A stretch of DNA of 51,441 nucleotides, taken from an uncultured Planctomycetota bacterium. GTDB taxonomy: Bacteria; Planctomycetota; Phycisphaerae; Sedimentisphaerales; UBA12454. Below the pieces are notes generated by a model. It was not told where the DNA came from. It searched no databases and worked only from the letters and a program-made list of their open reading frames with translations. A program made the translations under genes and the position numbers. Positions 1-51,441 of the stretch are shown here, piece after piece. Where the stretch lies: contig CAINDG010000012.1 of the NCBI GenBank assembly GCA_903847315.1, positions 1 through 51,441 on the forward strand, given 5' to 3'. The stretch's first letter is position 1, and every line of letters starts with the position of its first letter.

Positions 1-135
1 TCCATTCCTATATCCAATTCGGAATCCGCCAGAAAGATTCTCGGGCTTATGGAGGAACTGGAAGACCACGATGATATACAAAATGTCTATGCCAACTTCG
101 ATATCCCAGATGATATTATCGCTAAGATACCATAG
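1..135 (+). CDS. yebC: YebC/PmpR-family regulator, C-terminal fragment
   Basis: The reading frame is open from the window edge to a TAG at 133-135, giving 44 residues. The tail [19 protein letters not shown] matches the conserved C-terminus of YebC/TACO1-family proteins, which bind DNA as regulators or help ribosomes through difficult stretches such as polyproline. Only the last part of domain 3 is visible; the start lies to the left of the window. It is followed by 174 bp without a gene that holds the promoter of the sulfur operon, so it is probably the end of a separate transcription unit. Confidence 0.8.
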
Positions 136-227
136 ATTTATACCCATAACAGGTCTGTCATAACACCTTATCACTAAGCCTGTTAGCGCAATTTACTAAA
201 AATCTGCAAAAAAATACACAAAAATCA

Positions 228-256
228 TTGACAAGAAATTCATTAATCTGTACAAT
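228..256 (+). promoter_or_regulatory. Near-consensus sigma-70 promoter of sulfur operon
   Basis: TTGACA at 228-233, a 17-bp spacer, and TACAAT at 251-256. The -35 is a perfect match and the -10 matches 5 of 6. Predicted transcription start is near 263, leaving a short leader of about 47 nt to the ATG at 310. The -10 overlaps the dyad at 255-286, so the promoter is probably repressible. Confidence 0.75.
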
Positions 257-286
257 TCATACCAATCCCATAGGAATAATATGGAT
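255..286. promoter_or_regulatory. Imperfect 32-bp dyad, candidate operator
   Basis: Comparing 255-286 with its own reverse complement gives 22 of 32 identical positions, with half-sites around ATTCATA and TATGGAT. It begins inside the -10 hexamer and covers the predicted start site, the usual place for a repressor site. Its length and AT-rich arms would suit an Rrf2/CymR-type sulfur regulator, but no regulator gene is in the window and that link is inference. Confidence 0.45.
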
Positions 287-309
287 TAGATATAATTTTT
301 ACGAAGTGT

Positions 310-504
310 ATGAACCAGAAAAAAAACAATAATGAACAGTCTGCCAATGACGCGGTTATCAAAAACATCGCGGATGCTGTTGCAGGTCTTGATTATGGAA
401 GTGTCGTAATCAAGGTGCATAACGCAAAAATAGTGCAGGTTGAAGTAACTGAAAGGAAACGATTCGATGAATTCTGGAATGTTGAGAAAGGAGGCGGCAT
501 ATAA
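310..504 (+). CDS. yezD: YezD-like small protein (DUF2292)
   Basis: A 64-residue protein, typical of the YezD/DUF2292 family. The core YGSVVIKVHNAKIVQVEVTE corresponds to the family signature of a Y-G-S-V strand followed by a V-Q-V/I-E-x-T-E strand. The biochemical role is unknown, but members are often found beside sulfate or cysteine assimilation genes, which fits the metY and cysK genes downstream. The start ATG at 310 has only a weak upstream purine stretch (GAAG), so translation may be modest. It is the first gene after the promoter at 228-256; a 132-bp gap with a small hairpin near 524-537 separates it from the next gene. Confidence 0.7.
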   Translation: MNQKKNNNEQSANDAVIKNIADAVAGLDYGSVVIKVHNAKIVQVEVTERKRFDEFWNVEKGGGI

Positions 505-636
505 CATAGCATAAAGTTTTTCCGGGCGGTCAAACCGCAGGAATGGATATTTGTAAATAAATACTAAATACAGGTACGACCAGACATCTGGAAAATCCTG
601 CTTAAGAAAAGAAAAATATTTTAAGGAGATTTTCCA

Positions 637-2779
<2,143 letters not shown>

Positions 2780-2802
2780 ACTATTATGATAAGAGGTAAA
2801 TT

Positions 2803-3732
2803 ATGGCAAAAATATTTGAAGATATTACTAAAACCATAGGCAATACGCCCCTGGTAAAACTTAACAGAATTACCGAGGGATTAAACGCCACTGTTCTGGT
2901 AAAAATTGAATCCTTCAATCCCCTTTCAAGCGTAAAAGACCGCATAGGGATAGCATTGATTGAAGACGCTGAAAAGAAAGGGCTGCTGCACAAGGACTCG
3001 GTAATTATTGAACCGACAAGCGGAAATACAGGTATCGCTTTGGCATTTGTGGCCGCAGCAAAGGGATATAGGCTGATTCTCACTATGCCTGAAACAATGA
3101 GTATGGAAAGGAGGCAACTTCTTAAAATCTTCGGCGCAGAGCTTGTGCTTACCGAAGGACCAAAGGGAATGAAAGGAGCAATTGAAAAAGCCGAGGAACT
3201 TGCCAAAAAAACGCCAAACAGTTTTATACCGCAGCAATTCAATAACCCTGCCAATCCTGAAATACATCGCAGGACTACAGCCGAGGAAATATGGAACGAT
3301 ACTGACGGCAAAATTGATATTCTCGTTTCCGGTGTCGGAACAGGCGGCACTATCACCGGCGTAGCCGAGGTAATTAAGCAAAGAAAAAAAACATTCAAGG
3401 CAATTGCTGTCGAGCCGGACGCATCGCCTGTGCTGTCCGGCGGCAAACCCAGTCCGCATAAGATTCAGGGCATAGGTGCAGGTTTTGTCCCCCAGGTTTT
3501 GAACAGAGAAATAATCGACGAGATTATTCGCGTAAAAGACGAGGATGCCGGCATAATCGCAAGGCGTCTGGCAAAGTCAGAGGGCATTCTGGCCGGCATC
3601 TCCGGCGGCGCCGCTTTATGGGCTGCACTCAAAGTAGCCAAACGCAAAGAGAACAACGGAAAATTAATTGTAGTCGTGCTGCCCGATGCGGGAGAACGGT
3701 ATCTTTCAACCTGGCTGTTCCAGGAAGCGTAA
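2803..3732 (+). CDS. cysK: Cysteine synthase A (O-acetylserine sulfhydrylase)
   Basis: 309 residues, the usual CysK length. The PLP lysine is K45 in SSVKDRIG, the asparagine loop PTSGNTG is at 71-77, and the phosphate-binding loop GVGTGGT lies near residue 180. The enzyme condenses O-acetylserine with sulfide to give cysteine. AGAGG precedes the ATG by about 7 nt. It lies 23 bp after metY, so both sulfide-consuming enzymes are co-transcribed. The GTGGT loop plus the intact lysine loop favour CysK over cystathionine beta-synthase, which carries extra C-terminal domains absent here. Confidence 0.92.
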
Positions 3733-3816
3733 AGAAAAGTATGAAGATAATGAAAGATTCAGAGTCCATGTGGACATGATATAGGAAAATTGTTATAGCT
3801 AAGGAAAGGGAAAAAA

Positions 3817-4638
3817 ATGTTTCAGAAAGCAAGCGAATCACAAATAACGCGGGCAATTGTGGGTGAATTCACAAAATGGTTTCAGGAATACATCATTTCA
3901 GATGTCATAATTGTCGGCGCCGGCCCCAGCGGCCTGATGGCTGCCAGAGATTTGGCCAAAAACGGGTTTAAGGTTCTGGTCGTGGAAAGCAATAATTATA
4001 TAGGTGGCGGATTTTGGGTCGGCGGATATTTTATGAACACGCTTACATTCCGTGCGCCCTCTCAAGAGATACTGGATGAACTGGCAATACCGTATAAAGA
4101 AGTTGATGGTGGCATACTCGTTGCCGATGGTCCAAACGCCTGTTCAAAACTCATCTCCTGTGCCTGCGATGCAGGCGCAAGGATTCTCAATCTGACAAAA
4201 TTTGATGATATAGTGCTGAGAAACAACAAGGTAGAAGGAGCGGTAATCAATTGGTCACCAGTCTCAGCCCTGCCGAAAGCAATCACCTGCGTTGACCCTG
4301 TTGCTATGGAAGCAAAAGCCGTCATCGATGCCACCGGCCACGATGCGGTGGTATGTAGAAGTATGGAGAAAAGAAATCTGCTTAAACTGGAAACTTTCGG
4401 ACCTATGGATGTAAATAGTTCGGAAGATTTAGTTGTAGAAAAGACAGGACAGGTTTTCCCCGGCCTTTTTGTCTGCGGAATGGCAGCAGCCACATTTTAC
4501 GGCATACCGCGTATGGGTCCGACGTTCGGAGCAATGCTCTATTCAGGCAGAAAAGTTGCTGATGAGGTAAATACTCTTCTAAGGGGCTCTTCGAAACAGC
4601 GAAAACCGGCTTATGCCTCTAAACTTCAAGAAGTGTAA
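3817..4638 (+). CDS. thi4: Thi4-family thiazole synthase
   Basis: 273 residues. The N-terminal FAD/NAD-binding GAGPSG is at 34-39 after a short lead, then VVESNNYIGGGFWVGGYF, typical of the Thi4/ribose-1,5-bisphosphate isomerase family. The late motif VIDATGHDA and the glycine-rich end IPRMGPTFGAML also match. The family makes the thiazole moiety of thiamin from NAD and glycine. The sulfur-donor position reads C158-V-D-P, that is Cys as in eukaryotic suicide Thi4, not the His I recall for methanogen sulfide-dependent enzymes. It follows cysK by 84 bp in the sulfide-assimilation operon; no TPP riboswitch fits in the gap. A perfect hairpin terminator follows. Confidence 0.85.
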   Translation: MFQKASESQITRAIVGEFTKWFQEYIISDVIIVGAGPSGLMAARDLAKNGFKVLVVESNNYIGGGFWVGGYFMNTLTFRAPSQEILDELAIPYKEVDGGILVADGPNACSKLISCACDAGARILNLTKFDDIVLRNNKVEGAVINWSPVSALPKAITCVDPVAMEAKAVIDATGHDAVVCRSMEKRNLLKLETFGPMDVNSSEDLVVEKTGQVFPGLFVCGMAAATFYGIPRMGPTFGAMLYSGRKVADEVNTLLRGSSKQRKPAYASKLQEV

Positions 4639-4652
4639 TACTGATGTTGTCG

Positions 4653-4681
4653 GCCCGCCGGAAAACCGGCGGGCTTTTTTT
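4653..4681 (+). terminator. Intrinsic terminator after thi4
   Basis: A perfect 9-bp stem GCCCGCCGG/CCGGCGGGC (4653-4661 and 4666-4674), an AAAA loop and seven T. It closes the + strand sulfur operon and abuts the end of the convergent ruvX gene. The same stem recurs at 46038-46060. Confidence 0.92.
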
Positions 4682-5102
4682 AGTCGGAATCTTTTCCTCT
4701 TTTCCTGCTTTCTATAAAGTTTTTCAGGATTTCCGCCGCTGCTATCGCATCAATCCTATTTTTCTTCTTTTTATGGGTAAGGCCTGTCTGGGAAAGTTTT
4801 TCACCGGCGGCGAAACTTGAAAGTCTCTCATCCTGAAAGAATACCGGCAGATTTGTCTTGTCTTTGATTTTCTCGGCAAATGCTCTGGTCTGAACCGCCC
4901 TTTGGCCTTCGGAGCCGTCCATATTCAGAGGCAATCCGAAAACCAGCGCACCTGCCTCCTGCTGCTGAGCGATTTTAATAATCTCCGTATGCAGGTTCTT
5001 TTGCCCCTCTAAAACCGCAAGAGGACTTGCAAGGATTTCATCGCCGTCGCAAATGGCAAGTCCTGTCCGTTTATCGCCGAGATCTATACAGAGAAAACGC
5101 AT
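4680..5102 (-). CDS. ruvX: RuvX/YqgF-family nuclease
   Basis: 140 residues, the usual length for YqgF/RuvX. This RNase-H-fold protein matures the 16S rRNA 5' end and was first named a Holliday junction resolvase. The metal-binding aspartate is in CIDLGDKRTG at the N-terminus; LVFGLPLNMDGSEG, FQDERLSS and RIDAIAAAEIL follow in order. The start is the ATG at 5102. A longer in-frame extension into the upstream gene has no support. It begins 1 bp after the stop of the guanylyltransferase gene and is the last gene of the long minus-strand block. Confidence 0.9.
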   Translation of the reverse strand: MRFLCIDLGDKRTGLAICDGDEILASPLAVLEGQKNLHTEIIKIAQQQEAGALVFGLPLNMDGSEGQRAVQTRAFAEKIKDKTNLPVFFQDERLSSFAAGEKLSQTGLTHKKKKNRIDAIAAAEILKNFIESRKRGKDSD

Positions 5103-5103
5103 T

Positions 5104-6192
5104 TTACAGATATTTCTCTTTGCCGTGCTGTTTGAGGGTATCCAGCAATTTTTTGAGTTTTTCTGTTTCGCCAATCGGACAGACCAGCGTCGCATCGGGA
5201 CTGTGAACGACGACCATATTCTCAAGTCCGATTGCCGCTATCAGGTGATTTTTATCCTCGGTAACAAATATGCTGTCTTTGCAGTTAACAATTTCGCTTT
5301 GCTCCGCGACAACGATGTTGCCGTTTTTGTCCGATTGAATAATATCCGCAAGAGCCGAGAACGAGCCCATATCGAGCCATTGGCAGTTGAGTTTGATTAC
5401 ATAAACTTTCGGCGCCTTTTCCATAACCGCAAAGTCGATGCTTATTTTCGGCAGTTTTATAAAATTCTCAGCAAGCACCCCTTCCTGATTAGGCCCGCCC
5501 CAGGCAGCCTGTATCATTTGAAGAGGCTGTTTCGCCTGCGGAAGATTCTCAAAGAGCAATTCAAGCATTCTTGTCGCCTTCCAGACAAAGAGCCCGGAAT
5601 TCCAGCAATACTGACCCGTAGAAAGATATTCTTTTGCGGTCTGCATGTCGGGCTTTTCCTTAAAAGCCTCGACCTGATAAATTTCGTTATCGCAGTGCGG
5701 GCATTTGCGGCTTTCGCCAAGTTTAATATAACCGAGCTGCGTATTTGGAAACGAAGGCTGAATGCCGAAAGTTACCAGGGCGTCAGGATTTTTTTCGACG
5801 AAGTTCATACCGTCTTCCATCGCCTGATGAAATACCTTTGGCGGCTTTATTAACTGGTCTGCCGTAACGACTGCCATAGTAGCATCCGGGTCGAACCTTG
5901 CCAGCACAGACGCGGCAAGTCCGATTGCACCGGCCGTATCACGAACTTCCGGCTCTGCTATAACATTGTCATACGGAATTTCCGGCAAATTATCGCGGAC
6001 AATATCCGAATAGCCTTTGTTGGTAAGCACGATTATATTTCGATGGTCGAACATCGAATTTATTCTCTGGTAGCATCTTCGCAGCAGGGTATCGCCGTCA
6101 ATAAGTTTTAGAACCTGTTTTGGCCTGTCTTCTCTGCTGAGCGGCCACAATCTTTTTCCCGTTCCCCCCGCCATTATTACTGCAAACCGCAT
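5104..6192 (-). CDS. manC: Mannose-1-phosphate guanylyltransferase
   Basis: 362 residues. The nucleotidyltransferase signature MAGGTGKRLWPLSREDRPKQ is at 7-26, with the later motifs VVTADQLI, FKEKP and CWNSGLFVWK. The enzyme joins GTP and mannose-1-phosphate to make GDP-mannose for glycans. It has only the transferase domain plus a short C-terminal beta region, and lacks the C-terminal mannose-6-phosphate isomerase domain of bifunctional ManC/AlgA. GGGGAAA precedes the ATG. Pgi directly upstream supplies fructose-6-phosphate, from which mannose-1-phosphate is made, so the two genes form a sugar-nucleotide pair. Confidence 0.9.
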   Translation of the reverse strand: MRFAVIMAGGTGKRLWPLSREDRPKQVLKLIDGDTLLRRCYQRINSMFDHRNIIVLTNKGYSDIVRDNLPEIPYDNVIAEPEVRDTAGAIGLAASVLARFDPDATMAVVTADQLIKPPKVFHQAMEDGMNFVEKNPDALVTFGIQPSFPNTQLGYIKLGESRKCPHCDNEIYQVEAFKEKPDMQTAKEYLSTGQYCWNSGLFVWKATRMLELLFENLPQAKQPLQMIQAAWGGPNQEGVLAENFIKLPKISIDFAVMEKAPKVYVIKLNCQWLDMGSFSALADIIQSDKNGNIVVAEQSEIVNCKDSIFVTEDKNHLIAAIGLENMVVVHSPDATLVCPIGETEKLKKLLDTLKQHGKEKYL

Positions 6193-6210
6193 AATTTCCC
6201 CTTTTTCAGG

Positions 6211-7617
6211 TTATATAATAAAACGATTGTCAATTTCCGTAACTGGTTTTATTTTTTCGGCAAGCTCCTTATACTTACTATTTCCCATAAGAGCAAGTGT
6301 TGCGTCTTTGCCGAGCTCAACCGCAGGCTGATTATAAGCATCTATTCCAAACAGCAATCCTGCTATCGACGTTGTTGCTTCATATAGATAAATAAACTGT
6401 CCGACAGTATAAGGACAAATCCTGTCGAACGCAACAGTCAGGCATGGCCGTTTGCTTTCCAGCAGGGCATATTCCGTCGCTATTTTTTCGCTGTTAAGAA
6501 GCCTGCTCATTTTTTGCCCTGAAAGATAATCGAGTTCCGGCGCAATATCCGGTGCTTTGCCGATTTCGACATCCCTTTCAAAATCCTGCACAGCAAGGAA
6601 CGTAAACAATTTATCGTTCGGCCCTTCGCGGTAAAGCTGGACCTGACTGTGCTGGTCGGTCGCGCCAATGGCTTTTATGGCGGTTGGGCCGACAAAGACC
6701 TCTTTGCCGGCAAGGTCTTTCGCCTTACCGAGACTTTCAGCCCATAACTGCCTATACCAGTCAGCAAAATCTTTTAACGCAAAGCTGTAAGGCATCATTA
6801 CCGATATTTTTTTGCCTCTGTTGTAATAATGCCAGTTTATCGCGGCGTTGACCGCGGCAGGGTTTTGATAAAAATCTTTCCGGCTCACCTTTTTATCCAT
6901 TTCGGCAGCACCGGCAAGAAGTTGTTCAATATCAATACCGCAAACCGCAGTACTCAAAAGTCCTACCGCACTGAGAACACTGAATCTTCCGCCGACGCCA
7001 TCAGGCACACAAAGATTTCTGAACCCTAATTTTTCCGTAATCTCACGCAGCGTTCCTTTTTGAGCGTCAGTTGTGGTTATGATTTGATTTTTTAGTCCGC
7101 CTTTGCCTAATTTTTGTTCTATTATACCGCAAATAGTCAGAAATTGAGCAACCGTCTCCGCTGTTCTGCCGGATTTGCTTATAACATTGAATATGGTTTT
7201 ATCTAACTTGTCTCCTATCCAGTCCAGAAATGATTTCATCTGCTGCGGGTCAACATTATCGAGCACAAAGAGCCGCGGCCCTTTTCTCTGCTTTTCATCG
7301 AGGTTATACATATAGGGATTTAACGCCGTTTGCAGTGCGGTATTGCCGAGCGCCGAACCCCCTATGCCGAGAACAACAAAATTTTCACATTCTTTAACTT
7401 CATCGGCAAGTTTTTTTACCTTTTTAACCGTATCGGCCTGATAAGGCAAATCGCGGTAGCGGGTTTTCCCCGCTTTTCTTTCATCGTTAAGCCGGCCAAT
7501 CAGCGGCTCTGTCTTTTTGGCAAGTTCATCGAACTGCTGTTTTGTTATGCCGTGCTCTTTGCCCAGAATTTCTGCCGTAACATTTTTATAACAAAACTTT
7601 ACCTGCGGCGTTTCCAT
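6211..7617 (-). CDS. pgi: Glucose-6-phosphate isomerase
   Basis: 468 residues from the ATG at 7617, which has AGGAG about 9 nt upstream. An alternative TTG start at 7641 overlaps the helicase stop and is less likely. Motifs are VLGIGGSALG in the first SIS domain, SKSGRTAET, the PGI signature DGVGGRFSVLS, and ATDQHSQVQLYREGPN near the active-site region. The enzyme interconverts glucose-6-phosphate and fructose-6-phosphate in the cytoplasm. The length is close to the short bacterial type, not the roughly 550-residue E. coli type. Confidence 0.92.
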   Translation of the reverse strand: METPQVKFCYKNVTAEILGKEHGITKQQFDELAKKTEPLIGRLNDERKAGKTRYRDLPYQADTVKKVKKLADEVKECENFVVLGIGGSALGNTALQTALNPYMYNLDEKQRKGPRLFVLDNVDPQQMKSFLDWIGDKLDKTIFNVISKSGRTAETVAQFLTICGIIEQKLGKGGLKNQIITTTDAQKGTLREITEKLGFRNLCVPDGVGGRFSVLSAVGLLSTAVCGIDIEQLLAGAAEMDKKVSRKDFYQNPAAVNAAINWHYYNRGKKISVMMPYSFALKDFADWYRQLWAESLGKAKDLAGKEVFVGPTAIKAIGATDQHSQVQLYREGPNDKLFTFLAVQDFERDVEIGKAPDIAPELDYLSGQKMSRLLNSEKIATEYALLESKRPCLTVAFDRICPYTVGQFIYLYEATTSIAGLLFGIDAYNQPAVELGKDATLALMGNSKYKELAEKIKPVTEIDNRFII

Positions 7618-7633
7618 AACCAGAGCTCCTGTT

Positions 7634-9781
7634 TTATTCAATAATACTCAAATTGGCGTATTTTAACATCAAAGGCTTAACCGGTCCATTTTTGAATTCC
7701 ACTACAACAATGCTGTCGGCGCCGAGATTGTGAAATTCCTTAACCCTGCCGAGTCCGAATTTTTTGTGCGATACCAGTTGGCCTTTCACAAAAGCCTGTT
7801 CCTGAAAAGAATCCTGACTATCGCTTTCATCATAATCCAAATCAGTCTTTTCTTCAATAATTTCCTGCGGTTCGATGGCGGCATCGAAAAGAAACTGCGA
7901 CATAATAGTCCTTGTCAGTTGTCCGTGTATTGTACGATACCTGCTCAATGTAATACATAATCTTGTTTTCGCCCGCGTAATACCGACGAAAAACAGCCTT
8001 CTTTCCTCTTCAAGCTCCGAAGGCGTATCGACGCTTCTTTCGTGCGGCAAAATACCCTGTTCAAGTCCGGCTATAACTACATTTTCGAATTCAAGTCCCT
8101 TTGCGCAGTGCAGGGTCATAAGCGAAACTTTGCCGTTTGTACCGTCATAAGTATCCGTATCGCTGAAAAGCGCTATATGCTGGAGAAAATCAACCAGACT
8201 TCCGGCCTGCTGCCCATCGAACCGTTTTGCGGAATTTATAAGCTCAAAAACATTATCAATCGGCGAGGCTTTGCTGTAATCTTCCTCGGCAACCTCAGCC
8301 TTGAGCGATTCATACAGTCCGCTTTCCTTGAATACCTTTTCTAAAACAACCGCCGCCGGCTGGTCCTTGTCTTTCGCGAAACCTTCCATCATTTTCACGA
8401 AAGTCTTAAGTTTTATTTTCGCCGCGTCCGGCAGTGATTCTATCTTTTTGCAGTCTTTGGCGGCCTGATAGATGCTTATTTTTCTTGACGCGGCATAGGC
8501 CGCCAGTTTCGAAACTGTCGTCTGTCCTATTCCTCTTGTCGGCGTATTGATTATCCGTATAAATGCCCTATCATCCGGCTGGTTTACTATCAATCTCATA
8601 TACGCCAGGATGTCCTTGATTTCCCTTCGGTTATAAAACTCCACGCCTCGCACTACCTGATATGGAATTCCGTTTACGATAAAGGCCTCTTCAATCGCCC
8701 TGCTCATCGAGTTGACACGATAGAATACCGCAATCTGACTGGCGTCGGCGCCGCCGGCGAGGAGCTGTTTTGCATATTGTGCTATAAATTCCGCTTCCGC
8801 CTGTTCATCTTCAAGGCACTGGACAACAATTTGGCCGCCGTTCTGCTTTACCGGCACAAGTTTTTTCTGCTTTCTGCTCTTATTGGCAACGATAAGTTTG
8901 TCTGCGACCGCAAGAATTTCCGGCATACTCCTGAAATTTTCTTCCAGTCTTACGACAGTCGCATCAGGCCAATCGTGTTCAAAGGCGAGGATATTGCCGA
9001 TATCCGCCCCCCGCCAGCCGTATATCGACTGGTCCGGGTCGCCGGTAACGCAGATATTGCTATGTTCCGAGGCCAGCCCCCTTGCAATCTGATACTGGGC
9101 GTGGTTGGTATCCTGATACTCGTCAATCATCAGGTATTTGAATCGTTCGTTTAATTTCTTCCTGATATCCGGAAAATCCCTGAGCAGAAACGCCGTCTTA
9201 AGAAGCAAATCGTCAAAATCCATCGCGTTGTTTCTTTCGAGAATTTTTTGATATCCGCTGTAAATTTTCAATACGCATTTCGAAAAATAATCATCGCCGG
9301 ACTTTTCCTCGAATATTTTTACATCTTCAAGATTATTTTTCAGCCTTGATATTGTTTCGAGCATAGCAGCAGGCGGGAAATTTTTTAAATCAAGGTCTGC
9401 CGCCTTTATAGCCTCTTTCATACAGTTTTTCTGCTCTGTCTCATCGAAAATGCTGAACGCCGGCGCAATCTTCGCGGCCTCGTTAAACTGCCGCAGAATT
9501 CTGACGCAGAGCGAATGAAATGTGCTTAAATGCACTCCTCGCGGCACATCCATCGCAAAAACTCTCTGCCGCATTTCGTCGGCAGCCTTGTTGGTAAAAG
9601 TTACCGCGCAGATATTAAAAGGCGAAACGCCCTGCTTTACCAATGCTGCGATTCGATGGGTAATTACGCGAGTTTTTCCGCTGCCGGGACCTGCTATGAC
9701 AAGCAAAGGACCATCTTTGTGAAAGACGGCCTGTTTTTGCGCCCCTGTAAGATTTTCCACAGCATATGGCAATCCGCTCAT
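7634..9781 (-). CDS. pcrA: UvrD/PcrA-type superfamily 1 DNA helicase
   Basis: 715 residues with the complete SF1A helicase set: Q-motif LTGAQKQAV, Walker A AGPGSGKT (30-37), motif II IDEYQDTN, motif III GDPDQSIYGWRG, motif IV LEENFRS, motif V TLHCAKGLEFENV and motif VI EEERRLFFVGITRAK. It unwinds DNA 3' to 5' in repair and replication restart. The C-terminal about 50 residues (KFGLGRVKEF onward) form the Tudor-like domain of PcrA, which contacts RNA polymerase. Its ATG shares the A of the upstream TAA (TAATG), so the two genes are translationally coupled. PcrA and UvrD cannot be separated from sequence alone. Confidence 0.93.
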   Translation of the reverse strand: MSGLPYAVENLTGAQKQAVFHKDGPLLVIAGPGSGKTRVITHRIAALVKQGVSPFNICAVTFTNKAADEMRQRVFAMDVPRGVHLSTFHSLCVRILRQFNEAAKIAPAFSIFDETEQKNCMKEAIKAADLDLKNFPPAAMLETISRLKNNLEDVKIFEEKSGDDYFSKCVLKIYSGYQKILERNNAMDFDDLLLKTAFLLRDFPDIRKKLNERFKYLMIDEYQDTNHAQYQIARGLASEHSNICVTGDPDQSIYGWRGADIGNILAFEHDWPDATVVRLEENFRSMPEILAVADKLIVANKSRKQKKLVPVKQNGGQIVVQCLEDEQAEAEFIAQYAKQLLAGGADASQIAVFYRVNSMSRAIEEAFIVNGIPYQVVRGVEFYNRREIKDILAYMRLIVNQPDDRAFIRIINTPTRGIGQTTVSKLAAYAASRKISIYQAAKDCKKIESLPDAAKIKLKTFVKMMEGFAKDKDQPAAVVLEKVFKESGLYESLKAEVAEEDYSKASPIDNVFELINSAKRFDGQQAGSLVDFLQHIALFSDTDTYDGTNGKVSLMTLHCAKGLEFENVVIAGLEQGILPHERSVDTPSELEEERRLFFVGITRAKTRLCITLSRYRTIHGQLTRTIMSQFLFDAAIEPQEIIEEKTDLDYDESDSQDSFQEQAFVKGQLVSHKKFGLGRVKEFHNLGADSIVVVEFKNGPVKPLMLKYANLSIIE

Positions 9782-11550
9782 TACTGCGAGCCTTCCTGAT
9801 TCTGCATCTGCTGCATAACGGATTCCTGCTGCTGTTTCATCTGCTCGTAAAGGTCCGGCCTTTCGATGTGTATTCGGTCGAGCATATTTTGTCTCAAATC
9901 TTCCGGGTATCTCGGATCATTTATAAAACTGCTTAGCCCTATAAACCGCAAAATATTGAAATCAGGCAGCACTACCCTGTCAACGCCTTCATCGCTGTTT
10001 TTTTTCTGGTAATAATCATACACTTCTTTTGCCATTTTTTCTCTGCCGAACGCCTCGTCATCATCGTGGACGGCATAACGGTAATATCCCTCCTGGAGCA
10101 TAAGTGTTATAATTTGCGTCGCATTGTTTATGCCGATAGAGTTCAGTTCATCCATCAGTTTGTTTCTGGCATATTCCGTCAAAGAGACTTGTATTTCCCT
10201 GTCTTCCGGATATTCCTTCCGCAGGGTATTATATATTTCCAAAGCCTTGTCTGTATGGCCGGCCTGATAAAAAAGCAGAACCGCCCGTTTGAGCGTATTT
10301 CTGTGCGGAACTTTAAAAACTTCAGGATTGCCGCCGACATCGGCATATTTTTTCATTATTGCCCGCATCACCTTGTCGTACCTGTCGAATACCCTCAGGT
10401 CAGGAAACAGAAATATGCTTTCCTGTTCACTGATACTGCACGGGTCATTTTTTGCCGCTACCCGCGAGGTATAAACAACCATTTTCCCGCGTGTATAGAG
10501 GTTCTGAAGTCCCTGGTAAACAATTCTATCAGTGTTAATTTCTTCAAATGAATATGTTCCTCCGGCTTTTCTCAGCGCCAGAGCGGCCCAGTATATCGCA
10601 TGGACATCCGCAAGGGTCCAGTCAAGCGGTATTACCTTGTTAGGTTCTTTATAATCGATAGGCCCGTATTGTTCATTCAATTGAACCATAAGCCTGGGTT
10701 CAAGTTTCCATACGTTTCTCAAATAATAAGCTTTCGCGAACGTATCGAAGTTTTCGAGCGTTTCTGTCCCTCTGTATTTGTCGACAACTTCAAACGCTTT
10801 GTCCGGAAATTTCGCCGGCTGCTGCCGAAGCGTAAGATAATTGTCCACAAGTTCCTTTTGATTGGCAAAGACGGCATCCGCAGCGGCAAGTTCATTGAGA
10901 AACTTTACTGTGTCCGGATTTTCGAGCATCTGTTCAAGCTTTTGCGGCGACTTGGCAAGTTTTATATAATGTTCCTGCGTTTGAGGCTCTACCAGGGGTT
11001 TCATCGAATGATAAAGCTGCAGTTTATAATATTTATGGCAATCGTCCATAATGTTGCCGATTTTGAATTGAAATATCCAGGCAATTGAACGATAGAGGTC
11101 GAAATTTCTCGGATTTTTTTCCAGTCCTTTATCTCTGATAAGCTCATATCCGTTTCTGACCCATTGCCATCGTTCCTGCGGCCTGGTTGCCGGAATTGCC
11201 ACAGAAATATTAAAAGCCATATTCCATGCCTGGAAGTCCCAGACAGCCCCGAATCTCGGCTGAAGAAGCGTTATCCATTCGGCAAGCTGTTTTGCGTCGA
11301 AAAATTTCCCTTCTTCCTTCAGCTGGTCGGCGCGTATCCAGAGCACATCAACGATAAGCCCGCGGAACGCTCCCAGAGCAACGGTAGCGAACGCCAGTGA
11401 AGGCGGCGCATTCTCCAGCGGTTCGTTCATTACGAGTTTTATTTCAGCTCGTTCGGCGTTTATCTTTTCGAGTCTCTGCGACCCTACAAACAGCAACTCT
11501 GCCGCCGCAAGCACACATAAAACACAAATAGCAATTTCACGAATCCGCAT
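9781..11550 (-). CDS. Membrane-anchored protein with TPR-like C-terminus
   Basis: 589 residues, no family recognised with certainty. Residues about 5-25 form one hydrophobic signal-anchor and the rest is soluble, probably periplasmic. Motifs include the tryptophan-rich WDFQAWNMAFN and ERWQWVRNGYELI. TPR-like helices lie near residues 460-500 (LLFYQAGHTDKALEIYNTLRKEYP). The C-terminus is Gln-rich. It directly follows an ABC-2 ATPase and permease pair and starts 11 bp after the permease stop, so it is probably an accessory subunit of that transporter. No signature allows a more precise role. Confidence 0.7.
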   Translation of the reverse strand: MRIREIAICVLCVLAAAELLFVGSQRLEKINAERAEIKLVMNEPLENAPPSLAFATVALGAFRGLIVDVLWIRADQLKEEGKFFDAKQLAEWITLLQPRFGAVWDFQAWNMAFNISVAIPATRPQERWQWVRNGYELIRDKGLEKNPRNFDLYRSIAWIFQFKIGNIMDDCHKYYKLQLYHSMKPLVEPQTQEHYIKLAKSPQKLEQMLENPDTVKFLNELAAADAVFANQKELVDNYLTLRQQPAKFPDKAFEVVDKYRGTETLENFDTFAKAYYLRNVWKLEPRLMVQLNEQYGPIDYKEPNKVIPLDWTLADVHAIYWAALALRKAGGTYSFEEINTDRIVYQGLQNLYTRGKMVVYTSRVAAKNDPCSISEQESIFLFPDLRVFDRYDKVMRAIMKKYADVGGNPEVFKVPHRNTLKRAVLLFYQAGHTDKALEIYNTLRKEYPEDREIQVSLTEYARNKLMDELNSIGINNATQIITLMLQEGYYRYAVHDDDEAFGREKMAKEVYDYYQKKNSDEGVDRVVLPDFNILRFIGLSSFINDPRYPEDLRQNMLDRIHIERPDLYEQMKQQQESVMQQMQNQEGSQ

Positions 11551-11561
11551 ATAAACCGATA

Positions 11562-12935
11562 TTATACAATCACTTTAGCTATTTCCCGCCGGGCAAAGAT
11601 TATGAAACCGGCCACCAGCAAAATGGCCGACTTGACCGCAAGTCCTGCGATGGTTACTGCAAAAAATGCCGTTCCTATAAGCTTTGCATCAATTATATAT
11701 TTACTGATATTGCAACCCTGGTCGAATTTCGGCAAAAGCCATATCATCGGCTCTACCGCATATTTGTAAAAAAGCGAAACATTCTCCCCCAGATAGGCGA
11801 AAGAGCCGATAATAAAACCGTTTATCACGCCGGTGAAAAAAACCGCAAGACTGCACATTACCGCCACAGGAAATCCCAGCCAGGTAGAAAGAGAAACTCC
11901 CAGTGCAGCAAAAAAAACAAGTCTTGCAAAAATAATTAGTGTCGCGCGTACAAAATTTAATCCGAAGTTCCCTGCACGGTACAAAACCTCAAAACCGTCC
12001 TCCTGGGGAAATATTATCGTCGAGTCGTTCATCGGCTCATTATAAAAAACCACCGCCAGGTAACCATCCGCCGCGACGGCATTGGCAGGCACCTGGAATT
12101 CCTGAACCGTTTTCACCACATCTTTTCGCGGAGCAGCGTAAATCGGCGTTTTCATTTTCTCCTGCCCATACTTTATCTGCCGATAATCGCCGACATACCA
12201 GACGCCATAGATATTCTTGTCAGGCGGAATCCGTGATGCTTCGAACTTAAAACGAACAAAAATATTATCATTGGAATCAAACGGCTTTACATTTTTAAAT
12301 TCCCAGATAACCATTCCGCCGGGCTCAGCCGAATGCATACTGTATCTTGCAATATCTTTCAGCTCCTGCATAACCGCCTGTTTGCTTCTGGAGTCATTCA
12401 ACTGCCCGGAACGCTGGAGTTCCTTATAGGATTTTTGGGCTTTAGTCTCTATTACCTGTTCGTCAATATCCGGTTTCAGGCTCGCCCTTGCGGTAAAAAA
12501 CTCGTTATTCAGTCTGACAAGCTCGTCGCCTTTGGTTTTCGTAAGCCGCGGCATTTGCAGAGTCAGGGCGTAAATTATGGATGAAAATACCAGTAAAAGC
12601 AGCGTATCCAGCAGTACAACGCCAAGTGTTTTTCCGAGTATCAGTTCGAAGCGTCTTATCGGCTTGGTAACAACAGTATAAATCTGTTTATGTTTTATAT
12701 CGCTGCTTAAGGTATAGCAGGATACAATAATGGTAAGAATCGACAGCAGGAAACCTGTAAGTCCCAGTCCATAGCTGATAAAACTTTGAATCCGTCCCTT
12801 TATTGTGCCGTCGCCTGTGCTTGTAATGCTCAAAATCGGCAGCAGTATAATCAGCAGCAGCATAAACACTATTGCTGTCTTCATCCGCATCGCAGAGACA
12901 AAGCTGTTTTTGGCAACAGCCCAGACCCTACTCAT
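11562..12935 (-). CDS. ABC-2-type transporter permease
   Basis: 457 residues. One transmembrane helix lies at about 18-40, two more at about 50-78 and 95-125 (GKTLGVVLLDTLLLLVFSSIIYAL). A large extracytoplasmic domain of about 200 residues follows (130-330), then a cluster of helices to the C-terminus. The motif YTVVTKPIRRFELILGKTLG is the usual coupling region of ABC-2 permeases. GAGGAG lies 6 nt before the ATG. The start overlaps the upstream ATPase stop by 8 bp, so the two are coupled as one transporter. The substrate is not evident. Confidence 0.85.
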   Translation of the reverse strand: MSRVWAVAKNSFVSAMRMKTAIVFMLLLIILLPILSITSTGDGTIKGRIQSFISYGLGLTGFLLSILTIIVSCYTLSSDIKHKQIYTVVTKPIRRFELILGKTLGVVLLDTLLLLVFSSIIYALTLQMPRLTKTKGDELVRLNNEFFTARASLKPDIDEQVIETKAQKSYKELQRSGQLNDSRSKQAVMQELKDIARYSMHSAEPGGMVIWEFKNVKPFDSNDNIFVRFKFEASRIPPDKNIYGVWYVGDYRQIKYGQEKMKTPIYAAPRKDVVKTVQEFQVPANAVAADGYLAVVFYNEPMNDSTIIFPQEDGFEVLYRAGNFGLNFVRATLIIFARLVFFAALGVSLSTWLGFPVAVMCSLAVFFTGVINGFIIGSFAYLGENVSLFYKYAVEPMIWLLPKFDQGCNISKYIIDAKLIGTAFFAVTIAGLAVKSAILLVAGFIIFARREIAKVIV

Positions 12936-14151
12936 TTTTCTTCTCCTCTGTTTTTTTGTCCTTCTTCTTTATTCTTTCCGTAAAGCCTTTCGGTTTTACA
13001 AGCTCATTGAGAAGGTCTTTTTTTATGCCGTCCTGCTGTGGGGGTAGTTCTGGCGTTTCCGGTTTCTTTTCCCGTACGACAGGTTCTGTTATCTGTTGCG
13101 GTTCCTGCGTTAATTTCCCCAGGATATCGTCATCAGGCCTGATTTTTACCGTTTCGACTTCGGCCTGTTCTGTTTTTTCCGACGGTTCTATTTTCGCCGC
13201 AACAAGTTTATCGAGCACATTCGACATAGCGGCAGCTCTTTCGGCATCTGTGGCTTCGAGACGGTTCATCGCCCCGCTTGTAGGCCTCTTTGCCTGCTGA
13301 GCCTGCCGGACAATATCGATGAAAAACGATTCGAGTTTCTGCATCGGGGGCTTTACTTCAAATTCGCCGCCGTCTTTTTCGACAATCCGTCTTATCTGCT
13401 CCATCGCCCTGTCGGTCAGAATATTTGTAGTGATTTGAGTTTTGTCTTTTCTTTCGAGCAGTTCCTCGACGCTTCCTTCCCGCTGCACCAGGCCTCCGTA
13501 AAGTATAGCGACACGGTCGCAGACTTCCTCGGCGTCGGCCAGCAGATGGCTGCTGAGCAGAATAGTTTTGCCTCGTCTTGCAAGCTCAACTATCAGGTCT
13601 TTAATCTGTCTTGTCCCGATAGGGTCAAGTCCGCTTGTCGGCTCATCGAGTATCAGCAGTTTCGGGTCGTTTATAAGCGCCTGGGCAAGTCCTATTCTCC
13701 TTGCCATGCCCTTTGAAAAAGTCCCGATGGGTCTGTTTGCCATTCCCGCCAGTCCAACCATATCAAGCAATGCATCGATGCGAGATTTTCTGACCCTGCT
13801 GTTCAAACCGAAAAGACTGCCGTAAAAATCAAGCGTCTCTCTGGCGTTCAGATACGAATACAGATACGATTCTTCCGGCAGGAATCCGATTTGAGCGCTT
13901 ATTTTAGGGTCTTTGCCGTCCCCGCCAAGCACAACCGCCCTTCCCCTTGTCGGATGCAGAAGACCGAGCAGCATTTTCAGAATCGTTGTTTTTCCCGAAC
14001 CGTTCGGCCCCAAAAGCCCGAATACCTGATTGTTCCTGACCTTAAGGTTGAGATTATCAACCGCTACGACCCTGCTTCGTCCCCACCAGTCGGCAAAGAT
14101 TTTGGTCAGCGAAAACGTCTCTATCGCAAATTGTCCGTTATTCTCAGTCAA
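12928..14151 (-). CDS. ABC transporter ATP-binding protein with charged tail
   Basis: 407 residues. Walker A GPNGSGKT is at 48-55, the signature FSKGMARR at 145-152 (in place of LSGGQ), Walker B LLILDE at 165-170 followed by PTSGLDP, and the H-loop in LLSSHLLAD. The start is TTG at 14151, placed by a GAGGG a few bases upstream and by the need to include strand 1 (FAIETFSLTKIF); no in-frame ATG fits. After the nucleotide-binding domain (about 1-235) comes a tail of about 170 residues rich in Lys, Glu and Pro with no recognised domain. It powers the permease encoded downstream. Confidence 0.88.
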   Translation of the reverse strand: MTENNGQFAIETFSLTKIFADWWGRSRVVAVDNLNLKVRNNQVFGLLGPNGSGKTTILKMLLGLLHPTRGRAVVLGGDGKDPKISAQIGFLPEESYLYSYLNARETLDFYGSLFGLNSRVRKSRIDALLDMVGLAGMANRPIGTFSKGMARRIGLAQALINDPKLLILDEPTSGLDPIGTRQIKDLIVELARRGKTILLSSHLLADAEEVCDRVAILYGGLVQREGSVEELLERKDKTQITTNILTDRAMEQIRRIVEKDGGEFEVKPPMQKLESFFIDIVRQAQQAKRPTSGAMNRLEATDAERAAAMSNVLDKLVAAKIEPSEKTEQAEVETVKIRPDDDILGKLTQEPQQITEPVVREKKPETPELPPQQDGIKKDLLNELVKPKGFTERIKKKDKKTEEKKNE

Positions 14152-14184
14152 AATACCCTCTCATTTATATGGTGTTGTTTGGCC

Positions 14185-14201
14185 GCCGCCGGCAAGGCGG
14201 C
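14185..14201 (-). other. GC-rich hairpin between P-ATPase and ABC genes
   Basis: GCCGCC at 185-190 pairs with GGCGGC at 196-201 around GGCAA. No T run follows in the minus direction, so it is not a standard terminator. It is in the 66-bp gap between the P-type ATPase and ABC ATPase genes and could tune readthrough or protect an mRNA end. Confidence 0.35.
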
Positions 14202-14217
14202 GAATTGATTTCCACTT

Positions 14218-16164
14218 CTATATTCCTTCGCTTGACGCTACGTGCGGCTGGAGCTCTTCGCCGTATCGTACTAATCTTGCGCTGTTGAATACCACAACCA
14301 GCGAACCGGCGAAATGCAGCAGAGCCGCGTAAATCAGCGGCAGCCAGCCAACGGCGGACGCTGAAACGCCAAGGATAATAAACAGGATTCCAAACAGAAG
14401 ATTCTGATTAATGACCGCCGTGGTTTTCCGCGAAAGCTTTACCAGGAACGGCAGTCTCTTAAGGTCGTTGCTCATAAGCGCTATCGACGCCGAATTAATA
14501 GCGACATCGCTGCCGGCGGCGCCCATCGCTATTCCGAGGTCTCCGCTGGCAAGAGCCGGCGCATCGTTTATTCCATCGCCGACCACCGCGACAACAAATC
14601 CGTCTTTTTTCATCTTTTCGACAATGGCAAGTTTATCCTGCGGCAGACATTTTGCCTTTACATCCGTACATCCCAGTTCTGCCGCGACTCTTTTCGCCAC
14701 TTCATCCCTGTCGCCGGTCAGCATCGTTATCCGTCTTATGCCTGTTTCGAACAACTGCTCAACCGCATACCTGGCTTCTGGACGGGTCTTGTCCTGTAGA
14801 CCTATCCATCCGATACATTTTTTATCTCTGCCGACATACAAAGTACTGAACCCCTGCTCTTCGTGCAGCGAAGGATCCGGCACCGTAGAAGTATCTATAC
14901 CGTTCTCCTGCAGAAAAGTATCTCGCCCGACAAATACTTTCACTCCCTGCACGGTAGCCTTTACGCCTTTTCCAGGCGTCTCGGCAAAATCATCCGGCGC
15001 ACTTAGCGACAGATTCGCCTCTCTGGCAATTATCTGCAGCGCCCTTGCGGCGGGATGCCTGCTCATCTGTTCCGCTGATGCGGAGAATTTTAAAAGTTCA
15101 GCCGGCTCAACGCCATTTGCCGGCGTAAGTTTCGTTACATAAAGCTGTCCGGTAGTCAGCGTTCCGGTTTTGTCGAATACCATTGCCGTAATTCTGCCGG
15201 CAAGTTCGAGGTCCGCGACCTTTTTTATCAAAATGCCCAGTCTCGCCGAAGCGGACAGTGCGGCAACCATTGCCGTGGGCGTTGCAAGTATCAATGCGCA
15301 CGGACAGGAGACGACAAGAGCGCCTATCGCGCGATTTACATTTTTCGTAAAGAACCATATTATTGCAGATATCATCAATATTGCCGGTATGTACCATTTT
15401 ACGTATCTGTCTATTATCCGCATAATCGGGATTTTCGTATGTTCGGCCTGCAGGATAAGCGATTGTACTTTTCCAAGCGTCGTATCTTTTCCGGCCCTTG
15501 TAACCTTGATATCGAGCACACCCGTAAGATTCGTCGTACCGGCAAAGACCTGCATCCCCGGCACCTTGTCGGCGGGCAGTGATTCGCCGGTGATTGTCGC
15601 CTCATTAACAGAGCTTAATCCTTTTATGACGTCGCCGTCGGCAGCGATATTATCGCCCGGCCTTACCCTTATAACATCATCGCACCCTAACTGGCTGGCG
15701 CTGACCTGTCTTTCATTTCCGCTCGTATCGAGCAGAGACGCCTTTGTCGGCGTAAGTTTGATAAGCGATTCAATCGCGGCTCTCGCTCCCAATGCCGTTC
15801 TTGTCTCGACAAGTTCGCTCAGCAGCAGGAAGAACGCTACAACGCTTGCCGCGACATAATCACCGGTCGCAAAGGCCGCTATTATCGCCAGCGCAACCAG
15901 CTCATCCATATGCATTTCATTTCTGAAAGCGGATTTTATGGAATGGATAACAACAGGAACTCCCAGCAGCACCGCCGCCGCCATCGCTAGCAAATCTTTT
16001 ATTTGCGATTCCCTGCCGTAGAAAATCGGGCTGATAATGCTGTTAAAAAGCAGCGTCCCGCCCAGCAGCGTTCCCGCCAGTGCAAGACTAACCCGAACCT
16101 GTTTGCGATGCGTCTTTGCGGCATCAACTTCGTATTCGGCTAATTGCAATGCTCTATGTGTCAT
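14218..16164 (-). CDS. P1B-type heavy-metal-translocating ATPase
   Basis: 648 residues with the full P-type cycle: TGES at 192-195, the metal-site CPC at 287-289, the phosphorylated D331 in DKTGTLT, H370-P371 of the P1B nucleotide site, and GDGINDAPAL in the hinge. It has no N-terminal CxxC metal-binding domain. The last helices read ALLHFAGSLVVVFN with H617 where Zn/Cd pumps of the ZntA type carry Asp; this resembles the HEGxT motif of P1B-4 pumps, while CPC resembles P1B-1/2. The exported metal therefore cannot be assigned. It lies 8 bp after hflK, whose product has a His-rich N-terminus. Confidence 0.92.
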   Translation of the reverse strand: MTHRALQLAEYEVDAAKTHRKQVRVSLALAGTLLGGTLLFNSIISPIFYGRESQIKDLLAMAAAVLLGVPVVIHSIKSAFRNEMHMDELVALAIIAAFATGDYVAASVVAFFLLLSELVETRTALGARAAIESLIKLTPTKASLLDTSGNERQVSASQLGCDDVIRVRPGDNIAADGDVIKGLSSVNEATITGESLPADKVPGMQVFAGTTNLTGVLDIKVTRAGKDTTLGKVQSLILQAEHTKIPIMRIIDRYVKWYIPAILMISAIIWFFTKNVNRAIGALVVSCPCALILATPTAMVAALSASARLGILIKKVADLELAGRITAMVFDKTGTLTTGQLYVTKLTPANGVEPAELLKFSASAEQMSRHPAARALQIIAREANLSLSAPDDFAETPGKGVKATVQGVKVFVGRDTFLQENGIDTSTVPDPSLHEEQGFSTLYVGRDKKCIGWIGLQDKTRPEARYAVEQLFETGIRRITMLTGDRDEVAKRVAAELGCTDVKAKCLPQDKLAIVEKMKKDGFVVAVVGDGINDAPALASGDLGIAMGAAGSDVAINSASIALMSNDLKRLPFLVKLSRKTTAVINQNLLFGILFIILGVSASAVGWLPLIYAALLHFAGSLVVVFNSARLVRYGEELQPHVASSEGI

Positions 16165-16172
16165 TTTTCTTG

Positions 16173-17435
16173 TTATTTTCCTTCTTGTTTCTTTTCTTTG
16201 CCTATCGCAGGGTCTCTGTTTATCATAACTCTGAACTCGCGGTTTTTAGCGCCGCTGCCCGGCTGCGCTATTATCGTTTCCTGTGTATTGCTCATTACCT
16301 CTTCGATTGCGTCCTGATAAATCCTCTGCACTACCAGATTCGGTCTTTTCTGATATTCCGGCAGGAGCTTTTTAAGGTAATCGGCGTTGGCTTTTGCCGA
16401 TTCTACGGTCTTTGTCCTGTACGCCTTTGCTTCGGCGATGGTCTGCTGTACCGTTCCTGACGCGTTACTCCAGAAATATTCTTTTTGGACTTCATTTGTG
16501 TCGGACGAAAGAACTGCGTTAATCAGTTCGCTTCCGCCGGCTTCGTTGATTCTGCTTTCGGCATAGCCTTTCGCTTCGCGAATCATCCTGTCGGCATCGT
16601 TGCTGGCCTTTATCGACGCGACAAAAAAATCATTGACTTGTCTTGGCCACGTAACAGCGGTAAGCTGCATTGAATCAACTTCTATTCCGCAATTCATATC
16701 GTCGAGTTTTTTCTGAAGCAGTTTTTCCGCCTCTTTGCCTATCCGGGAATCGCTTTTAATGACTTCGTCGATGCTGAAATTTACCATTGTAACGACAATC
16801 GCCTCGGAAGCGACAGACCTTAAAAACGGTTCGACACTCTGCGGTATTACATCGATAAGAGTTTGTCCCGCTTCGGGACTTTTCAGATTGGCGTTTTTGA
16901 AAAACAATTCGCAATCGGAGATTCTGTAGGTCAGCTGCCATTTGGCGTGCACAATATTATAGTCGCTGCCGCCTTTTAAATCGGCGATGGTATCGTTGCG
17001 GGTTATGCAGTATCCGTCTACTACAGGATTCAGCGTCTCTGGCACATTCTTATTTACTTCGTCATACCAGAAAGAATCGATTGGCATTCGCAGAACTGTA
17101 TTTCTTGCGGGCAATTTTATTACTTCTTCAACAGGATAAGGTATCGCCCAGTGCAGTCCCGGCCCGAGTATCCTGGTTTCCGTCGTATCGCCGCTGATTT
17201 TCCCGAATCTCAGGATCATAGCCCGTTCGTCCGGCGCAACTGTAAATACGCCGGAGCCTAAAAACAGCACGACCAGGACAATCATTATAACTTTCAGCAC
17301 CGCAAAGCTGATTCTCAGGGCATCGGCCAGACTCTTGCTGCCGGCGTCAAGTTCGCCGCCGAGATTTACCAGTTCATCGGCCTGATGCTCATCCGTTTCG
17401 TGATGATGATGGTGACTATGATGTTCGTGACTCAT
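16173..17435 (-). CDS. hflK: HflK-like SPFH membrane protein with His-rich N-terminus
   Basis: 420 residues. The first 17 residues contain nine histidines, a cytoplasmic metal-binding-like tail not usual for HflK. A transmembrane helix at about 50-70 (VIMIVLVVLFLGSGVF) is followed by the SPFH/Band 7 domain beginning TVAPDERAMILRFGK, then a coiled region rich in Ala, Glu and Lys. In other bacteria HflK pairs with HflC around the FtsH protease and limits its activity. The gene starts 3 bp after hflC and ends 8 bp before the P1B-ATPase gene, so the complex may control membrane quality under metal stress (inference). Confidence 0.88.
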   Translation of the reverse strand: MSHEHHSHHHHHETDEHQADELVNLGGELDAGSKSLADALRISFAVLKVIMIVLVVLFLGSGVFTVAPDERAMILRFGKISGDTTETRILGPGLHWAIPYPVEEVIKLPARNTVLRMPIDSFWYDEVNKNVPETLNPVVDGYCITRNDTIADLKGGSDYNIVHAKWQLTYRISDCELFFKNANLKSPEAGQTLIDVIPQSVEPFLRSVASEAIVVTMVNFSIDEVIKSDSRIGKEAEKLLQKKLDDMNCGIEVDSMQLTAVTWPRQVNDFFVASIKASNDADRMIREAKGYAESRINEAGGSELINAVLSSDTNEVQKEYFWSNASGTVQQTIAEAKAYRTKTVESAKANADYLKKLLPEYQKRPNLVVQRIYQDAIEEVMSNTQETIIAQPGSGAKNREFRVMINRDPAIGKEKKQEGK

Positions 17436-17438
17436 TTT

Positions 17439-18341
17439 TTATCTCGAAGAACTTTGTTTCGGTTCAAGTTTCGGCATTTCCTTAAGCAGTTTGAACGGCT
17501 CGGCGTCGGCAGGCAAAACTACAGTCGTCCTGTCCTTGAGGGTCTTTTTCAAAGTTTCAATTTCACGAAGGAACATTGCGAATTCAGGGTCGGCCTCGAG
17601 CATTTTGTAATACTGCGCCGCCTCGGCGTCGCCGGAGCCGCGAATAGCCTTTGCGCGGGCTTCAGTTGCAGCCATAAGCTCGGTAATTTTCGAATCAGCG
17701 TCGCTTCTTATCTTGGTCGCCTCGGCACTTCCCTGCGCTAACGTCGCCTCGGCCTTTCGTCTCCTGTCGGCCTTCATTCTGGCAAAAACATCTTCCGTAA
17801 CTTTTTCGCTCACCTTGAGCATCTTTATCCCGACGGTTTCGACCTTTATGCCGTACGTTTTAACTGGTTCATCGAGCAACTGAGCCATTTCATTTTCAAT
17901 ATCGCCGAATTTTATCTGCTGTCTGTCTGTGTTTACAAATTCGCTGAAATAATGTTTGCCGACAACCTTGTTCTGCACATCGCGTAGTCTGCTTTTAAGC
18001 AGTTTTTCCGCTCCCGGCACATCCTGCACCGCTACGCGGAATTTAATCGGGTCGGCAATTTGCCATATAAGATAGGTTTGAACAATTATCGGCTCTCCGC
18101 CTTTGGTAACCGTTTCTTCTTCGACACCTTCAAAGAGCGTTTGTCTCGAATCGTACTTGACCAGCGTCTGAATCGGTGCCGGCCATTTCCACTTCCAGCC
18201 CGGTTCGGTTATCGGGCGGGTAGGTTTGCCGAAGGTAAGAACCAGCGCCATTTCTGATTGCCGTACCTGGAACGATACGAAGTAAAGCGCCATCACCGCG
18301 ACAATCATTACCACCAAAATTATAACCGCTATATTCTTCAT
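17439..18341 (-). CDS. hflC: HflC-like SPFH membrane protein
   Basis: 300 residues, close to typical HflC. An N-terminal helix (about 4-24) is followed by the SPFH domain from QVRQSEMALVLTFGKP, with the HflC-like stretches VKYDSRQTLFEG and TYLIWQIADPIKF and a charged helix ARMKADRRRKAEATLAQGSAEATKIRSDAD (split here: ARMKADRRRKAEA, then TLAQGSAEATKIRSDAD). It is expected to form a ring-like assembly with HflK at the inner membrane. hflK follows after 3 bp. A 213-bp gap separates it from the polytopic SPFH gene upstream. Confidence 0.88.
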   Translation of the reverse strand: MKNIAVIILVVMIVAVMALYFVSFQVRQSEMALVLTFGKPTRPITEPGWKWKWPAPIQTLVKYDSRQTLFEGVEEETVTKGGEPIIVQTYLIWQIADPIKFRVAVQDVPGAEKLLKSRLRDVQNKVVGKHYFSEFVNTDRQQIKFGDIENEMAQLLDEPVKTYGIKVETVGIKMLKVSEKVTEDVFARMKADRRRKAEATLAQGSAEATKIRSDADSKITELMAATEARAKAIRGSGDAEAAQYYKMLEADPEFAMFLREIETLKKTLKDRTTVVLPADAEPFKLLKEMPKLEPKQSSSR

Positions 18342-18520
18342 TTTATCCTATCCTTATTCAAATATACACCGGGTTGCATATATCGCTTAGCGGGTTGTTT
18401 CACATCATCCATCGTAAGGACGTTATACGGTTAACGCAACCGAAACGAGCATCGCACTTGTCTCGCCATAGCCTTTGGCGACGGCGGAACCGCTACCGCT
18501 TGACGCAACCTCAAGCATTA

Positions 18521-18554
18521 AATCTTCAATCTTAAATTTTAAATCTTAAATTTA
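18521..18554. repeat. AT-rich dispersed repeat, copy 1
   Basis: A 34-bp sequence matching 48331-48364 at 32 of 34 positions. It starts AATCTTCAAT and ends CTTAAATTTA. This copy lies directly after the stop codon of the minus-strand SPFH gene, so it would form the first part of that mRNA's 3' region. Confidence 0.8.
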
Positions 18555-20597
18555 TTATTGTCCTTTGACCGGCTCAATATCATAGAGGCTCGGCACAAGT
18601 TTTTCCTGCAGGTCTATAATTGTTACCTGTGTATCGCTGTCTGAGATAATGATATATTTTCTTATTTTTGCCAGAGATTCTTCGAGCATATTCATTTTCA
18701 GCTCGTGCATATAAATTTTCTTTGATGCCCGGTAGGCCTGTAGCTGCTGACTGAACCGCTCGCCGGCGGCTTTTGCAAGCGTCGCCTTTTCATAAGAATA
18801 GCTTTTCGCCTGCCTGAGTTTCGCGAACAACTCGCCGCTTGCGTTCGTAAACGCGCTATCGAGTTGAAGTTTAAGCTTCTCGTATTCCTCGCCTTTTTGC
18901 GGCGACCGCAGATATTTTTCCGCAAGCTCGTGCAGAGACAGTGCCTGTTTGACGGAACCGACGTTTCCGGTAAATACCCGGTCTCTCATCGCAATCGCTT
19001 CCAGTATCACAGCCTGTTTTTTCTGTACCGCCCCGGTGACCGCCTGAAAATCCTGCGCAACAGCCGGCGGCGGATGAAAACCTTCGAATCCCATAAAAAC
19101 TATTTCTACGCCTAATCCCAGTTTGTCAGCCTGCTGTTGAATATTGGCGGCAACTTCCACACCGGCCTTTGCCCTGCCTGCGCCAAGCAGGCTTTCTTCA
19201 CTGCTGCCGATTTCCGATTCCGGCTCGATGCGGGCCCCTGCCGCGAATTTTACCAATTCGCGATAGCAAATCGCCTTTAAAACTTCCTGGCTGTCGGCGT
19301 GATTGTACAAATAATTGTAAAGATTAGTGACCCGATACTGTACAGGAATCGATGCCCTTATAATACTTACAGGCACAGCGCCTTTTTCCTGTGAGTCTAT
19401 GCCTTCGGTCGCGACAAGCAGATTGTATTCTTCTTTATAATGCTCCTGACCCCACAGCAGCGGCTTTTTCTGGCCTTCCCGGTCTTCCAGCGGAACATAA
19501 CCTATATATATTTCCTGAATTTCTTTCGTCGGAAATTCTCTTGTGATTCCAAACGGCCAGGGCAGCTTAAAAGTAATCCCCGCCTCGGCAAGTCTTACCT
19601 TGCCCTGCGAATCCACTGGCGAGCCTAATTTTTCGATTATCGCCTGCGAGTCGGGATTGATAATTACAACGCAGCTTAAAAGATAAAGGATTACCGCCGA
19701 GATGATTATCAGCGGTATTACCGCCTGTTCGACTATTTTATAAAACCACGTCTGAGAAACCTTAAAGCCGAACTGATAATCGATAACGTTCGCGGCCGTT
19801 CGCAGAATATTGTGCGGAGCGGCGATTACTCCCAGCAGTCTGCTGTCGAAAGCGCTGCTGCTGTATTGCCCCTGTATTCTGGGCCTGTACATATCGAATA
19901 TGAAGTTTAATGCCGTCTCGCATCCGACAAGTATAATCACGCTTGGTATAACCCAGTTAAGTGCGGTCAGGACTATCGAGATTTTGAACTGTGCGAACGC
20001 CATTCCCGCCGCACAGGCAAAGGACAGAATTGCAGTCGCCAGAAAATAACTGCCGCCTGCTTTCAACGGCCGCCATTTTTCCTCACCGGCCAGTCCGGTA
20101 GCATAAAGCGAAAACAAAAAGCTCACAAACGCAATCGCTGCCGCCAGAACCGCGCCCAGCAGCAGAAACTTTGCCTCCCCGCTGGTTGTGCCATTGATTG
20201 TTTGCTTTAAAAGAATTGTTCCGATAGTAATTTGGTATGCAGCGATGATAACTGAAAAAATCGGCAGAAACCATTTTTCAAAAATTCTTAATCTGTTCTG
20301 CGCGACCGCGAAAAATTCCGAATTATTTTTTTGCGCCTCGAATATGGTCTCGCCCCCGCTGTTTTGCGCAAGTTGCGCCATATCAAGTCTTTCCTGTTCG
20401 GCCAGCGCCTTCTGATAGAACTGCAAAGCCAGCACCGCCCATATCACGACAGCGGTAAGGATTTGCCAGCTCAGGGCAAACAGGGCATAGACCCCTGTAA
20501 CTTTGCTCAGGATGAAACAAGCCGGAAAGAAAATTACACTTAATATAAGCGCAACCAGACAAACAAATGCTGCTCTTCTGTATTCTGTCTGCATCAT
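18555..20597 (-). CDS. Polytopic-membrane/SPFH fusion protein
   Basis: 680 residues. The N-terminal half holds about seven hydrophobic helices (near 9-31, 37-60, 110-130, 144-166, 183-203, 207-232 and 291-314). The last leads into an SPFH domain starting INPDSQAIIEKLGSP, as in HflK, with GITFKLPWPFG at about 340-350 and a coiled C-terminal region. The multi-helix extension is not part of classical HflK and suggests a scaffold or a larger membrane platform. It precedes hflC and hflK, so three SPFH proteins are made together. Two ATG codons in tandem (20597 and 20594) make the exact start uncertain by one residue. Confidence 0.82.
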   Translation of the reverse strand: MMQTEYRRAAFVCLVALILSVIFFPACFILSKVTGVYALFALSWQILTAVVIWAVLALQFYQKALAEQERLDMAQLAQNSGGETIFEAQKNNSEFFAVAQNRLRIFEKWFLPIFSVIIAAYQITIGTILLKQTINGTTSGEAKFLLLGAVLAAAIAFVSFLFSLYATGLAGEEKWRPLKAGGSYFLATAILSFACAAGMAFAQFKISIVLTALNWVIPSVIILVGCETALNFIFDMYRPRIQGQYSSSAFDSRLLGVIAAPHNILRTAANVIDYQFGFKVSQTWFYKIVEQAVIPLIIISAVILYLLSCVVIINPDSQAIIEKLGSPVDSQGKVRLAEAGITFKLPWPFGITREFPTKEIQEIYIGYVPLEDREGQKKPLLWGQEHYKEEYNLLVATEGIDSQEKGAVPVSIIRASIPVQYRVTNLYNYLYNHADSQEVLKAICYRELVKFAAGARIEPESEIGSSEESLLGAGRAKAGVEVAANIQQQADKLGLGVEIVFMGFEGFHPPPAVAQDFQAVTGAVQKKQAVILEAIAMRDRVFTGNVGSVKQALSLHELAEKYLRSPQKGEEYEKLKLQLDSAFTNASGELFAKLRQAKSYSYEKATLAKAAGERFSQQLQAYRASKKIYMHELKMNMLEESLAKIRKYIIISDSDTQVTIIDLQEKLVPSLYDIEPVKGQ

Positions 20598-20651
20598 GAT
20601 TTCTTGTTCATCCTTAAACTAAAATTTTTATGAACCTGCATCTGTGTCAAA

Positions 20652-20679
20652 AGTATACAATAAAGTTGCTTTACTACAA
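20652..20679 (-). promoter_or_regulatory. Candidate promoter of the minus-strand block
   Basis: On the minus strand TTGTAG (20674-20679), 16 bp, TATACT (20652-20657). Four and five of six positions match consensus. It sits in the 144-bp divergent gap and would drive the SPFH-hflCK-ATPase block. Evidence is sequence match only. Confidence 0.4.
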
Positions 20680-20741
20680 GAATAAAAGACGTTAACATAA
20701 CCGATAAGCCCTGTATTTAAAACTGTTAATGGAAAAATAAT

Positions 20742-21710
20742 ATGTTTTATAAGCTTTTTTCAATCGCTAAAAACACCTTTGTAGAGATAATTCGACAGCC
20801 GATTTACGCGATTATCGCTGTTGCGGCTGTGTTTCTCTTTTTTATAAGCCCATCGCTTACAATGTATTCGCTGGGCGACGACAATAAGCTTTTAAGAGAA
20901 TTAGGCCTATCTACGCTCTTCATCGCCGGCTTGTTCATCTCAATTTTCTCAGCATCAGCCGCAATTACGGAGGAAATTGAGACAAAAACCATAATTACCA
21001 CCCTTTCCAAGCCTGTTCCGAGGTTTATTTTCATTTTAGGCAAGTTTTTTGGCGTTATTGCAGCCGTAATCCTTGCCCACTATATCTTTACGATAGCCCT
21101 TCTTATGTCCATCAGACATGGCGTGCTTTCCACCGCTTCCGATACCCACGATATAACCGTACTAATCTGTGCGGGGGTTAGCATAGGCCTTGCTGTTATC
21201 ATAACTACTTTTCTAAACTACTCTTATGACTTCAAATTTACTTCAACTGCTATAATTTTCACTGCCATTTTTGCGACCATTTCCATCGCCTTTCTTGCCT
21301 TTATTGACAGCGATTGGAAATTCAATCCTGCCGGAAATAAGATAGACACCTTTGACATTTACGCATCGATTTTGCTCTTGATAGCCCTTTTTGTCCTTAC
21401 AGCCGCCGCGATAATGTTTTCCTGCCGGTTTAACGTTCTTGTTACCTTAAGCTGCTGCATAGGCCTGTTTCTGCTGGGTCTCGTAAGCGATTACGTTTTT
21501 GGCCGGCTTGCCGATACCCATTTATGGGCGCAGATAGGAAAAATACTAATTCCAAGCCTTCAGGTGTTCTGGATTAGCGATGCCATATATGAGGAGAGCG
21601 TTAAAATTACCACTGGTTATATTATATCCTGCGGCATTTACGGCCTGATTTACACTACTGCTTTTATCCTGCTCTCAATAGCATCATTCCAAAGAAAACA
21701 AGTCGGATAA
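20742..21710 (+). CDS. ABC-2-type permease, orphan
   Basis: 322 residues with six or more hydrophobic helices. The N-terminal FYKLFSIAKNTFVEIIRQP and the motif TIITTLSKPVPRFIFILGKFFG match ABC-2 permeases such as the one at 11562-12935. No ATP-binding partner is adjacent, so it must share one or pair with a gene elsewhere. It is transcribed away from the SPFH block. The ATG at 20742 has only a weak ribosome site (GGAAAAATA). The substrate is unknown. Confidence 0.75.
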   Translation: MFYKLFSIAKNTFVEIIRQPIYAIIAVAAVFLFFISPSLTMYSLGDDNKLLRELGLSTLFIAGLFISIFSASAAITEEIETKTIITTLSKPVPRFIFILGKFFGVIAAVILAHYIFTIALLMSIRHGVLSTASDTHDITVLICAGVSIGLAVIITTFLNYSYDFKFTSTAIIFTAIFATISIAFLAFIDSDWKFNPAGNKIDTFDIYASILLLIALFVLTAAAIMFSCRFNVLVTLSCCIGLFLLGLVSDYVFGRLADTHLWAQIGKILIPSLQVFWISDAIYEESVKITTGYIISCGIYGLIYTTAFILLSIASFQRKQVG

Positions 21711-21789
21711 AAATGAAAGAAGTAAGGATGTAAAGAACCAGGGAGATAAGGATTATTGCTCAGGGATGTTTCCTTATATCTTTGCTTCT

Positions 21790-22248
21790 TTAATTCTTTA
21801 TTTCCTTTTCCACCGCTGTTTCGTCACAGTTTTCCTGTTTGGTGCATTTGGCACAATCGCTCCAAACCTTCATAGGCAGCGTTTTTTTGTCAACGATAGA
21901 AAAACCGTACTTCTCAAAAAACTTCGGCACAAGGGTCAGTGCAAAAACCTTTTGAACGCCAAGCTTTTTAGCCTGTTCGACGGCCTTTTCAACGAGTGCC
22001 TTGCCGATTTTTTTATTCTGATACCCCTCATCAACGGCAAGTGATTTCAATTCCGCAAGGTCGGACCAGATTACCTGCAGAGCGCAGCAGCCTACTACTT
22101 TGCCGTCCGCCTCCGCCACGCTGTACATCTGCAGATTGTCAAAAATATACGCCTTCGAGCGAAACAGCATCTTATCAAACTGCGCATAATAGCTGATTAG
22201 CGAATAAATCGTTTCAACATCTTTAACCATAGCATTTCTAATTTCCAT
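21790..22248 (-). CDS. GNAT acetyltransferase, ArgA-like short NAGS type
   Basis: 152 residues. A GNAT fold is seen in VVGCCALQVIW, AELKSLAVDEGYQNKKIGKALVE (acetyl-CoA-binding loop Q-N-K-K-I-G-K-A) and VPKFFEKYGF. The C-terminus has a Cys cluster, WSDCAKCTKQENCDE, known to me from the short N-acetylglutamate synthase-like proteins of anaerobes, which start arginine synthesis. That assignment is inference; a different small-molecule or protein acetyltransferase is possible. It stands alone, convergent with the ABC-2 permease gene and upstream of the minus-strand GLUG gene's end. Confidence 0.75.
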   Translation of the reverse strand: MEIRNAMVKDVETIYSLISYYAQFDKMLFRSKAYIFDNLQMYSVAEADGKVVGCCALQVIWSDLAELKSLAVDEGYQNKKIGKALVEKAVEQAKKLGVQKVFALTLVPKFFEKYGFSIVDKKTLPMKVWSDCAKCTKQENCDETAVEKEIKN

Positions 22249-22256
22249 AATTGTGG

Positions 22257-22284
22257 AATATAACCCCCTGAGATGATTTTACAA
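22257..22284 (-). promoter_or_regulatory. Candidate promoter of the GNAT gene
   Basis: Minus strand TTGTAA (22279-22284), 16 bp, TATATT (22257-22262), a few bases upstream of the ATG at 22248. It would give a very short leader. Match to consensus is fair only. Confidence 0.35.
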
Positions 22285-22295
22285 TAAAAATTATC

Positions 22296-23771
22296 TCAAT
22301 TTCCCTTGAGCCAGTTTTCAGCAAATACGGCAAAATCCAGGAAATTGACTATGCCATCGCCGCCGGGTTCAGGGGCAATATCAGCATTATAAGCACCTCG
22401 TTGCAGCCATTGAGAAGCAAATTCTGACAACTGAACTATATCGCCCTGCCAGTTATTGGCAAAGACCGCGAAGTCCAAAAAGTTCACAATGCCATCGCCG
22501 CCGAGGGGCGCAACATCGAAAGATAATTTTGTCAGCATCCACTGTTTGGCAAGGACAGCATAGTCAATAAAGTCAACGCCGTCGGGACAAACAAAATCCC
22601 CGGCCTTAAATTCCCAGCTTAATTTAGGATAGCCCAGCCCATCAATGCACATTCGCCAGATATCTTCTCTGCCGTTAATTATTTCGCCGACAAAATCCCA
22701 GCCGACAAAAGTCGCCCGCTGCATCATCTCCACTGTCGTTTTCTTAGTTCCCTGATAGCTGTAACTTGTTCCGCTTGTTTGCCGGTCCCAATACGAGCTT
22801 GTACACACAGCACTTAAACATCCATTTGTACTTGAGATAAAACCGCCAATAACACTGCCTTCGAGGATACTTCCTGTGGAATAACAATTTTTCACTGTGG
22901 CGCAGTAATTTCTTGCCATAAATCCGCCAACATGGTTGCCGCCGACATCCCCTCTGGCATAACAATTAATGACAATTGATGAATTGTCTGAACCGCTATA
23001 TCCAACAAGTCCGCCCGCGTAATCGCCAAATACCTCCGCATTGGAAAAACATTCACTAATGTAACCGCCAGAGGAGTTGTATCCTACTAAACCTCCTACT
23101 TCAGATTCACCAGTTACATTGCCGCTTGAACAAGATTTAGTAATCAACCCATGAATATTTGAGCCGACTAAAGTGCCGACATTTATAGTGCCGACTACGT
23201 CGAGATTGGATGTGCAGTTTTCAACTGTGCCATTGCTAACCCTGCCTATCATGCCCCCACAATCTTCATATCCTGTGACAGTTCCGTTATTGATGCTGCA
23301 ATTACTTATTTTGCCATAATCCAAATAACCGCATAAAGCTCCAAAATATATTGTCTTCGAAACGCTGACATTTACATTTTTCATTGTCAAATTCGAAATT
23401 GTGCCGCCGGTGCCAATATGACCAAATAATCCTTTATAGCTTGACATGTTATTATCGACATAGGTGAAATTCATTATATCATGGCCGTTGCCGTCAAAGA
23501 CCCCTAAAAACTGTTTGCCCTGTGTTCCAATGAGTTTAAATTCAGTTCCTGTATATGCGGCGAGATTTACATCCGCTATCATTTTGAAATGTTTGCTCCA
23601 GTCGTTGGAATCTGCGCCGATGGTGTTCATATCCTGCGGCGTTGCTATAAGATATGGATCGGCTTCTGTACCACTGCCGCCGGAATATTTGGCAAAAACT
23701 GTTGAAGCTAACAGGCAAATAAAAGTGAGCTTAACAAGGCAGCTTTTTAAAACCTCTTTATTATAAATCAC
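22296..23771 (-). CDS. Secreted GLUG-repeat protein with dockerin-like tail
   Basis: 491 residues from a GTG at 23771, which has the strong site AGGAGGA 5 nt upstream; a longer in-frame extension lacks this. A signal peptide (LKSCLVKLTFICLLASTVFA) opens the protein. Residues of about 30-360 carry repeats of the GLUG type (GGLVGYNSSG, GGLVGYSGSD, GGMIGRVSNG), expected to form a beta-solenoid. Three C-terminal modules such as GGDGIVNFLDFAVFANNW are dockerin-like calcium loops. It is probably an extracellular adhesin or carbohydrate-associated protein. The same tail type occurs in three other proteins in the window. Confidence 0.82.
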   Translation of the reverse strand: MIYNKEVLKSCLVKLTFICLLASTVFAKYSGGSGTEADPYLIATPQDMNTIGADSNDWSKHFKMIADVNLAAYTGTEFKLIGTQGKQFLGVFDGNGHDIMNFTYVDNNMSSYKGLFGHIGTGGTISNLTMKNVNVSVSKTIYFGALCGYLDYGKISNCSINNGTVTGYEDCGGMIGRVSNGTVENCTSNLDVVGTINVGTLVGSNIHGLITKSCSSGNVTGESEVGGLVGYNSSGGYISECFSNAEVFGDYAGGLVGYSGSDNSSIVINCYARGDVGGNHVGGFMARNYCATVKNCYSTGSILEGSVIGGFISSTNGCLSAVCTSSYWDRQTSGTSYSYQGTKKTTVEMMQRATFVGWDFVGEIINGREDIWRMCIDGLGYPKLSWEFKAGDFVCPDGVDFIDYAVLAKQWMLTKLSFDVAPLGGDGIVNFLDFAVFANNWQGDIVQLSEFASQWLQRGAYNADIAPEPGGDGIVNFLDFAVFAENWLKGN

Positions 23772-23960
23772 CTTAATCCTCCTATATTTTTGCTGTCTTA
23801 TTATAAGAAAACAGCCTGTTTTTGTCCAGAAAAAAAGCGAGGAATAGACCCGGCCCCCCGCAGTTTCTTTCAAAAACTAAGCACGGGGGTTATGACGCGC
23901 GGCGTTATAATAAAAAAAAGGTGGAAAAGCCAGATTAAATCACTACAATGTTCAAACTCT

Positions 23961-24431
23961 ATGAAATTCGTATTGGTTGATAAAATAGTTAAGATATTGC
24001 CTGGTAAAGAGATACAAACTGTCAAGAATGTATCTCTCTCTGAGGAGTATCTGGCTGACCATTTTCCGACTTTTCCGGTACTGCCGGGCGTATTCTTGCT
24101 GCAGGGACTGGTAGAATCGGCCTGCTGGCTTGTTAGGGCCAGCGAAAATTTCGCTCACAGTATGGTGTTGCTTGCTCAGGCAAAAAATGTAAAATACAAA
24201 AGCTTTGCCGCTCCCGGCACGAGTATTCAATACACCGTGACGGCAAAGGATATTGAAGAAAATATAAGTTCGTTTTCAGGCATAGGTACCTGCGACGGCC
24301 AGCCTATCGTCGAGGCAAGGTTCAGCCTTCGGCATTTCAATCTCGCCGAGCAGGACGCCAAACGTACCGCTGAAGACGCTTATATTATTGAAAAGTTAAA
24401 GGAACGTTGGAAACTTTTAAACGGATTATAA
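23961..24431 (+). CDS. FabZ-like hotdog dehydratase, His kept, Glu replaced by Gln
   Basis: 156 residues starting at the ATG at 23961. An upstream in-frame extension to 23790 reads as non-coding and overlaps the region opposite the GLUG gene start. The FabZ core is H34-F-P-T-F-P-V-L-P-G-V-F-L-L-Q48: the catalytic His is present, but the catalytic Glu (14 residues later in FabZ) is Gln and the usual Gln four further on is E52. The N-terminus is shorter than in FabZ. It should bind acyl-ACP, but alone may be weak. It begins the cluster with ACP 24 bp downstream and its complementary partner at 24949. No clear ribosome site precedes the ATG. Confidence 0.78.
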   Translation: MKFVLVDKIVKILPGKEIQTVKNVSLSEEYLADHFPTFPVLPGVFLLQGLVESACWLVRASENFAHSMVLLAQAKNVKYKSFAAPGTSIQYTVTAKDIEENISSFSGIGTCDGQPIVEARFSLRHFNLAEQDAKRTAEDAYIIEKLKERWKLLNGL

Positions 24432-24455
24432 TTTGAATAACCGGAGGTTTTGTTT

Positions 24456-24848
24456 ATGGCTATGACGCGGGACCAGATTTTTCAGGAAGTTCAGGGTGTA
24501 CTTGTTGATGCTCTCGGAGTTGACGAAGATGAGGTTAAGCCGGATGCGACTCTGATGGCCGACCTCGGCGCTGAAAGCATTGATTTTCTCGATATCGTTT
24601 TTCGTATGGAAAAAGCTTTTGGAATAAAAATCCCGCGTGAGGAGCTATTCCCCGCTGAAAGTCTTATAAGCAATTCCGAATACGTCAGCAACGGGAAACT
24701 TACCCACCAGGGAATTGAAGAGTTGAAAAAACGTATGCCGCATACCGACCTTAACGATTTTGTCGAGAATCCAAGCGTCAATAAAATAGGCGATTTGTTT
24801 ACCGTTGACCTTTTGGTTAACTTTGTCGATTCAAAACTGAATTCTTAA
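24456..24848 (+). CDS. Acyl carrier protein, long form
   Basis: 130 residues from the ATG at 24456, with GGAGG 8 nt upstream. A TTG six bases before is not needed. The phosphopantetheine serine is S41 in LGAESIDFLDIVF, where most ACPs have DSLD. Standard ACPs have about 75-80 residues. Here about 50 extra residues after the core include NGKLTHQGIEELKKRMP and VNKIGDLFTVDLLVNFV, so the second half is a conserved-looking but unusual extension. It carries the growing acyl chain for the flanking dehydratases and ketosynthases. Confidence 0.88.
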   Translation: MAMTRDQIFQEVQGVLVDALGVDEDEVKPDATLMADLGAESIDFLDIVFRMEKAFGIKIPREELFPAESLISNSEYVSNGKLTHQGIEELKKRMPHTDLNDFVENPSVNKIGDLFTVDLLVNFVDSKLNS

Positions 24849-24888
24849 GCTGACCCGCGGTAAAACCGTAGGCTAAATATTAAAATAA

Positions 24889-24945
24889 ACTTCGGTCAAA
24901 GGCCGAGTCCTCAATTTTGATTTTTTATTTTTTATTTTTAATTTC
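24889..24945 (+). terminator. Hairpin with T-rich tail between ACP and second dehydratase
   Basis: ACTTCGG (24889-24895) pairs with CCGAGT (24903-24908) with one bulge, followed by a T-rich run to 24945. It could be a weak terminator that lowers expression of the later genes. The T-rich run also resembles AT-rich filler seen in other gaps. Confidence 0.4.
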
Positions 24946-24948
24946 TTT

Positions 24949-25440
24949 ATGCGTTGGATTTGGATTGATAAATTTATTGAATTTAACAGCGGCGTCAATG
25001 CCGTCGCCATAAAAAATGTAACTATGGCTGAGGAGCATCTGCACGATAATTTTCCCGGCTTTCCGATTATGCCTGAATGCCTGATGATTGAGTCGATGGC
25101 TCAGACGGCAGGTATTCTCGTCGGACAGGCCAGAGACTACAAGGAAAAGGTAATCCTGGCGAAAATCAACAAGGCGGTCTTTTTCAATTACGTTCGCCCC
25201 GGCGACACACTCAAAATACACGCCAAAATAGAATCCATTACAGCAGAAGCGGCCTCGACTACCGGCAAAATCACCCGCAATGATGAAACTATTGCTGAGA
25301 TTGATTTGATGTTCAGTCATATCGACCAGAATCTTGCGGGCAAGCAGTTCCCCCAGGAAAATTTTGTATTCACCGATTTGTTCGGCGTCGTATTAAGAGC
25401 ATCAGGTCTTCCCGCACCAGCACCGGAGTCTTTGAAATGA
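24949..25440 (+). CDS. FabZ-like hotdog dehydratase, Glu kept, His replaced by Asn
   Basis: 163 residues. The core reads N34-F-P-G-F-P-I-M-P-E-C-L-M-I-E48-S-M-A-Q52. Compared with FabZ, the catalytic His is Asn while the Glu and following Gln are intact, the mirror image of the dehydratase at 23961. The numbering of the two sites is identical in both proteins. FabZ active sites are built from His of one subunit and Glu of the other, so this protein could complete its neighbour in a heterodimer. The end overlaps the next ketosynthase by 4 bp (ATGA), indicating coupling. No ribosome site is obvious before its ATG. Confidence 0.78.
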   Translation: MRWIWIDKFIEFNSGVNAVAIKNVTMAEEHLHDNFPGFPIMPECLMIESMAQTAGILVGQARDYKEKVILAKINKAVFFNYVRPGDTLKIHAKIESITAEAASTTGKITRNDETIAEIDLMFSHIDQNLAGKQFPQENFVFTDLFGVVLRASGLPAPAPESLK

Positions 25441-26750
25441 CCGAACGAATGCCGGTAATAACAGGATTGGGAGCAATCACCCCTCTCGGATTAAGCTATA
25501 AGGATTTATGGTCAGGTCTCTGTCAGGGCAGGTGCGGCATCGGCAGAATCACCGCATTCGACCCTGTCGGCTTTACCTGTCAGATTGCAGGTCAGGCGCC
25601 GGAATTCAATATTCGCGACCACGTTCCAAAGGCAATCCGCAAGACGACAAAACTTATGTCTCGCGATATTGAGCTTGCCGTCCTTGCCGCCAATGAAGCG
25701 TTCAAAGATGCAGGCCTGAAAACAAAAGCCTTCGATGAACAGAATATTACTATCAATCCCCAGCGTACCGCAATCATTCTCGGAGCGGGCCTGATAAGTT
25801 GCGACCTCATCGAGATTGCCCCCGCCGTCGCGAAAGGCGTTACGGACGGCAAATTCGATATAAGACAATGGGGCCTACATAGTATCGAACAGATTACGCC
25901 GCTTTGGCTGCTGAAATATCTGCCGAATATGCTCGCCTGCCACGTCGGTATAATCCACGATATCCAGGGTCCGAGCAATACTATCACTTGCGCCGAAGCC
26001 GCAGGTCAACTTGCCATCGGCGAAGCGGCTCTGATAATCGCCCGCGGCGACGCCGATGTCGCCATTGCCGGCGGCGGAGAAGCAAAGGTAAATCCAATTG
26101 TTCACCTGAGACAATGTTTGCTAAAAAGAGCAACAGCCGATTACAACGATAATCCTGAAATCGCCTGCAGGCCTTTTGATTCGGACGCCAAAGGCTCGGT
26201 CTTCGGCGAGGCCGCCGCTTGTGTAATACTCGAAACCCCTGAAAACGCGAAAAGTCGCGGCGCAAACGTTTACGCTCAAATCATCGGCATTGGCCAAAGC
26301 TGCAGTATAAATGCAAAATACGAATCTCTCGAGCCGGACGGCAAGGGCGTTCAATTCGCAATCGAAGCGGCTCTCGAGCAGGCAAAGATAAAACCTTGCA
26401 ATCTCGATTTGATTATCCCGCACGGCACAGGTGTATTCGACGACGATGCCGCCGAGGCAAGGGGAATCCAGACAGTCCTCGGCAGTTGTCTCGACAGGAT
26501 ACCGGTATTTCCCACGAAAAGTATGGTAAGCAACAGCGGCGCCGCGGCCGGAGCGGTCGATGTTATCGCAGGCTGCTGTGCGATAAAAGACGGAATTATA
26601 CCCGCGGCCAAAAACTGCGGAAATATCAATAAGCATTGCAAATTGAATATCGTCAAAGAGCAGATTAAGAAAAAAATCAATTATGCTCTTTGCACAAGTT
26701 ATACCTATGGCGGCCAGACCGCCGCGGTGGTACTGAAAAATAATGAATGA
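25437..26750 (+). CDS. FabF-like ketosynthase with Cys-His-Asn site
   Basis: 437 residues, thiolase fold of the FabF type. The nucleophile C185 is in NTITCAEAAGQ, the first His is H329 in PHGTGVFDDD, and K361 is in TKSMVSNSGAAAG, but N366 stands where FabF has its second catalytic His (KSMxGH). This is the Cys-His-Asn set known from FabH-type enzymes, on a FabF scaffold. It may be a condensing enzyme with altered priming or, like a chain-length factor, a partner of the next ketosynthase. The gene overlaps the preceding dehydratase by 4 bp and the next ketosynthase by 8 bp. Confidence 0.85.
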   Translation: MTERMPVITGLGAITPLGLSYKDLWSGLCQGRCGIGRITAFDPVGFTCQIAGQAPEFNIRDHVPKAIRKTTKLMSRDIELAVLAANEAFKDAGLKTKAFDEQNITINPQRTAIILGAGLISCDLIEIAPAVAKGVTDGKFDIRQWGLHSIEQITPLWLLKYLPNMLACHVGIIHDIQGPSNTITCAEAAGQLAIGEAALIIARGDADVAIAGGGEAKVNPIVHLRQCLLKRATADYNDNPEIACRPFDSDAKGSVFGEAAACVILETPENAKSRGANVYAQIIGIGQSCSINAKYESLEPDGKGVQFAIEAALEQAKIKPCNLDLIIPHGTGVFDDDAAEARGIQTVLGSCLDRIPVFPTKSMVSNSGAAAGAVDVIAGCCAIKDGIIPAAKNCGNINKHCKLNIVKEQIKKKINYALCTSYTYGGQTAAVVLKNNE

Positions 26751-28062
26751 GAAAACTAAAAAACGCATAGTAATAACCGGCATTGGTATCGTTTGTCCGC
26801 TGGGCAACGATGTCAAAACAATGTGGGATAACATTCTCAATTGCCGCAACGGTATGGCTGCGACGACTATTTTTGACGCCTCGACATATCCGACAAAATT
26901 CTGTGCCGAGGTTAAAAATTTCGACGTAACAAAATGCACAAAGAATCCCGAGCTTCACAAGAACGGCAATCGCCACAGCAAATTCGTTATCGGCGCAGTC
27001 GCCGAGGCGTGCAAGCAGGCGAAAATAGAAGTTGAAACAGAAATTCCTAAAGACGGCATCGACCGCAGAAGAATGGGCATATACCTTGGCGCAGGCGAAG
27101 GCTCTGTTGATAACGAAAATTTCTTCAACGCGATTGTTCAGGGCTGGGACGATGCAAAGGCGCAAATGAATTGGCAGAAATGGGCCGATGTGGCTTTTGG
27201 CGGAATGCAGCCTTATCGTGAGCTTGAGCAGGAGCCGAATATGCCCGCCGCTCACGTCTCGATGTTTACCGGCGCCCGCGGACCTGTCAGAAGCTGTCTT
27301 ACGGCGTGCGCGGCAAGTACGCAAGCCGTCGGCGAAGCGTTTAAAATGCTGCAAGCCGGCCAGGCCGATGTAATGATTGCAGGTGGCGCGCATTGTATGA
27401 TACATCCGCTGGGCGTTATGGGCTTTAATCGCCTCACCGCCCTTTCGACAAGAAACGACAGCCCCGCCACCGCATCGCGTCCGTTCACGGCAAGCAGAGA
27501 CGGCTTTGTCATCGGCGAAGGAGCGGCAATTGTCATTCTCGAAACGCTCGAATCCGCAAAGAAACGCGGTGCTGGCGTCCTCGCTGAAGTCCTCGGCTAC
27601 GGAAGCAGCAGCGACGCGTTCCGCGTAACAGATATGCACGAAGAAGCTCGCGGCGCAGTGCAGGCAATGGAAGCGGCATTGAAAGACGCAAAACTGTCTT
27701 ATAAAGATATAGACTATGTAAGCACGCACGGCACAAGTACCTCTGAAAACGACTCGATTGAGACCCTCGCGTTGAAAAAGGTCTTTAAGGAAGAAGCGAA
27801 AAACACCCCTGTCAGCAGCATCAAGAGTATGATGGGGCATTTAATCGGCGCAGCCGGCGCAGCAGAAATAATTAGCTGTATTCTTGCGATTCGGGACGGC
27901 ATTTTGCCGCCGACGATGAACCTCAACGACCCCGACCCGAGTCTCGATTTGGATTACGTGCCGAATAAGCCGCGAAAAGCCGATATTGACGTTGTAATGA
28001 AAGAATCTTTTGGCTTTGGCGGCCAGAACAACGTTGTTATAATAAGAAAATATAAAAATTAA
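26743..28062 (+). CDS. Beta-ketoacyl-ACP synthase II (FabF-like)
   Basis: 439 residues with the full FabF set: C189 in LTACAAST, H329 in STHGTSTSEND, K361 and H366 in KSMMGHLIGAAG. It catalyses decarboxylative condensation of malonyl-ACP with an acyl chain. It overlaps the preceding ketosynthase by 8 bp, as expected for subunits made in equal amounts, and residues H329, K361 and 366 align at identical positions in both. An insert at about 128-165 (rich in Trp and Gln) is longer than in E. coli FabF. This is the active half of the pair. Confidence 0.9.
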   Translation: MNEKTKKRIVITGIGIVCPLGNDVKTMWDNILNCRNGMAATTIFDASTYPTKFCAEVKNFDVTKCTKNPELHKNGNRHSKFVIGAVAEACKQAKIEVETEIPKDGIDRRRMGIYLGAGEGSVDNENFFNAIVQGWDDAKAQMNWQKWADVAFGGMQPYRELEQEPNMPAAHVSMFTGARGPVRSCLTACAASTQAVGEAFKMLQAGQADVMIAGGAHCMIHPLGVMGFNRLTALSTRNDSPATASRPFTASRDGFVIGEGAAIVILETLESAKKRGAGVLAEVLGYGSSSDAFRVTDMHEEARGAVQAMEAALKDAKLSYKDIDYVSTHGTSTSENDSIETLALKKVFKEEAKNTPVSSIKSMMGHLIGAAGAAEIISCILAIRDGILPPTMNLNDPDPSLDLDYVPNKPRKADIDVVMKESFGFGGQNNVVIIRKYKN

Positions 28063-28065
28063 ATT

Positions 28066-29337
28066 ATGATAGACATAAAAACAATTCGTGAAAATCCGCA
28101 ACCTTATAAAAACGCCTGTAAGGCAAAAAATTTTTATGTCGATATCGACCGCCTGCTCCAGCTCGACAATGATTTGCGCAAGGTAAAGACCCGTCTGCAG
28201 GAAATAACAACTGAAAAGAATACCGTCGGCAAATCCATTCCGAAACTCACCGGCGATGAAAAACAAAAACTCATAAATAAGCTCGCTGAATTTAAAAACG
28301 AAGAGACCGCCCTGGCCGAGCAGATTAAAAATCTTCAGCCGGAACTTGACGCCTTGATGCTCCAGGTTCCCCAGCCCGCCGACGACGATGTGCCGTTCGG
28401 CAAGGACGATACTGAAAATATAGAGATTGCCAAATGGGGCGAAATCCGAAAATTCGATTTCGAGCCAAAAGACCATATCCAGCTCGGTACGGCCCTCGAC
28501 ATCATCGATGTCGAAAGAGCGGTCAGGCTCGCGGGAACGAGGAACTATTTTTTAAAAGGCGCAGGCGCAATGCTGCACTGGGCTATTCTTCGTTTCGCGA
28601 TGGATTTTATGCTTAAAAAAGGTTACGTGCCTTTTGCGGTGCCGATGCTGATGAAAAACGAGGCGATGGCCGGCACAGGTTATTACCCCGGCTCAGAAGA
28701 GCAAACTTACCGGATGGAACGCGACGAATTGAACCTTGCCGGTACTGCCGAGGTGCCATTGACCGCATATTTCACCGGCGAAATTCTCCCGCTGGAAAAA
28801 CTCCCCCAAAAATTTGTGGGATTGAGTACCTGCTATCGCAGGGAAGCCGGCGCCGCGGGCAAAGATACTTATGGCTTATATAGAATTCATCAGTTCGACA
28901 AAGTCGAGCAGGTGGTTATTTGTGAAAACGATATCGAGCAAAGCGCAAAATTCCACGAGGAAATCAGGGCCAACTCCGAATCCGTTATGCAGGCGATGGG
29001 TATTCCTTATCGCGTCGTAAAAGTCTGCACGGGCGACCTCGGCAGAGGCCAGGCCAAAAAATACGATATCGAGGCGTGGATGCCGTCGCGAAAAGGCTAT
29101 GGCGAAACGCACAGCGCAAGCAAATTCTATGATTTTCAGGCAAGAAGACTGAACCTTCGCTACAAAGACAACAAAACAAAGAAAAACCTTTTCTGCCATA
29201 CATTGAATAACACCGTTATTGCTTCGCCGCGTATTTTGATACCGGTTCTGGAACTCAACCAGAACGCCGATGGTTCCGTTAATGTGCCGAAGGTCTTGCA
29301 GCCTTATATGAATGGTATGGAAAAAATTACAAAATAA
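28066..29337 (+). CDS. serS: Seryl-tRNA synthetase
   Basis: 423 residues, typical bacterial SerRS. The N-terminal coiled-coil arm (about 1-105) binds the long arm of tRNA-Ser. The class II core shows TAEVPLTAYFTGEIL, motif 2 CYRREAGAAGKDTYGLYRIHQF and motif 3-like HTLNNTVIASPRILI near the C-terminus (written in parts: CYRREAGAAGKD and TYGLYRIHQF). It attaches serine to tRNA-Ser. It follows the second ketosynthase by 3 bp and so joins the acyl cluster transcript. An intrinsic terminator follows. Confidence 0.95.
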   Translation: MIDIKTIRENPQPYKNACKAKNFYVDIDRLLQLDNDLRKVKTRLQEITTEKNTVGKSIPKLTGDEKQKLINKLAEFKNEETALAEQIKNLQPELDALMLQVPQPADDDVPFGKDDTENIEIAKWGEIRKFDFEPKDHIQLGTALDIIDVERAVRLAGTRNYFLKGAGAMLHWAILRFAMDFMLKKGYVPFAVPMLMKNEAMAGTGYYPGSEEQTYRMERDELNLAGTAEVPLTAYFTGEILPLEKLPQKFVGLSTCYRREAGAAGKDTYGLYRIHQFDKVEQVVICENDIEQSAKFHEEIRANSESVMQAMGIPYRVVKVCTGDLGRGQAKKYDIEAWMPSRKGYGETHSASKFYDFQARRLNLRYKDNKTKKNLFCHTLNNTVIASPRILIPVLELNQNADGSVNVPKVLQPYMNGMEKITK

Positions 29338-29353
29338 CTTTAAATCCTAAAAT

Positions 29354-29382
29354 CCTCGGCTTTATGCCGAGGGTCGTTTTTT
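29354..29382 (+). terminator. Intrinsic terminator after serS
   Basis: CCTCGGC (354-360), TTTAT loop, GCCGAGG (366-372), then GTCG and six T. It ends just before the comEC ATG at 29384, so comEC depends on readthrough or a promoter inside serS. Confidence 0.8.
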
Positions 29383-29383
29383 C

Positions 29384-32008
29384 ATGGATGAAATTCAACA
29401 GAAAATCGAGGAGTTTAAACAGGACCTTCAGTCCCAATCGCCTTTGAAAGAAATTTTTCTTTCCTGCCCTGCCGTTTTGCCAGCTGTCGGTTTAATCATC
29501 GGCCTTGTTTTACAATATTATTTCAATTTGCCGCTGCTTGTCTGGTTCGGCTTTTTAATTCTTTCGATAATTTTATATTTGCCATTGTTTTGCAGGAAGA
29601 CCGTCATTTCGACCGAAGTGAGTCCCGATTCATCGGGACGAGCAAAGCGGAGAAATCTGTTTTTTTATAGATTTCTCGACTTCGGCATCTTTGATGCCTT
29701 CGCTCGAAATGACAAGAGAGAATTTTTGCAGATTTTTATTTCTATCTTATTATGTTTTATTTGCCTCGGCGGTATTCGATTAATATCGCAAAATAAACCA
29801 TTCCCAAACGACATTCGCAATATTGTAAATCAGGATTCCTCTTTCGCTCGCATCAGGGCGCAAATCATCTCTGCCCCGGCGATTGTCGAAAATAATGACT
29901 GGTTTTTCGCGAAAAATTTCCCTTCCACGCCTTATACGACCTTTTACGCAAAAGTAACCGATATAAAAACCGCATCAGGCTGGATGACGGCGGCCGGCAC
30001 AATAAAATTTTACATTTCGGAAGATATCAACAGTTTAAACCTCGGCGATAAATTCGAGTCTTTTTGCAGACTTGAAAAATTCTCTCCTGCCGACAACCCC
30101 GGCCAATTCGACATCGCCGCCTATATGAACAACAACGGCGTTTATCTTTCCGCTTCCGTCAAAACCGTAAACACCATAACAACATTCGGCACCGAAAACT
30201 TCAAATCGCCGTTTGATATAAAAGTAAAATTGCACAACCTTGCCGTCACCGCCTTAAACGGCAACACAGAACCGGACGATGATATGCGTCTTGTTGAAGC
30301 ACTCCTGTTGGGCAGCCGAACAAAAATCAACAGGCCGCTTTACAATGATTTTATAAAGACCGGTCTTGTACATCTGGTCGCCCTTTCCGGTATGAATGTC
30401 GGAATCCTTGCAGGCTTTTTCTGGTGGCTCTCCAAAAAGGCAGGCCTTTTGCACAAAGGACGTTCTATCGCCTGCATAATTGCAACGATTATTTTTATTT
30501 TGGTAGTCCCTTCTCAATCGTCAATCCTTCGTGCAGGCATAATGTTTGCTATCTTCTGTCTGGCACGTTTATTTAACCGTCAATCAAAAACGTTAAACAG
30601 TCTTGCCCTCTCGTTGATTTTGCTCTTGCTCATAAGACCGATAGATTTTCTGGACGCAAGTTTTCAATTGTCCTTCGCAGCGGTGCTTGGAATATTGCTG
30701 TTTTATGAACCAATCAAAAAATATCTTTCTGTGCCTATTGAACCGCTGCGACAAACTCCATTTTATTTATCTGTGCGAATGCCTCTCTATATGTTTGCAG
30801 TTGGTCTTGCCGCATGGACAGCTATTATCCCGCTCATCGCATGGCACTTCTATCAATTCCAGACGCTTACCTCTGTTTGGACTGTGCCTGCCGTTATTCC
30901 TGCAACAGTTATCACTGTTCTGGGCACATTAAAAATTTTATTAAACCCCCTGCTGCCGACCCTGGCTTATGGTTTAAGTCTTGTTATCGATTTTTCAGCG
31001 AAAATCCTCGCGTATCTTGTTACTCTCTTTGCCAAAGTCCCGTTTACCTCTATAATTATCGGCAAACCGTCAATTTATATCGTTTTGCTTTTTTATATTT
31101 TGCTTTTCTTATGGAAATTTTTCCCGTTCAAAAGGTCTGCAAAAAATTATATTTACCCTGCGGCAATTACCTTTTTATTAATTTTTACCGTACTTATAGC
31201 CAAATTTGAAAAATTCGGCAATTTGCAATTGACTGTTCTATCTGTCGGCCACGGGCAGGCGATTTATCTCAAAACGCCGGACAGTAAAAATTTCATCATC
31301 GACGCAGGCTCAATAACAAACACTAACATCGGCGAAAAAATAGTTAATCCTTTTTTAAACTACATCGCCGCCGATAAAATCGATTCTGTATTCGTCAGTC
31401 ACGACGATATCGACCATTACAACGGCTTGCCTGAAATATTGGACAAACACAAATGCAAAAACGCTTACACGACCCCACAATTTATACAAAACGCCGCGAC
31501 CTCGCCGGCTGACGCCAGGTTAATTGAGTTTATCAAATCCAAAAATATTCCTCTTTGCGTTTCGCCCGAAAAAATTTCATCAGGTAAAGTTATTATAACC
31601 CGCTTATGGCCGAGAGAAACGCCGGACGAAAATTCTTTAATGGATAATCAGTCCTCTCTTGTATTATTGATTGAATACGCCGGCAGGAAAATCCTGTCCT
31701 GTTCCGACATAACCGCCGATATTCAAAAGCAGTTAATGGTTTTATATCCGCGACTGGACATTGATTTGATGATTACTCCTCATCACGGCTCAGCAAGAAC
31801 CGCCGATTCCGATTTTATAAACGCCTTCAAACCTGAATTTTTGATTACAAGCTGCTCAGAATCGCGACTTTCCTCTGTTGATGCGCAGATTAAGGAACAT
31901 TCTCAAAGTTATTATACCTGTAGCGATGGTGCGATTACCGTTTTAATTGATTCAGCCGGCAAAATCAAACTTTCGCACTGGACTAACCTGGCGAAAATAT
32001 CAGAATAG
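29384..32008 (+). CDS. comEC: ComEC/Rec2-family DNA uptake channel
   Basis: 874 residues. N-terminal membrane helices lead into an OB-like soluble region. The competence domain is at about 300-560 (LVEALLLGSRTKIN, LVALSGMNVGILAG). The C-terminal metallo-beta-lactamase-like domain has LSVGHGQAIYLKTPD, VSHDDIDHYNG and TPHHGS. The family carries transforming single-stranded DNA across the inner membrane, and the C-terminal domain is thought to degrade the second strand. Residues 74-110 are encoded by a palindromic element (29603-29713) inserted in phase 0, placing a basic peptide between helices 2 and 3. The 3' end overlaps the convergent minus gene by 26 bp. Confidence 0.9.
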   Translation: MDEIQQKIEEFKQDLQSQSPLKEIFLSCPAVLPAVGLIIGLVLQYYFNLPLLVWFGFLILSIILYLPLFCRKTVISTEVSPDSSGRAKRRNLFFYRFLDFGIFDAFARNDKREFLQIFISILLCFICLGGIRLISQNKPFPNDIRNIVNQDSSFARIRAQIISAPAIVENNDWFFAKNFPSTPYTTFYAKVTDIKTASGWMTAAGTIKFYISEDINSLNLGDKFESFCRLEKFSPADNPGQFDIAAYMNNNGVYLSASVKTVNTITTFGTENFKSPFDIKVKLHNLAVTALNGNTEPDDDMRLVEALLLGSRTKINRPLYNDFIKTGLVHLVALSGMNVGILAGFFWWLSKKAGLLHKGRSIACIIATIIFILVVPSQSSILRAGIMFAIFCLARLFNRQSKTLNSLALSLILLLLIRPIDFLDASFQLSFAAVLGILLFYEPIKKYLSVPIEPLRQTPFYLSVRMPLYMFAVGLAAWTAIIPLIAWHFYQFQTLTSVWTVPAVIPATVITVLGTLKILLNPLLPTLAYGLSLVIDFSAKILAYLVTLFAKVPFTSIIIGKPSIYIVLLFYILLFLWKFFPFKRSAKNYIYPAAITFLLIFTVLIAKFEKFGNLQLTVLSVGHGQAIYLKTPDSKNFIIDAGSITNTNIGEKIVNPFLNYIAADKIDSVFVSHDDIDHYNGLPEILDKHKCKNAYTTPQFIQNAATSPADARLIEFIKSKNIPLCVSPEKISSGKVIITRLWPRETPDENSLMDNQSSLVLLIEYAGRKILSCSDITADIQKQLMVLYPRLDIDLMITPHHGSARTADSDFINAFKPEFLITSCSESRLSSVDAQIKEHSQSYYTCSDGAITVLIDSAGKIKLSHWTNLAKISE
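29603..29713 (+). repeat. Palindromic element inserted in frame within comEC
   Basis: A 111-bp unit bounded by GTCATTTCGA (29603-29612) and its exact reverse complement TCGAAATGAC (29704-29713). Inside are three nested hairpins: TCCCGAT/ATCGGGA (623-629/632-638), GAGAAATCT/AGATTTCTC (650-658/669-677) and GGCATC/GATGCC (684-689/693-698). Length is exactly 37 codons, and it encodes residues 74-110 of ComEC with no stop. The outer ends resemble the widespread dispersed palindromes starting GTCATTTCGA or GTCATTGCGAG, two related pieces of which occur at 34937 and 37373. Confidence 0.85.
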
Positions 32009-33308
32009 GATAGAAGATAAACGGCAGAAAGCAAAGTCCGATTCCGAACAGCACTCCCCGGCCATGTGTTTCCGCTATACTAATGGAAAGATAAAGTATT
32101 ACTACAATATAGCCAATCACCGGTACACCGACCACGAAAAGCACTGCGGCCCCCCACCACCAAATCCATGATTTGTCACAAATTTCAGTCAAAATCCATT
32201 CGTGCCAAAACGGGACAATCGCTGCCCATGCCGACTCGCCGTTCCTATAAAACACGACAGCCTTTGAGAGTCGTGCAATTGCGAACAATATCATCACAAC
32301 CAGCAGTGCCCATTTCAGATAACTGACAATTCGGGCAACAAAAGATTCGCCCAGATTTTTGGCTATTTGACTGCTTTTGCCGGATTCTAAGCTAATTAGA
32401 CGGCCATTACCGGAATAGTAATTGATTCCTGCAATTGCCAGTCCGTTTGGTTCTTCTGAAACTGCCACAAAAACGTTGCCGGGTTCTTTTGCCCGAAGTA
32501 TGTATCCGAACATATAAACATTTCCCGTTGTCTCTTGTGCGGAAAATTTGGTTGTAAGATTATAGTTGTTCTCATTCCATTTACTGCCGATAGTTTCAAT
32601 GAAAGGTTTAAGGCTTTCATTCGGGTCTTGCCCACGCAGTTCTTCTATGAGCATAGCCGAAACATTATTGACATCGCCTTTTGCCAGAAGACCTATGAAC
32701 CTGGTGGCAAATTCATTAGCCTTTTTAATTTGCTCTCCTGGTGCCGGATGCCTTTTTTTGACAGTACCTACAGTATCCAATATTAAATTAATGAACAAAC
32801 CGGTCAAAATTATTATTATTGTTATTCCGATTAGCGCCACAATCGGCCAATCATCCAAAAAGTGTCCTTTCTTCGGTTTTTTAATCTCCGCTCCGGCATT
32901 ACCCTCCATCCCGTCTTCCACAGACATTTCAGAGGCAACCGGTACCGGTGGTCTTTGCAGTTCCGGCGGCAAATCCATAGTCCGGACTTGTTTTCCCATA
33001 TCAGCTAAATCCTGTGTGCCGGCAGAATCGTTATCGGCTGTTTGTTGCGCCAAAGCCGGTACTGTAATTGGATTGTTGCAGCCGGTACATTTTACTCGCC
33101 GTCCTGCGTATTCCGGCGGTACGCCGATTTTTTTGTTGCATTGCGAACAGTATATCTTGATTAGATCATTAGGCTTTTCTATTGGCGGAGTTTGCGGATT
33201 TGAAATTGTATTAAGCGTGTTGCATTTTGGACAGCGGACTTTTTTGCCGCCGTATTTGTCTGGCACGTCCTTGCTGTAACCGCAGGAGCTGCATTCGAAT
33301 TTTATCAC
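31983..33308 (-). CDS. Zinc-ribbon membrane protein, DUF5684-like C-terminus
   Basis: 441 residues from the GTG at 33308, with GGGAGAA just upstream. A longer frame runs through tRNA-Ser and is rejected. Two zinc ribbons occur: C6-x2-C9 and C26-x2-C29, then CSQC and CTGC later, each with the planctomycete-common VPDKYGGKKVRC or VPPEYAGRRVKC pattern. A Pro/Glu-rich linker precedes a helix at about 150-175, a periplasmic segment, then three or four C-terminal helices with FYRNGESAWAAIVPFWHEW, like DUF5684. Function unknown; possibly a sensor or protease-like membrane protein. Its stop overlaps the end of comEC by 26 bp. Confidence 0.75.
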   Translation of the reverse strand: MIKFECSSCGYSKDVPDKYGGKKVRCPKCNTLNTISNPQTPPIEKPNDLIKIYCSQCNKKIGVPPEYAGRRVKCTGCNNPITVPALAQQTADNDSAGTQDLADMGKQVRTMDLPPELQRPPVPVASEMSVEDGMEGNAGAEIKKPKKGHFLDDWPIVALIGITIIIILTGLFINLILDTVGTVKKRHPAPGEQIKKANEFATRFIGLLAKGDVNNVSAMLIEELRGQDPNESLKPFIETIGSKWNENNYNLTTKFSAQETTGNVYMFGYILRAKEPGNVFVAVSEEPNGLAIAGINYYSGNGRLISLESGKSSQIAKNLGESFVARIVSYLKWALLVVMILFAIARLSKAVVFYRNGESAWAAIVPFWHEWILTEICDKSWIWWWGAAVLFVVGVPVIGYIVVILYLSISIAETHGRGVLFGIGLCFLPFIFYPILIFSPG

Positions 33309-33377
33309 TCTTCTCTCCCGTTTCTTATACAGAACTTTTATTTCTAACGGCCTCGCCGTTCGTAGCACAGCGAAGAA

Positions 33378-33466
<89 letters not shown>

Positions 33467-33554
33467 ATTATTGGATACTTTATTTTAACCAACTCTCCCC
33501 AAAAACTCAAGTTTAATAAATGATTAGCACAGTCATTTTGTATGACAGAGTTAT

Positions 33555-33580
33555 TTAGCCCCCGGCTTTGCCGGGGGTTT
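33555..33580. terminator. TTTAGC-prefixed GC hairpin, copy A
   Basis: CCCCCGGC (33559-33566), TTT loop, GCCGGGGG (33570-33577), flanked by TTTAG and TTTATT. The partner copy at 34908-34933 has compensatory changes in the stem, consistent with a selected RNA hairpin. It lies before, not after, the pectinesterase gene, so it may be a terminator of an unseen transcript or a 5' element. Confidence 0.55.
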
Positions 33581-33657
33581 ATTCTTAAACCTTATCATCC
33601 TTGATTTCCAGGACAGATTTGATATCCTATTAAAAATCTATTGAAAGGAAATGGCTT

Positions 33658-34905
33658 ATGAACCGTACACTCTACACCGTTGCATTATACATTCTCGTAT
33701 CAACAAATATTCTTGTCTCGACCGCGCTGGCAAAATCGATCAAGCCTGACATCATAGTTGCTCACGATGGTTCGGGAGACTTCAACAGTCTCCAGGCTGC
33801 CATCGACTCTATCCCAAAAGGCAACACTGAACGCAAGGTAATCTTCATCAAAAATGGAACATACAACGAACACATTCGCATCGAGAACTCCTTCTTGACA
33901 CTTCTCGGCCAGGACCGTAAAAAAACTCGCATCGTCTGGGAGATAAATGATGAACGGCTCGCTCCCCAGCAGCACAAGGACGGCAAGGGCATCGCCAGCC
34001 TCAATCTCAAAGACTCTAACGATATCATTATAGAAAATCTTACTATCGACAATCCCGCCAACCTCGGCAAAAAGCCATTTACCGTTTCCAGTACAGGCTC
34101 TGGCACGCGGATAATTATCCAAAATGCTGAAATCATCGGACTGGGCGGCGACACATTATCGCTCTGGTCGCGCGGAATGTATTATCACCGCAACATTCAC
34201 GTCACCGGCACATACCACTTCGTCGGCCCGCGAGGCACCTGCTATATGTCCGACTCCGTCATCGAGGAGTTATCAAACGTTCGTAACGCCCTGTTCAACG
34301 AGGGAATGGACGACCAGCGGGAAAAATTTGTCCTCCGCAATTGTACGATTATCTCGAAAGAGCATTTCGGCCTTGGCTCCTTTTTCCGCGATACCGCCTG
34401 GTATTTTATCGATTGTAAATTCCCCGACACCCTCGACCCCAATGGCAGCATCTTCATCAAACAACACGAGGGCTACACATTCAAATGGCCCACCGACCGC
34501 ATATACTTTGCCCGCTGCAAAGGCCCGGATTATCCATGGCTTAAAGATAACATCGCAAAGTCTGAGGCAAAGACTGCCGCAGCCGTCACAGCAGTATGGA
34601 CTTTCTGGAATCAATGGGACCCGGAAAATACTGCCGCTCCATACATTAAAGATATTTCTCACGCAGGCGAAATTGTGAATATAAAGTTTTCCGAATCAGT
34701 CACCGTCAAAGGCAACCCCATACTGAAACTCGCTGACGGCAAATCCGCCGCTTATTTATCTGGTTCCGGCACTGATACACTCGCGTTCAAGGCCCCGACA
34801 TCATCCGCACCAAAAACTCTCGATTCCAACAACGGTCTGATACTGGCATCCATCGCATCCGCGCAGCCGCGCTGCATCACAGACCAGCTCAAGTTAAATA
34901 AGTAG
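33658..34905 (+). CDS. Secreted pectinesterase-like protein
   Basis: 415 residues with a signal peptide (to about residue 25, ALA-K). The pectinesterase start VAHDGSGDFNSLQAAID is at 34-50, and a beta-helix follows. The first catalytic Asp is kept as D165 in GGDTLSL, but the second site, GTVDFIFG in the family, reads GTYHFVG, with H187 for Asp. The C-terminal about 80 residues (FSESVTVKGNPILKLADG, then YLSGSGTDTLAF) form a bacterial Ig-like module. Pectin demethylation would be the expected role, but the Asp-to-His change makes a normal mechanism doubtful. GAAAGGAA precedes the ATG. Confidence 0.75.
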   Translation: MNRTLYTVALYILVSTNILVSTALAKSIKPDIIVAHDGSGDFNSLQAAIDSIPKGNTERKVIFIKNGTYNEHIRIENSFLTLLGQDRKKTRIVWEINDERLAPQQHKDGKGIASLNLKDSNDIIIENLTIDNPANLGKKPFTVSSTGSGTRIIIQNAEIIGLGGDTLSLWSRGMYYHRNIHVTGTYHFVGPRGTCYMSDSVIEELSNVRNALFNEGMDDQREKFVLRNCTIISKEHFGLGSFFRDTAWYFIDCKFPDTLDPNGSIFIKQHEGYTFKWPTDRIYFARCKGPDYPWLKDNIAKSEAKTAAAVTAVWTFWNQWDPENTAAPYIKDISHAGEIVNIKFSESVTVKGNPILKLADGKSAAYLSGSGTDTLAFKAPTSSAPKTLDSNNGLILASIASAQPRCITDQLKLNK

Positions 34906-35246
34906 TGTTTAGCCCCCAGTTTTACTGGGGGTTCATGTCATTGCGAGCGCAGCGAAGCAATCTCGTATTGTCATTCCCGCGAATGCGGAAATCCAAAATT
35001 ATTTATGTCGTGGTTATACTTTTTTTTGCCTTACTTCTTACTATTGTTTAGCGGTTATTTTCTCGCCAAAATAGTCTCGACAGGGCGATATTTTGAATTA
35101 TTCGCGGCTTTTGCAGCAAAACTGTTGTAAAACGGTTTGAAACCCTTGAAATTTGGAGAAGATTTTGGTATTATAATGAACTTAGTGTGCTTGGTTGCGT
35201 ATCAAGAGTTTGACATAGGAAATGTTTTAGATAAGCACGATTTTTT
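34906..35246. other. Intergenic region with hairpin and dispersed repeats
   Basis: 341 bp. It holds the hairpin-plus-repeat unit at 34908-34967, a second repeat fragment at 34969-34995 with CCCGC/GCGG arms, and an AT-rich second half. TATAAT at 35172-35177 is a possible -10 for the protease gene, but no good -35 is at the right distance. No gene seen. Confidence 0.6.
34908..34967. repeat. Composite hairpin plus GTCATTGCGAG repeat, copy 1
   Basis: TTTAG, hairpin CCCCCAGT/ACTGGGGG (34913-34920 and 34924-34931), then GTCATTGCGAG to CAATCTCGTA (34937-34967). The same order (TTAGCC hairpin, then GTCATTGCGAG to CAATCTCGTA) recurs at 37345-37406, so the two parts seem to travel as one unit. It follows the pectinesterase stop directly. 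Confidence 0.7.
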
Positions 35247-36962
35247 ATGACAAAATATCCACGACCGGCACTAACACGCACAAATACACTGCTTTTGATT
35301 GTATTTTTCACGGCATTATCGCTCATCATCCAGCCCGTCAAAGCAAAAGCAGATAATTATATAATTGTTTACAGGAATCATTTACAAAAGCAAAATATGC
35401 TTATGAGCCGTCCGACGTTTCCTGTTTCGCGCAGCTTCAATATTATTCCCGCTGTAGCCGCTCAGCTCGATGCCAACCAGGTCAAACAACTTCGGAAAAA
35501 TCCCGACGTTGAGTACATCGAGCCGGACTACAAAATTTACGCATTGGGAAGTCCCGATACTATCTGCGCCAATTCATTGTCAGGCATTAATGCTTTGTCT
35601 TCTTCTCAGACAATTCCTTACGGCATCACTATGGTAAACGCCCCGGCAGTATGGTCGCGAACTAAGGGCGCGGGCGTAAGAGTCGCTGTTATGGATACCG
35701 GTATAAATATGTCTCATCCTGACAGAGGCAATGTGGTCGCTTCGGTCAGTTTCGTAACGGATGAACCGGTGGAGGATTTTGACGGCCACGGCACACATAC
35801 TTCCGGCATTATCGCGGCAGCGGATAACGGTATCGGCGTTGTCGGAGTCGCGCCGCAGACCGATTTACTCATCGCCAAGGTAATGGACAACACCGGCACA
35901 GGTCAAACAAGCTGGCTTATTTCCGGTATTGAATGGGCCGTCAATAACAACGCTAAAGTAATTAGTATGAGTTTAGGCAGTTCCAGCTACTCATCGGCTT
36001 TGGACACTGCCTGCAGCAACGCGTACGCGGCCGGCACGCTTCTGGTCGCGGCGGCGGGGAACGACAACACGAATACAGCTTTCTACCCGGCCTCCCTGTC
36101 TTCGGTGATTTCTGTCGCGGCGGTGGACCAGAATAAAAACAAGGCGAGTTTCTCAAATTATGGACCGACTATCGCACTTGCCGCGCCGGGCGTGTCTGTT
36201 TACTCGACAGTTCCGATCAGCACTGATCCCAACAATGCCACTGCTAATGCAATATGGAGCAGCACAAGCCATTCGGCAAATATGATAACCGGCACAGCAC
36301 CCGGCACAGTCAGCGGGACAATCTGCAATTGCGGCCTTGCTAACGGCGCCGACTCGCAGAATACCTGCCCTGATAGTGTCGCTGGAAATATTGCCCATAT
36401 CCGCAGAGGCACAACCACCTTTGCCGAGAAAGTAGCACACGCCAAATCCAAAGGCGCCATCGGCGTTATCATTTCAAATAATGTTTCCGGCAATTTCAAC
36501 GGCACCCTCAGTGATGGAAATTCGCTTGTTGTTGTATCGATTTCAAAAACCGACGGCGATACCCTCCAGACACTCGCACAATCGGGCATTACAGGAACTG
36601 TTTCCGTCAGTGGCACTTTGTACGCCTATTACAGCGGCACCTCGATGGCATGCCCCCATGTCTCAGGCGTCGCGGCTCTTATTTTCGCCGCTGCCCCTTA
36701 CGATATCACCCCTGCACAGGTTTCTAATATCCTGTTCAATTCCGCCCAGGACCTTGGCACATCTGGCAGAGACGATACTTTTGGCTACGGCCTGGTTGAC
36801 GCAAACTCGGCACTGCAACTGGAGAGATTTAATTTTCTGGCGATTTTCGCAAGTCAATGGCTCCAGACCTGCTCGGCATCTTCGTGGTGCGAAGGAATGG
36901 ACATCAATCACAGCGGCAGAGTTGATTTTGTGGATTTCGCTGCCTTAGCGCAAAACTGGTAA
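35247..36962 (+). CDS. Secreted subtilisin-like serine protease with dockerin-like end
   Basis: 571 residues: signal peptide to about residue 34, an I9-like propeptide (ADNYIIVYRN to PDVEYIEPDY, 36-95), and an S8 catalytic domain. The triad is D150 (VMDTG), H181 (DGHGTHTSG) and S466 (SGTSMACPH), with oxyanion N272. A protease-associated (PA) domain is inserted at about 345-455 between His and Ser, as in many secreted subtilases. The C-terminus MDINHSGRVDFVDFAALAQNW (start MDINHSGRVDFVDFAA) is a single dockerin-like module. It is expected outside the cell and probably helps degrade protein in polysaccharide-rich material. Confidence 0.92.
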   Translation: MTKYPRPALTRTNTLLLIVFFTALSLIIQPVKAKADNYIIVYRNHLQKQNMLMSRPTFPVSRSFNIIPAVAAQLDANQVKQLRKNPDVEYIEPDYKIYALGSPDTICANSLSGINALSSSQTIPYGITMVNAPAVWSRTKGAGVRVAVMDTGINMSHPDRGNVVASVSFVTDEPVEDFDGHGTHTSGIIAAADNGIGVVGVAPQTDLLIAKVMDNTGTGQTSWLISGIEWAVNNNAKVISMSLGSSSYSSALDTACSNAYAAGTLLVAAAGNDNTNTAFYPASLSSVISVAAVDQNKNKASFSNYGPTIALAAPGVSVYSTVPISTDPNNATANAIWSSTSHSANMITGTAPGTVSGTICNCGLANGADSQNTCPDSVAGNIAHIRRGTTTFAEKVAHAKSKGAIGVIISNNVSGNFNGTLSDGNSLVVVSISKTDGDTLQTLAQSGITGTVSVSGTLYAYYSGTSMACPHVSGVAALIFAAAPYDITPAQVSNILFNSAQDLGTSGRDDTFGYGLVDANSALQLERFNFLAIFASQWLQTCSASSWCEGMDINHSGRVDFVDFAALAQNW

Positions 36963-36981
36963 CCCGGTAGGTTCACTTGTT

Positions 36982-37323
36982 CTAATTCCTTCGTCTTCTT
37001 CTGTCTTTCTGTTTCCTGATTTTTTCTATTTTTTTTGCTTCTGGGCTTTCTTCCCCCAGTAATTTATTCTCCAGCAGTTCGCACATTTGTTTTCTCGCAT
37101 AATAACGGTTCAGTCCCTGGCTCCGGCTCTTTTGAACCTTGACTGCCAACCCGCTGGGAATATGTTTTAAATAGACACATGAGGAAGTTTTATTAACTTT
37201 CTGTCCTCCCGCCCCGCCGCTTCGAACGAATTTTTCTTCAATATCATTCTCAAGTAGATTGCAGTTATGCATCCGCTTTTCAAGCTCTCGTGTCTTTCGC
37301 TCCGTAATCCCAAAATTAATCAT
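36982..37323 (-). CDS. RF-1-domain peptidyl-tRNA hydrolase-like protein
   Basis: 113 residues containing only the class I release factor catalytic domain: FVRSGGAGGQKVNKTSSCV with the GGQ motif, followed by SRSQGLNRYYARKQM and a Lys/Arg-rich tail. Without a codon-recognition domain it probably rescues stalled ribosomes, like ArfB/YaeJ or mitochondrial ICT1. The wording near GGQ is closer to RF2 than to ArfB, so it may be a separate family. It converges with the protease gene 19 bp away and precedes tadA on the opposite end. Confidence 0.82.
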   Translation of the reverse strand: MINFGITERKTRELEKRMHNCNLLENDIEEKFVRSGGAGGQKVNKTSSCVYLKHIPSGLAVKVQKSRSQGLNRYYARKQMCELLENKLLGEESPEAKKIEKIRKQKDRRRRRN

Positions 37324-37344
37324 ATATCTTACCTTTGACGCCGG

Positions 37345-37406
37345 TTAGCCCCGCCACCTGTGGGCGGGGTTCGTCATTGCGAGGCCGCAACCGAAGCAAT
37401 CTCGTA
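37345..37406. repeat. Composite hairpin plus GTCATTGCGAG repeat, copy 2
   Basis: TTAG, hairpin CCCCGCC/GGCGGGG (37349-37355/37363-37369), then GTCATTGCGAG to CAATCTCGTA at 37373-37406. The stem differs from copy 1, but the tail is nearly identical, with three extra bases. It is in the 98-bp gap between the RF-like gene and tadA. Confidence 0.7.
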
Positions 37407-37421
37407 ACCGTTTAACGTTTT

Positions 37422-37898
37422 TCAGAATTCTTTATCGTTTCGTTCTCTTTTTACACGGAAGAAATCCTGCAGTATTTTTGTGCAGTCTTCGGCGAGAACG
37501 CCTTTGGTTATTTCGACTCTATGGTTCAGTCGCGCATCTTGTACGATATTATACAGGCTTCCGCAGGCTCCTGCCTTTGGGTCGTCGCAGCCGAAAACGA
37601 GTCTGTCAATTCTGGCCAGTACTAAAGCTCCAGCGCACATTGCGCAGGGTTCGAGTGTGACATATATTGTGCAGTCGTGCAGTCGCCAGTGTCCGATATG
37701 TTCAGACGCTGCTGTAAGTGCTATGATTTCAGCATGGGCGGTTGGGTCGTTGAGTTGATGCCGCTGGTTTCGGCCTTTGGCTATGATTTGATTTTCATGG
37801 ACTATGACGGCTCCGACCGGCACATCGTCATTTTCGAGGGCGATATATGCCTGGTCGATTGCCGCCCGCATAAACTGTTGGTCTTGTTTTTCATCCAT
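37422..37898 (-). CDS. tadA: tRNA-specific adenosine deaminase
   Basis: 158 residues from the ATG at 37898. A GTG at 37922 would add eight residues, but the ATG start gives the N-terminus [12 protein letters not shown] at the position usual for TadA. The zinc and proton-shuttle motif is H55-A-E57, and the second zinc motif is PCAMC (84-88). The enzyme makes inosine at the wobble position of tRNA-Arg. The family also includes guanine deaminases, but the short length and PCAMCAGA favour TadA. Confidence 0.9.
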
Positions 37899-37997
37899 CG
37901 CCAAGAGGTTAGCTCCACTCACCTGTTTACCCCGTGAGATGTCCGCTCGCAGGCGAGACTTATCTCATTGGGGCTCCATTTTTCACCATCGGCAAAA

Positions 37998-38069
37998 TAC
38001 CCCCAAGGGGAGTCGAACCCCTGCTATCGGCTTGAGAAGCCGGTGTCCTAACCACTAGACGATGGGGGC
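37998..38069 (-). tRNA. tRNA-Glu (CTC)
   Basis: Acceptor GCCCCCA/TGGGGGT with a G-T closing pair, discriminator A. The anticodon loop is TTCTCAA, anticodon CTC. The T arm AGGGG-TTCGACT-CCCCT is complete. The D-arm motif TCGTCTAGTGG is typical of tRNA-Glu. CCA is not encoded. The first anticodon-stem pair is a C-A mismatch. Confidence 0.9.
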
Positions 38070-38109
38070 GAAAAAAAAATAAAAAGTAAAAAACAAATAG
38101 TAAAATCAC

Positions 38110-38141
38110 CCCCGTTAGATAGCTGCGGGCATCTAACGGGG
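38110..38141. repeat. Perfect 11-bp inverted repeat between tRNA genes
   Basis: CCCCGTTAGAT (38110-38120) and ATCTAACGGGG (38131-38141) with a 10-nt loop. It lies between tRNA-Met and tRNA-Glu, both on the minus strand. No T run follows in either direction, so a processing or pausing hairpin is more likely than a terminator. Confidence 0.7.
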
Positions 38142-38159
38142 CAAGAGTATCAAAAATAA

Positions 38160-38233
38160 TGGCGGCGGGTGGAGTCGAACCGCCGACCCTGGGCTTATGA
38201 ATCCCATGCTCTAACCAACTGAGCTACGCCGCC
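38160..38233 (-). tRNA. tRNA-Met (CAT)
   Basis: Acceptor GGCGGCG/CGCCGCC, discriminator A, anticodon loop TTCATAA, D arm TAGCTCAGTTGGTTAGAGC. CCA is not encoded. The elongator type fits, because the first acceptor pair is normal. A tRNA-Ile with lysidine-modified CAT cannot be excluded. The T stem has a C-A mismatch. Confidence 0.88.
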
Positions 38234-38351
38234 AAAACAATGTCTAATTTACAGCCAAAAAAGGTTTTTTGCAAGAAGATAAGAGGTAAGCATTTACGGC
38301 CTGATAATAATACTAAAAAACAAGTGATTTCCCCCCTCCGTTTGAGCGCAT

Positions 38352-38445
38352 AAAAAAAGCGGACCCTGCAATGCCCAAAGCCTTTGAGCTCATAGCCGGC
38401 CACTGGCCGGGAGCACCCAAAGCACACTGCAGGCCTTACCCGCTC
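38352..38445 (-). ncRNA. Candidate small RNA with rod-like fold and own terminator
   Basis: Read on the minus strand, AGCGG (38440-38444) pairs with CCGCT (38358-38362), and CCTGCA pairs with TGCAGG. CTTTG pairs with CAAAG, GCTC with GAGC, and CCGGCC with GGCCGG around a 3-nt tip, giving a long interrupted rod. The outer stem is followed by seven T (38352-38358), so transcription would end there. A promoter-like pair starts the RNA at about the first stem base. Length is about 94 nt. It lacks the SRP GGAA tip and does not match tmRNA, 6S or RNase P. Confidence 0.45.
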
Positions 38446-38451
38446 ACAAAA

Positions 38452-38480
38452 AACATAAGATATAATCCGAAAAATTCCAA
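38452..38480 (-). promoter_or_regulatory. Candidate promoter of the small RNA
   Basis: Minus strand TTGGAA (38475-38480), 17 bp, TATGTT (38452-38457). Each hexamer matches 4 of 6. The predicted start, about 7 nt later at 38445, coincides with the first base before the outer stem. Confidence 0.35.
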
Positions 38481-38539
38481 AAAATATCGCAAAAAACAGA
38501 GGAATTTCGGCCTTTTCACCACAGAACCACCAAAAAACC

Positions 38540-38568
38540 TTGACTTTTACCCCTAAAATTGCTATCAT
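38540..38568 (+). promoter_or_regulatory. Sigma-70 promoter of the PEP-CTERM metalloprotease
   Basis: TTGACT (38540-38545), 17-bp spacer, TATCAT (38563-38568), each matching 5 of 6. Predicted start near 38575 gives a leader of about 60 nt to the ATG at 38635. Confidence 0.65.
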
Positions 38569-38634
38569 AATAGTGCATTTAATTGGGGTTGGGAAAACGC
38601 ATTATTATCGTGTTTAAGTCCGGTAGATAAAACT

Positions 38635-39384
38635 ATGTTTATCACGAAAAGACATTTTATCACAGCGCTCTTATTGTCGACAATCGCCATTGTCACAAGC
38701 ATCTCTGCAAGTCCGACATATATACACGATATCGCGACGCAAACAATCGAGGGAACCGCGTCAAGTCCGCCATTCGGCTGGGGCTATAAATACGATATAG
38801 GATTCAGCAATCTTGAAATGAATATTCAATTGCAAATTCTCCTGAGAGGCTCCGCTCCTGATTCGTCATTACTGCAGACATGGGAAGACGGCATAGAAAA
38901 TATGTGGAGCAAAAAATTCGATGTCGCCGACAGGTCATTCCGCTATCATATTAATTTTGATGTTAGTTTTACTACCGAAGCGTCAGGCTCCATCGACCAG
39001 TCTGTATTGGTTATAGACGGCCAGGGCAGCGGAAATATGTTTAACTGGTACACAATTTCCGATCAGGGAGCAGAATACAACGGCCAAGCCGCTGCTCACG
39101 AATTCGGACATATGCTCGGCTTATATGACGAATACACCAGCGGGATGCTTGACCCTTCCGACTTCATCGATACTACCAGTATTATGGGCAGTCTCGACGG
39201 TATAACATACACAAGACATTATCAGGCGTTTCTGGACTGGCTCCAGCCGGCGGCAAACGGCCGAAAATTATCCCTTACTGCATACGACCCAGATTGGGTT
39301 AATCCAACAATTCCAGAACCCGCCTCCGCAGCGATAATGACATTGGGCGGTTTACTGTTTGCCTTGAAACGAAGGAAACGATAG
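38635..39384 (+). CDS. PEP-CTERM-anchored zinc metalloprotease-like protein
   Basis: 249 residues. A signal peptide ends near residue 25 (ISA-S). The zinc motif H155-E156-x2-H159-x2-G-x2-D165 (HEFGHMLGLYDEY) is of the gluzincin/metzincin HExxH class, with Asp as the possible third ligand. The C-terminus has a PEP motif and helix with basic end (IPEPASAAIMTLGGLLFALK, then RRKR), the signal read by exosortase. The protein should be secreted, sorted and then cut from its C-terminal helix. No exosortase gene is in the window. Confidence 0.85.
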   Translation: MFITKRHFITALLLSTIAIVTSISASPTYIHDIATQTIEGTASSPPFGWGYKYDIGFSNLEMNIQLQILLRGSAPDSSLLQTWEDGIENMWSKKFDVADRSFRYHINFDVSFTTEASGSIDQSVLVIDGQGSGNMFNWYTISDQGAEYNGQAAAHEFGHMLGLYDEYTSGMLDPSDFIDTTSIMGSLDGITYTRHYQAFLDWLQPAANGRKLSLTAYDPDWVNPTIPEPASAAIMTLGGLLFALKRRKR

Positions 39385-39406
39385 CGTATCTCGTGAAGTG
39401 TGAAGT

Positions 39407-39436
39407 AAAATAAAAAACCCTCGGCAGAGCCGAGGG
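39407..39436 (-). terminator. Intrinsic terminator of the M23 peptidase gene
   Basis: Minus strand CCCTCGGC/GCCGAGGG (39429-39436 and 39418-39425) with a 3-nt loop, then six T (39412-39417) and a further T-rich run. It lies 69 bp beyond the stop at 39505 and could also serve the converging metalloprotease gene. Confidence 0.8.
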
Positions 39437-39504
39437 CTAAATATATCACCTCTGAATTAGAAAATCAAAAATAGTAAACGCCCCCCCTATTATTCTGTAT
39501 ATGA

Positions 39505-42500
39505 TTATGGCGATGTGCCTTCAAGCCAGTGATCGGCAAAAATCGCAAAGTCAAGAATATCGACAGTACCGCTTTTGTCAAAATCACAGCCGTAGCACCA
39601 ATCAGGAGACTCACATGCCGTCTGTTTCCAATGCGAAGAGAACAAAGTATAATCGACAAAATTCACTTTACCGTTCATATCTAAATCGGCCACCGACCAC
39701 AACTGAAACCTTGTACCTTCAAGCCACCATTCGGCAAAGATCATGAGGTCAAGAATATCGATTTGACCGTTTTTATCAAAATCGCAGCCGTTGCACCAGT
39801 CGGGGTACTTACATCCTGTCTGTTTCCATCTTTTGGAGAACAAGACGTAGTCAGCAAAATTCACTTTACTGTCCATATCTACATCTGCCACCGGCCATAA
39901 CCAGAACTCGGAAAATATCTGCAAATCTTTAAAATCGACAACGCCATCGTGGTTGAAATCGCTGCCATTACACCAATTTGGCTCTGAGCAAGATGCATTT
40001 TGCCAGAACTTTGCAAAGATGCTGAAATCGTAAAAATTCGGTATCCCATCATTATTCAAATCCACAGTCATTGGACTATGTGAGACCGGATTGACGGTGA
40101 AATTAGCAACTAAAGTTCGGTTGCCACTGAGCGTAAAGTTATAACTGGCGGATGAACTTACCACACTGCTATTCTCCGTCCAGTTGGCAAACGTGTAGCC
40201 GCTGTTGGCTGTGGCCGTCACTGTCCATGAACTGCCGGATGCAAACGTCCCGCCGCCACTGACCGTGCCGCCAGCACTTGGCGATGCGCTTACCGTAATC
40301 GTGTATTGCGGGATCAACGTGTAGAGCCCCAATGCCGACGTGGTCGTACCACTGACGATCTGCACCGTGAAGCCCGATGGCGTCGTGTAGCCGCTGACCG
40401 TGCTGAAGGCCAGCGGGTGATTGCCAACCGTCAAACCGGAAACCGTCGCCCCGTTGCTTTGCCACGTTCCGCCGTCCACCTGCCACATCGCCCCGGCACT
40501 CACCGCACCAGCCGGACTAAGTGTGACCTGCACCGACCCCGCCGTCGCGCCCCCAACGTATGTCAGTCTTACCGCATCGCATGCGATCATCCGTTTCAGA
40601 GAAGACGGCTCCCCTGTGTTGTCATTTAGCCTGACGTACTGGTCACCGCTCGATGCGAAATCATAAGTGCCCAAGCTCACCCACGCATTTGCATATGCAT
40701 TCTGATCAATGGTCGCGTAACTCACTGTCTGCGCATGGTGTATTTCGTATTTCGTTTGGACAGAAGTCGCGTAATTATTAGGTACGAAGACTGAGACTTC
40801 ATACTGGCCAGCCAAGAATCGGCCTTCCGTGTAGTCCCTAAAGCCGTTCAGGTTCCATCTTGCCCAGCAATCGGCGGCGGCACCGTCCGATGCATATGTC
40901 CACCAAAGATGCTGACTCCATCCTACCGATGATGAGCTGTACGCTGTCCATGAACTCCCCTGTTTGGAAAAGAAGGAAGCGGGAGTGTCCTCATCGATAA
41001 TAAGCGATTTTCCTATGAAATAGGAAGGTGAGTACCACAATCCGACAATATCCGTATGATCCGGAGGCGCGTAACCTTTATAGTGCCATTTACCGTCGCT
41101 ATCCGTGGCTGTATCGTAAGCGCCGCTTCGAATTCCAAAATGAAGATGGTGTGTCGGCCCGCCACTATCTACGTCATCAGGGGAAACGTAGCCTATTGGT
41201 GATCCAATGGTCACTTGTTGTCCGACTGAAACTGAGAATTTGATGTGATAGTACACGCTACAAACGAAGGACCCGTTGGGGAGTTGGTGTTCGATTATGA
41301 CGAGCGGAAAGGGGTCTGATGTGTACCCCGCGAAGCGCACTGTTCCGTTCGCACAGGCGTATGCTGCATCGGCTGGCCCACCATTTCGCCAAACGTCCTC
41401 TCCGAGATGATATCCGTTCCAGGATGCAACCCACTTGCCAAATGCAAACCCGGGGCGACAATACCAGTCCCCGGCCAGTGGAAACTGCCAGTTGTCAGCT
41501 ATCTGCCCACTGGTGGTAAAATTTGCCACCAGATTTCGGTCGCCATTGAGTGTGAACGTGTAACTGGCCGAGGAACTAACCACACTGCCGTTCTCCGTCC
41601 AGTTGGCAAAGGTGTAGCCGCTATTGGCCGTGGCCGTCACCGTGCGGGAACTGCCCGATGCATACGTTCCGCCGCCACTCGCCGTGCCGCCCGCAGTTGG
41701 CGACGCGCTTAGTGAAATCGTATAGTTGACCGTATTGACGGTAAAATTCGCCACCAAGGTGCGATTGCCCGTCACAGTGAAAGTGTAACTAGCCGACGTA
41801 CTCACCACGCTTCCATTTTCCGTCCAAGAAGAGAACGCGTAGCCGCTGTTTGCCGTCGCATAAAGAGTCGCAGAACTGCCGGATGAGTAACTTCCACCGC
41901 CGCTGACAGTGCCGCCAGCACTTGGTGATGCTGAAATACTGATACTATAAGTTGTGACTGTACTGATGGTAAAATTACCGTCACTGGTGTCCTCGGCCAT
42001 GATGTACATGGAAGCGTCCATTGTCCGCACGCGCACTTTTGCCTGACTCGAACTGACTCCACTCGGCAACGTCCAACTATAGGACCGGGTGCTGGGCGTC
42101 AGGGAGGAACTGACCGTGGTGTATGTGCTTCCTCCGTCTGTCGAGTACGCCACCAACTGGTAACTCATCGCGGATGTGTCGCCGCTGGCTGTCCATGTCA
42201 CCGTATGCGTGCTGCCAGCAGTCCAGGATTCACCACCGTTAGGAGAAGACACTGTCAGCGTCGGTACAGGTTCCAGATAAGCGTCCACCGACCAGCCTGA
42301 ATAGCCATTGTTCCAGTTGATATACCACCATGTGTACGTGCCATCAGAATACGAGCTTGATGCGATGGTGCCTCTTGATCCTTGTGCTTCGGTTGTGAGG
42401 AGTGTTCCGCTTGTACTGTGAGTCGCGCGAACGGCAAGAGTCGCAGTCGTTTGCACGCGGCTTCCATTGGAAAAGGCAGCTTGTCCAAACGAGGCGAAAC

Positions 42501-42546
42501 CCAAAATTACAATTGCCATGAATGCGATTAGGTTTGTTTTAGCCAT
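39505..42546 (-). CDS. Large mosaic secreted M23-like peptidase with dockerin-like tail
   Basis: 1013 residues from the ATG at 42546 (GGAGGAAGAG upstream); a 23-residue extension is unsupported. After a signal peptide (to about residue 26) come an SH3-like region, an Ig-like segment (SSPNGGESWTAGSTHTVTW), two InlB-type repeats (SAGGTVSGGGSYSSGSS and relatives), then an M23 domain with HLGED and HHLHFGIR, the zinc ligand motifs. A golvesin-like region, a PEGA-like segment, a third InlB-type repeat and six dockerin-like modules (DFDKNGQIDILDLMIFAEWW type) follow. It probably cleaves peptide crosslinks or acts on an extracellular matrix. The repeat region is visibly GC-richer than its neighbours. 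Confidence 0.85.
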   Translation of the reverse strand: MAKTNLIAFMAIVILGFASFGQAAFSNGSRVQTTATLAVRATHSTSGTLLTTEAQGSRGTIASSSYSDGTYTWWYINWNNGYSGWSVDAYLEPVPTLTVSSPNGGESWTAGSTHTVTWTASGDTSAMSYQLVAYSTDGGSTYTTVSSSLTPSTRSYSWTLPSGVSSSQAKVRVRTMDASMYIMAEDTSDGNFTISTVTTYSISISASPSAGGTVSGGGSYSSGSSATLYATANSGYAFSSWTENGSVVSTSASYTFTVTGNRTLVANFTVNTVNYTISLSASPTAGGTASGGGTYASGSSRTVTATANSGYTFANWTENGSVVSSSASYTFTLNGDRNLVANFTTSGQIADNWQFPLAGDWYCRPGFAFGKWVASWNGYHLGEDVWRNGGPADAAYACANGTVRFAGYTSDPFPLVIIEHQLPNGSFVCSVYYHIKFSVSVGQQVTIGSPIGYVSPDDVDSGGPTHHLHFGIRSGAYDTATDSDGKWHYKGYAPPDHTDIVGLWYSPSYFIGKSLIIDEDTPASFFSKQGSSWTAYSSSSVGWSQHLWWTYASDGAAADCWARWNLNGFRDYTEGRFLAGQYEVSVFVPNNYATSVQTKYEIHHAQTVSYATIDQNAYANAWVSLGTYDFASSGDQYVRLNDNTGEPSSLKRMIACDAVRLTYVGGATAGSVQVTLSPAGAVSAGAMWQVDGGTWQSNGATVSGLTVGNHPLAFSTVSGYTTPSGFTVQIVSGTTTSALGLYTLIPQYTITVSASPSAGGTVSGGGTFASGSSWTVTATANSGYTFANWTENSSVVSSSASYNFTLSGNRTLVANFTVNPVSHSPMTVDLNNDGIPNFYDFSIFAKFWQNASCSEPNWCNGSDFNHDGVVDFKDLQIFSEFWLWPVADVDMDSKVNFADYVLFSKRWKQTGCKYPDWCNGCDFDKNGQIDILDLMIFAEWWLEGTRFQLWSVADLDMNGKVNFVDYTLFSSHWKQTACESPDWCYGCDFDKSGTVDILDFAIFADHWLEGTSP

Positions 42547-42628
42547 TTTCTCTTCCTCCGATTTTCTCTCCAAAACGATTATCGGCATAGTTGCTGTGCC
42601 AAGTAGAAATCCCACCGAACTTATGACT

Positions 42629-42656
42629 ATTATAGTAAGGATTTCAGCCAGTGCAA
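42629..42656 (-). promoter_or_regulatory. Promoter of the M23 peptidase gene
   Basis: Minus strand TTGCAC (42651-42656), 16 bp, perfect TATAAT (42629-42634). The leader to the ATG at 42546 would be about 76 nt. Confidence 0.5.
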
Positions 42657-42661
42657 GAAAA

Positions 42662-42763
42662 AACAGGGGAAATTAGAGCTTCAATTTTGGGTCAAAATTT
42701 ACGAGCAGAGTATTTTCCCAAAATGGCAGAAATTAGAAACTTAATTAGCAGACGTCCCCTATT
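42662..42763. repeat. Candidate miniature inverted-repeat element
   Basis: About 102 bp with imperfect inverted ends: AACAGGGGA on the left and AATAGGGGA read inward from the right. An internal hairpin ATTTTGGG/CCCAAAAT (42684-42691/42717-42724) and a repeated GAAATTAGA are inside. A related end (CCCCTATTATTCT) occurs at 39484-39496. It lies between the M23 gene's promoter region and the glycosyltransferase stop. Confidence 0.45.
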
Positions 42764-42768
42764 ATTCT

Positions 42769-43719
42769 TCAGGAACTGCTTTCTACCGCTGCAAGAGGTT
42801 GAGGACTTATCCAGTTTGGCATCTTGTCCTTTGATATGGTAAGAGCCGCTTTGGTTAAAAACAGATATAATTTTAAATTTTTCGGCTGATAGGAAATAGC
42901 TTTTTTAATCGAAGCTAAAGCGGCCTTTCGGCATCCCTCTCTTAAATAACATTTTGCGGCCTCTTTATAGCAATTGGCTAGCCGCCGCATAGCCTTTGTT
43001 CGCGAAACATATTTACTTCCTTCAAGCCGAAAAAAGAAACGCTCTAACGCCCCTGCCTTATTAGTTGACATATCTCCAGATAAAGTCTGCCCGCCGCTAT
43101 CACTGTCCGGGCGAATCCGCAGAATCACTTCAACGTCAGATATAAACAAGAATTTGCATTTCGCGGACATCCGCAGAAATCCATCGTAATCATTGGCCCA
43201 TCTTAGCGATTCGTCAAATCGAAAATCTTTTATCATCTCGCTTCTGCACACAGCCGTCTGAGCCATTACGAAATTTTTATTAAAAAGTTCTTTAACGATA
43301 TTTCCTGAAACACAATATTCAATCCGAAACGATTTTTTCTGCTTTTTGTCGGGCCATTCCTGAGTTATTGTGCAGTATGCCATGCCATAGTCCTGGTGCA
43401 AATCCAGCGCGTTTACCATCGTTTTAAGATAGTCTCGTGGCCAGAAATCGTCGGAATCAAGAAAAGTAATATATTTGCCGGCAGCTTTAGCGATGCCCAT
43501 ATTGCGTGCGCTTGCTGTGCCGCCGTTGGTTTTGTAGTGGTATTTAATTCTTTTATCGGTAAAAGTTTTTACCAGTTCAGCGGTATTATCCTTTGAGCCG
43601 TCATCAATGATAAGCAGTTCAAAATCGGCGAAGCTCTGGTTCAGTACACTGCCGACCGAGTCCCTGAGTAATTCGCGGTTGTTGTATGTTGGAATAATTA
43701 CGCTTACCGCGGCGTTCAA
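42769..43719 (-). CDS. Family 2 glycosyltransferase
   Basis: 316 residues from a TTG at 43719, with AAGGA 8 nt upstream; no in-frame ATG precedes the first strand. The GT-A start SVIIPTYNNRELLRDSVGSVL, IIDDGSKDNT (nucleotide-binding D) and FLDSDDFW (DxD-like) are seen, then a later WANDYDGFLR with the ED-like base. It should transfer a sugar from a nucleotide sugar during glycan or surface polysaccharide assembly. Residues after about 210 form a helix-rich C-terminal region. It stands alone and is followed by the miniature element at 42662. Confidence 0.88.
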   Translation of the reverse strand: MNAAVSVIIPTYNNRELLRDSVGSVLNQSFADFELLIIDDGSKDNTAELVKTFTDKRIKYHYKTNGGTASARNMGIAKAAGKYITFLDSDDFWPRDYLKTMVNALDLHQDYGMAYCTITQEWPDKKQKKSFRIEYCVSGNIVKELFNKNFVMAQTAVCRSEMIKDFRFDESLRWANDYDGFLRMSAKCKFLFISDVEVILRIRPDSDSGGQTLSGDMSTNKAGALERFFFRLEGSKYVSRTKAMRRLANCYKEAAKCYLREGCRKAALASIKKAISYQPKNLKLYLFLTKAALTISKDKMPNWISPQPLAAVESSS

Positions 43720-44202
43720 AGTTTAGTCCTTATTAAATCTATAAGCCTAAAGAAAAGAAAGACTGGATTGGCGTCCCTGCTTTCGCATCGGCCAGTGTAT
43801 CTTCGTATAACTTTTCGAGCGGGATTTACCATATTAATTCGTCGGAGGCAAACAAAATGTCTATCCACGTAACCAAGCCTTTCAGGGCCATATTGTAACC
43901 CCACAAAGCCTTGATGTAAAGCCGTAAACTCGCATTGCTGGTTACTTTTTTTTCGTGAAATTCGAGGGAAACGAACCCGCCCCCCGATTTCTCGAGGGTA
44001 AACTCCAAATCGGCGGGCTTTTGGAATTACGGAATACCGCTCATTAACATTCGCGGCTCTGAACCCCCGAATTTATTGCATTAGAAATACTGTTACCACA
44101 GCCGGATTGGAACCACATTATAGAATAGAAAGAAAGTTTTATTAAATTGTGCCGGCTTTGCTGAATGGATACAATAACTATGTTTTTAAGGAAGGAAAAA
44201 AT
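43720..44202. other. Intergenic region, mostly featureless
   Basis: 483 bp. One hairpin, CCGATTT/AAATCGG (43984-43990 and 44007-44013), is followed by GCGGGCTTTT. Short frames on the minus strand have no start context or codon bias and are not called. A ribosome site for the next gene (AAGGAAGG) is at its end. Confidence 0.55.
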
Positions 44203-46002
44203 ATGAAAACTGCAATTACAATAGTAACAATGCTGGTTCTGTGTGCTTATCCGCTTTATAGCGCCGCTGAAGAATCACTGACGCCGCCGCCTGTGCCATC
44301 ACAGGAACAGCCGGAGGTTTTGACAAGCGGCCCGGTTCATGAGGCATTTGCCGAACCCGTCAACCTGCAGGTGCAGGAAGGATTAGTGATTCCGAAACAG
44401 CCGCCGGCCAATATCGTGGAAAACGCGCCGCCGGAAAGGCCGGAAGGCGACCAATTCGTCCTTGTGGCTGGATACTGGGCATGGGACACCGACCGCAGCG
44501 ATTTTATCTGGGTCAGCGCATGCTGGCGAGCCGCACCGCCAAATATGTATTGGGTGCCGGGATATTGGACAAAGGTCGATGAAGGCTGGGAATGGGTAGC
44601 CGGTTTCTGGGCACAGTCCGGCAATCGGACAATCGAGTATCTGCCCGCCCCGCCGGTGTTAGAAGACGTCGAGCCCGCAGCACCGCCATTGGAAGACCAA
44701 ATCTGGGTGCCTTCCTGTCAATACTGGTATCACGACCATTATATCGTTCGGTCGGGGTACTGGGTTGTAGCGCAGCAAGGATGGGTATGGGTGCCGTCTC
44801 ATTATATCTGGACGCCGCGAGGCTACGCGTTCTCGGCGGGTCATTGGGATTATTCGCTCGAACGGCGAGGCGTGTTGTTTGCGCCGGTTTATTTCCCGCG
44901 AGGATTATATCTTCGGGCAGGGTTTTCCTTCTCGCCCAGTATCGTCATCAGCCTCGGGATGCTGCAGCTGAATCTATTTACCTGCCCGCGTTACAGCCAT
45001 TATTATTTTGGCGATTACTACGATGGTGTGTACCTGAGCTTCGGCATTTTCCCGCGGTTTAAAAGCGAGCGAAGCCACATCTGGTACGACCCGATTTATG
45101 TGTATGACCGATGGAACAATCGCCGAACCGAACCCCACTGGGCCGATCACGAGCGCCATGAGTACGATATTCGCCATAACGACAAGGACCTTCGTCCGCC
45201 GAGGACGTATCACGAAATGGAAACGCGACAGGCCAAGATGCTGGAAGATCAGCGAAAAAATATTCGCATGGCCCGTCCGCTGACTGATGTCGTCGCAAGC
45301 AAGGCTACGATGAGGTTCCAGCAGATTGACACCAAAACACAACGGAAGATTACTACACAGGCAACCGAGGTACAAAAGTTCAGCGAGAAACGCAACAATT
45401 GGGAGTCTGTACCAACCACTCATAATACAGCCCAGCCAGTCAAAGGAAACAAAGGTACTGTGACGCAACCGTCTGAACATAAGGAGCCTGTATCTACACC
45501 TGCGGAGCACAAAGGTTCTATGACGCAGCCGACTAATAAAGAGCCTGTATCTACACCTGCAGAACACAAAGGTTCTATGACGCAGCCGACTAATAAAGAG
45601 CCTGTATCTACACCTGCAGAACACAAAGGTTCTATGACGCAACCGACTAATAAAGAGCCTATATCTACACCTGCAGAACACAAAGGCACGACGCAGCCAC
45701 CTGAACACAAGGAGTCTGTAAAGCCAACTGAACATAAGGAGCCTGCATCTGCGCCTGCAGAACACAAAGGTGCTGTTACTCAACCCGCCGATAATGCCCC
45801 TGCGTTTGTTCCGCCGCGCCAGGTTCGGGCGACTAAGTCGGATAAGGTCGATATTCCAAAGTCGCCGGTTGAAGGCAAGTCGAACGCCGGTCCGCCATCC
45901 AGACCTGCCCAGGAACATCAGCAAGCCGATGACACCAAGAATAAGGATGATAAAGGCAAAGACAATCGGGCTAATGATAAAGGCAGAGATAGAGGCAAAT
46001 AA
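44203..46002 (+). CDS. Secreted YXWGXW/WXXGXW-repeat protein with tandem tail
   Basis: 599 residues from the ATG at 44203 (AAGGAAGG upstream); an upstream frame to 44149 is not supported. A signal peptide ends near residue 22. Tryptophan repeats such as YWVPGYWTKV, EWVAGFWAQ and VWVPSHYIW are of the YXWGXW type, expected at the outer envelope. The C-terminal half is low-complexity: 19-residue tandem units EPVSTPAEHKGSMTQPTNK, then a charged end (DKGKDNRANDKGRDRGK). The tail could be a spacer or a binding arm. A strong terminator follows. Confidence 0.82.
   Translation: MKTAITIVTMLVLCAYPLYSAAEESLTPPPVPSQEQPEVLTSGPVHEAFAEPVNLQVQEGLVIPKQPPANIVENAPPERPEGDQFVLVAGYWAWDTDRSDFIWVSACWRAAPPNMYWVPGYWTKVDEGWEWVAGFWAQSGNRTIEYLPAPPVLEDVEPAAPPLEDQIWVPSCQYWYHDHYIVRSGYWVVAQQGWVWVPSHYIWTPRGYAFSAGHWDYSLERRGVLFAPVYFPRGLYLRAGFSFSPSIVISLGMLQLNLFTCPRYSHYYFGDYYDGVYLSFGIFPRFKSERSHIWYDPIYVYDRWNNRRTEPHWADHERHEYDIRHNDKDLRPPRTYHEMETRQAKMLEDQRKNIRMARPLTDVVASKATMRFQQIDTKTQRKITTQATEVQKFSEKRNNWESVPTTHNTAQPVKGNKGTVTQPSEHKEPVSTPAEHKGSMTQPTNKEPVSTPAEHKGSMTQPTNKEPVSTPAEHKGSMTQPTNKEPISTPAEHKGTTQPPEHKESVKPTEHKEPASAPAEHKGAVTQPADNAPAFVPPRQVRATKSDKVDIPKSPVEGKSNAGPPSRPAQEHQQADDTKNKDDKGKDNRANDKGRDRGK
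45484..45696 (+). repeat. 57-bp tandem repeat in the YXWGXW gene
   Basis: Three near-identical copies at 45484, 45541 and 45598 and a partial fourth from 45655, each encoding EPVSTPAEHKGSMTQPTNK. The period is 57 bp, so copy-number change keeps the frame. Confidence 0.85.
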
Positions 46003-46037
46003 GCCGGCCTATTTAGTATATGGTATTTGACAAACAA

Positions 46038-46064
46038 GCCCGCCGGATAAGCCGGCGGGCTTTT
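46038..46064 (+). terminator. Intrinsic terminator after the YXWGXW gene
   Basis: GCCCGCCGG (46038-46046), 5-nt loop, CCGGCGGGC (46052-46060), TTTT. The stem is identical to the terminator at 4653, though the loop differs. Confidence 0.85.
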
Positions 46065-46073
46065 GAAATTTGA

Positions 46074-46721
46074 TTAGAAAATTAAAAATTTAATTATCCG
46101 CTTTAATTTGTCGAATAAGACAAATAAAAGGGATTTCGGGCAATCGGGAAAATTTAAGACAGCAAAATCGCCGTGATATTTCCTCGCCGCCCTGTCATAA
46201 GCCTTTGCCGCTTCCACCTCATTATCGAACATTCCCAGATGTATGCGTTTTCCCCGGCTCTTTATCCCTGCTCTCCATTTGCCTGCTTTTTCGTCCCACC
46301 ATACTCCTTTATATTTTGACCTGCCTCTGTTCATACCTCTTCTGCTGTTTGAGTTGTTTTCCGCCGCTGTTGCGATTCGAAGATTACATCTTTGGTTATT
46401 AAGTCCGTTTCCGTCTTCGTGGTCAACAATCTCATTTGCTTTTGCGTTCATAATTTGTCTGTGCATTTTTATTGTAGTTTTTTTATTACCTATCCGCGCA
46501 TACCGTATCGCGTAATAAGTATCGTAATCTTTTGCTGCGCACCATTTGAATTGATTAAGCCACTGGAAATCCTCTGGATCAACGATTGCAAATTTATTTT
46601 GCGTAAGTTTGATTTTTCTGAATGGCTGGCCGTAGCGGATTTTGCGATAGCGCAGCAAAAGCCATACGCAGATGCGCACAAGAAAATCAGGAACAGGAAT
46701 GTAGAAGGGAATTTTAAGCAT
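46074..46721 (-). CDS. HNH endonuclease-like protein with AP2 DNA-binding domain
   Basis: 215 residues. A hydrophobic N-terminal segment is followed by a region with [20 protein letters not shown] and [11 protein letters not shown] (HNH-type), then an AP2/ERF domain ([20 protein letters not shown] to [14 protein letters not shown]). Stand-alone HNH-AP2 proteins are often homing endonucleases or phage-derived. The gene is isolated, with a palindromic element just upstream. Residues after the AP2 domain are hydrophobic and Lys-rich (KRIIKFLIF). It ends close to the terminator of the YXWGXW gene. Confidence 0.85.
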
Positions 46722-46761
46722 AGAAATTGAAGATTAAATTCGAAGCACGAATATCGAAATA

Positions 46762-46842
46762 CGAAACAAATCCGAATTAGCAAAATTTAAATGTTCAAAA
46801 CAGTTTAGAACATTGAGGAATTAGAATTTTGAATTTGTTTCG
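46762..46842. repeat. 81-bp nested palindrome
   Basis: Three nested perfect pairs: CGAAACAAAT/ATTTGTTTCG (46762-46771/46833-46842), CAAAATT/AATTTTG (46781-46787/46825-46831) and AATGTTC/GAACATT (46790-46796/46808-46814). It could extrude as a cruciform or be a decayed mobile palindrome. Confidence 0.75.
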
Positions 46843-46868
46843 AACTTCGGGTTTAGGATTTCGGATTT

Positions 46869-46913
46869 CCATAGTTAGGCACTGAATTTTGTTAACTTTT
46901 TGCCTAACTATGG
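46869..46913. repeat. Perfect 13-bp inverted repeat
   Basis: CCATAGTTAGGCA (46869-46881) and TGCCTAACTATGG (46901-46913), 19-nt loop with GTTAAC at its centre. No T run follows. It may be a protein-binding site or an element end. Confidence 0.7.
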
Positions 46914-47024
46914 TGGTATTTTACCATATTATCAACAAAAAGCAAGTATAAAATGAAAAAAATCGTGCCGATAAGGCAATACGGCTTTTAGGCCTAAATT
47001 ATTGATAAAATGGGTAAAAAGAGT

Positions 47025-47054
47025 TTGCCTTTTTTACCATTTTAGCGTTATATT
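47025..47054 (+). promoter_or_regulatory. Candidate promoter of the beta-helix protein gene
   Basis: TTGCCT (47025-47030), 18 bp, TATATT (47049-47054). Predicted start near 47061; GAGGGAAT precedes the ATG at 47086. Confidence 0.45.
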
Positions 47055-47085
47055 ATTGCCGAATGACATTTTTACACGAGGGAAT

Positions 47086-48186
47086 ATGATGAAAAGGATA
47101 ATATCAGTTCGTATAGCAGTTGTCTTTGTACTTGCCGTAAGTGCGATGTCACAGGGGGCGAGTATCAATGTTCCCGCCGATTACGATACCATCCAAAAAG
47201 CGATAAACGCCGCCGGTGCAAACGACACGATTAACGTTTCGCCGGGAAACTATAATGAAAATCTGACTATCAACAAAGCCAATCTCATTTTCATCGGAGC
47301 AAACGCCGGCATACCGGGCAGCTCGGAGCGTTCGGATGAATCCAATATAATTGGGTACGTCAAAATTGTATCGAATGGAATCTCGCTTAACGGATTTAAA
47401 ATTACCGATGGTGCGTACGTACCTGCAGGTGAGAAGGCAGGAGTTTATATTGTAGGCGGTACAAGCGGCCATACGATTCAATGCAATCTGTTTACACGAA
47501 CAGGCGCCGCGCCGGGCGGACCTGACCAATTCAGAGGCATCATAAACGAATTCGGCGGCGTCAGCTCATTACAGGTAAAGCTGAATAAATTCTCAGGCTG
47601 GCATACAGGCGTTTATCTGCAGAATGCCGATGCCCAGGTCACAAATAATGTTTTCGTCGCTAATTTCGTAGGTATGTCTATAGACGGTTCTATCGCGGTT
47701 ACGGTGGCATATAACTCTTTTATCAATAATGGACTTGAGGGGTTAGGCGTCGGAGTACCTGCTATTACTTCTCTTACACTCGAGCACAACTGTTTCTCAG
47801 GAAATCTTACCGCTGTGGCCAATTATCAAAGTATAGAAATTAACGCTGAGCACAATAGTTGGGCCTCTGCCAACGGACCATACAATCCCGCGAGCAATCC
47901 TAATGGCACAGGCGATGCGGTATCTGATAATGTTGATTACAATCCATGGCTGCCTGCCTGTTGCGGCGACCCACTGCACCAGTATCCGGTTGGCGACCTG
48001 AGCAAAGATTGCCGCGTCAACTTTTTAGATTATGCAGTTTGCGCCAAAGCCTGGCTTAGCAGCGCCGGTGACGGCAACTGGAACCCGGCCTGCAACTTCC
48101 AGTCTGCGGATAATGTTATTAATATTCTTGACCTTGGTATCTTCGTATCCCATTGGCTCGAATGTACCGCTTCGAACTGTAATTAG
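47086..48186 (+). CDS. Secreted parallel beta-helix protein with dockerin-like end
   Basis: 366 residues from the ATG at 47086 (or the adjacent 47089), with AGGGAAT before it; the frame further upstream is unsupported. A signal peptide ends near residue 23 (SQG-A). The start INVPADYDTIQKAINAAGANDTINVSPGNY is the NosD/pectate-lyase-like opening of a right-handed beta-helix (INVPADYDTIQKAINAAG). Repeated turns with N-x-F/I-x-N follow. The end has dockerin-like modules SKDCRVNFLDYAVCAKAWL and VINILDLGIFVSHWLE. It probably binds or cuts a polysaccharide outside the cell; no catalytic residues can be assigned. Confidence 0.8.
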   Translation: MMKRIISVRIAVVFVLAVSAMSQGASINVPADYDTIQKAINAAGANDTINVSPGNYNENLTINKANLIFIGANAGIPGSSERSDESNIIGYVKIVSNGISLNGFKITDGAYVPAGEKAGVYIVGGTSGHTIQCNLFTRTGAAPGGPDQFRGIINEFGGVSSLQVKLNKFSGWHTGVYLQNADAQVTNNVFVANFVGMSIDGSIAVTVAYNSFINNGLEGLGVGVPAITSLTLEHNCFSGNLTAVANYQSIEINAEHNSWASANGPYNPASNPNGTGDAVSDNVDYNPWLPACCGDPLHQYPVGDLSKDCRVNFLDYAVCAKAWLSSAGDGNWNPACNFQSADNVINILDLGIFVSHWLECTASNCN

Positions 48187-48213
48187 TTGTGTTTATTTAT
48201 CCCCGAGTTTAGC

Positions 48214-48239
48214 CGTCGCCGGCACGGCGACGTTATTTT
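48214..48239 (+). terminator. Intrinsic terminator after the beta-helix gene
   Basis: CGTCGCCG (48214-48221), GCA, CGGCGACG (48225-48232), TTATTTT. The TTTAGC prefix is shared with other hairpins in the window. Confidence 0.75.
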
Positions 48240-48280
48240 CCCAAAATCTTCATTCTTCAATCTACAATCTTCAATTAACC

Positions 48281-48328
48281 CAACCATTTCCCTTCATTTT
48301 CCCCCGCTCGTTTTACGCCGTTTTTCCT
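48281..48328. repeat. Direct repeat left of the NTPase-TPR gene
   Basis: 48 bp matching 50875-50922 at 43 of 48 positions, same orientation. It begins CAACCATTTCCCT and ends GCCGTTTTTCCT. With the right copy it brackets the NTPase-TPR gene in a unit of about 2.6 kb. Confidence 0.85.
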
Positions 48329-48330
48329 AA

Positions 48331-48364
48331 AATCTTCAATTTTAAATATTAAATCTTAAATTTA
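48331..48364. repeat. AT-rich dispersed repeat, copy 2
   Basis: 34 bp matching 18521-18554 at 32 of 34 positions. Its last three bases are the stop codon of the minus-strand NTPase-TPR gene, so again it starts the 3' region of a minus-strand mRNA. Confidence 0.8.
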
Positions 48365-50728
48365 ATCAATCCCTTCAAGATTTCTCCTGACAGTAATTGT
48401 ATATGGATGTTCCGGCCCTAAGCTCTTTTCACAAATCGCCAGTGTCATCTCCAACATCGGCCTACCTTCTGCAGAACGCCCCGTCTCTTTCAGCAGCATT
48501 CCAAGATTGTTCAGGTGAATAGCGAAATTGGGATGGTCTTTTCCCAACGCCTTTTCATCTATCTCCAGTGCACGCTTCATCAGTGGCTCTGCCTCTCTTA
48601 ACCGATTCGTCGCCTTATACAATGACGCCAGATTGTTCAGTTCTGTAGCGATATTTGGATGGTCTTTGCCGAATGCCTTTTCATCTATTTCAAGTGCACG
48701 CTTCATCAGTGGCTCTGCCTCTTTTAAACGATTCGTGTCTTTATACAACACCGCCAGATTGTTTAGGTCTCTGGCGACATCTGGATGGTCTTTGCCGAAT
48801 GCTTTTTCATCTATTTCCAATGCACGATTCATCAAAGGCTCCGCCTCTTTTAACCGATTCGTTTTCTGTAGCAACTGCGCCAGATTGTTCAGTGCCGTAG
48901 CGACATTAGGATGGTCTTTGCCGAATGACGCCTCATCTATTTCCAATGCACGCTTCATTAAAGGCTCCGCCTCTTTTAACCGGTTCGTCGCCTGATACAA
49001 CAACGCCAAATTGTTCAAGTTTGTGCCTACATCAGGATGGTCTTCCCCGAGTGTCGCCTCATTTATTTCAAGGGCACGCAGTATCAATATCTCTGCCTTT
49101 TGATATTCGGCTAAAAGATAATAAATCCATCCTTTTGTACTTAAAACAGAACTTTGCCTCTCGTAAGGAATCCCTTCAGGGGTTTGCTCATAGGCTTCGA
49201 CCAATGCAAGACGAAGATGTGGATACCATTTGTTTTCTGATTGTCGAATAATCTCCCAGAGGATATCTGGGTTCAGGTCATGGCCAGCGAGTTGCTGGAT
49301 AATTCGCTTTTTGAGTTCATCGGCGTTTTCACGCCGGACCCAGAAGATTAAATAATTTCTGTATTTTTTGATTTGCCGATCAATTTGAGTGAAGTCAGAT
49401 AATTCAATGAAAATTCGAGCCATTGCTCGGGTTTGGATTGGCAGATGGGCTTCAAGGAAATTGAAAAGCTTTTTGGCTTTTTGAGCCTTTTCCGTATCAG
49501 TCATTTTGCTAAGCATATAGCTTCGAAAGAAAGGGCAAAGATGGTATATATTTACAACATTTCTACCTCTCTCGATTTTGTAAAAGCAGGGGTGGTTATA
49601 TCCATAATCTGTAAGAAGTGACGTAGGTTTGCATTCGGTCAATTCGGTATCAATCAATTCTTGCAGTTTATCCGATACAGATTCATCAAGTTCCATAAAT
49701 TGAATCAATTGCTGAATGGGAAAATAGCAACCGCAAAGACAAGCCAACTTAAGCAATTCATCCAATAAAGATTTGTTCTCGCTATGTATTTTTTCATACG
49801 ATTCAAAAAGGTTGGTGAAAAGGTCTATTACTTTGTTTGAAGAAATAAATTCCTCGGATAGTAAATATCGATTCCGATTATCTGTCTGAAACAGTCCTTG
49901 TTTTTCGATATCTTCTATCTTGGCTGCCAACAGTTCGGGCACTCCTTGAGTATAGCGATACAGCAAGTCATAAAAATACATATCAAATATGTTTGGCGAA
50001 TATCTTTGGTCAATCAACTCGTGTATTTCTGAGCTATTGTAAGGAGAAAAATGTATAACTTCATAAGATTCACCGGGGAAAAATCGATGGAATTCATCTT
50101 CTGATTCACACGAGATAGTAATTAATGCTTTTTGACGAAAGCTTTCCTGAATAAACAATCCCACAGCATCGCTACAGTTAACTAAGGCATTTTTCAGATG
50201 GAGGATAAGTTTGCTCTTTGAAGTAAGTCGGTCAAGAAAAAAAAGAATTTGTTCTCTCTCGCTGCGTTGAGGTTGAGGAACAGGTGGATTGAACATCTCT
50301 TTCAGGTCTTTTAGAGACAAACCAATCTTTACTCCAAAAGTGAGGAAGGGAATCAAATCACTCCCTACTTTTACTTGAACTTCACCTTTGATGCTTTCAA
50401 GTAGTTGTCTAGTTTTTGTTTCATTAAATTCAGGGTTGCATTTAACTTGATGGTCGATAAATTGGCTTAGAGTACTGGTCTCTTGGTTAAATCCGTCATA
50501 ATCCAACGTTAAAACTTTAACCGGTTCACCGTTTAGAGATTGTTGGAAAGCTACAGAGTGAACGAAAAAATCCCGTCCTGAACCTTCCGGACCGCATAAC
50601 AATACTGCAGAATATGCTGGCCGGTCATGATTATTCAGCAAAGATCTCAGTTTTTTGGTAGAAGACTGTCGGTGAAAATTATATGTACAGTAACAGGCTA
50701 TTTTCTTCACATCCTCTATGAACATCAT
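48362..50728 (-). CDS. STAND-like NTPase with kinesin-light-chain-type TPR repeats
   Basis: 788 residues. A P-loop-like GPEGSGRD at 46-53 lacks the usual Lys-Thr/Ser pair (R-D instead of K-T/S), so nucleotide hydrolysis may be lost. SKLILHLKNALV could be the Walker B region. A helical middle region (250-560) precedes five or more TPR repeats of 42 residues, such as LNNLALLYQATNRLKEAEPL, spanning about 565-780. The layout, sensor repeats after an NTPase core, resembles STAND proteins used in signalling and phage defence, but no effector domain is seen. It is flanked by direct repeats. Confidence 0.78.
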   Translation of the reverse strand: MMFIEDVKKIACYCTYNFHRQSSTKKLRSLLNNHDRPAYSAVLLCGPEGSGRDFFVHSVAFQQSLNGEPVKVLTLDYDGFNQETSTLSQFIDHQVKCNPEFNETKTRQLLESIKGEVQVKVGSDLIPFLTFGVKIGLSLKDLKEMFNPPVPQPQRSEREQILFFLDRLTSKSKLILHLKNALVNCSDAVGLFIQESFRQKALITISCESEDEFHRFFPGESYEVIHFSPYNSSEIHELIDQRYSPNIFDMYFYDLLYRYTQGVPELLAAKIEDIEKQGLFQTDNRNRYLLSEEFISSNKVIDLFTNLFESYEKIHSENKSLLDELLKLACLCGCYFPIQQLIQFMELDESVSDKLQELIDTELTECKPTSLLTDYGYNHPCFYKIERGRNVVNIYHLCPFFRSYMLSKMTDTEKAQKAKKLFNFLEAHLPIQTRAMARIFIELSDFTQIDRQIKKYRNYLIFWVRRENADELKKRIIQQLAGHDLNPDILWEIIRQSENKWYPHLRLALVEAYEQTPEGIPYERQSSVLSTKGWIYYLLAEYQKAEILILRALEINEATLGEDHPDVGTNLNNLALLYQATNRLKEAEPLMKRALEIDEASFGKDHPNVATALNNLAQLLQKTNRLKEAEPLMNRALEIDEKAFGKDHPDVARDLNNLAVLYKDTNRLKEAEPLMKRALEIDEKAFGKDHPNIATELNNLASLYKATNRLREAEPLMKRALEIDEKALGKDHPNFAIHLNNLGMLLKETGRSAEGRPMLEMTLAICEKSLGPEHPYTITVRRNLEGID
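48445..49074 (-). repeat. 126-bp tandem repeats encoding TPR units
   Basis: Phase markers such as GCACG recur at about 48569, 48695, 48821, 48947 and 49073, a period of 126 bp (42 codons). Units are highly similar at DNA level, which suggests recent duplication or gene conversion and an ability to change repeat number. Confidence 0.85.
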
Positions 50729-51050
50729 TATTTTTTCACCTTATGTTTGAGATTTTTTTGTTTCGTCTTAAATTTCTCATTCTGGTTATATTATCCGCCT
50801 CCGGCGGTTTTGATTTTCTTTTGTTGCGTTTCCTCGATGCTTGATAACCATTATACTTTATTTCCCTCCAAACTCAACCATTTCCCTCCATTTTCCACCG
50901 CTCATTTCCCGCCGTTTTTCCTGATAACCGATAACTGATAACTGCGTTTCTGAATAACCGATAACCCCCTGTTTTCAGAACCATACATTCTATATCCTTA
51001 ATTCTGCCTTATGCCTTATAAATTCTGTATTATTTTTTGAAATAATTTCC
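50729..51050. other. Intergenic region with repeat material
   Basis: 322 bp. It holds the right 48-bp repeat at 50875-50922 and, just after it, GATAACCGATAACTGATAACTG-like short repeats (GATAACCGATAACTGATAAC), a second partial CCGATAACC, and an internal TTTCCCTCCA doubling. No gene seen. Confidence 0.55.
50875..50922. repeat. Direct repeat right of the NTPase-TPR gene
   Basis: Partner of 48281-48328 (43 of 48 identical), same orientation. It lies 147 bp upstream of the NTPase-TPR start. Confidence 0.85.
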
Positions 51051-51079
51051 TTGACTATCCTTTTCAGCATATATATAGT
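51051..51079 (+). promoter_or_regulatory. Promoter P1 of the rRNA-type leader
   Basis: TTGACT (51051-51056), 17-bp spacer, TATAGT (51074-51079), each 5 of 6. Predicted start near 51086. Confidence 0.6.
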
Positions 51080-51181
51080 TGACTTGCTGTAATGTGGTTG
51101 GAAATCTCATTGCAAATGGGTGGTTGGAAGAAATATCGGAGAAGAATTGCGAAAAATTTTAAATATCGTAAATTTTTGTCC

Positions 51182-51210
51182 TTGACTGTTGGTTAGCGAA
51201 TAAGTACGAT
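51182..51210 (+). promoter_or_regulatory. Promoter P2 with AT-rich upstream element
   Basis: TTGACT (51182-51187), 17-bp spacer, TACGAT (51205-51210). The 30 bp upstream are strongly AT-rich (51150-51177), like rRNA promoter UP elements. Tandem promoters with these traits are typical of rRNA operons. Confidence 0.6.
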
Positions 51211-51224
51211 TTTTCGTCTCTTGA

Positions 51225-51256
51225 AATGTCGCTGGCAGTTAATCAGCGGCATTTTT
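51225..51256 (+). terminator. Hairpin with T run in the leader
   Basis: AATGTCGCTG (51225-51234) pairs with CAGCGGCATT (51244-51253) with one wobble, followed by T. It looks like an intrinsic terminator inside the leader, upstream of boxA, and may set basal readthrough. Confidence 0.6.
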
Positions 51257-51260
51257 GTTT

Positions 51261-51294
51261 GTCTTCGAATAAGAGAAGACAATGCTCTTTAAAA
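51261..51294 (+). promoter_or_regulatory. boxB-like hairpin and boxA antitermination site
   Basis: GTCTTC/GAAGAC (51261-51266/51275-51280) forms a small hairpin. It is followed by TGCTCTTTAAAAA at 51283-51295, a close match to the rRNA boxA consensus TGCTCTTTAACA. The order boxB then boxA is that of the rRNA leader. Confidence 0.65.
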
Positions 51295-51362
51295 AGTATT
51301 GAAATAAGGTTCAATTGAGTCCGAACAACGGCTTTAACAAAACCACGTGTAATTTCGGTTTT

Positions 51363-51436
51363 GGGCTCGTAGCTCAGTTGGTTAGAGCGTGCGCCTGATA
51401 AGCGCAAGGTCGGAAGTTCGACTCTTCCCGGGCCCA
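51363..51436 (+). tRNA. tRNA-Ile (GAT)
   Basis: Acceptor GGGCTCG/CGGGCCC with one G-T pair, discriminator A. The D arm is TAGCTCAGTTGGTTAGAGC, the anticodon stem and loop GCGCCTGATAAGCGC give anticodon GAT, and the T arm is GGAAG-TTCGACT-CTTCC. CCA is not encoded. This is the tRNA usually placed in rRNA operons, in agreement with the leader just upstream. Confidence 0.95.
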
Positions 51437-51441
51437 CTAAA

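Follow-up and report, generated by a model that had tools for sequence, protein, structure and literature searches.

The comEC gene of an uncultured Planctomycetota bacterium carries, in frame, a 111-bp palindromic element. We consider it most likely (probability about 0.86) to be a non-autonomous CGTC-type REP-like dimer of two units, A and B, similar to RPE-4 and RPE-6 of Rickettsia, which would have entered comEC once this lineage had separated from its nearest sampled relative and is tolerated in a loop of the protein. The coordinates are those of the window, by which we mean the whole stretch of DNA analysed (51,441 nucleotides). The source genome, G000 (2.44 Mb in 54 contigs, 97% complete), was compared with relatives, which bear the other G numbers.

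Table 1. The comEC gene and the parts of the palindromic element within it (window positions).
Feature	Position	Strand	Evidence
comEC, 874 aa; DUF4131, Competence and metallo-beta-lactamase domains	29384..32008	+	ORF, translation, Pfam
111-bp palindromic element, 37 codons, phase 0, encodes VISTEVSPDSSGRAKRRNLFFYRFLDFGIFDAFARND	29603..29713	.	absent from ComEC of G003, G006 and G009
Unit A, 56 bp: GTCATTTCGA-C-CG...hairpin...GC-G-GAGAAATCT; tag CGTC at 29602-29605	29603..29658	+	own-genome pattern match
Unit B, 45 bp: GTCATTTCGA-G-CG...hairpin...GT-C-GAGAAATCT; tag TGTC	29669..29713	-	own-genome pattern match
AT-rich 10-bp spacer separating the tails of units A and B	29659..29668	.	
Unit A internal hairpin GTCCCGAT..ATCGGGAC	29622..29639	.	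inverted-repeat arms and fold
Unit B internal hairpin GGCATC TTT GATGCC	29684..29698	.	fold

As can be seen from Table 1, the open reading frame is that of ComEC, by its Pfam matches (DUF4131, Competence and Lactamase_B); the closest named match, from a Sedimentisphaerales MAG, is 36% identical, comparable to other families of the same order. An earlier note had described a 111-bp palindrome with perfect 10-bp ends and three hairpins, and this proved exact down to its coordinates: the terminal repeats (29603-29612 and 29704-29713) match perfectly over 10 bp and, when extended, at 15 of 16 bp, and the RNA fold has three internal hairpins (-55 kcal/mol, z = -8.5). The reading frame given there also holds in the ORF and its translation. 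The element begins at codon 74, since (29603-29384)/3 = 73, and adds residues 74-110 with no stop in any of its 37 codons. The Kyte-Doolittle profile places these residues in a hydrophilic stretch with hydrophobic segments on either side, in keeping with the loop beside membrane helices that had been proposed. The added peptide, however, is approximately neutral rather than basic, as it has six K/R and five D/E. Tryptic peptides predicted from the sequence include NLFFYR and FLDFGIFDAFAR. A search of Rfam gave no credible match for the element (best E 0.91), and a search of the literature gave no relevant match for the unit sequence.

The element, which had been taken for a single unit, consists of two different REP-like units joined tail to tail, as a heterodimer. 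We analysed 213 such units and 10 tail-in dimers from sampled loci of several phyla. The units follow the pattern GTCATTTCGA-S...S'-GAGAAATCT, and in all 213 of them S and S' were complementary: GTCATTTCGA was followed by C and GAGAAATC preceded by G in 124 units, and these two bases were G and C in the other 89. Units are 37-58 bp long. Each has a 5-bp stem, beyond which GA faces GA; a single complementary pair and a nested hairpin, whose length varies, come next, and the tail is CT plus one variable base. All 10 tail-in dimers were A+B. This suggests that it is the hairpin of the individual unit that is preserved, and that joining A to B prevents a perfect long palindrome, because S and S' would pair in the unit's own stem, whereas in an A+B dimer C faces C and G faces G. 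Heterodimers have been proposed to escape removal as long hairpins (PMC3733652). Alternatively, A and B may be two old sublineages of the unit, since only two states (C/G and G/C) occur.

Further copies, for which the earlier note had proposed a search, are present in the source genome. It has 19 exact units (none with a reversed-pattern control), 35 sites with GTCATTTCGA ends (3 with the reversed control) and 33 with the GTCATTGCGA ends of a sister family (4 in the control); individual copies were studied in stretches extracted from it. BLAST of the element against its own genome gave 46 matches at E <= 10, the best copy being 81% identical over the full length. Twelve other genomes of the family contained 0 to 21 exact units, and G000 has more than any other sampled genome of the genus. 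Among the matches listed, the pattern occurs in named genomes of Clostridia, Bacteroidales, Pedobacter, Planctomycetota, Rhodospirillaceae, Verrucomicrobia, Treponema and others. Carriage by phages was considered and rejected as the main route, since viral contigs with the unit amount to only 5 records. Elsewhere in the window, a GTCATTGCGA-type unit (34937-34964) is followed five bases on by a GTCATTCCCG-type unit (34970-34994), so that three related repeat types coexist in the genome; a further GTCATTGCGA-type unit (GTCATTGCGAGGCCGCAACCGAAGCAATCTC) lies at 37373-37403.

Y1 transposase (PF01797) gave no match in G000 and was found in 12 of 12 relatives of the family. Among 47 sampled Y1 loci of these relatives, CGTC-type ends lay within about 200 bp of the domain in 3, all partial domain hits; the other sampled Y1 genes had none that close. 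The three partial domains are at L370 (G005:C173:403-2573), L359 and L364. The Y1 gene flanked by repeats that marks RAYT-mobilised REPs and REPINs was thus not found in G000. The repeat is most likely moved by an enzyme acting in trans, which would recognise it as a single-stranded hairpin. As a repeat-rich genome in which Y1 transposase is undetectable, G000 offers a place to search for the enzyme that moves CGTC repeats.

Insertion in frame extends beyond comEC. The genome holds at least seven in-frame landings, comEC included; the others are in lipA, ribD, mfd, a radical-SAM/AsnC-type gene, a Kdo/WaaP-type kinase gene and a putative YkgJ-like gene, named by sequence and without a Pfam match. 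A GlcD/Fe-S gene carries an in-frame copy of the GTCATTGCGA type. Frame and orientation are combined in at least three ways among the in-frame copies (VIST/VISS, CHF and ARND). The lipA element (110 bp, in frame) is absent from nine of nine aligned relatives, eight of which are shorter there by 36 codons and one, G006, by 29. Homology to solved LipA breaks off and then resumes around this insert, and the family fold would put the site between a helix and the strand FELLVPDF. At the ribD site, the proteins of G003 and G009 are shorter by 11 codons. In the YkgJ-like gene, a B unit occupies one site in one frame in both G000 and G006 and is lacking in G003 and G009. The Mfd insert falls outside the part that aligns with the solved structure. 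Per unit, 3.74 of 6 reading frames are open, against 3.11 of 6 in shuffles; as this is only slightly more, we make no case for an element designed to be translated.

Several further observations were made. At the site of the G000 mfd unit, mfd of G006 (L322) has a short tandem repeat, GNDNKS, that ends in RNDIGIIS. In G007, an A unit (L245; G007:C143:16780-16827) is part of a 481-aa ORF, in frame with it; by its sequence the ORF looks like a PabB/TrpE-type enzyme. The YkgJ-like gene (L287; G000:C13:143790-144398) has a second in-frame palindromic element, which measures about 105-115 bp and has ends close to ACCCCCACACCAATTT. Copies of it occur at L340, L341 and L342 and, in G009, at L343-L347; several stop where a prepilin leader seems to begin (the end at L342 reads K-L-V-W-G-F-T-L-V-E-I).

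We compared the ComEC loop among relatives. The loops of G003 (the sister genome, with 69% ComEC identity to G000), G006 and G009 contain no such palindrome, so that the 37 codons are absent from all three, as the earlier note had proposed to check in close relatives. The loop of G004 has a B unit in reverse orientation, so that a B unit forms the end of the insert in G004 as it does in G000. G001, G002 and G005 carry an unrelated hairpin there, of the GTAG type (GTAGGGGC-type), and the CGTC and GTAG types have no evident sequence in common. A ComEC tree computed without the loop grouped G000 with G003 (100/99), then G009, and G004 with G005 (100/100). On this tree the CGTC-type insert of G000 and G004 requires at least two changes. 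The GTAG type was scored before G001 was found to carry a GTAG-type hairpin; with G001 counted, this type could be one gain plus a loss in G004. As the CGTC type needs at least two changes and the GTAG type possibly one gain, we count at least three insertions in the loop. Two unrelated repeat superfamilies in one ComEC loop, together with empty loops in other close relatives, favour recurrent insertion.

It is also conceivable, though unlikely, that a single ancestral palindrome in the ComEC loop later diverged, was converted to other types or was lost. The terminal B unit common to G000 and G004 would fit this, as would a single GTAG insertion in the subclade of G001, G002 and G005, and a common origin is what the authors of the Rickettsia study preferred for the RPE-4/6/7 sites (PMC3767692). 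One gain, however, would need several clean losses, because the loops of G003, G009 and G006 are palindrome-free and G000 groups strongly with G003 and G009; nor do the two repeat types share evident sequence. A selected role in comEC, either as an mRNA hairpin tuning expression or as a useful protein loop, appears very unlikely. The RNA fold is indeed very stable and palindromes recur in this loop, but copies also lie in unrelated genes in differing frames and orientations, relatives differ in the sequence of the loop, and the closest of them have no insert. That comEC is a pseudogene, or the insert an artefact of a draft assembly in 54 contigs, is hardly credible, as 874 codons are open with all domains present and lipA, ribD and mfd show the same pattern of in-frame copies. 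A join by repeat collapse is also unlikely, since the nearest other copy is just 81% identical.

We favour insertion of an A/B heterodimer, although some features count against it: the unit departs in form from described CGTC families, no target-site duplication could be demonstrated, and Y1 transposase is undetectable in the genome with the most exact units of its genus. The element would be selfish and more or less neutral, and would last wherever a loop can accommodate added residues. The copy in comEC would persist because its length is a multiple of three, its frame is stop-free and the hydrophilic loop between transmembrane segments accepts the residues. ComEC with the insert is probably still translated and working, and the added peptide probably has no selected role. 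A broader proposal we put forward tentatively and consider doubtful: that this is a distinct CGTC-like family crossing phyla, which moves only as an A+B heterodimer, is spread by a non-Y1 enzyme, and has true recurrent landing sites in certain protein loops, that of ComEC among them.

In Rickettsia, RPE types differ at the same sites of orthologous genes, and the choice between a hotspot and a common origin was left open (PMC3767692). On this question of recurrent insertion versus one old, diverged insertion of RPE-4/6/7, the ComEC loop speaks for recurrence. LipA, RibD, Mfd and ComEC, in turn, are housekeeping proteins that together allow one to measure how well a peptide encoded by a repeat is tolerated; a guanylate kinase bearing an RPE is translated and active, according to a review (PMC2229807).

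The CGTC and GTAG REPs are widespread in eight phyla, often as heterodimers and sometimes within genes (Di Nocera et al. 2013, PMC3733652). Since intragenic copies are described in several phyla, an in-frame palindrome outside Rickettsia is not the unusual case that the earlier note supposed. According to the same study, CGTC-1 and CGTC-4 equal RPE-6 and RPE-4 of R. conorii, respectively, two Xanthomonas species have different REPs at about the same recB site, and CGTC REPs have no dedicated transposase. Our element shares with CGTC REPs the CGTC or TGTC tag (the variants allowed are CGTC, TGTC and CCTC), a stem starting with AT (ATTTC...GAAAT in each unit), a repeated, dimeric form, and a mainly intergenic location with some intragenic copies; Planctomycetes are among the reported hosts (PMC3733652). 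In contrast to their stem of 8-9 bp and loop of 4-5 bases, it has an interrupted 5-bp stem with a nested hairpin, and its tail is of the CT type, whereas theirs is short, unpaired and mostly CCA. With tag, stem start and dimer form in common, and stem length, loop size and tail different, we regard it as a variant rather than a member of a named CGTC family.

The likeness to Rickettsia RPEs noticed earlier holds in form. RPE-4/6/7 also have ATGAC ends, are about 70-190 bp long, lie in frame in housekeeping genes and, as in the ComEC loop, occur as different types at one site of orthologous genes (PMC3767692). The two elements measured here, in comEC and lipA, are in-frame palindromes in the range of about 100-150 bp. 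In sequence, the likeness is that of the ATGAC end, which was compared with the published text. Unlike the RPE case, the host is not Rickettsia, the site is shared by two unrelated superfamilies, and it is empty in close relatives. With GTAG REPs and RAYT-mobilised REPs and REPINs, in the excerpts of PMC2817692 and PMC3116915 on which this comparison draws, the element has in common short inverted paired units, and a GTAG-type hairpin takes its place in the ComEC loop of three relatives; within the same excerpts, it differs from RAYT-mobilised REPs in its CGTC tag and in a host without detectable Y1 transposase. Three things are new with respect to all of these: a unit with a nested hairpin, the pairing of A with B, and a single ComEC loop that two repeat superfamilies have used repeatedly.
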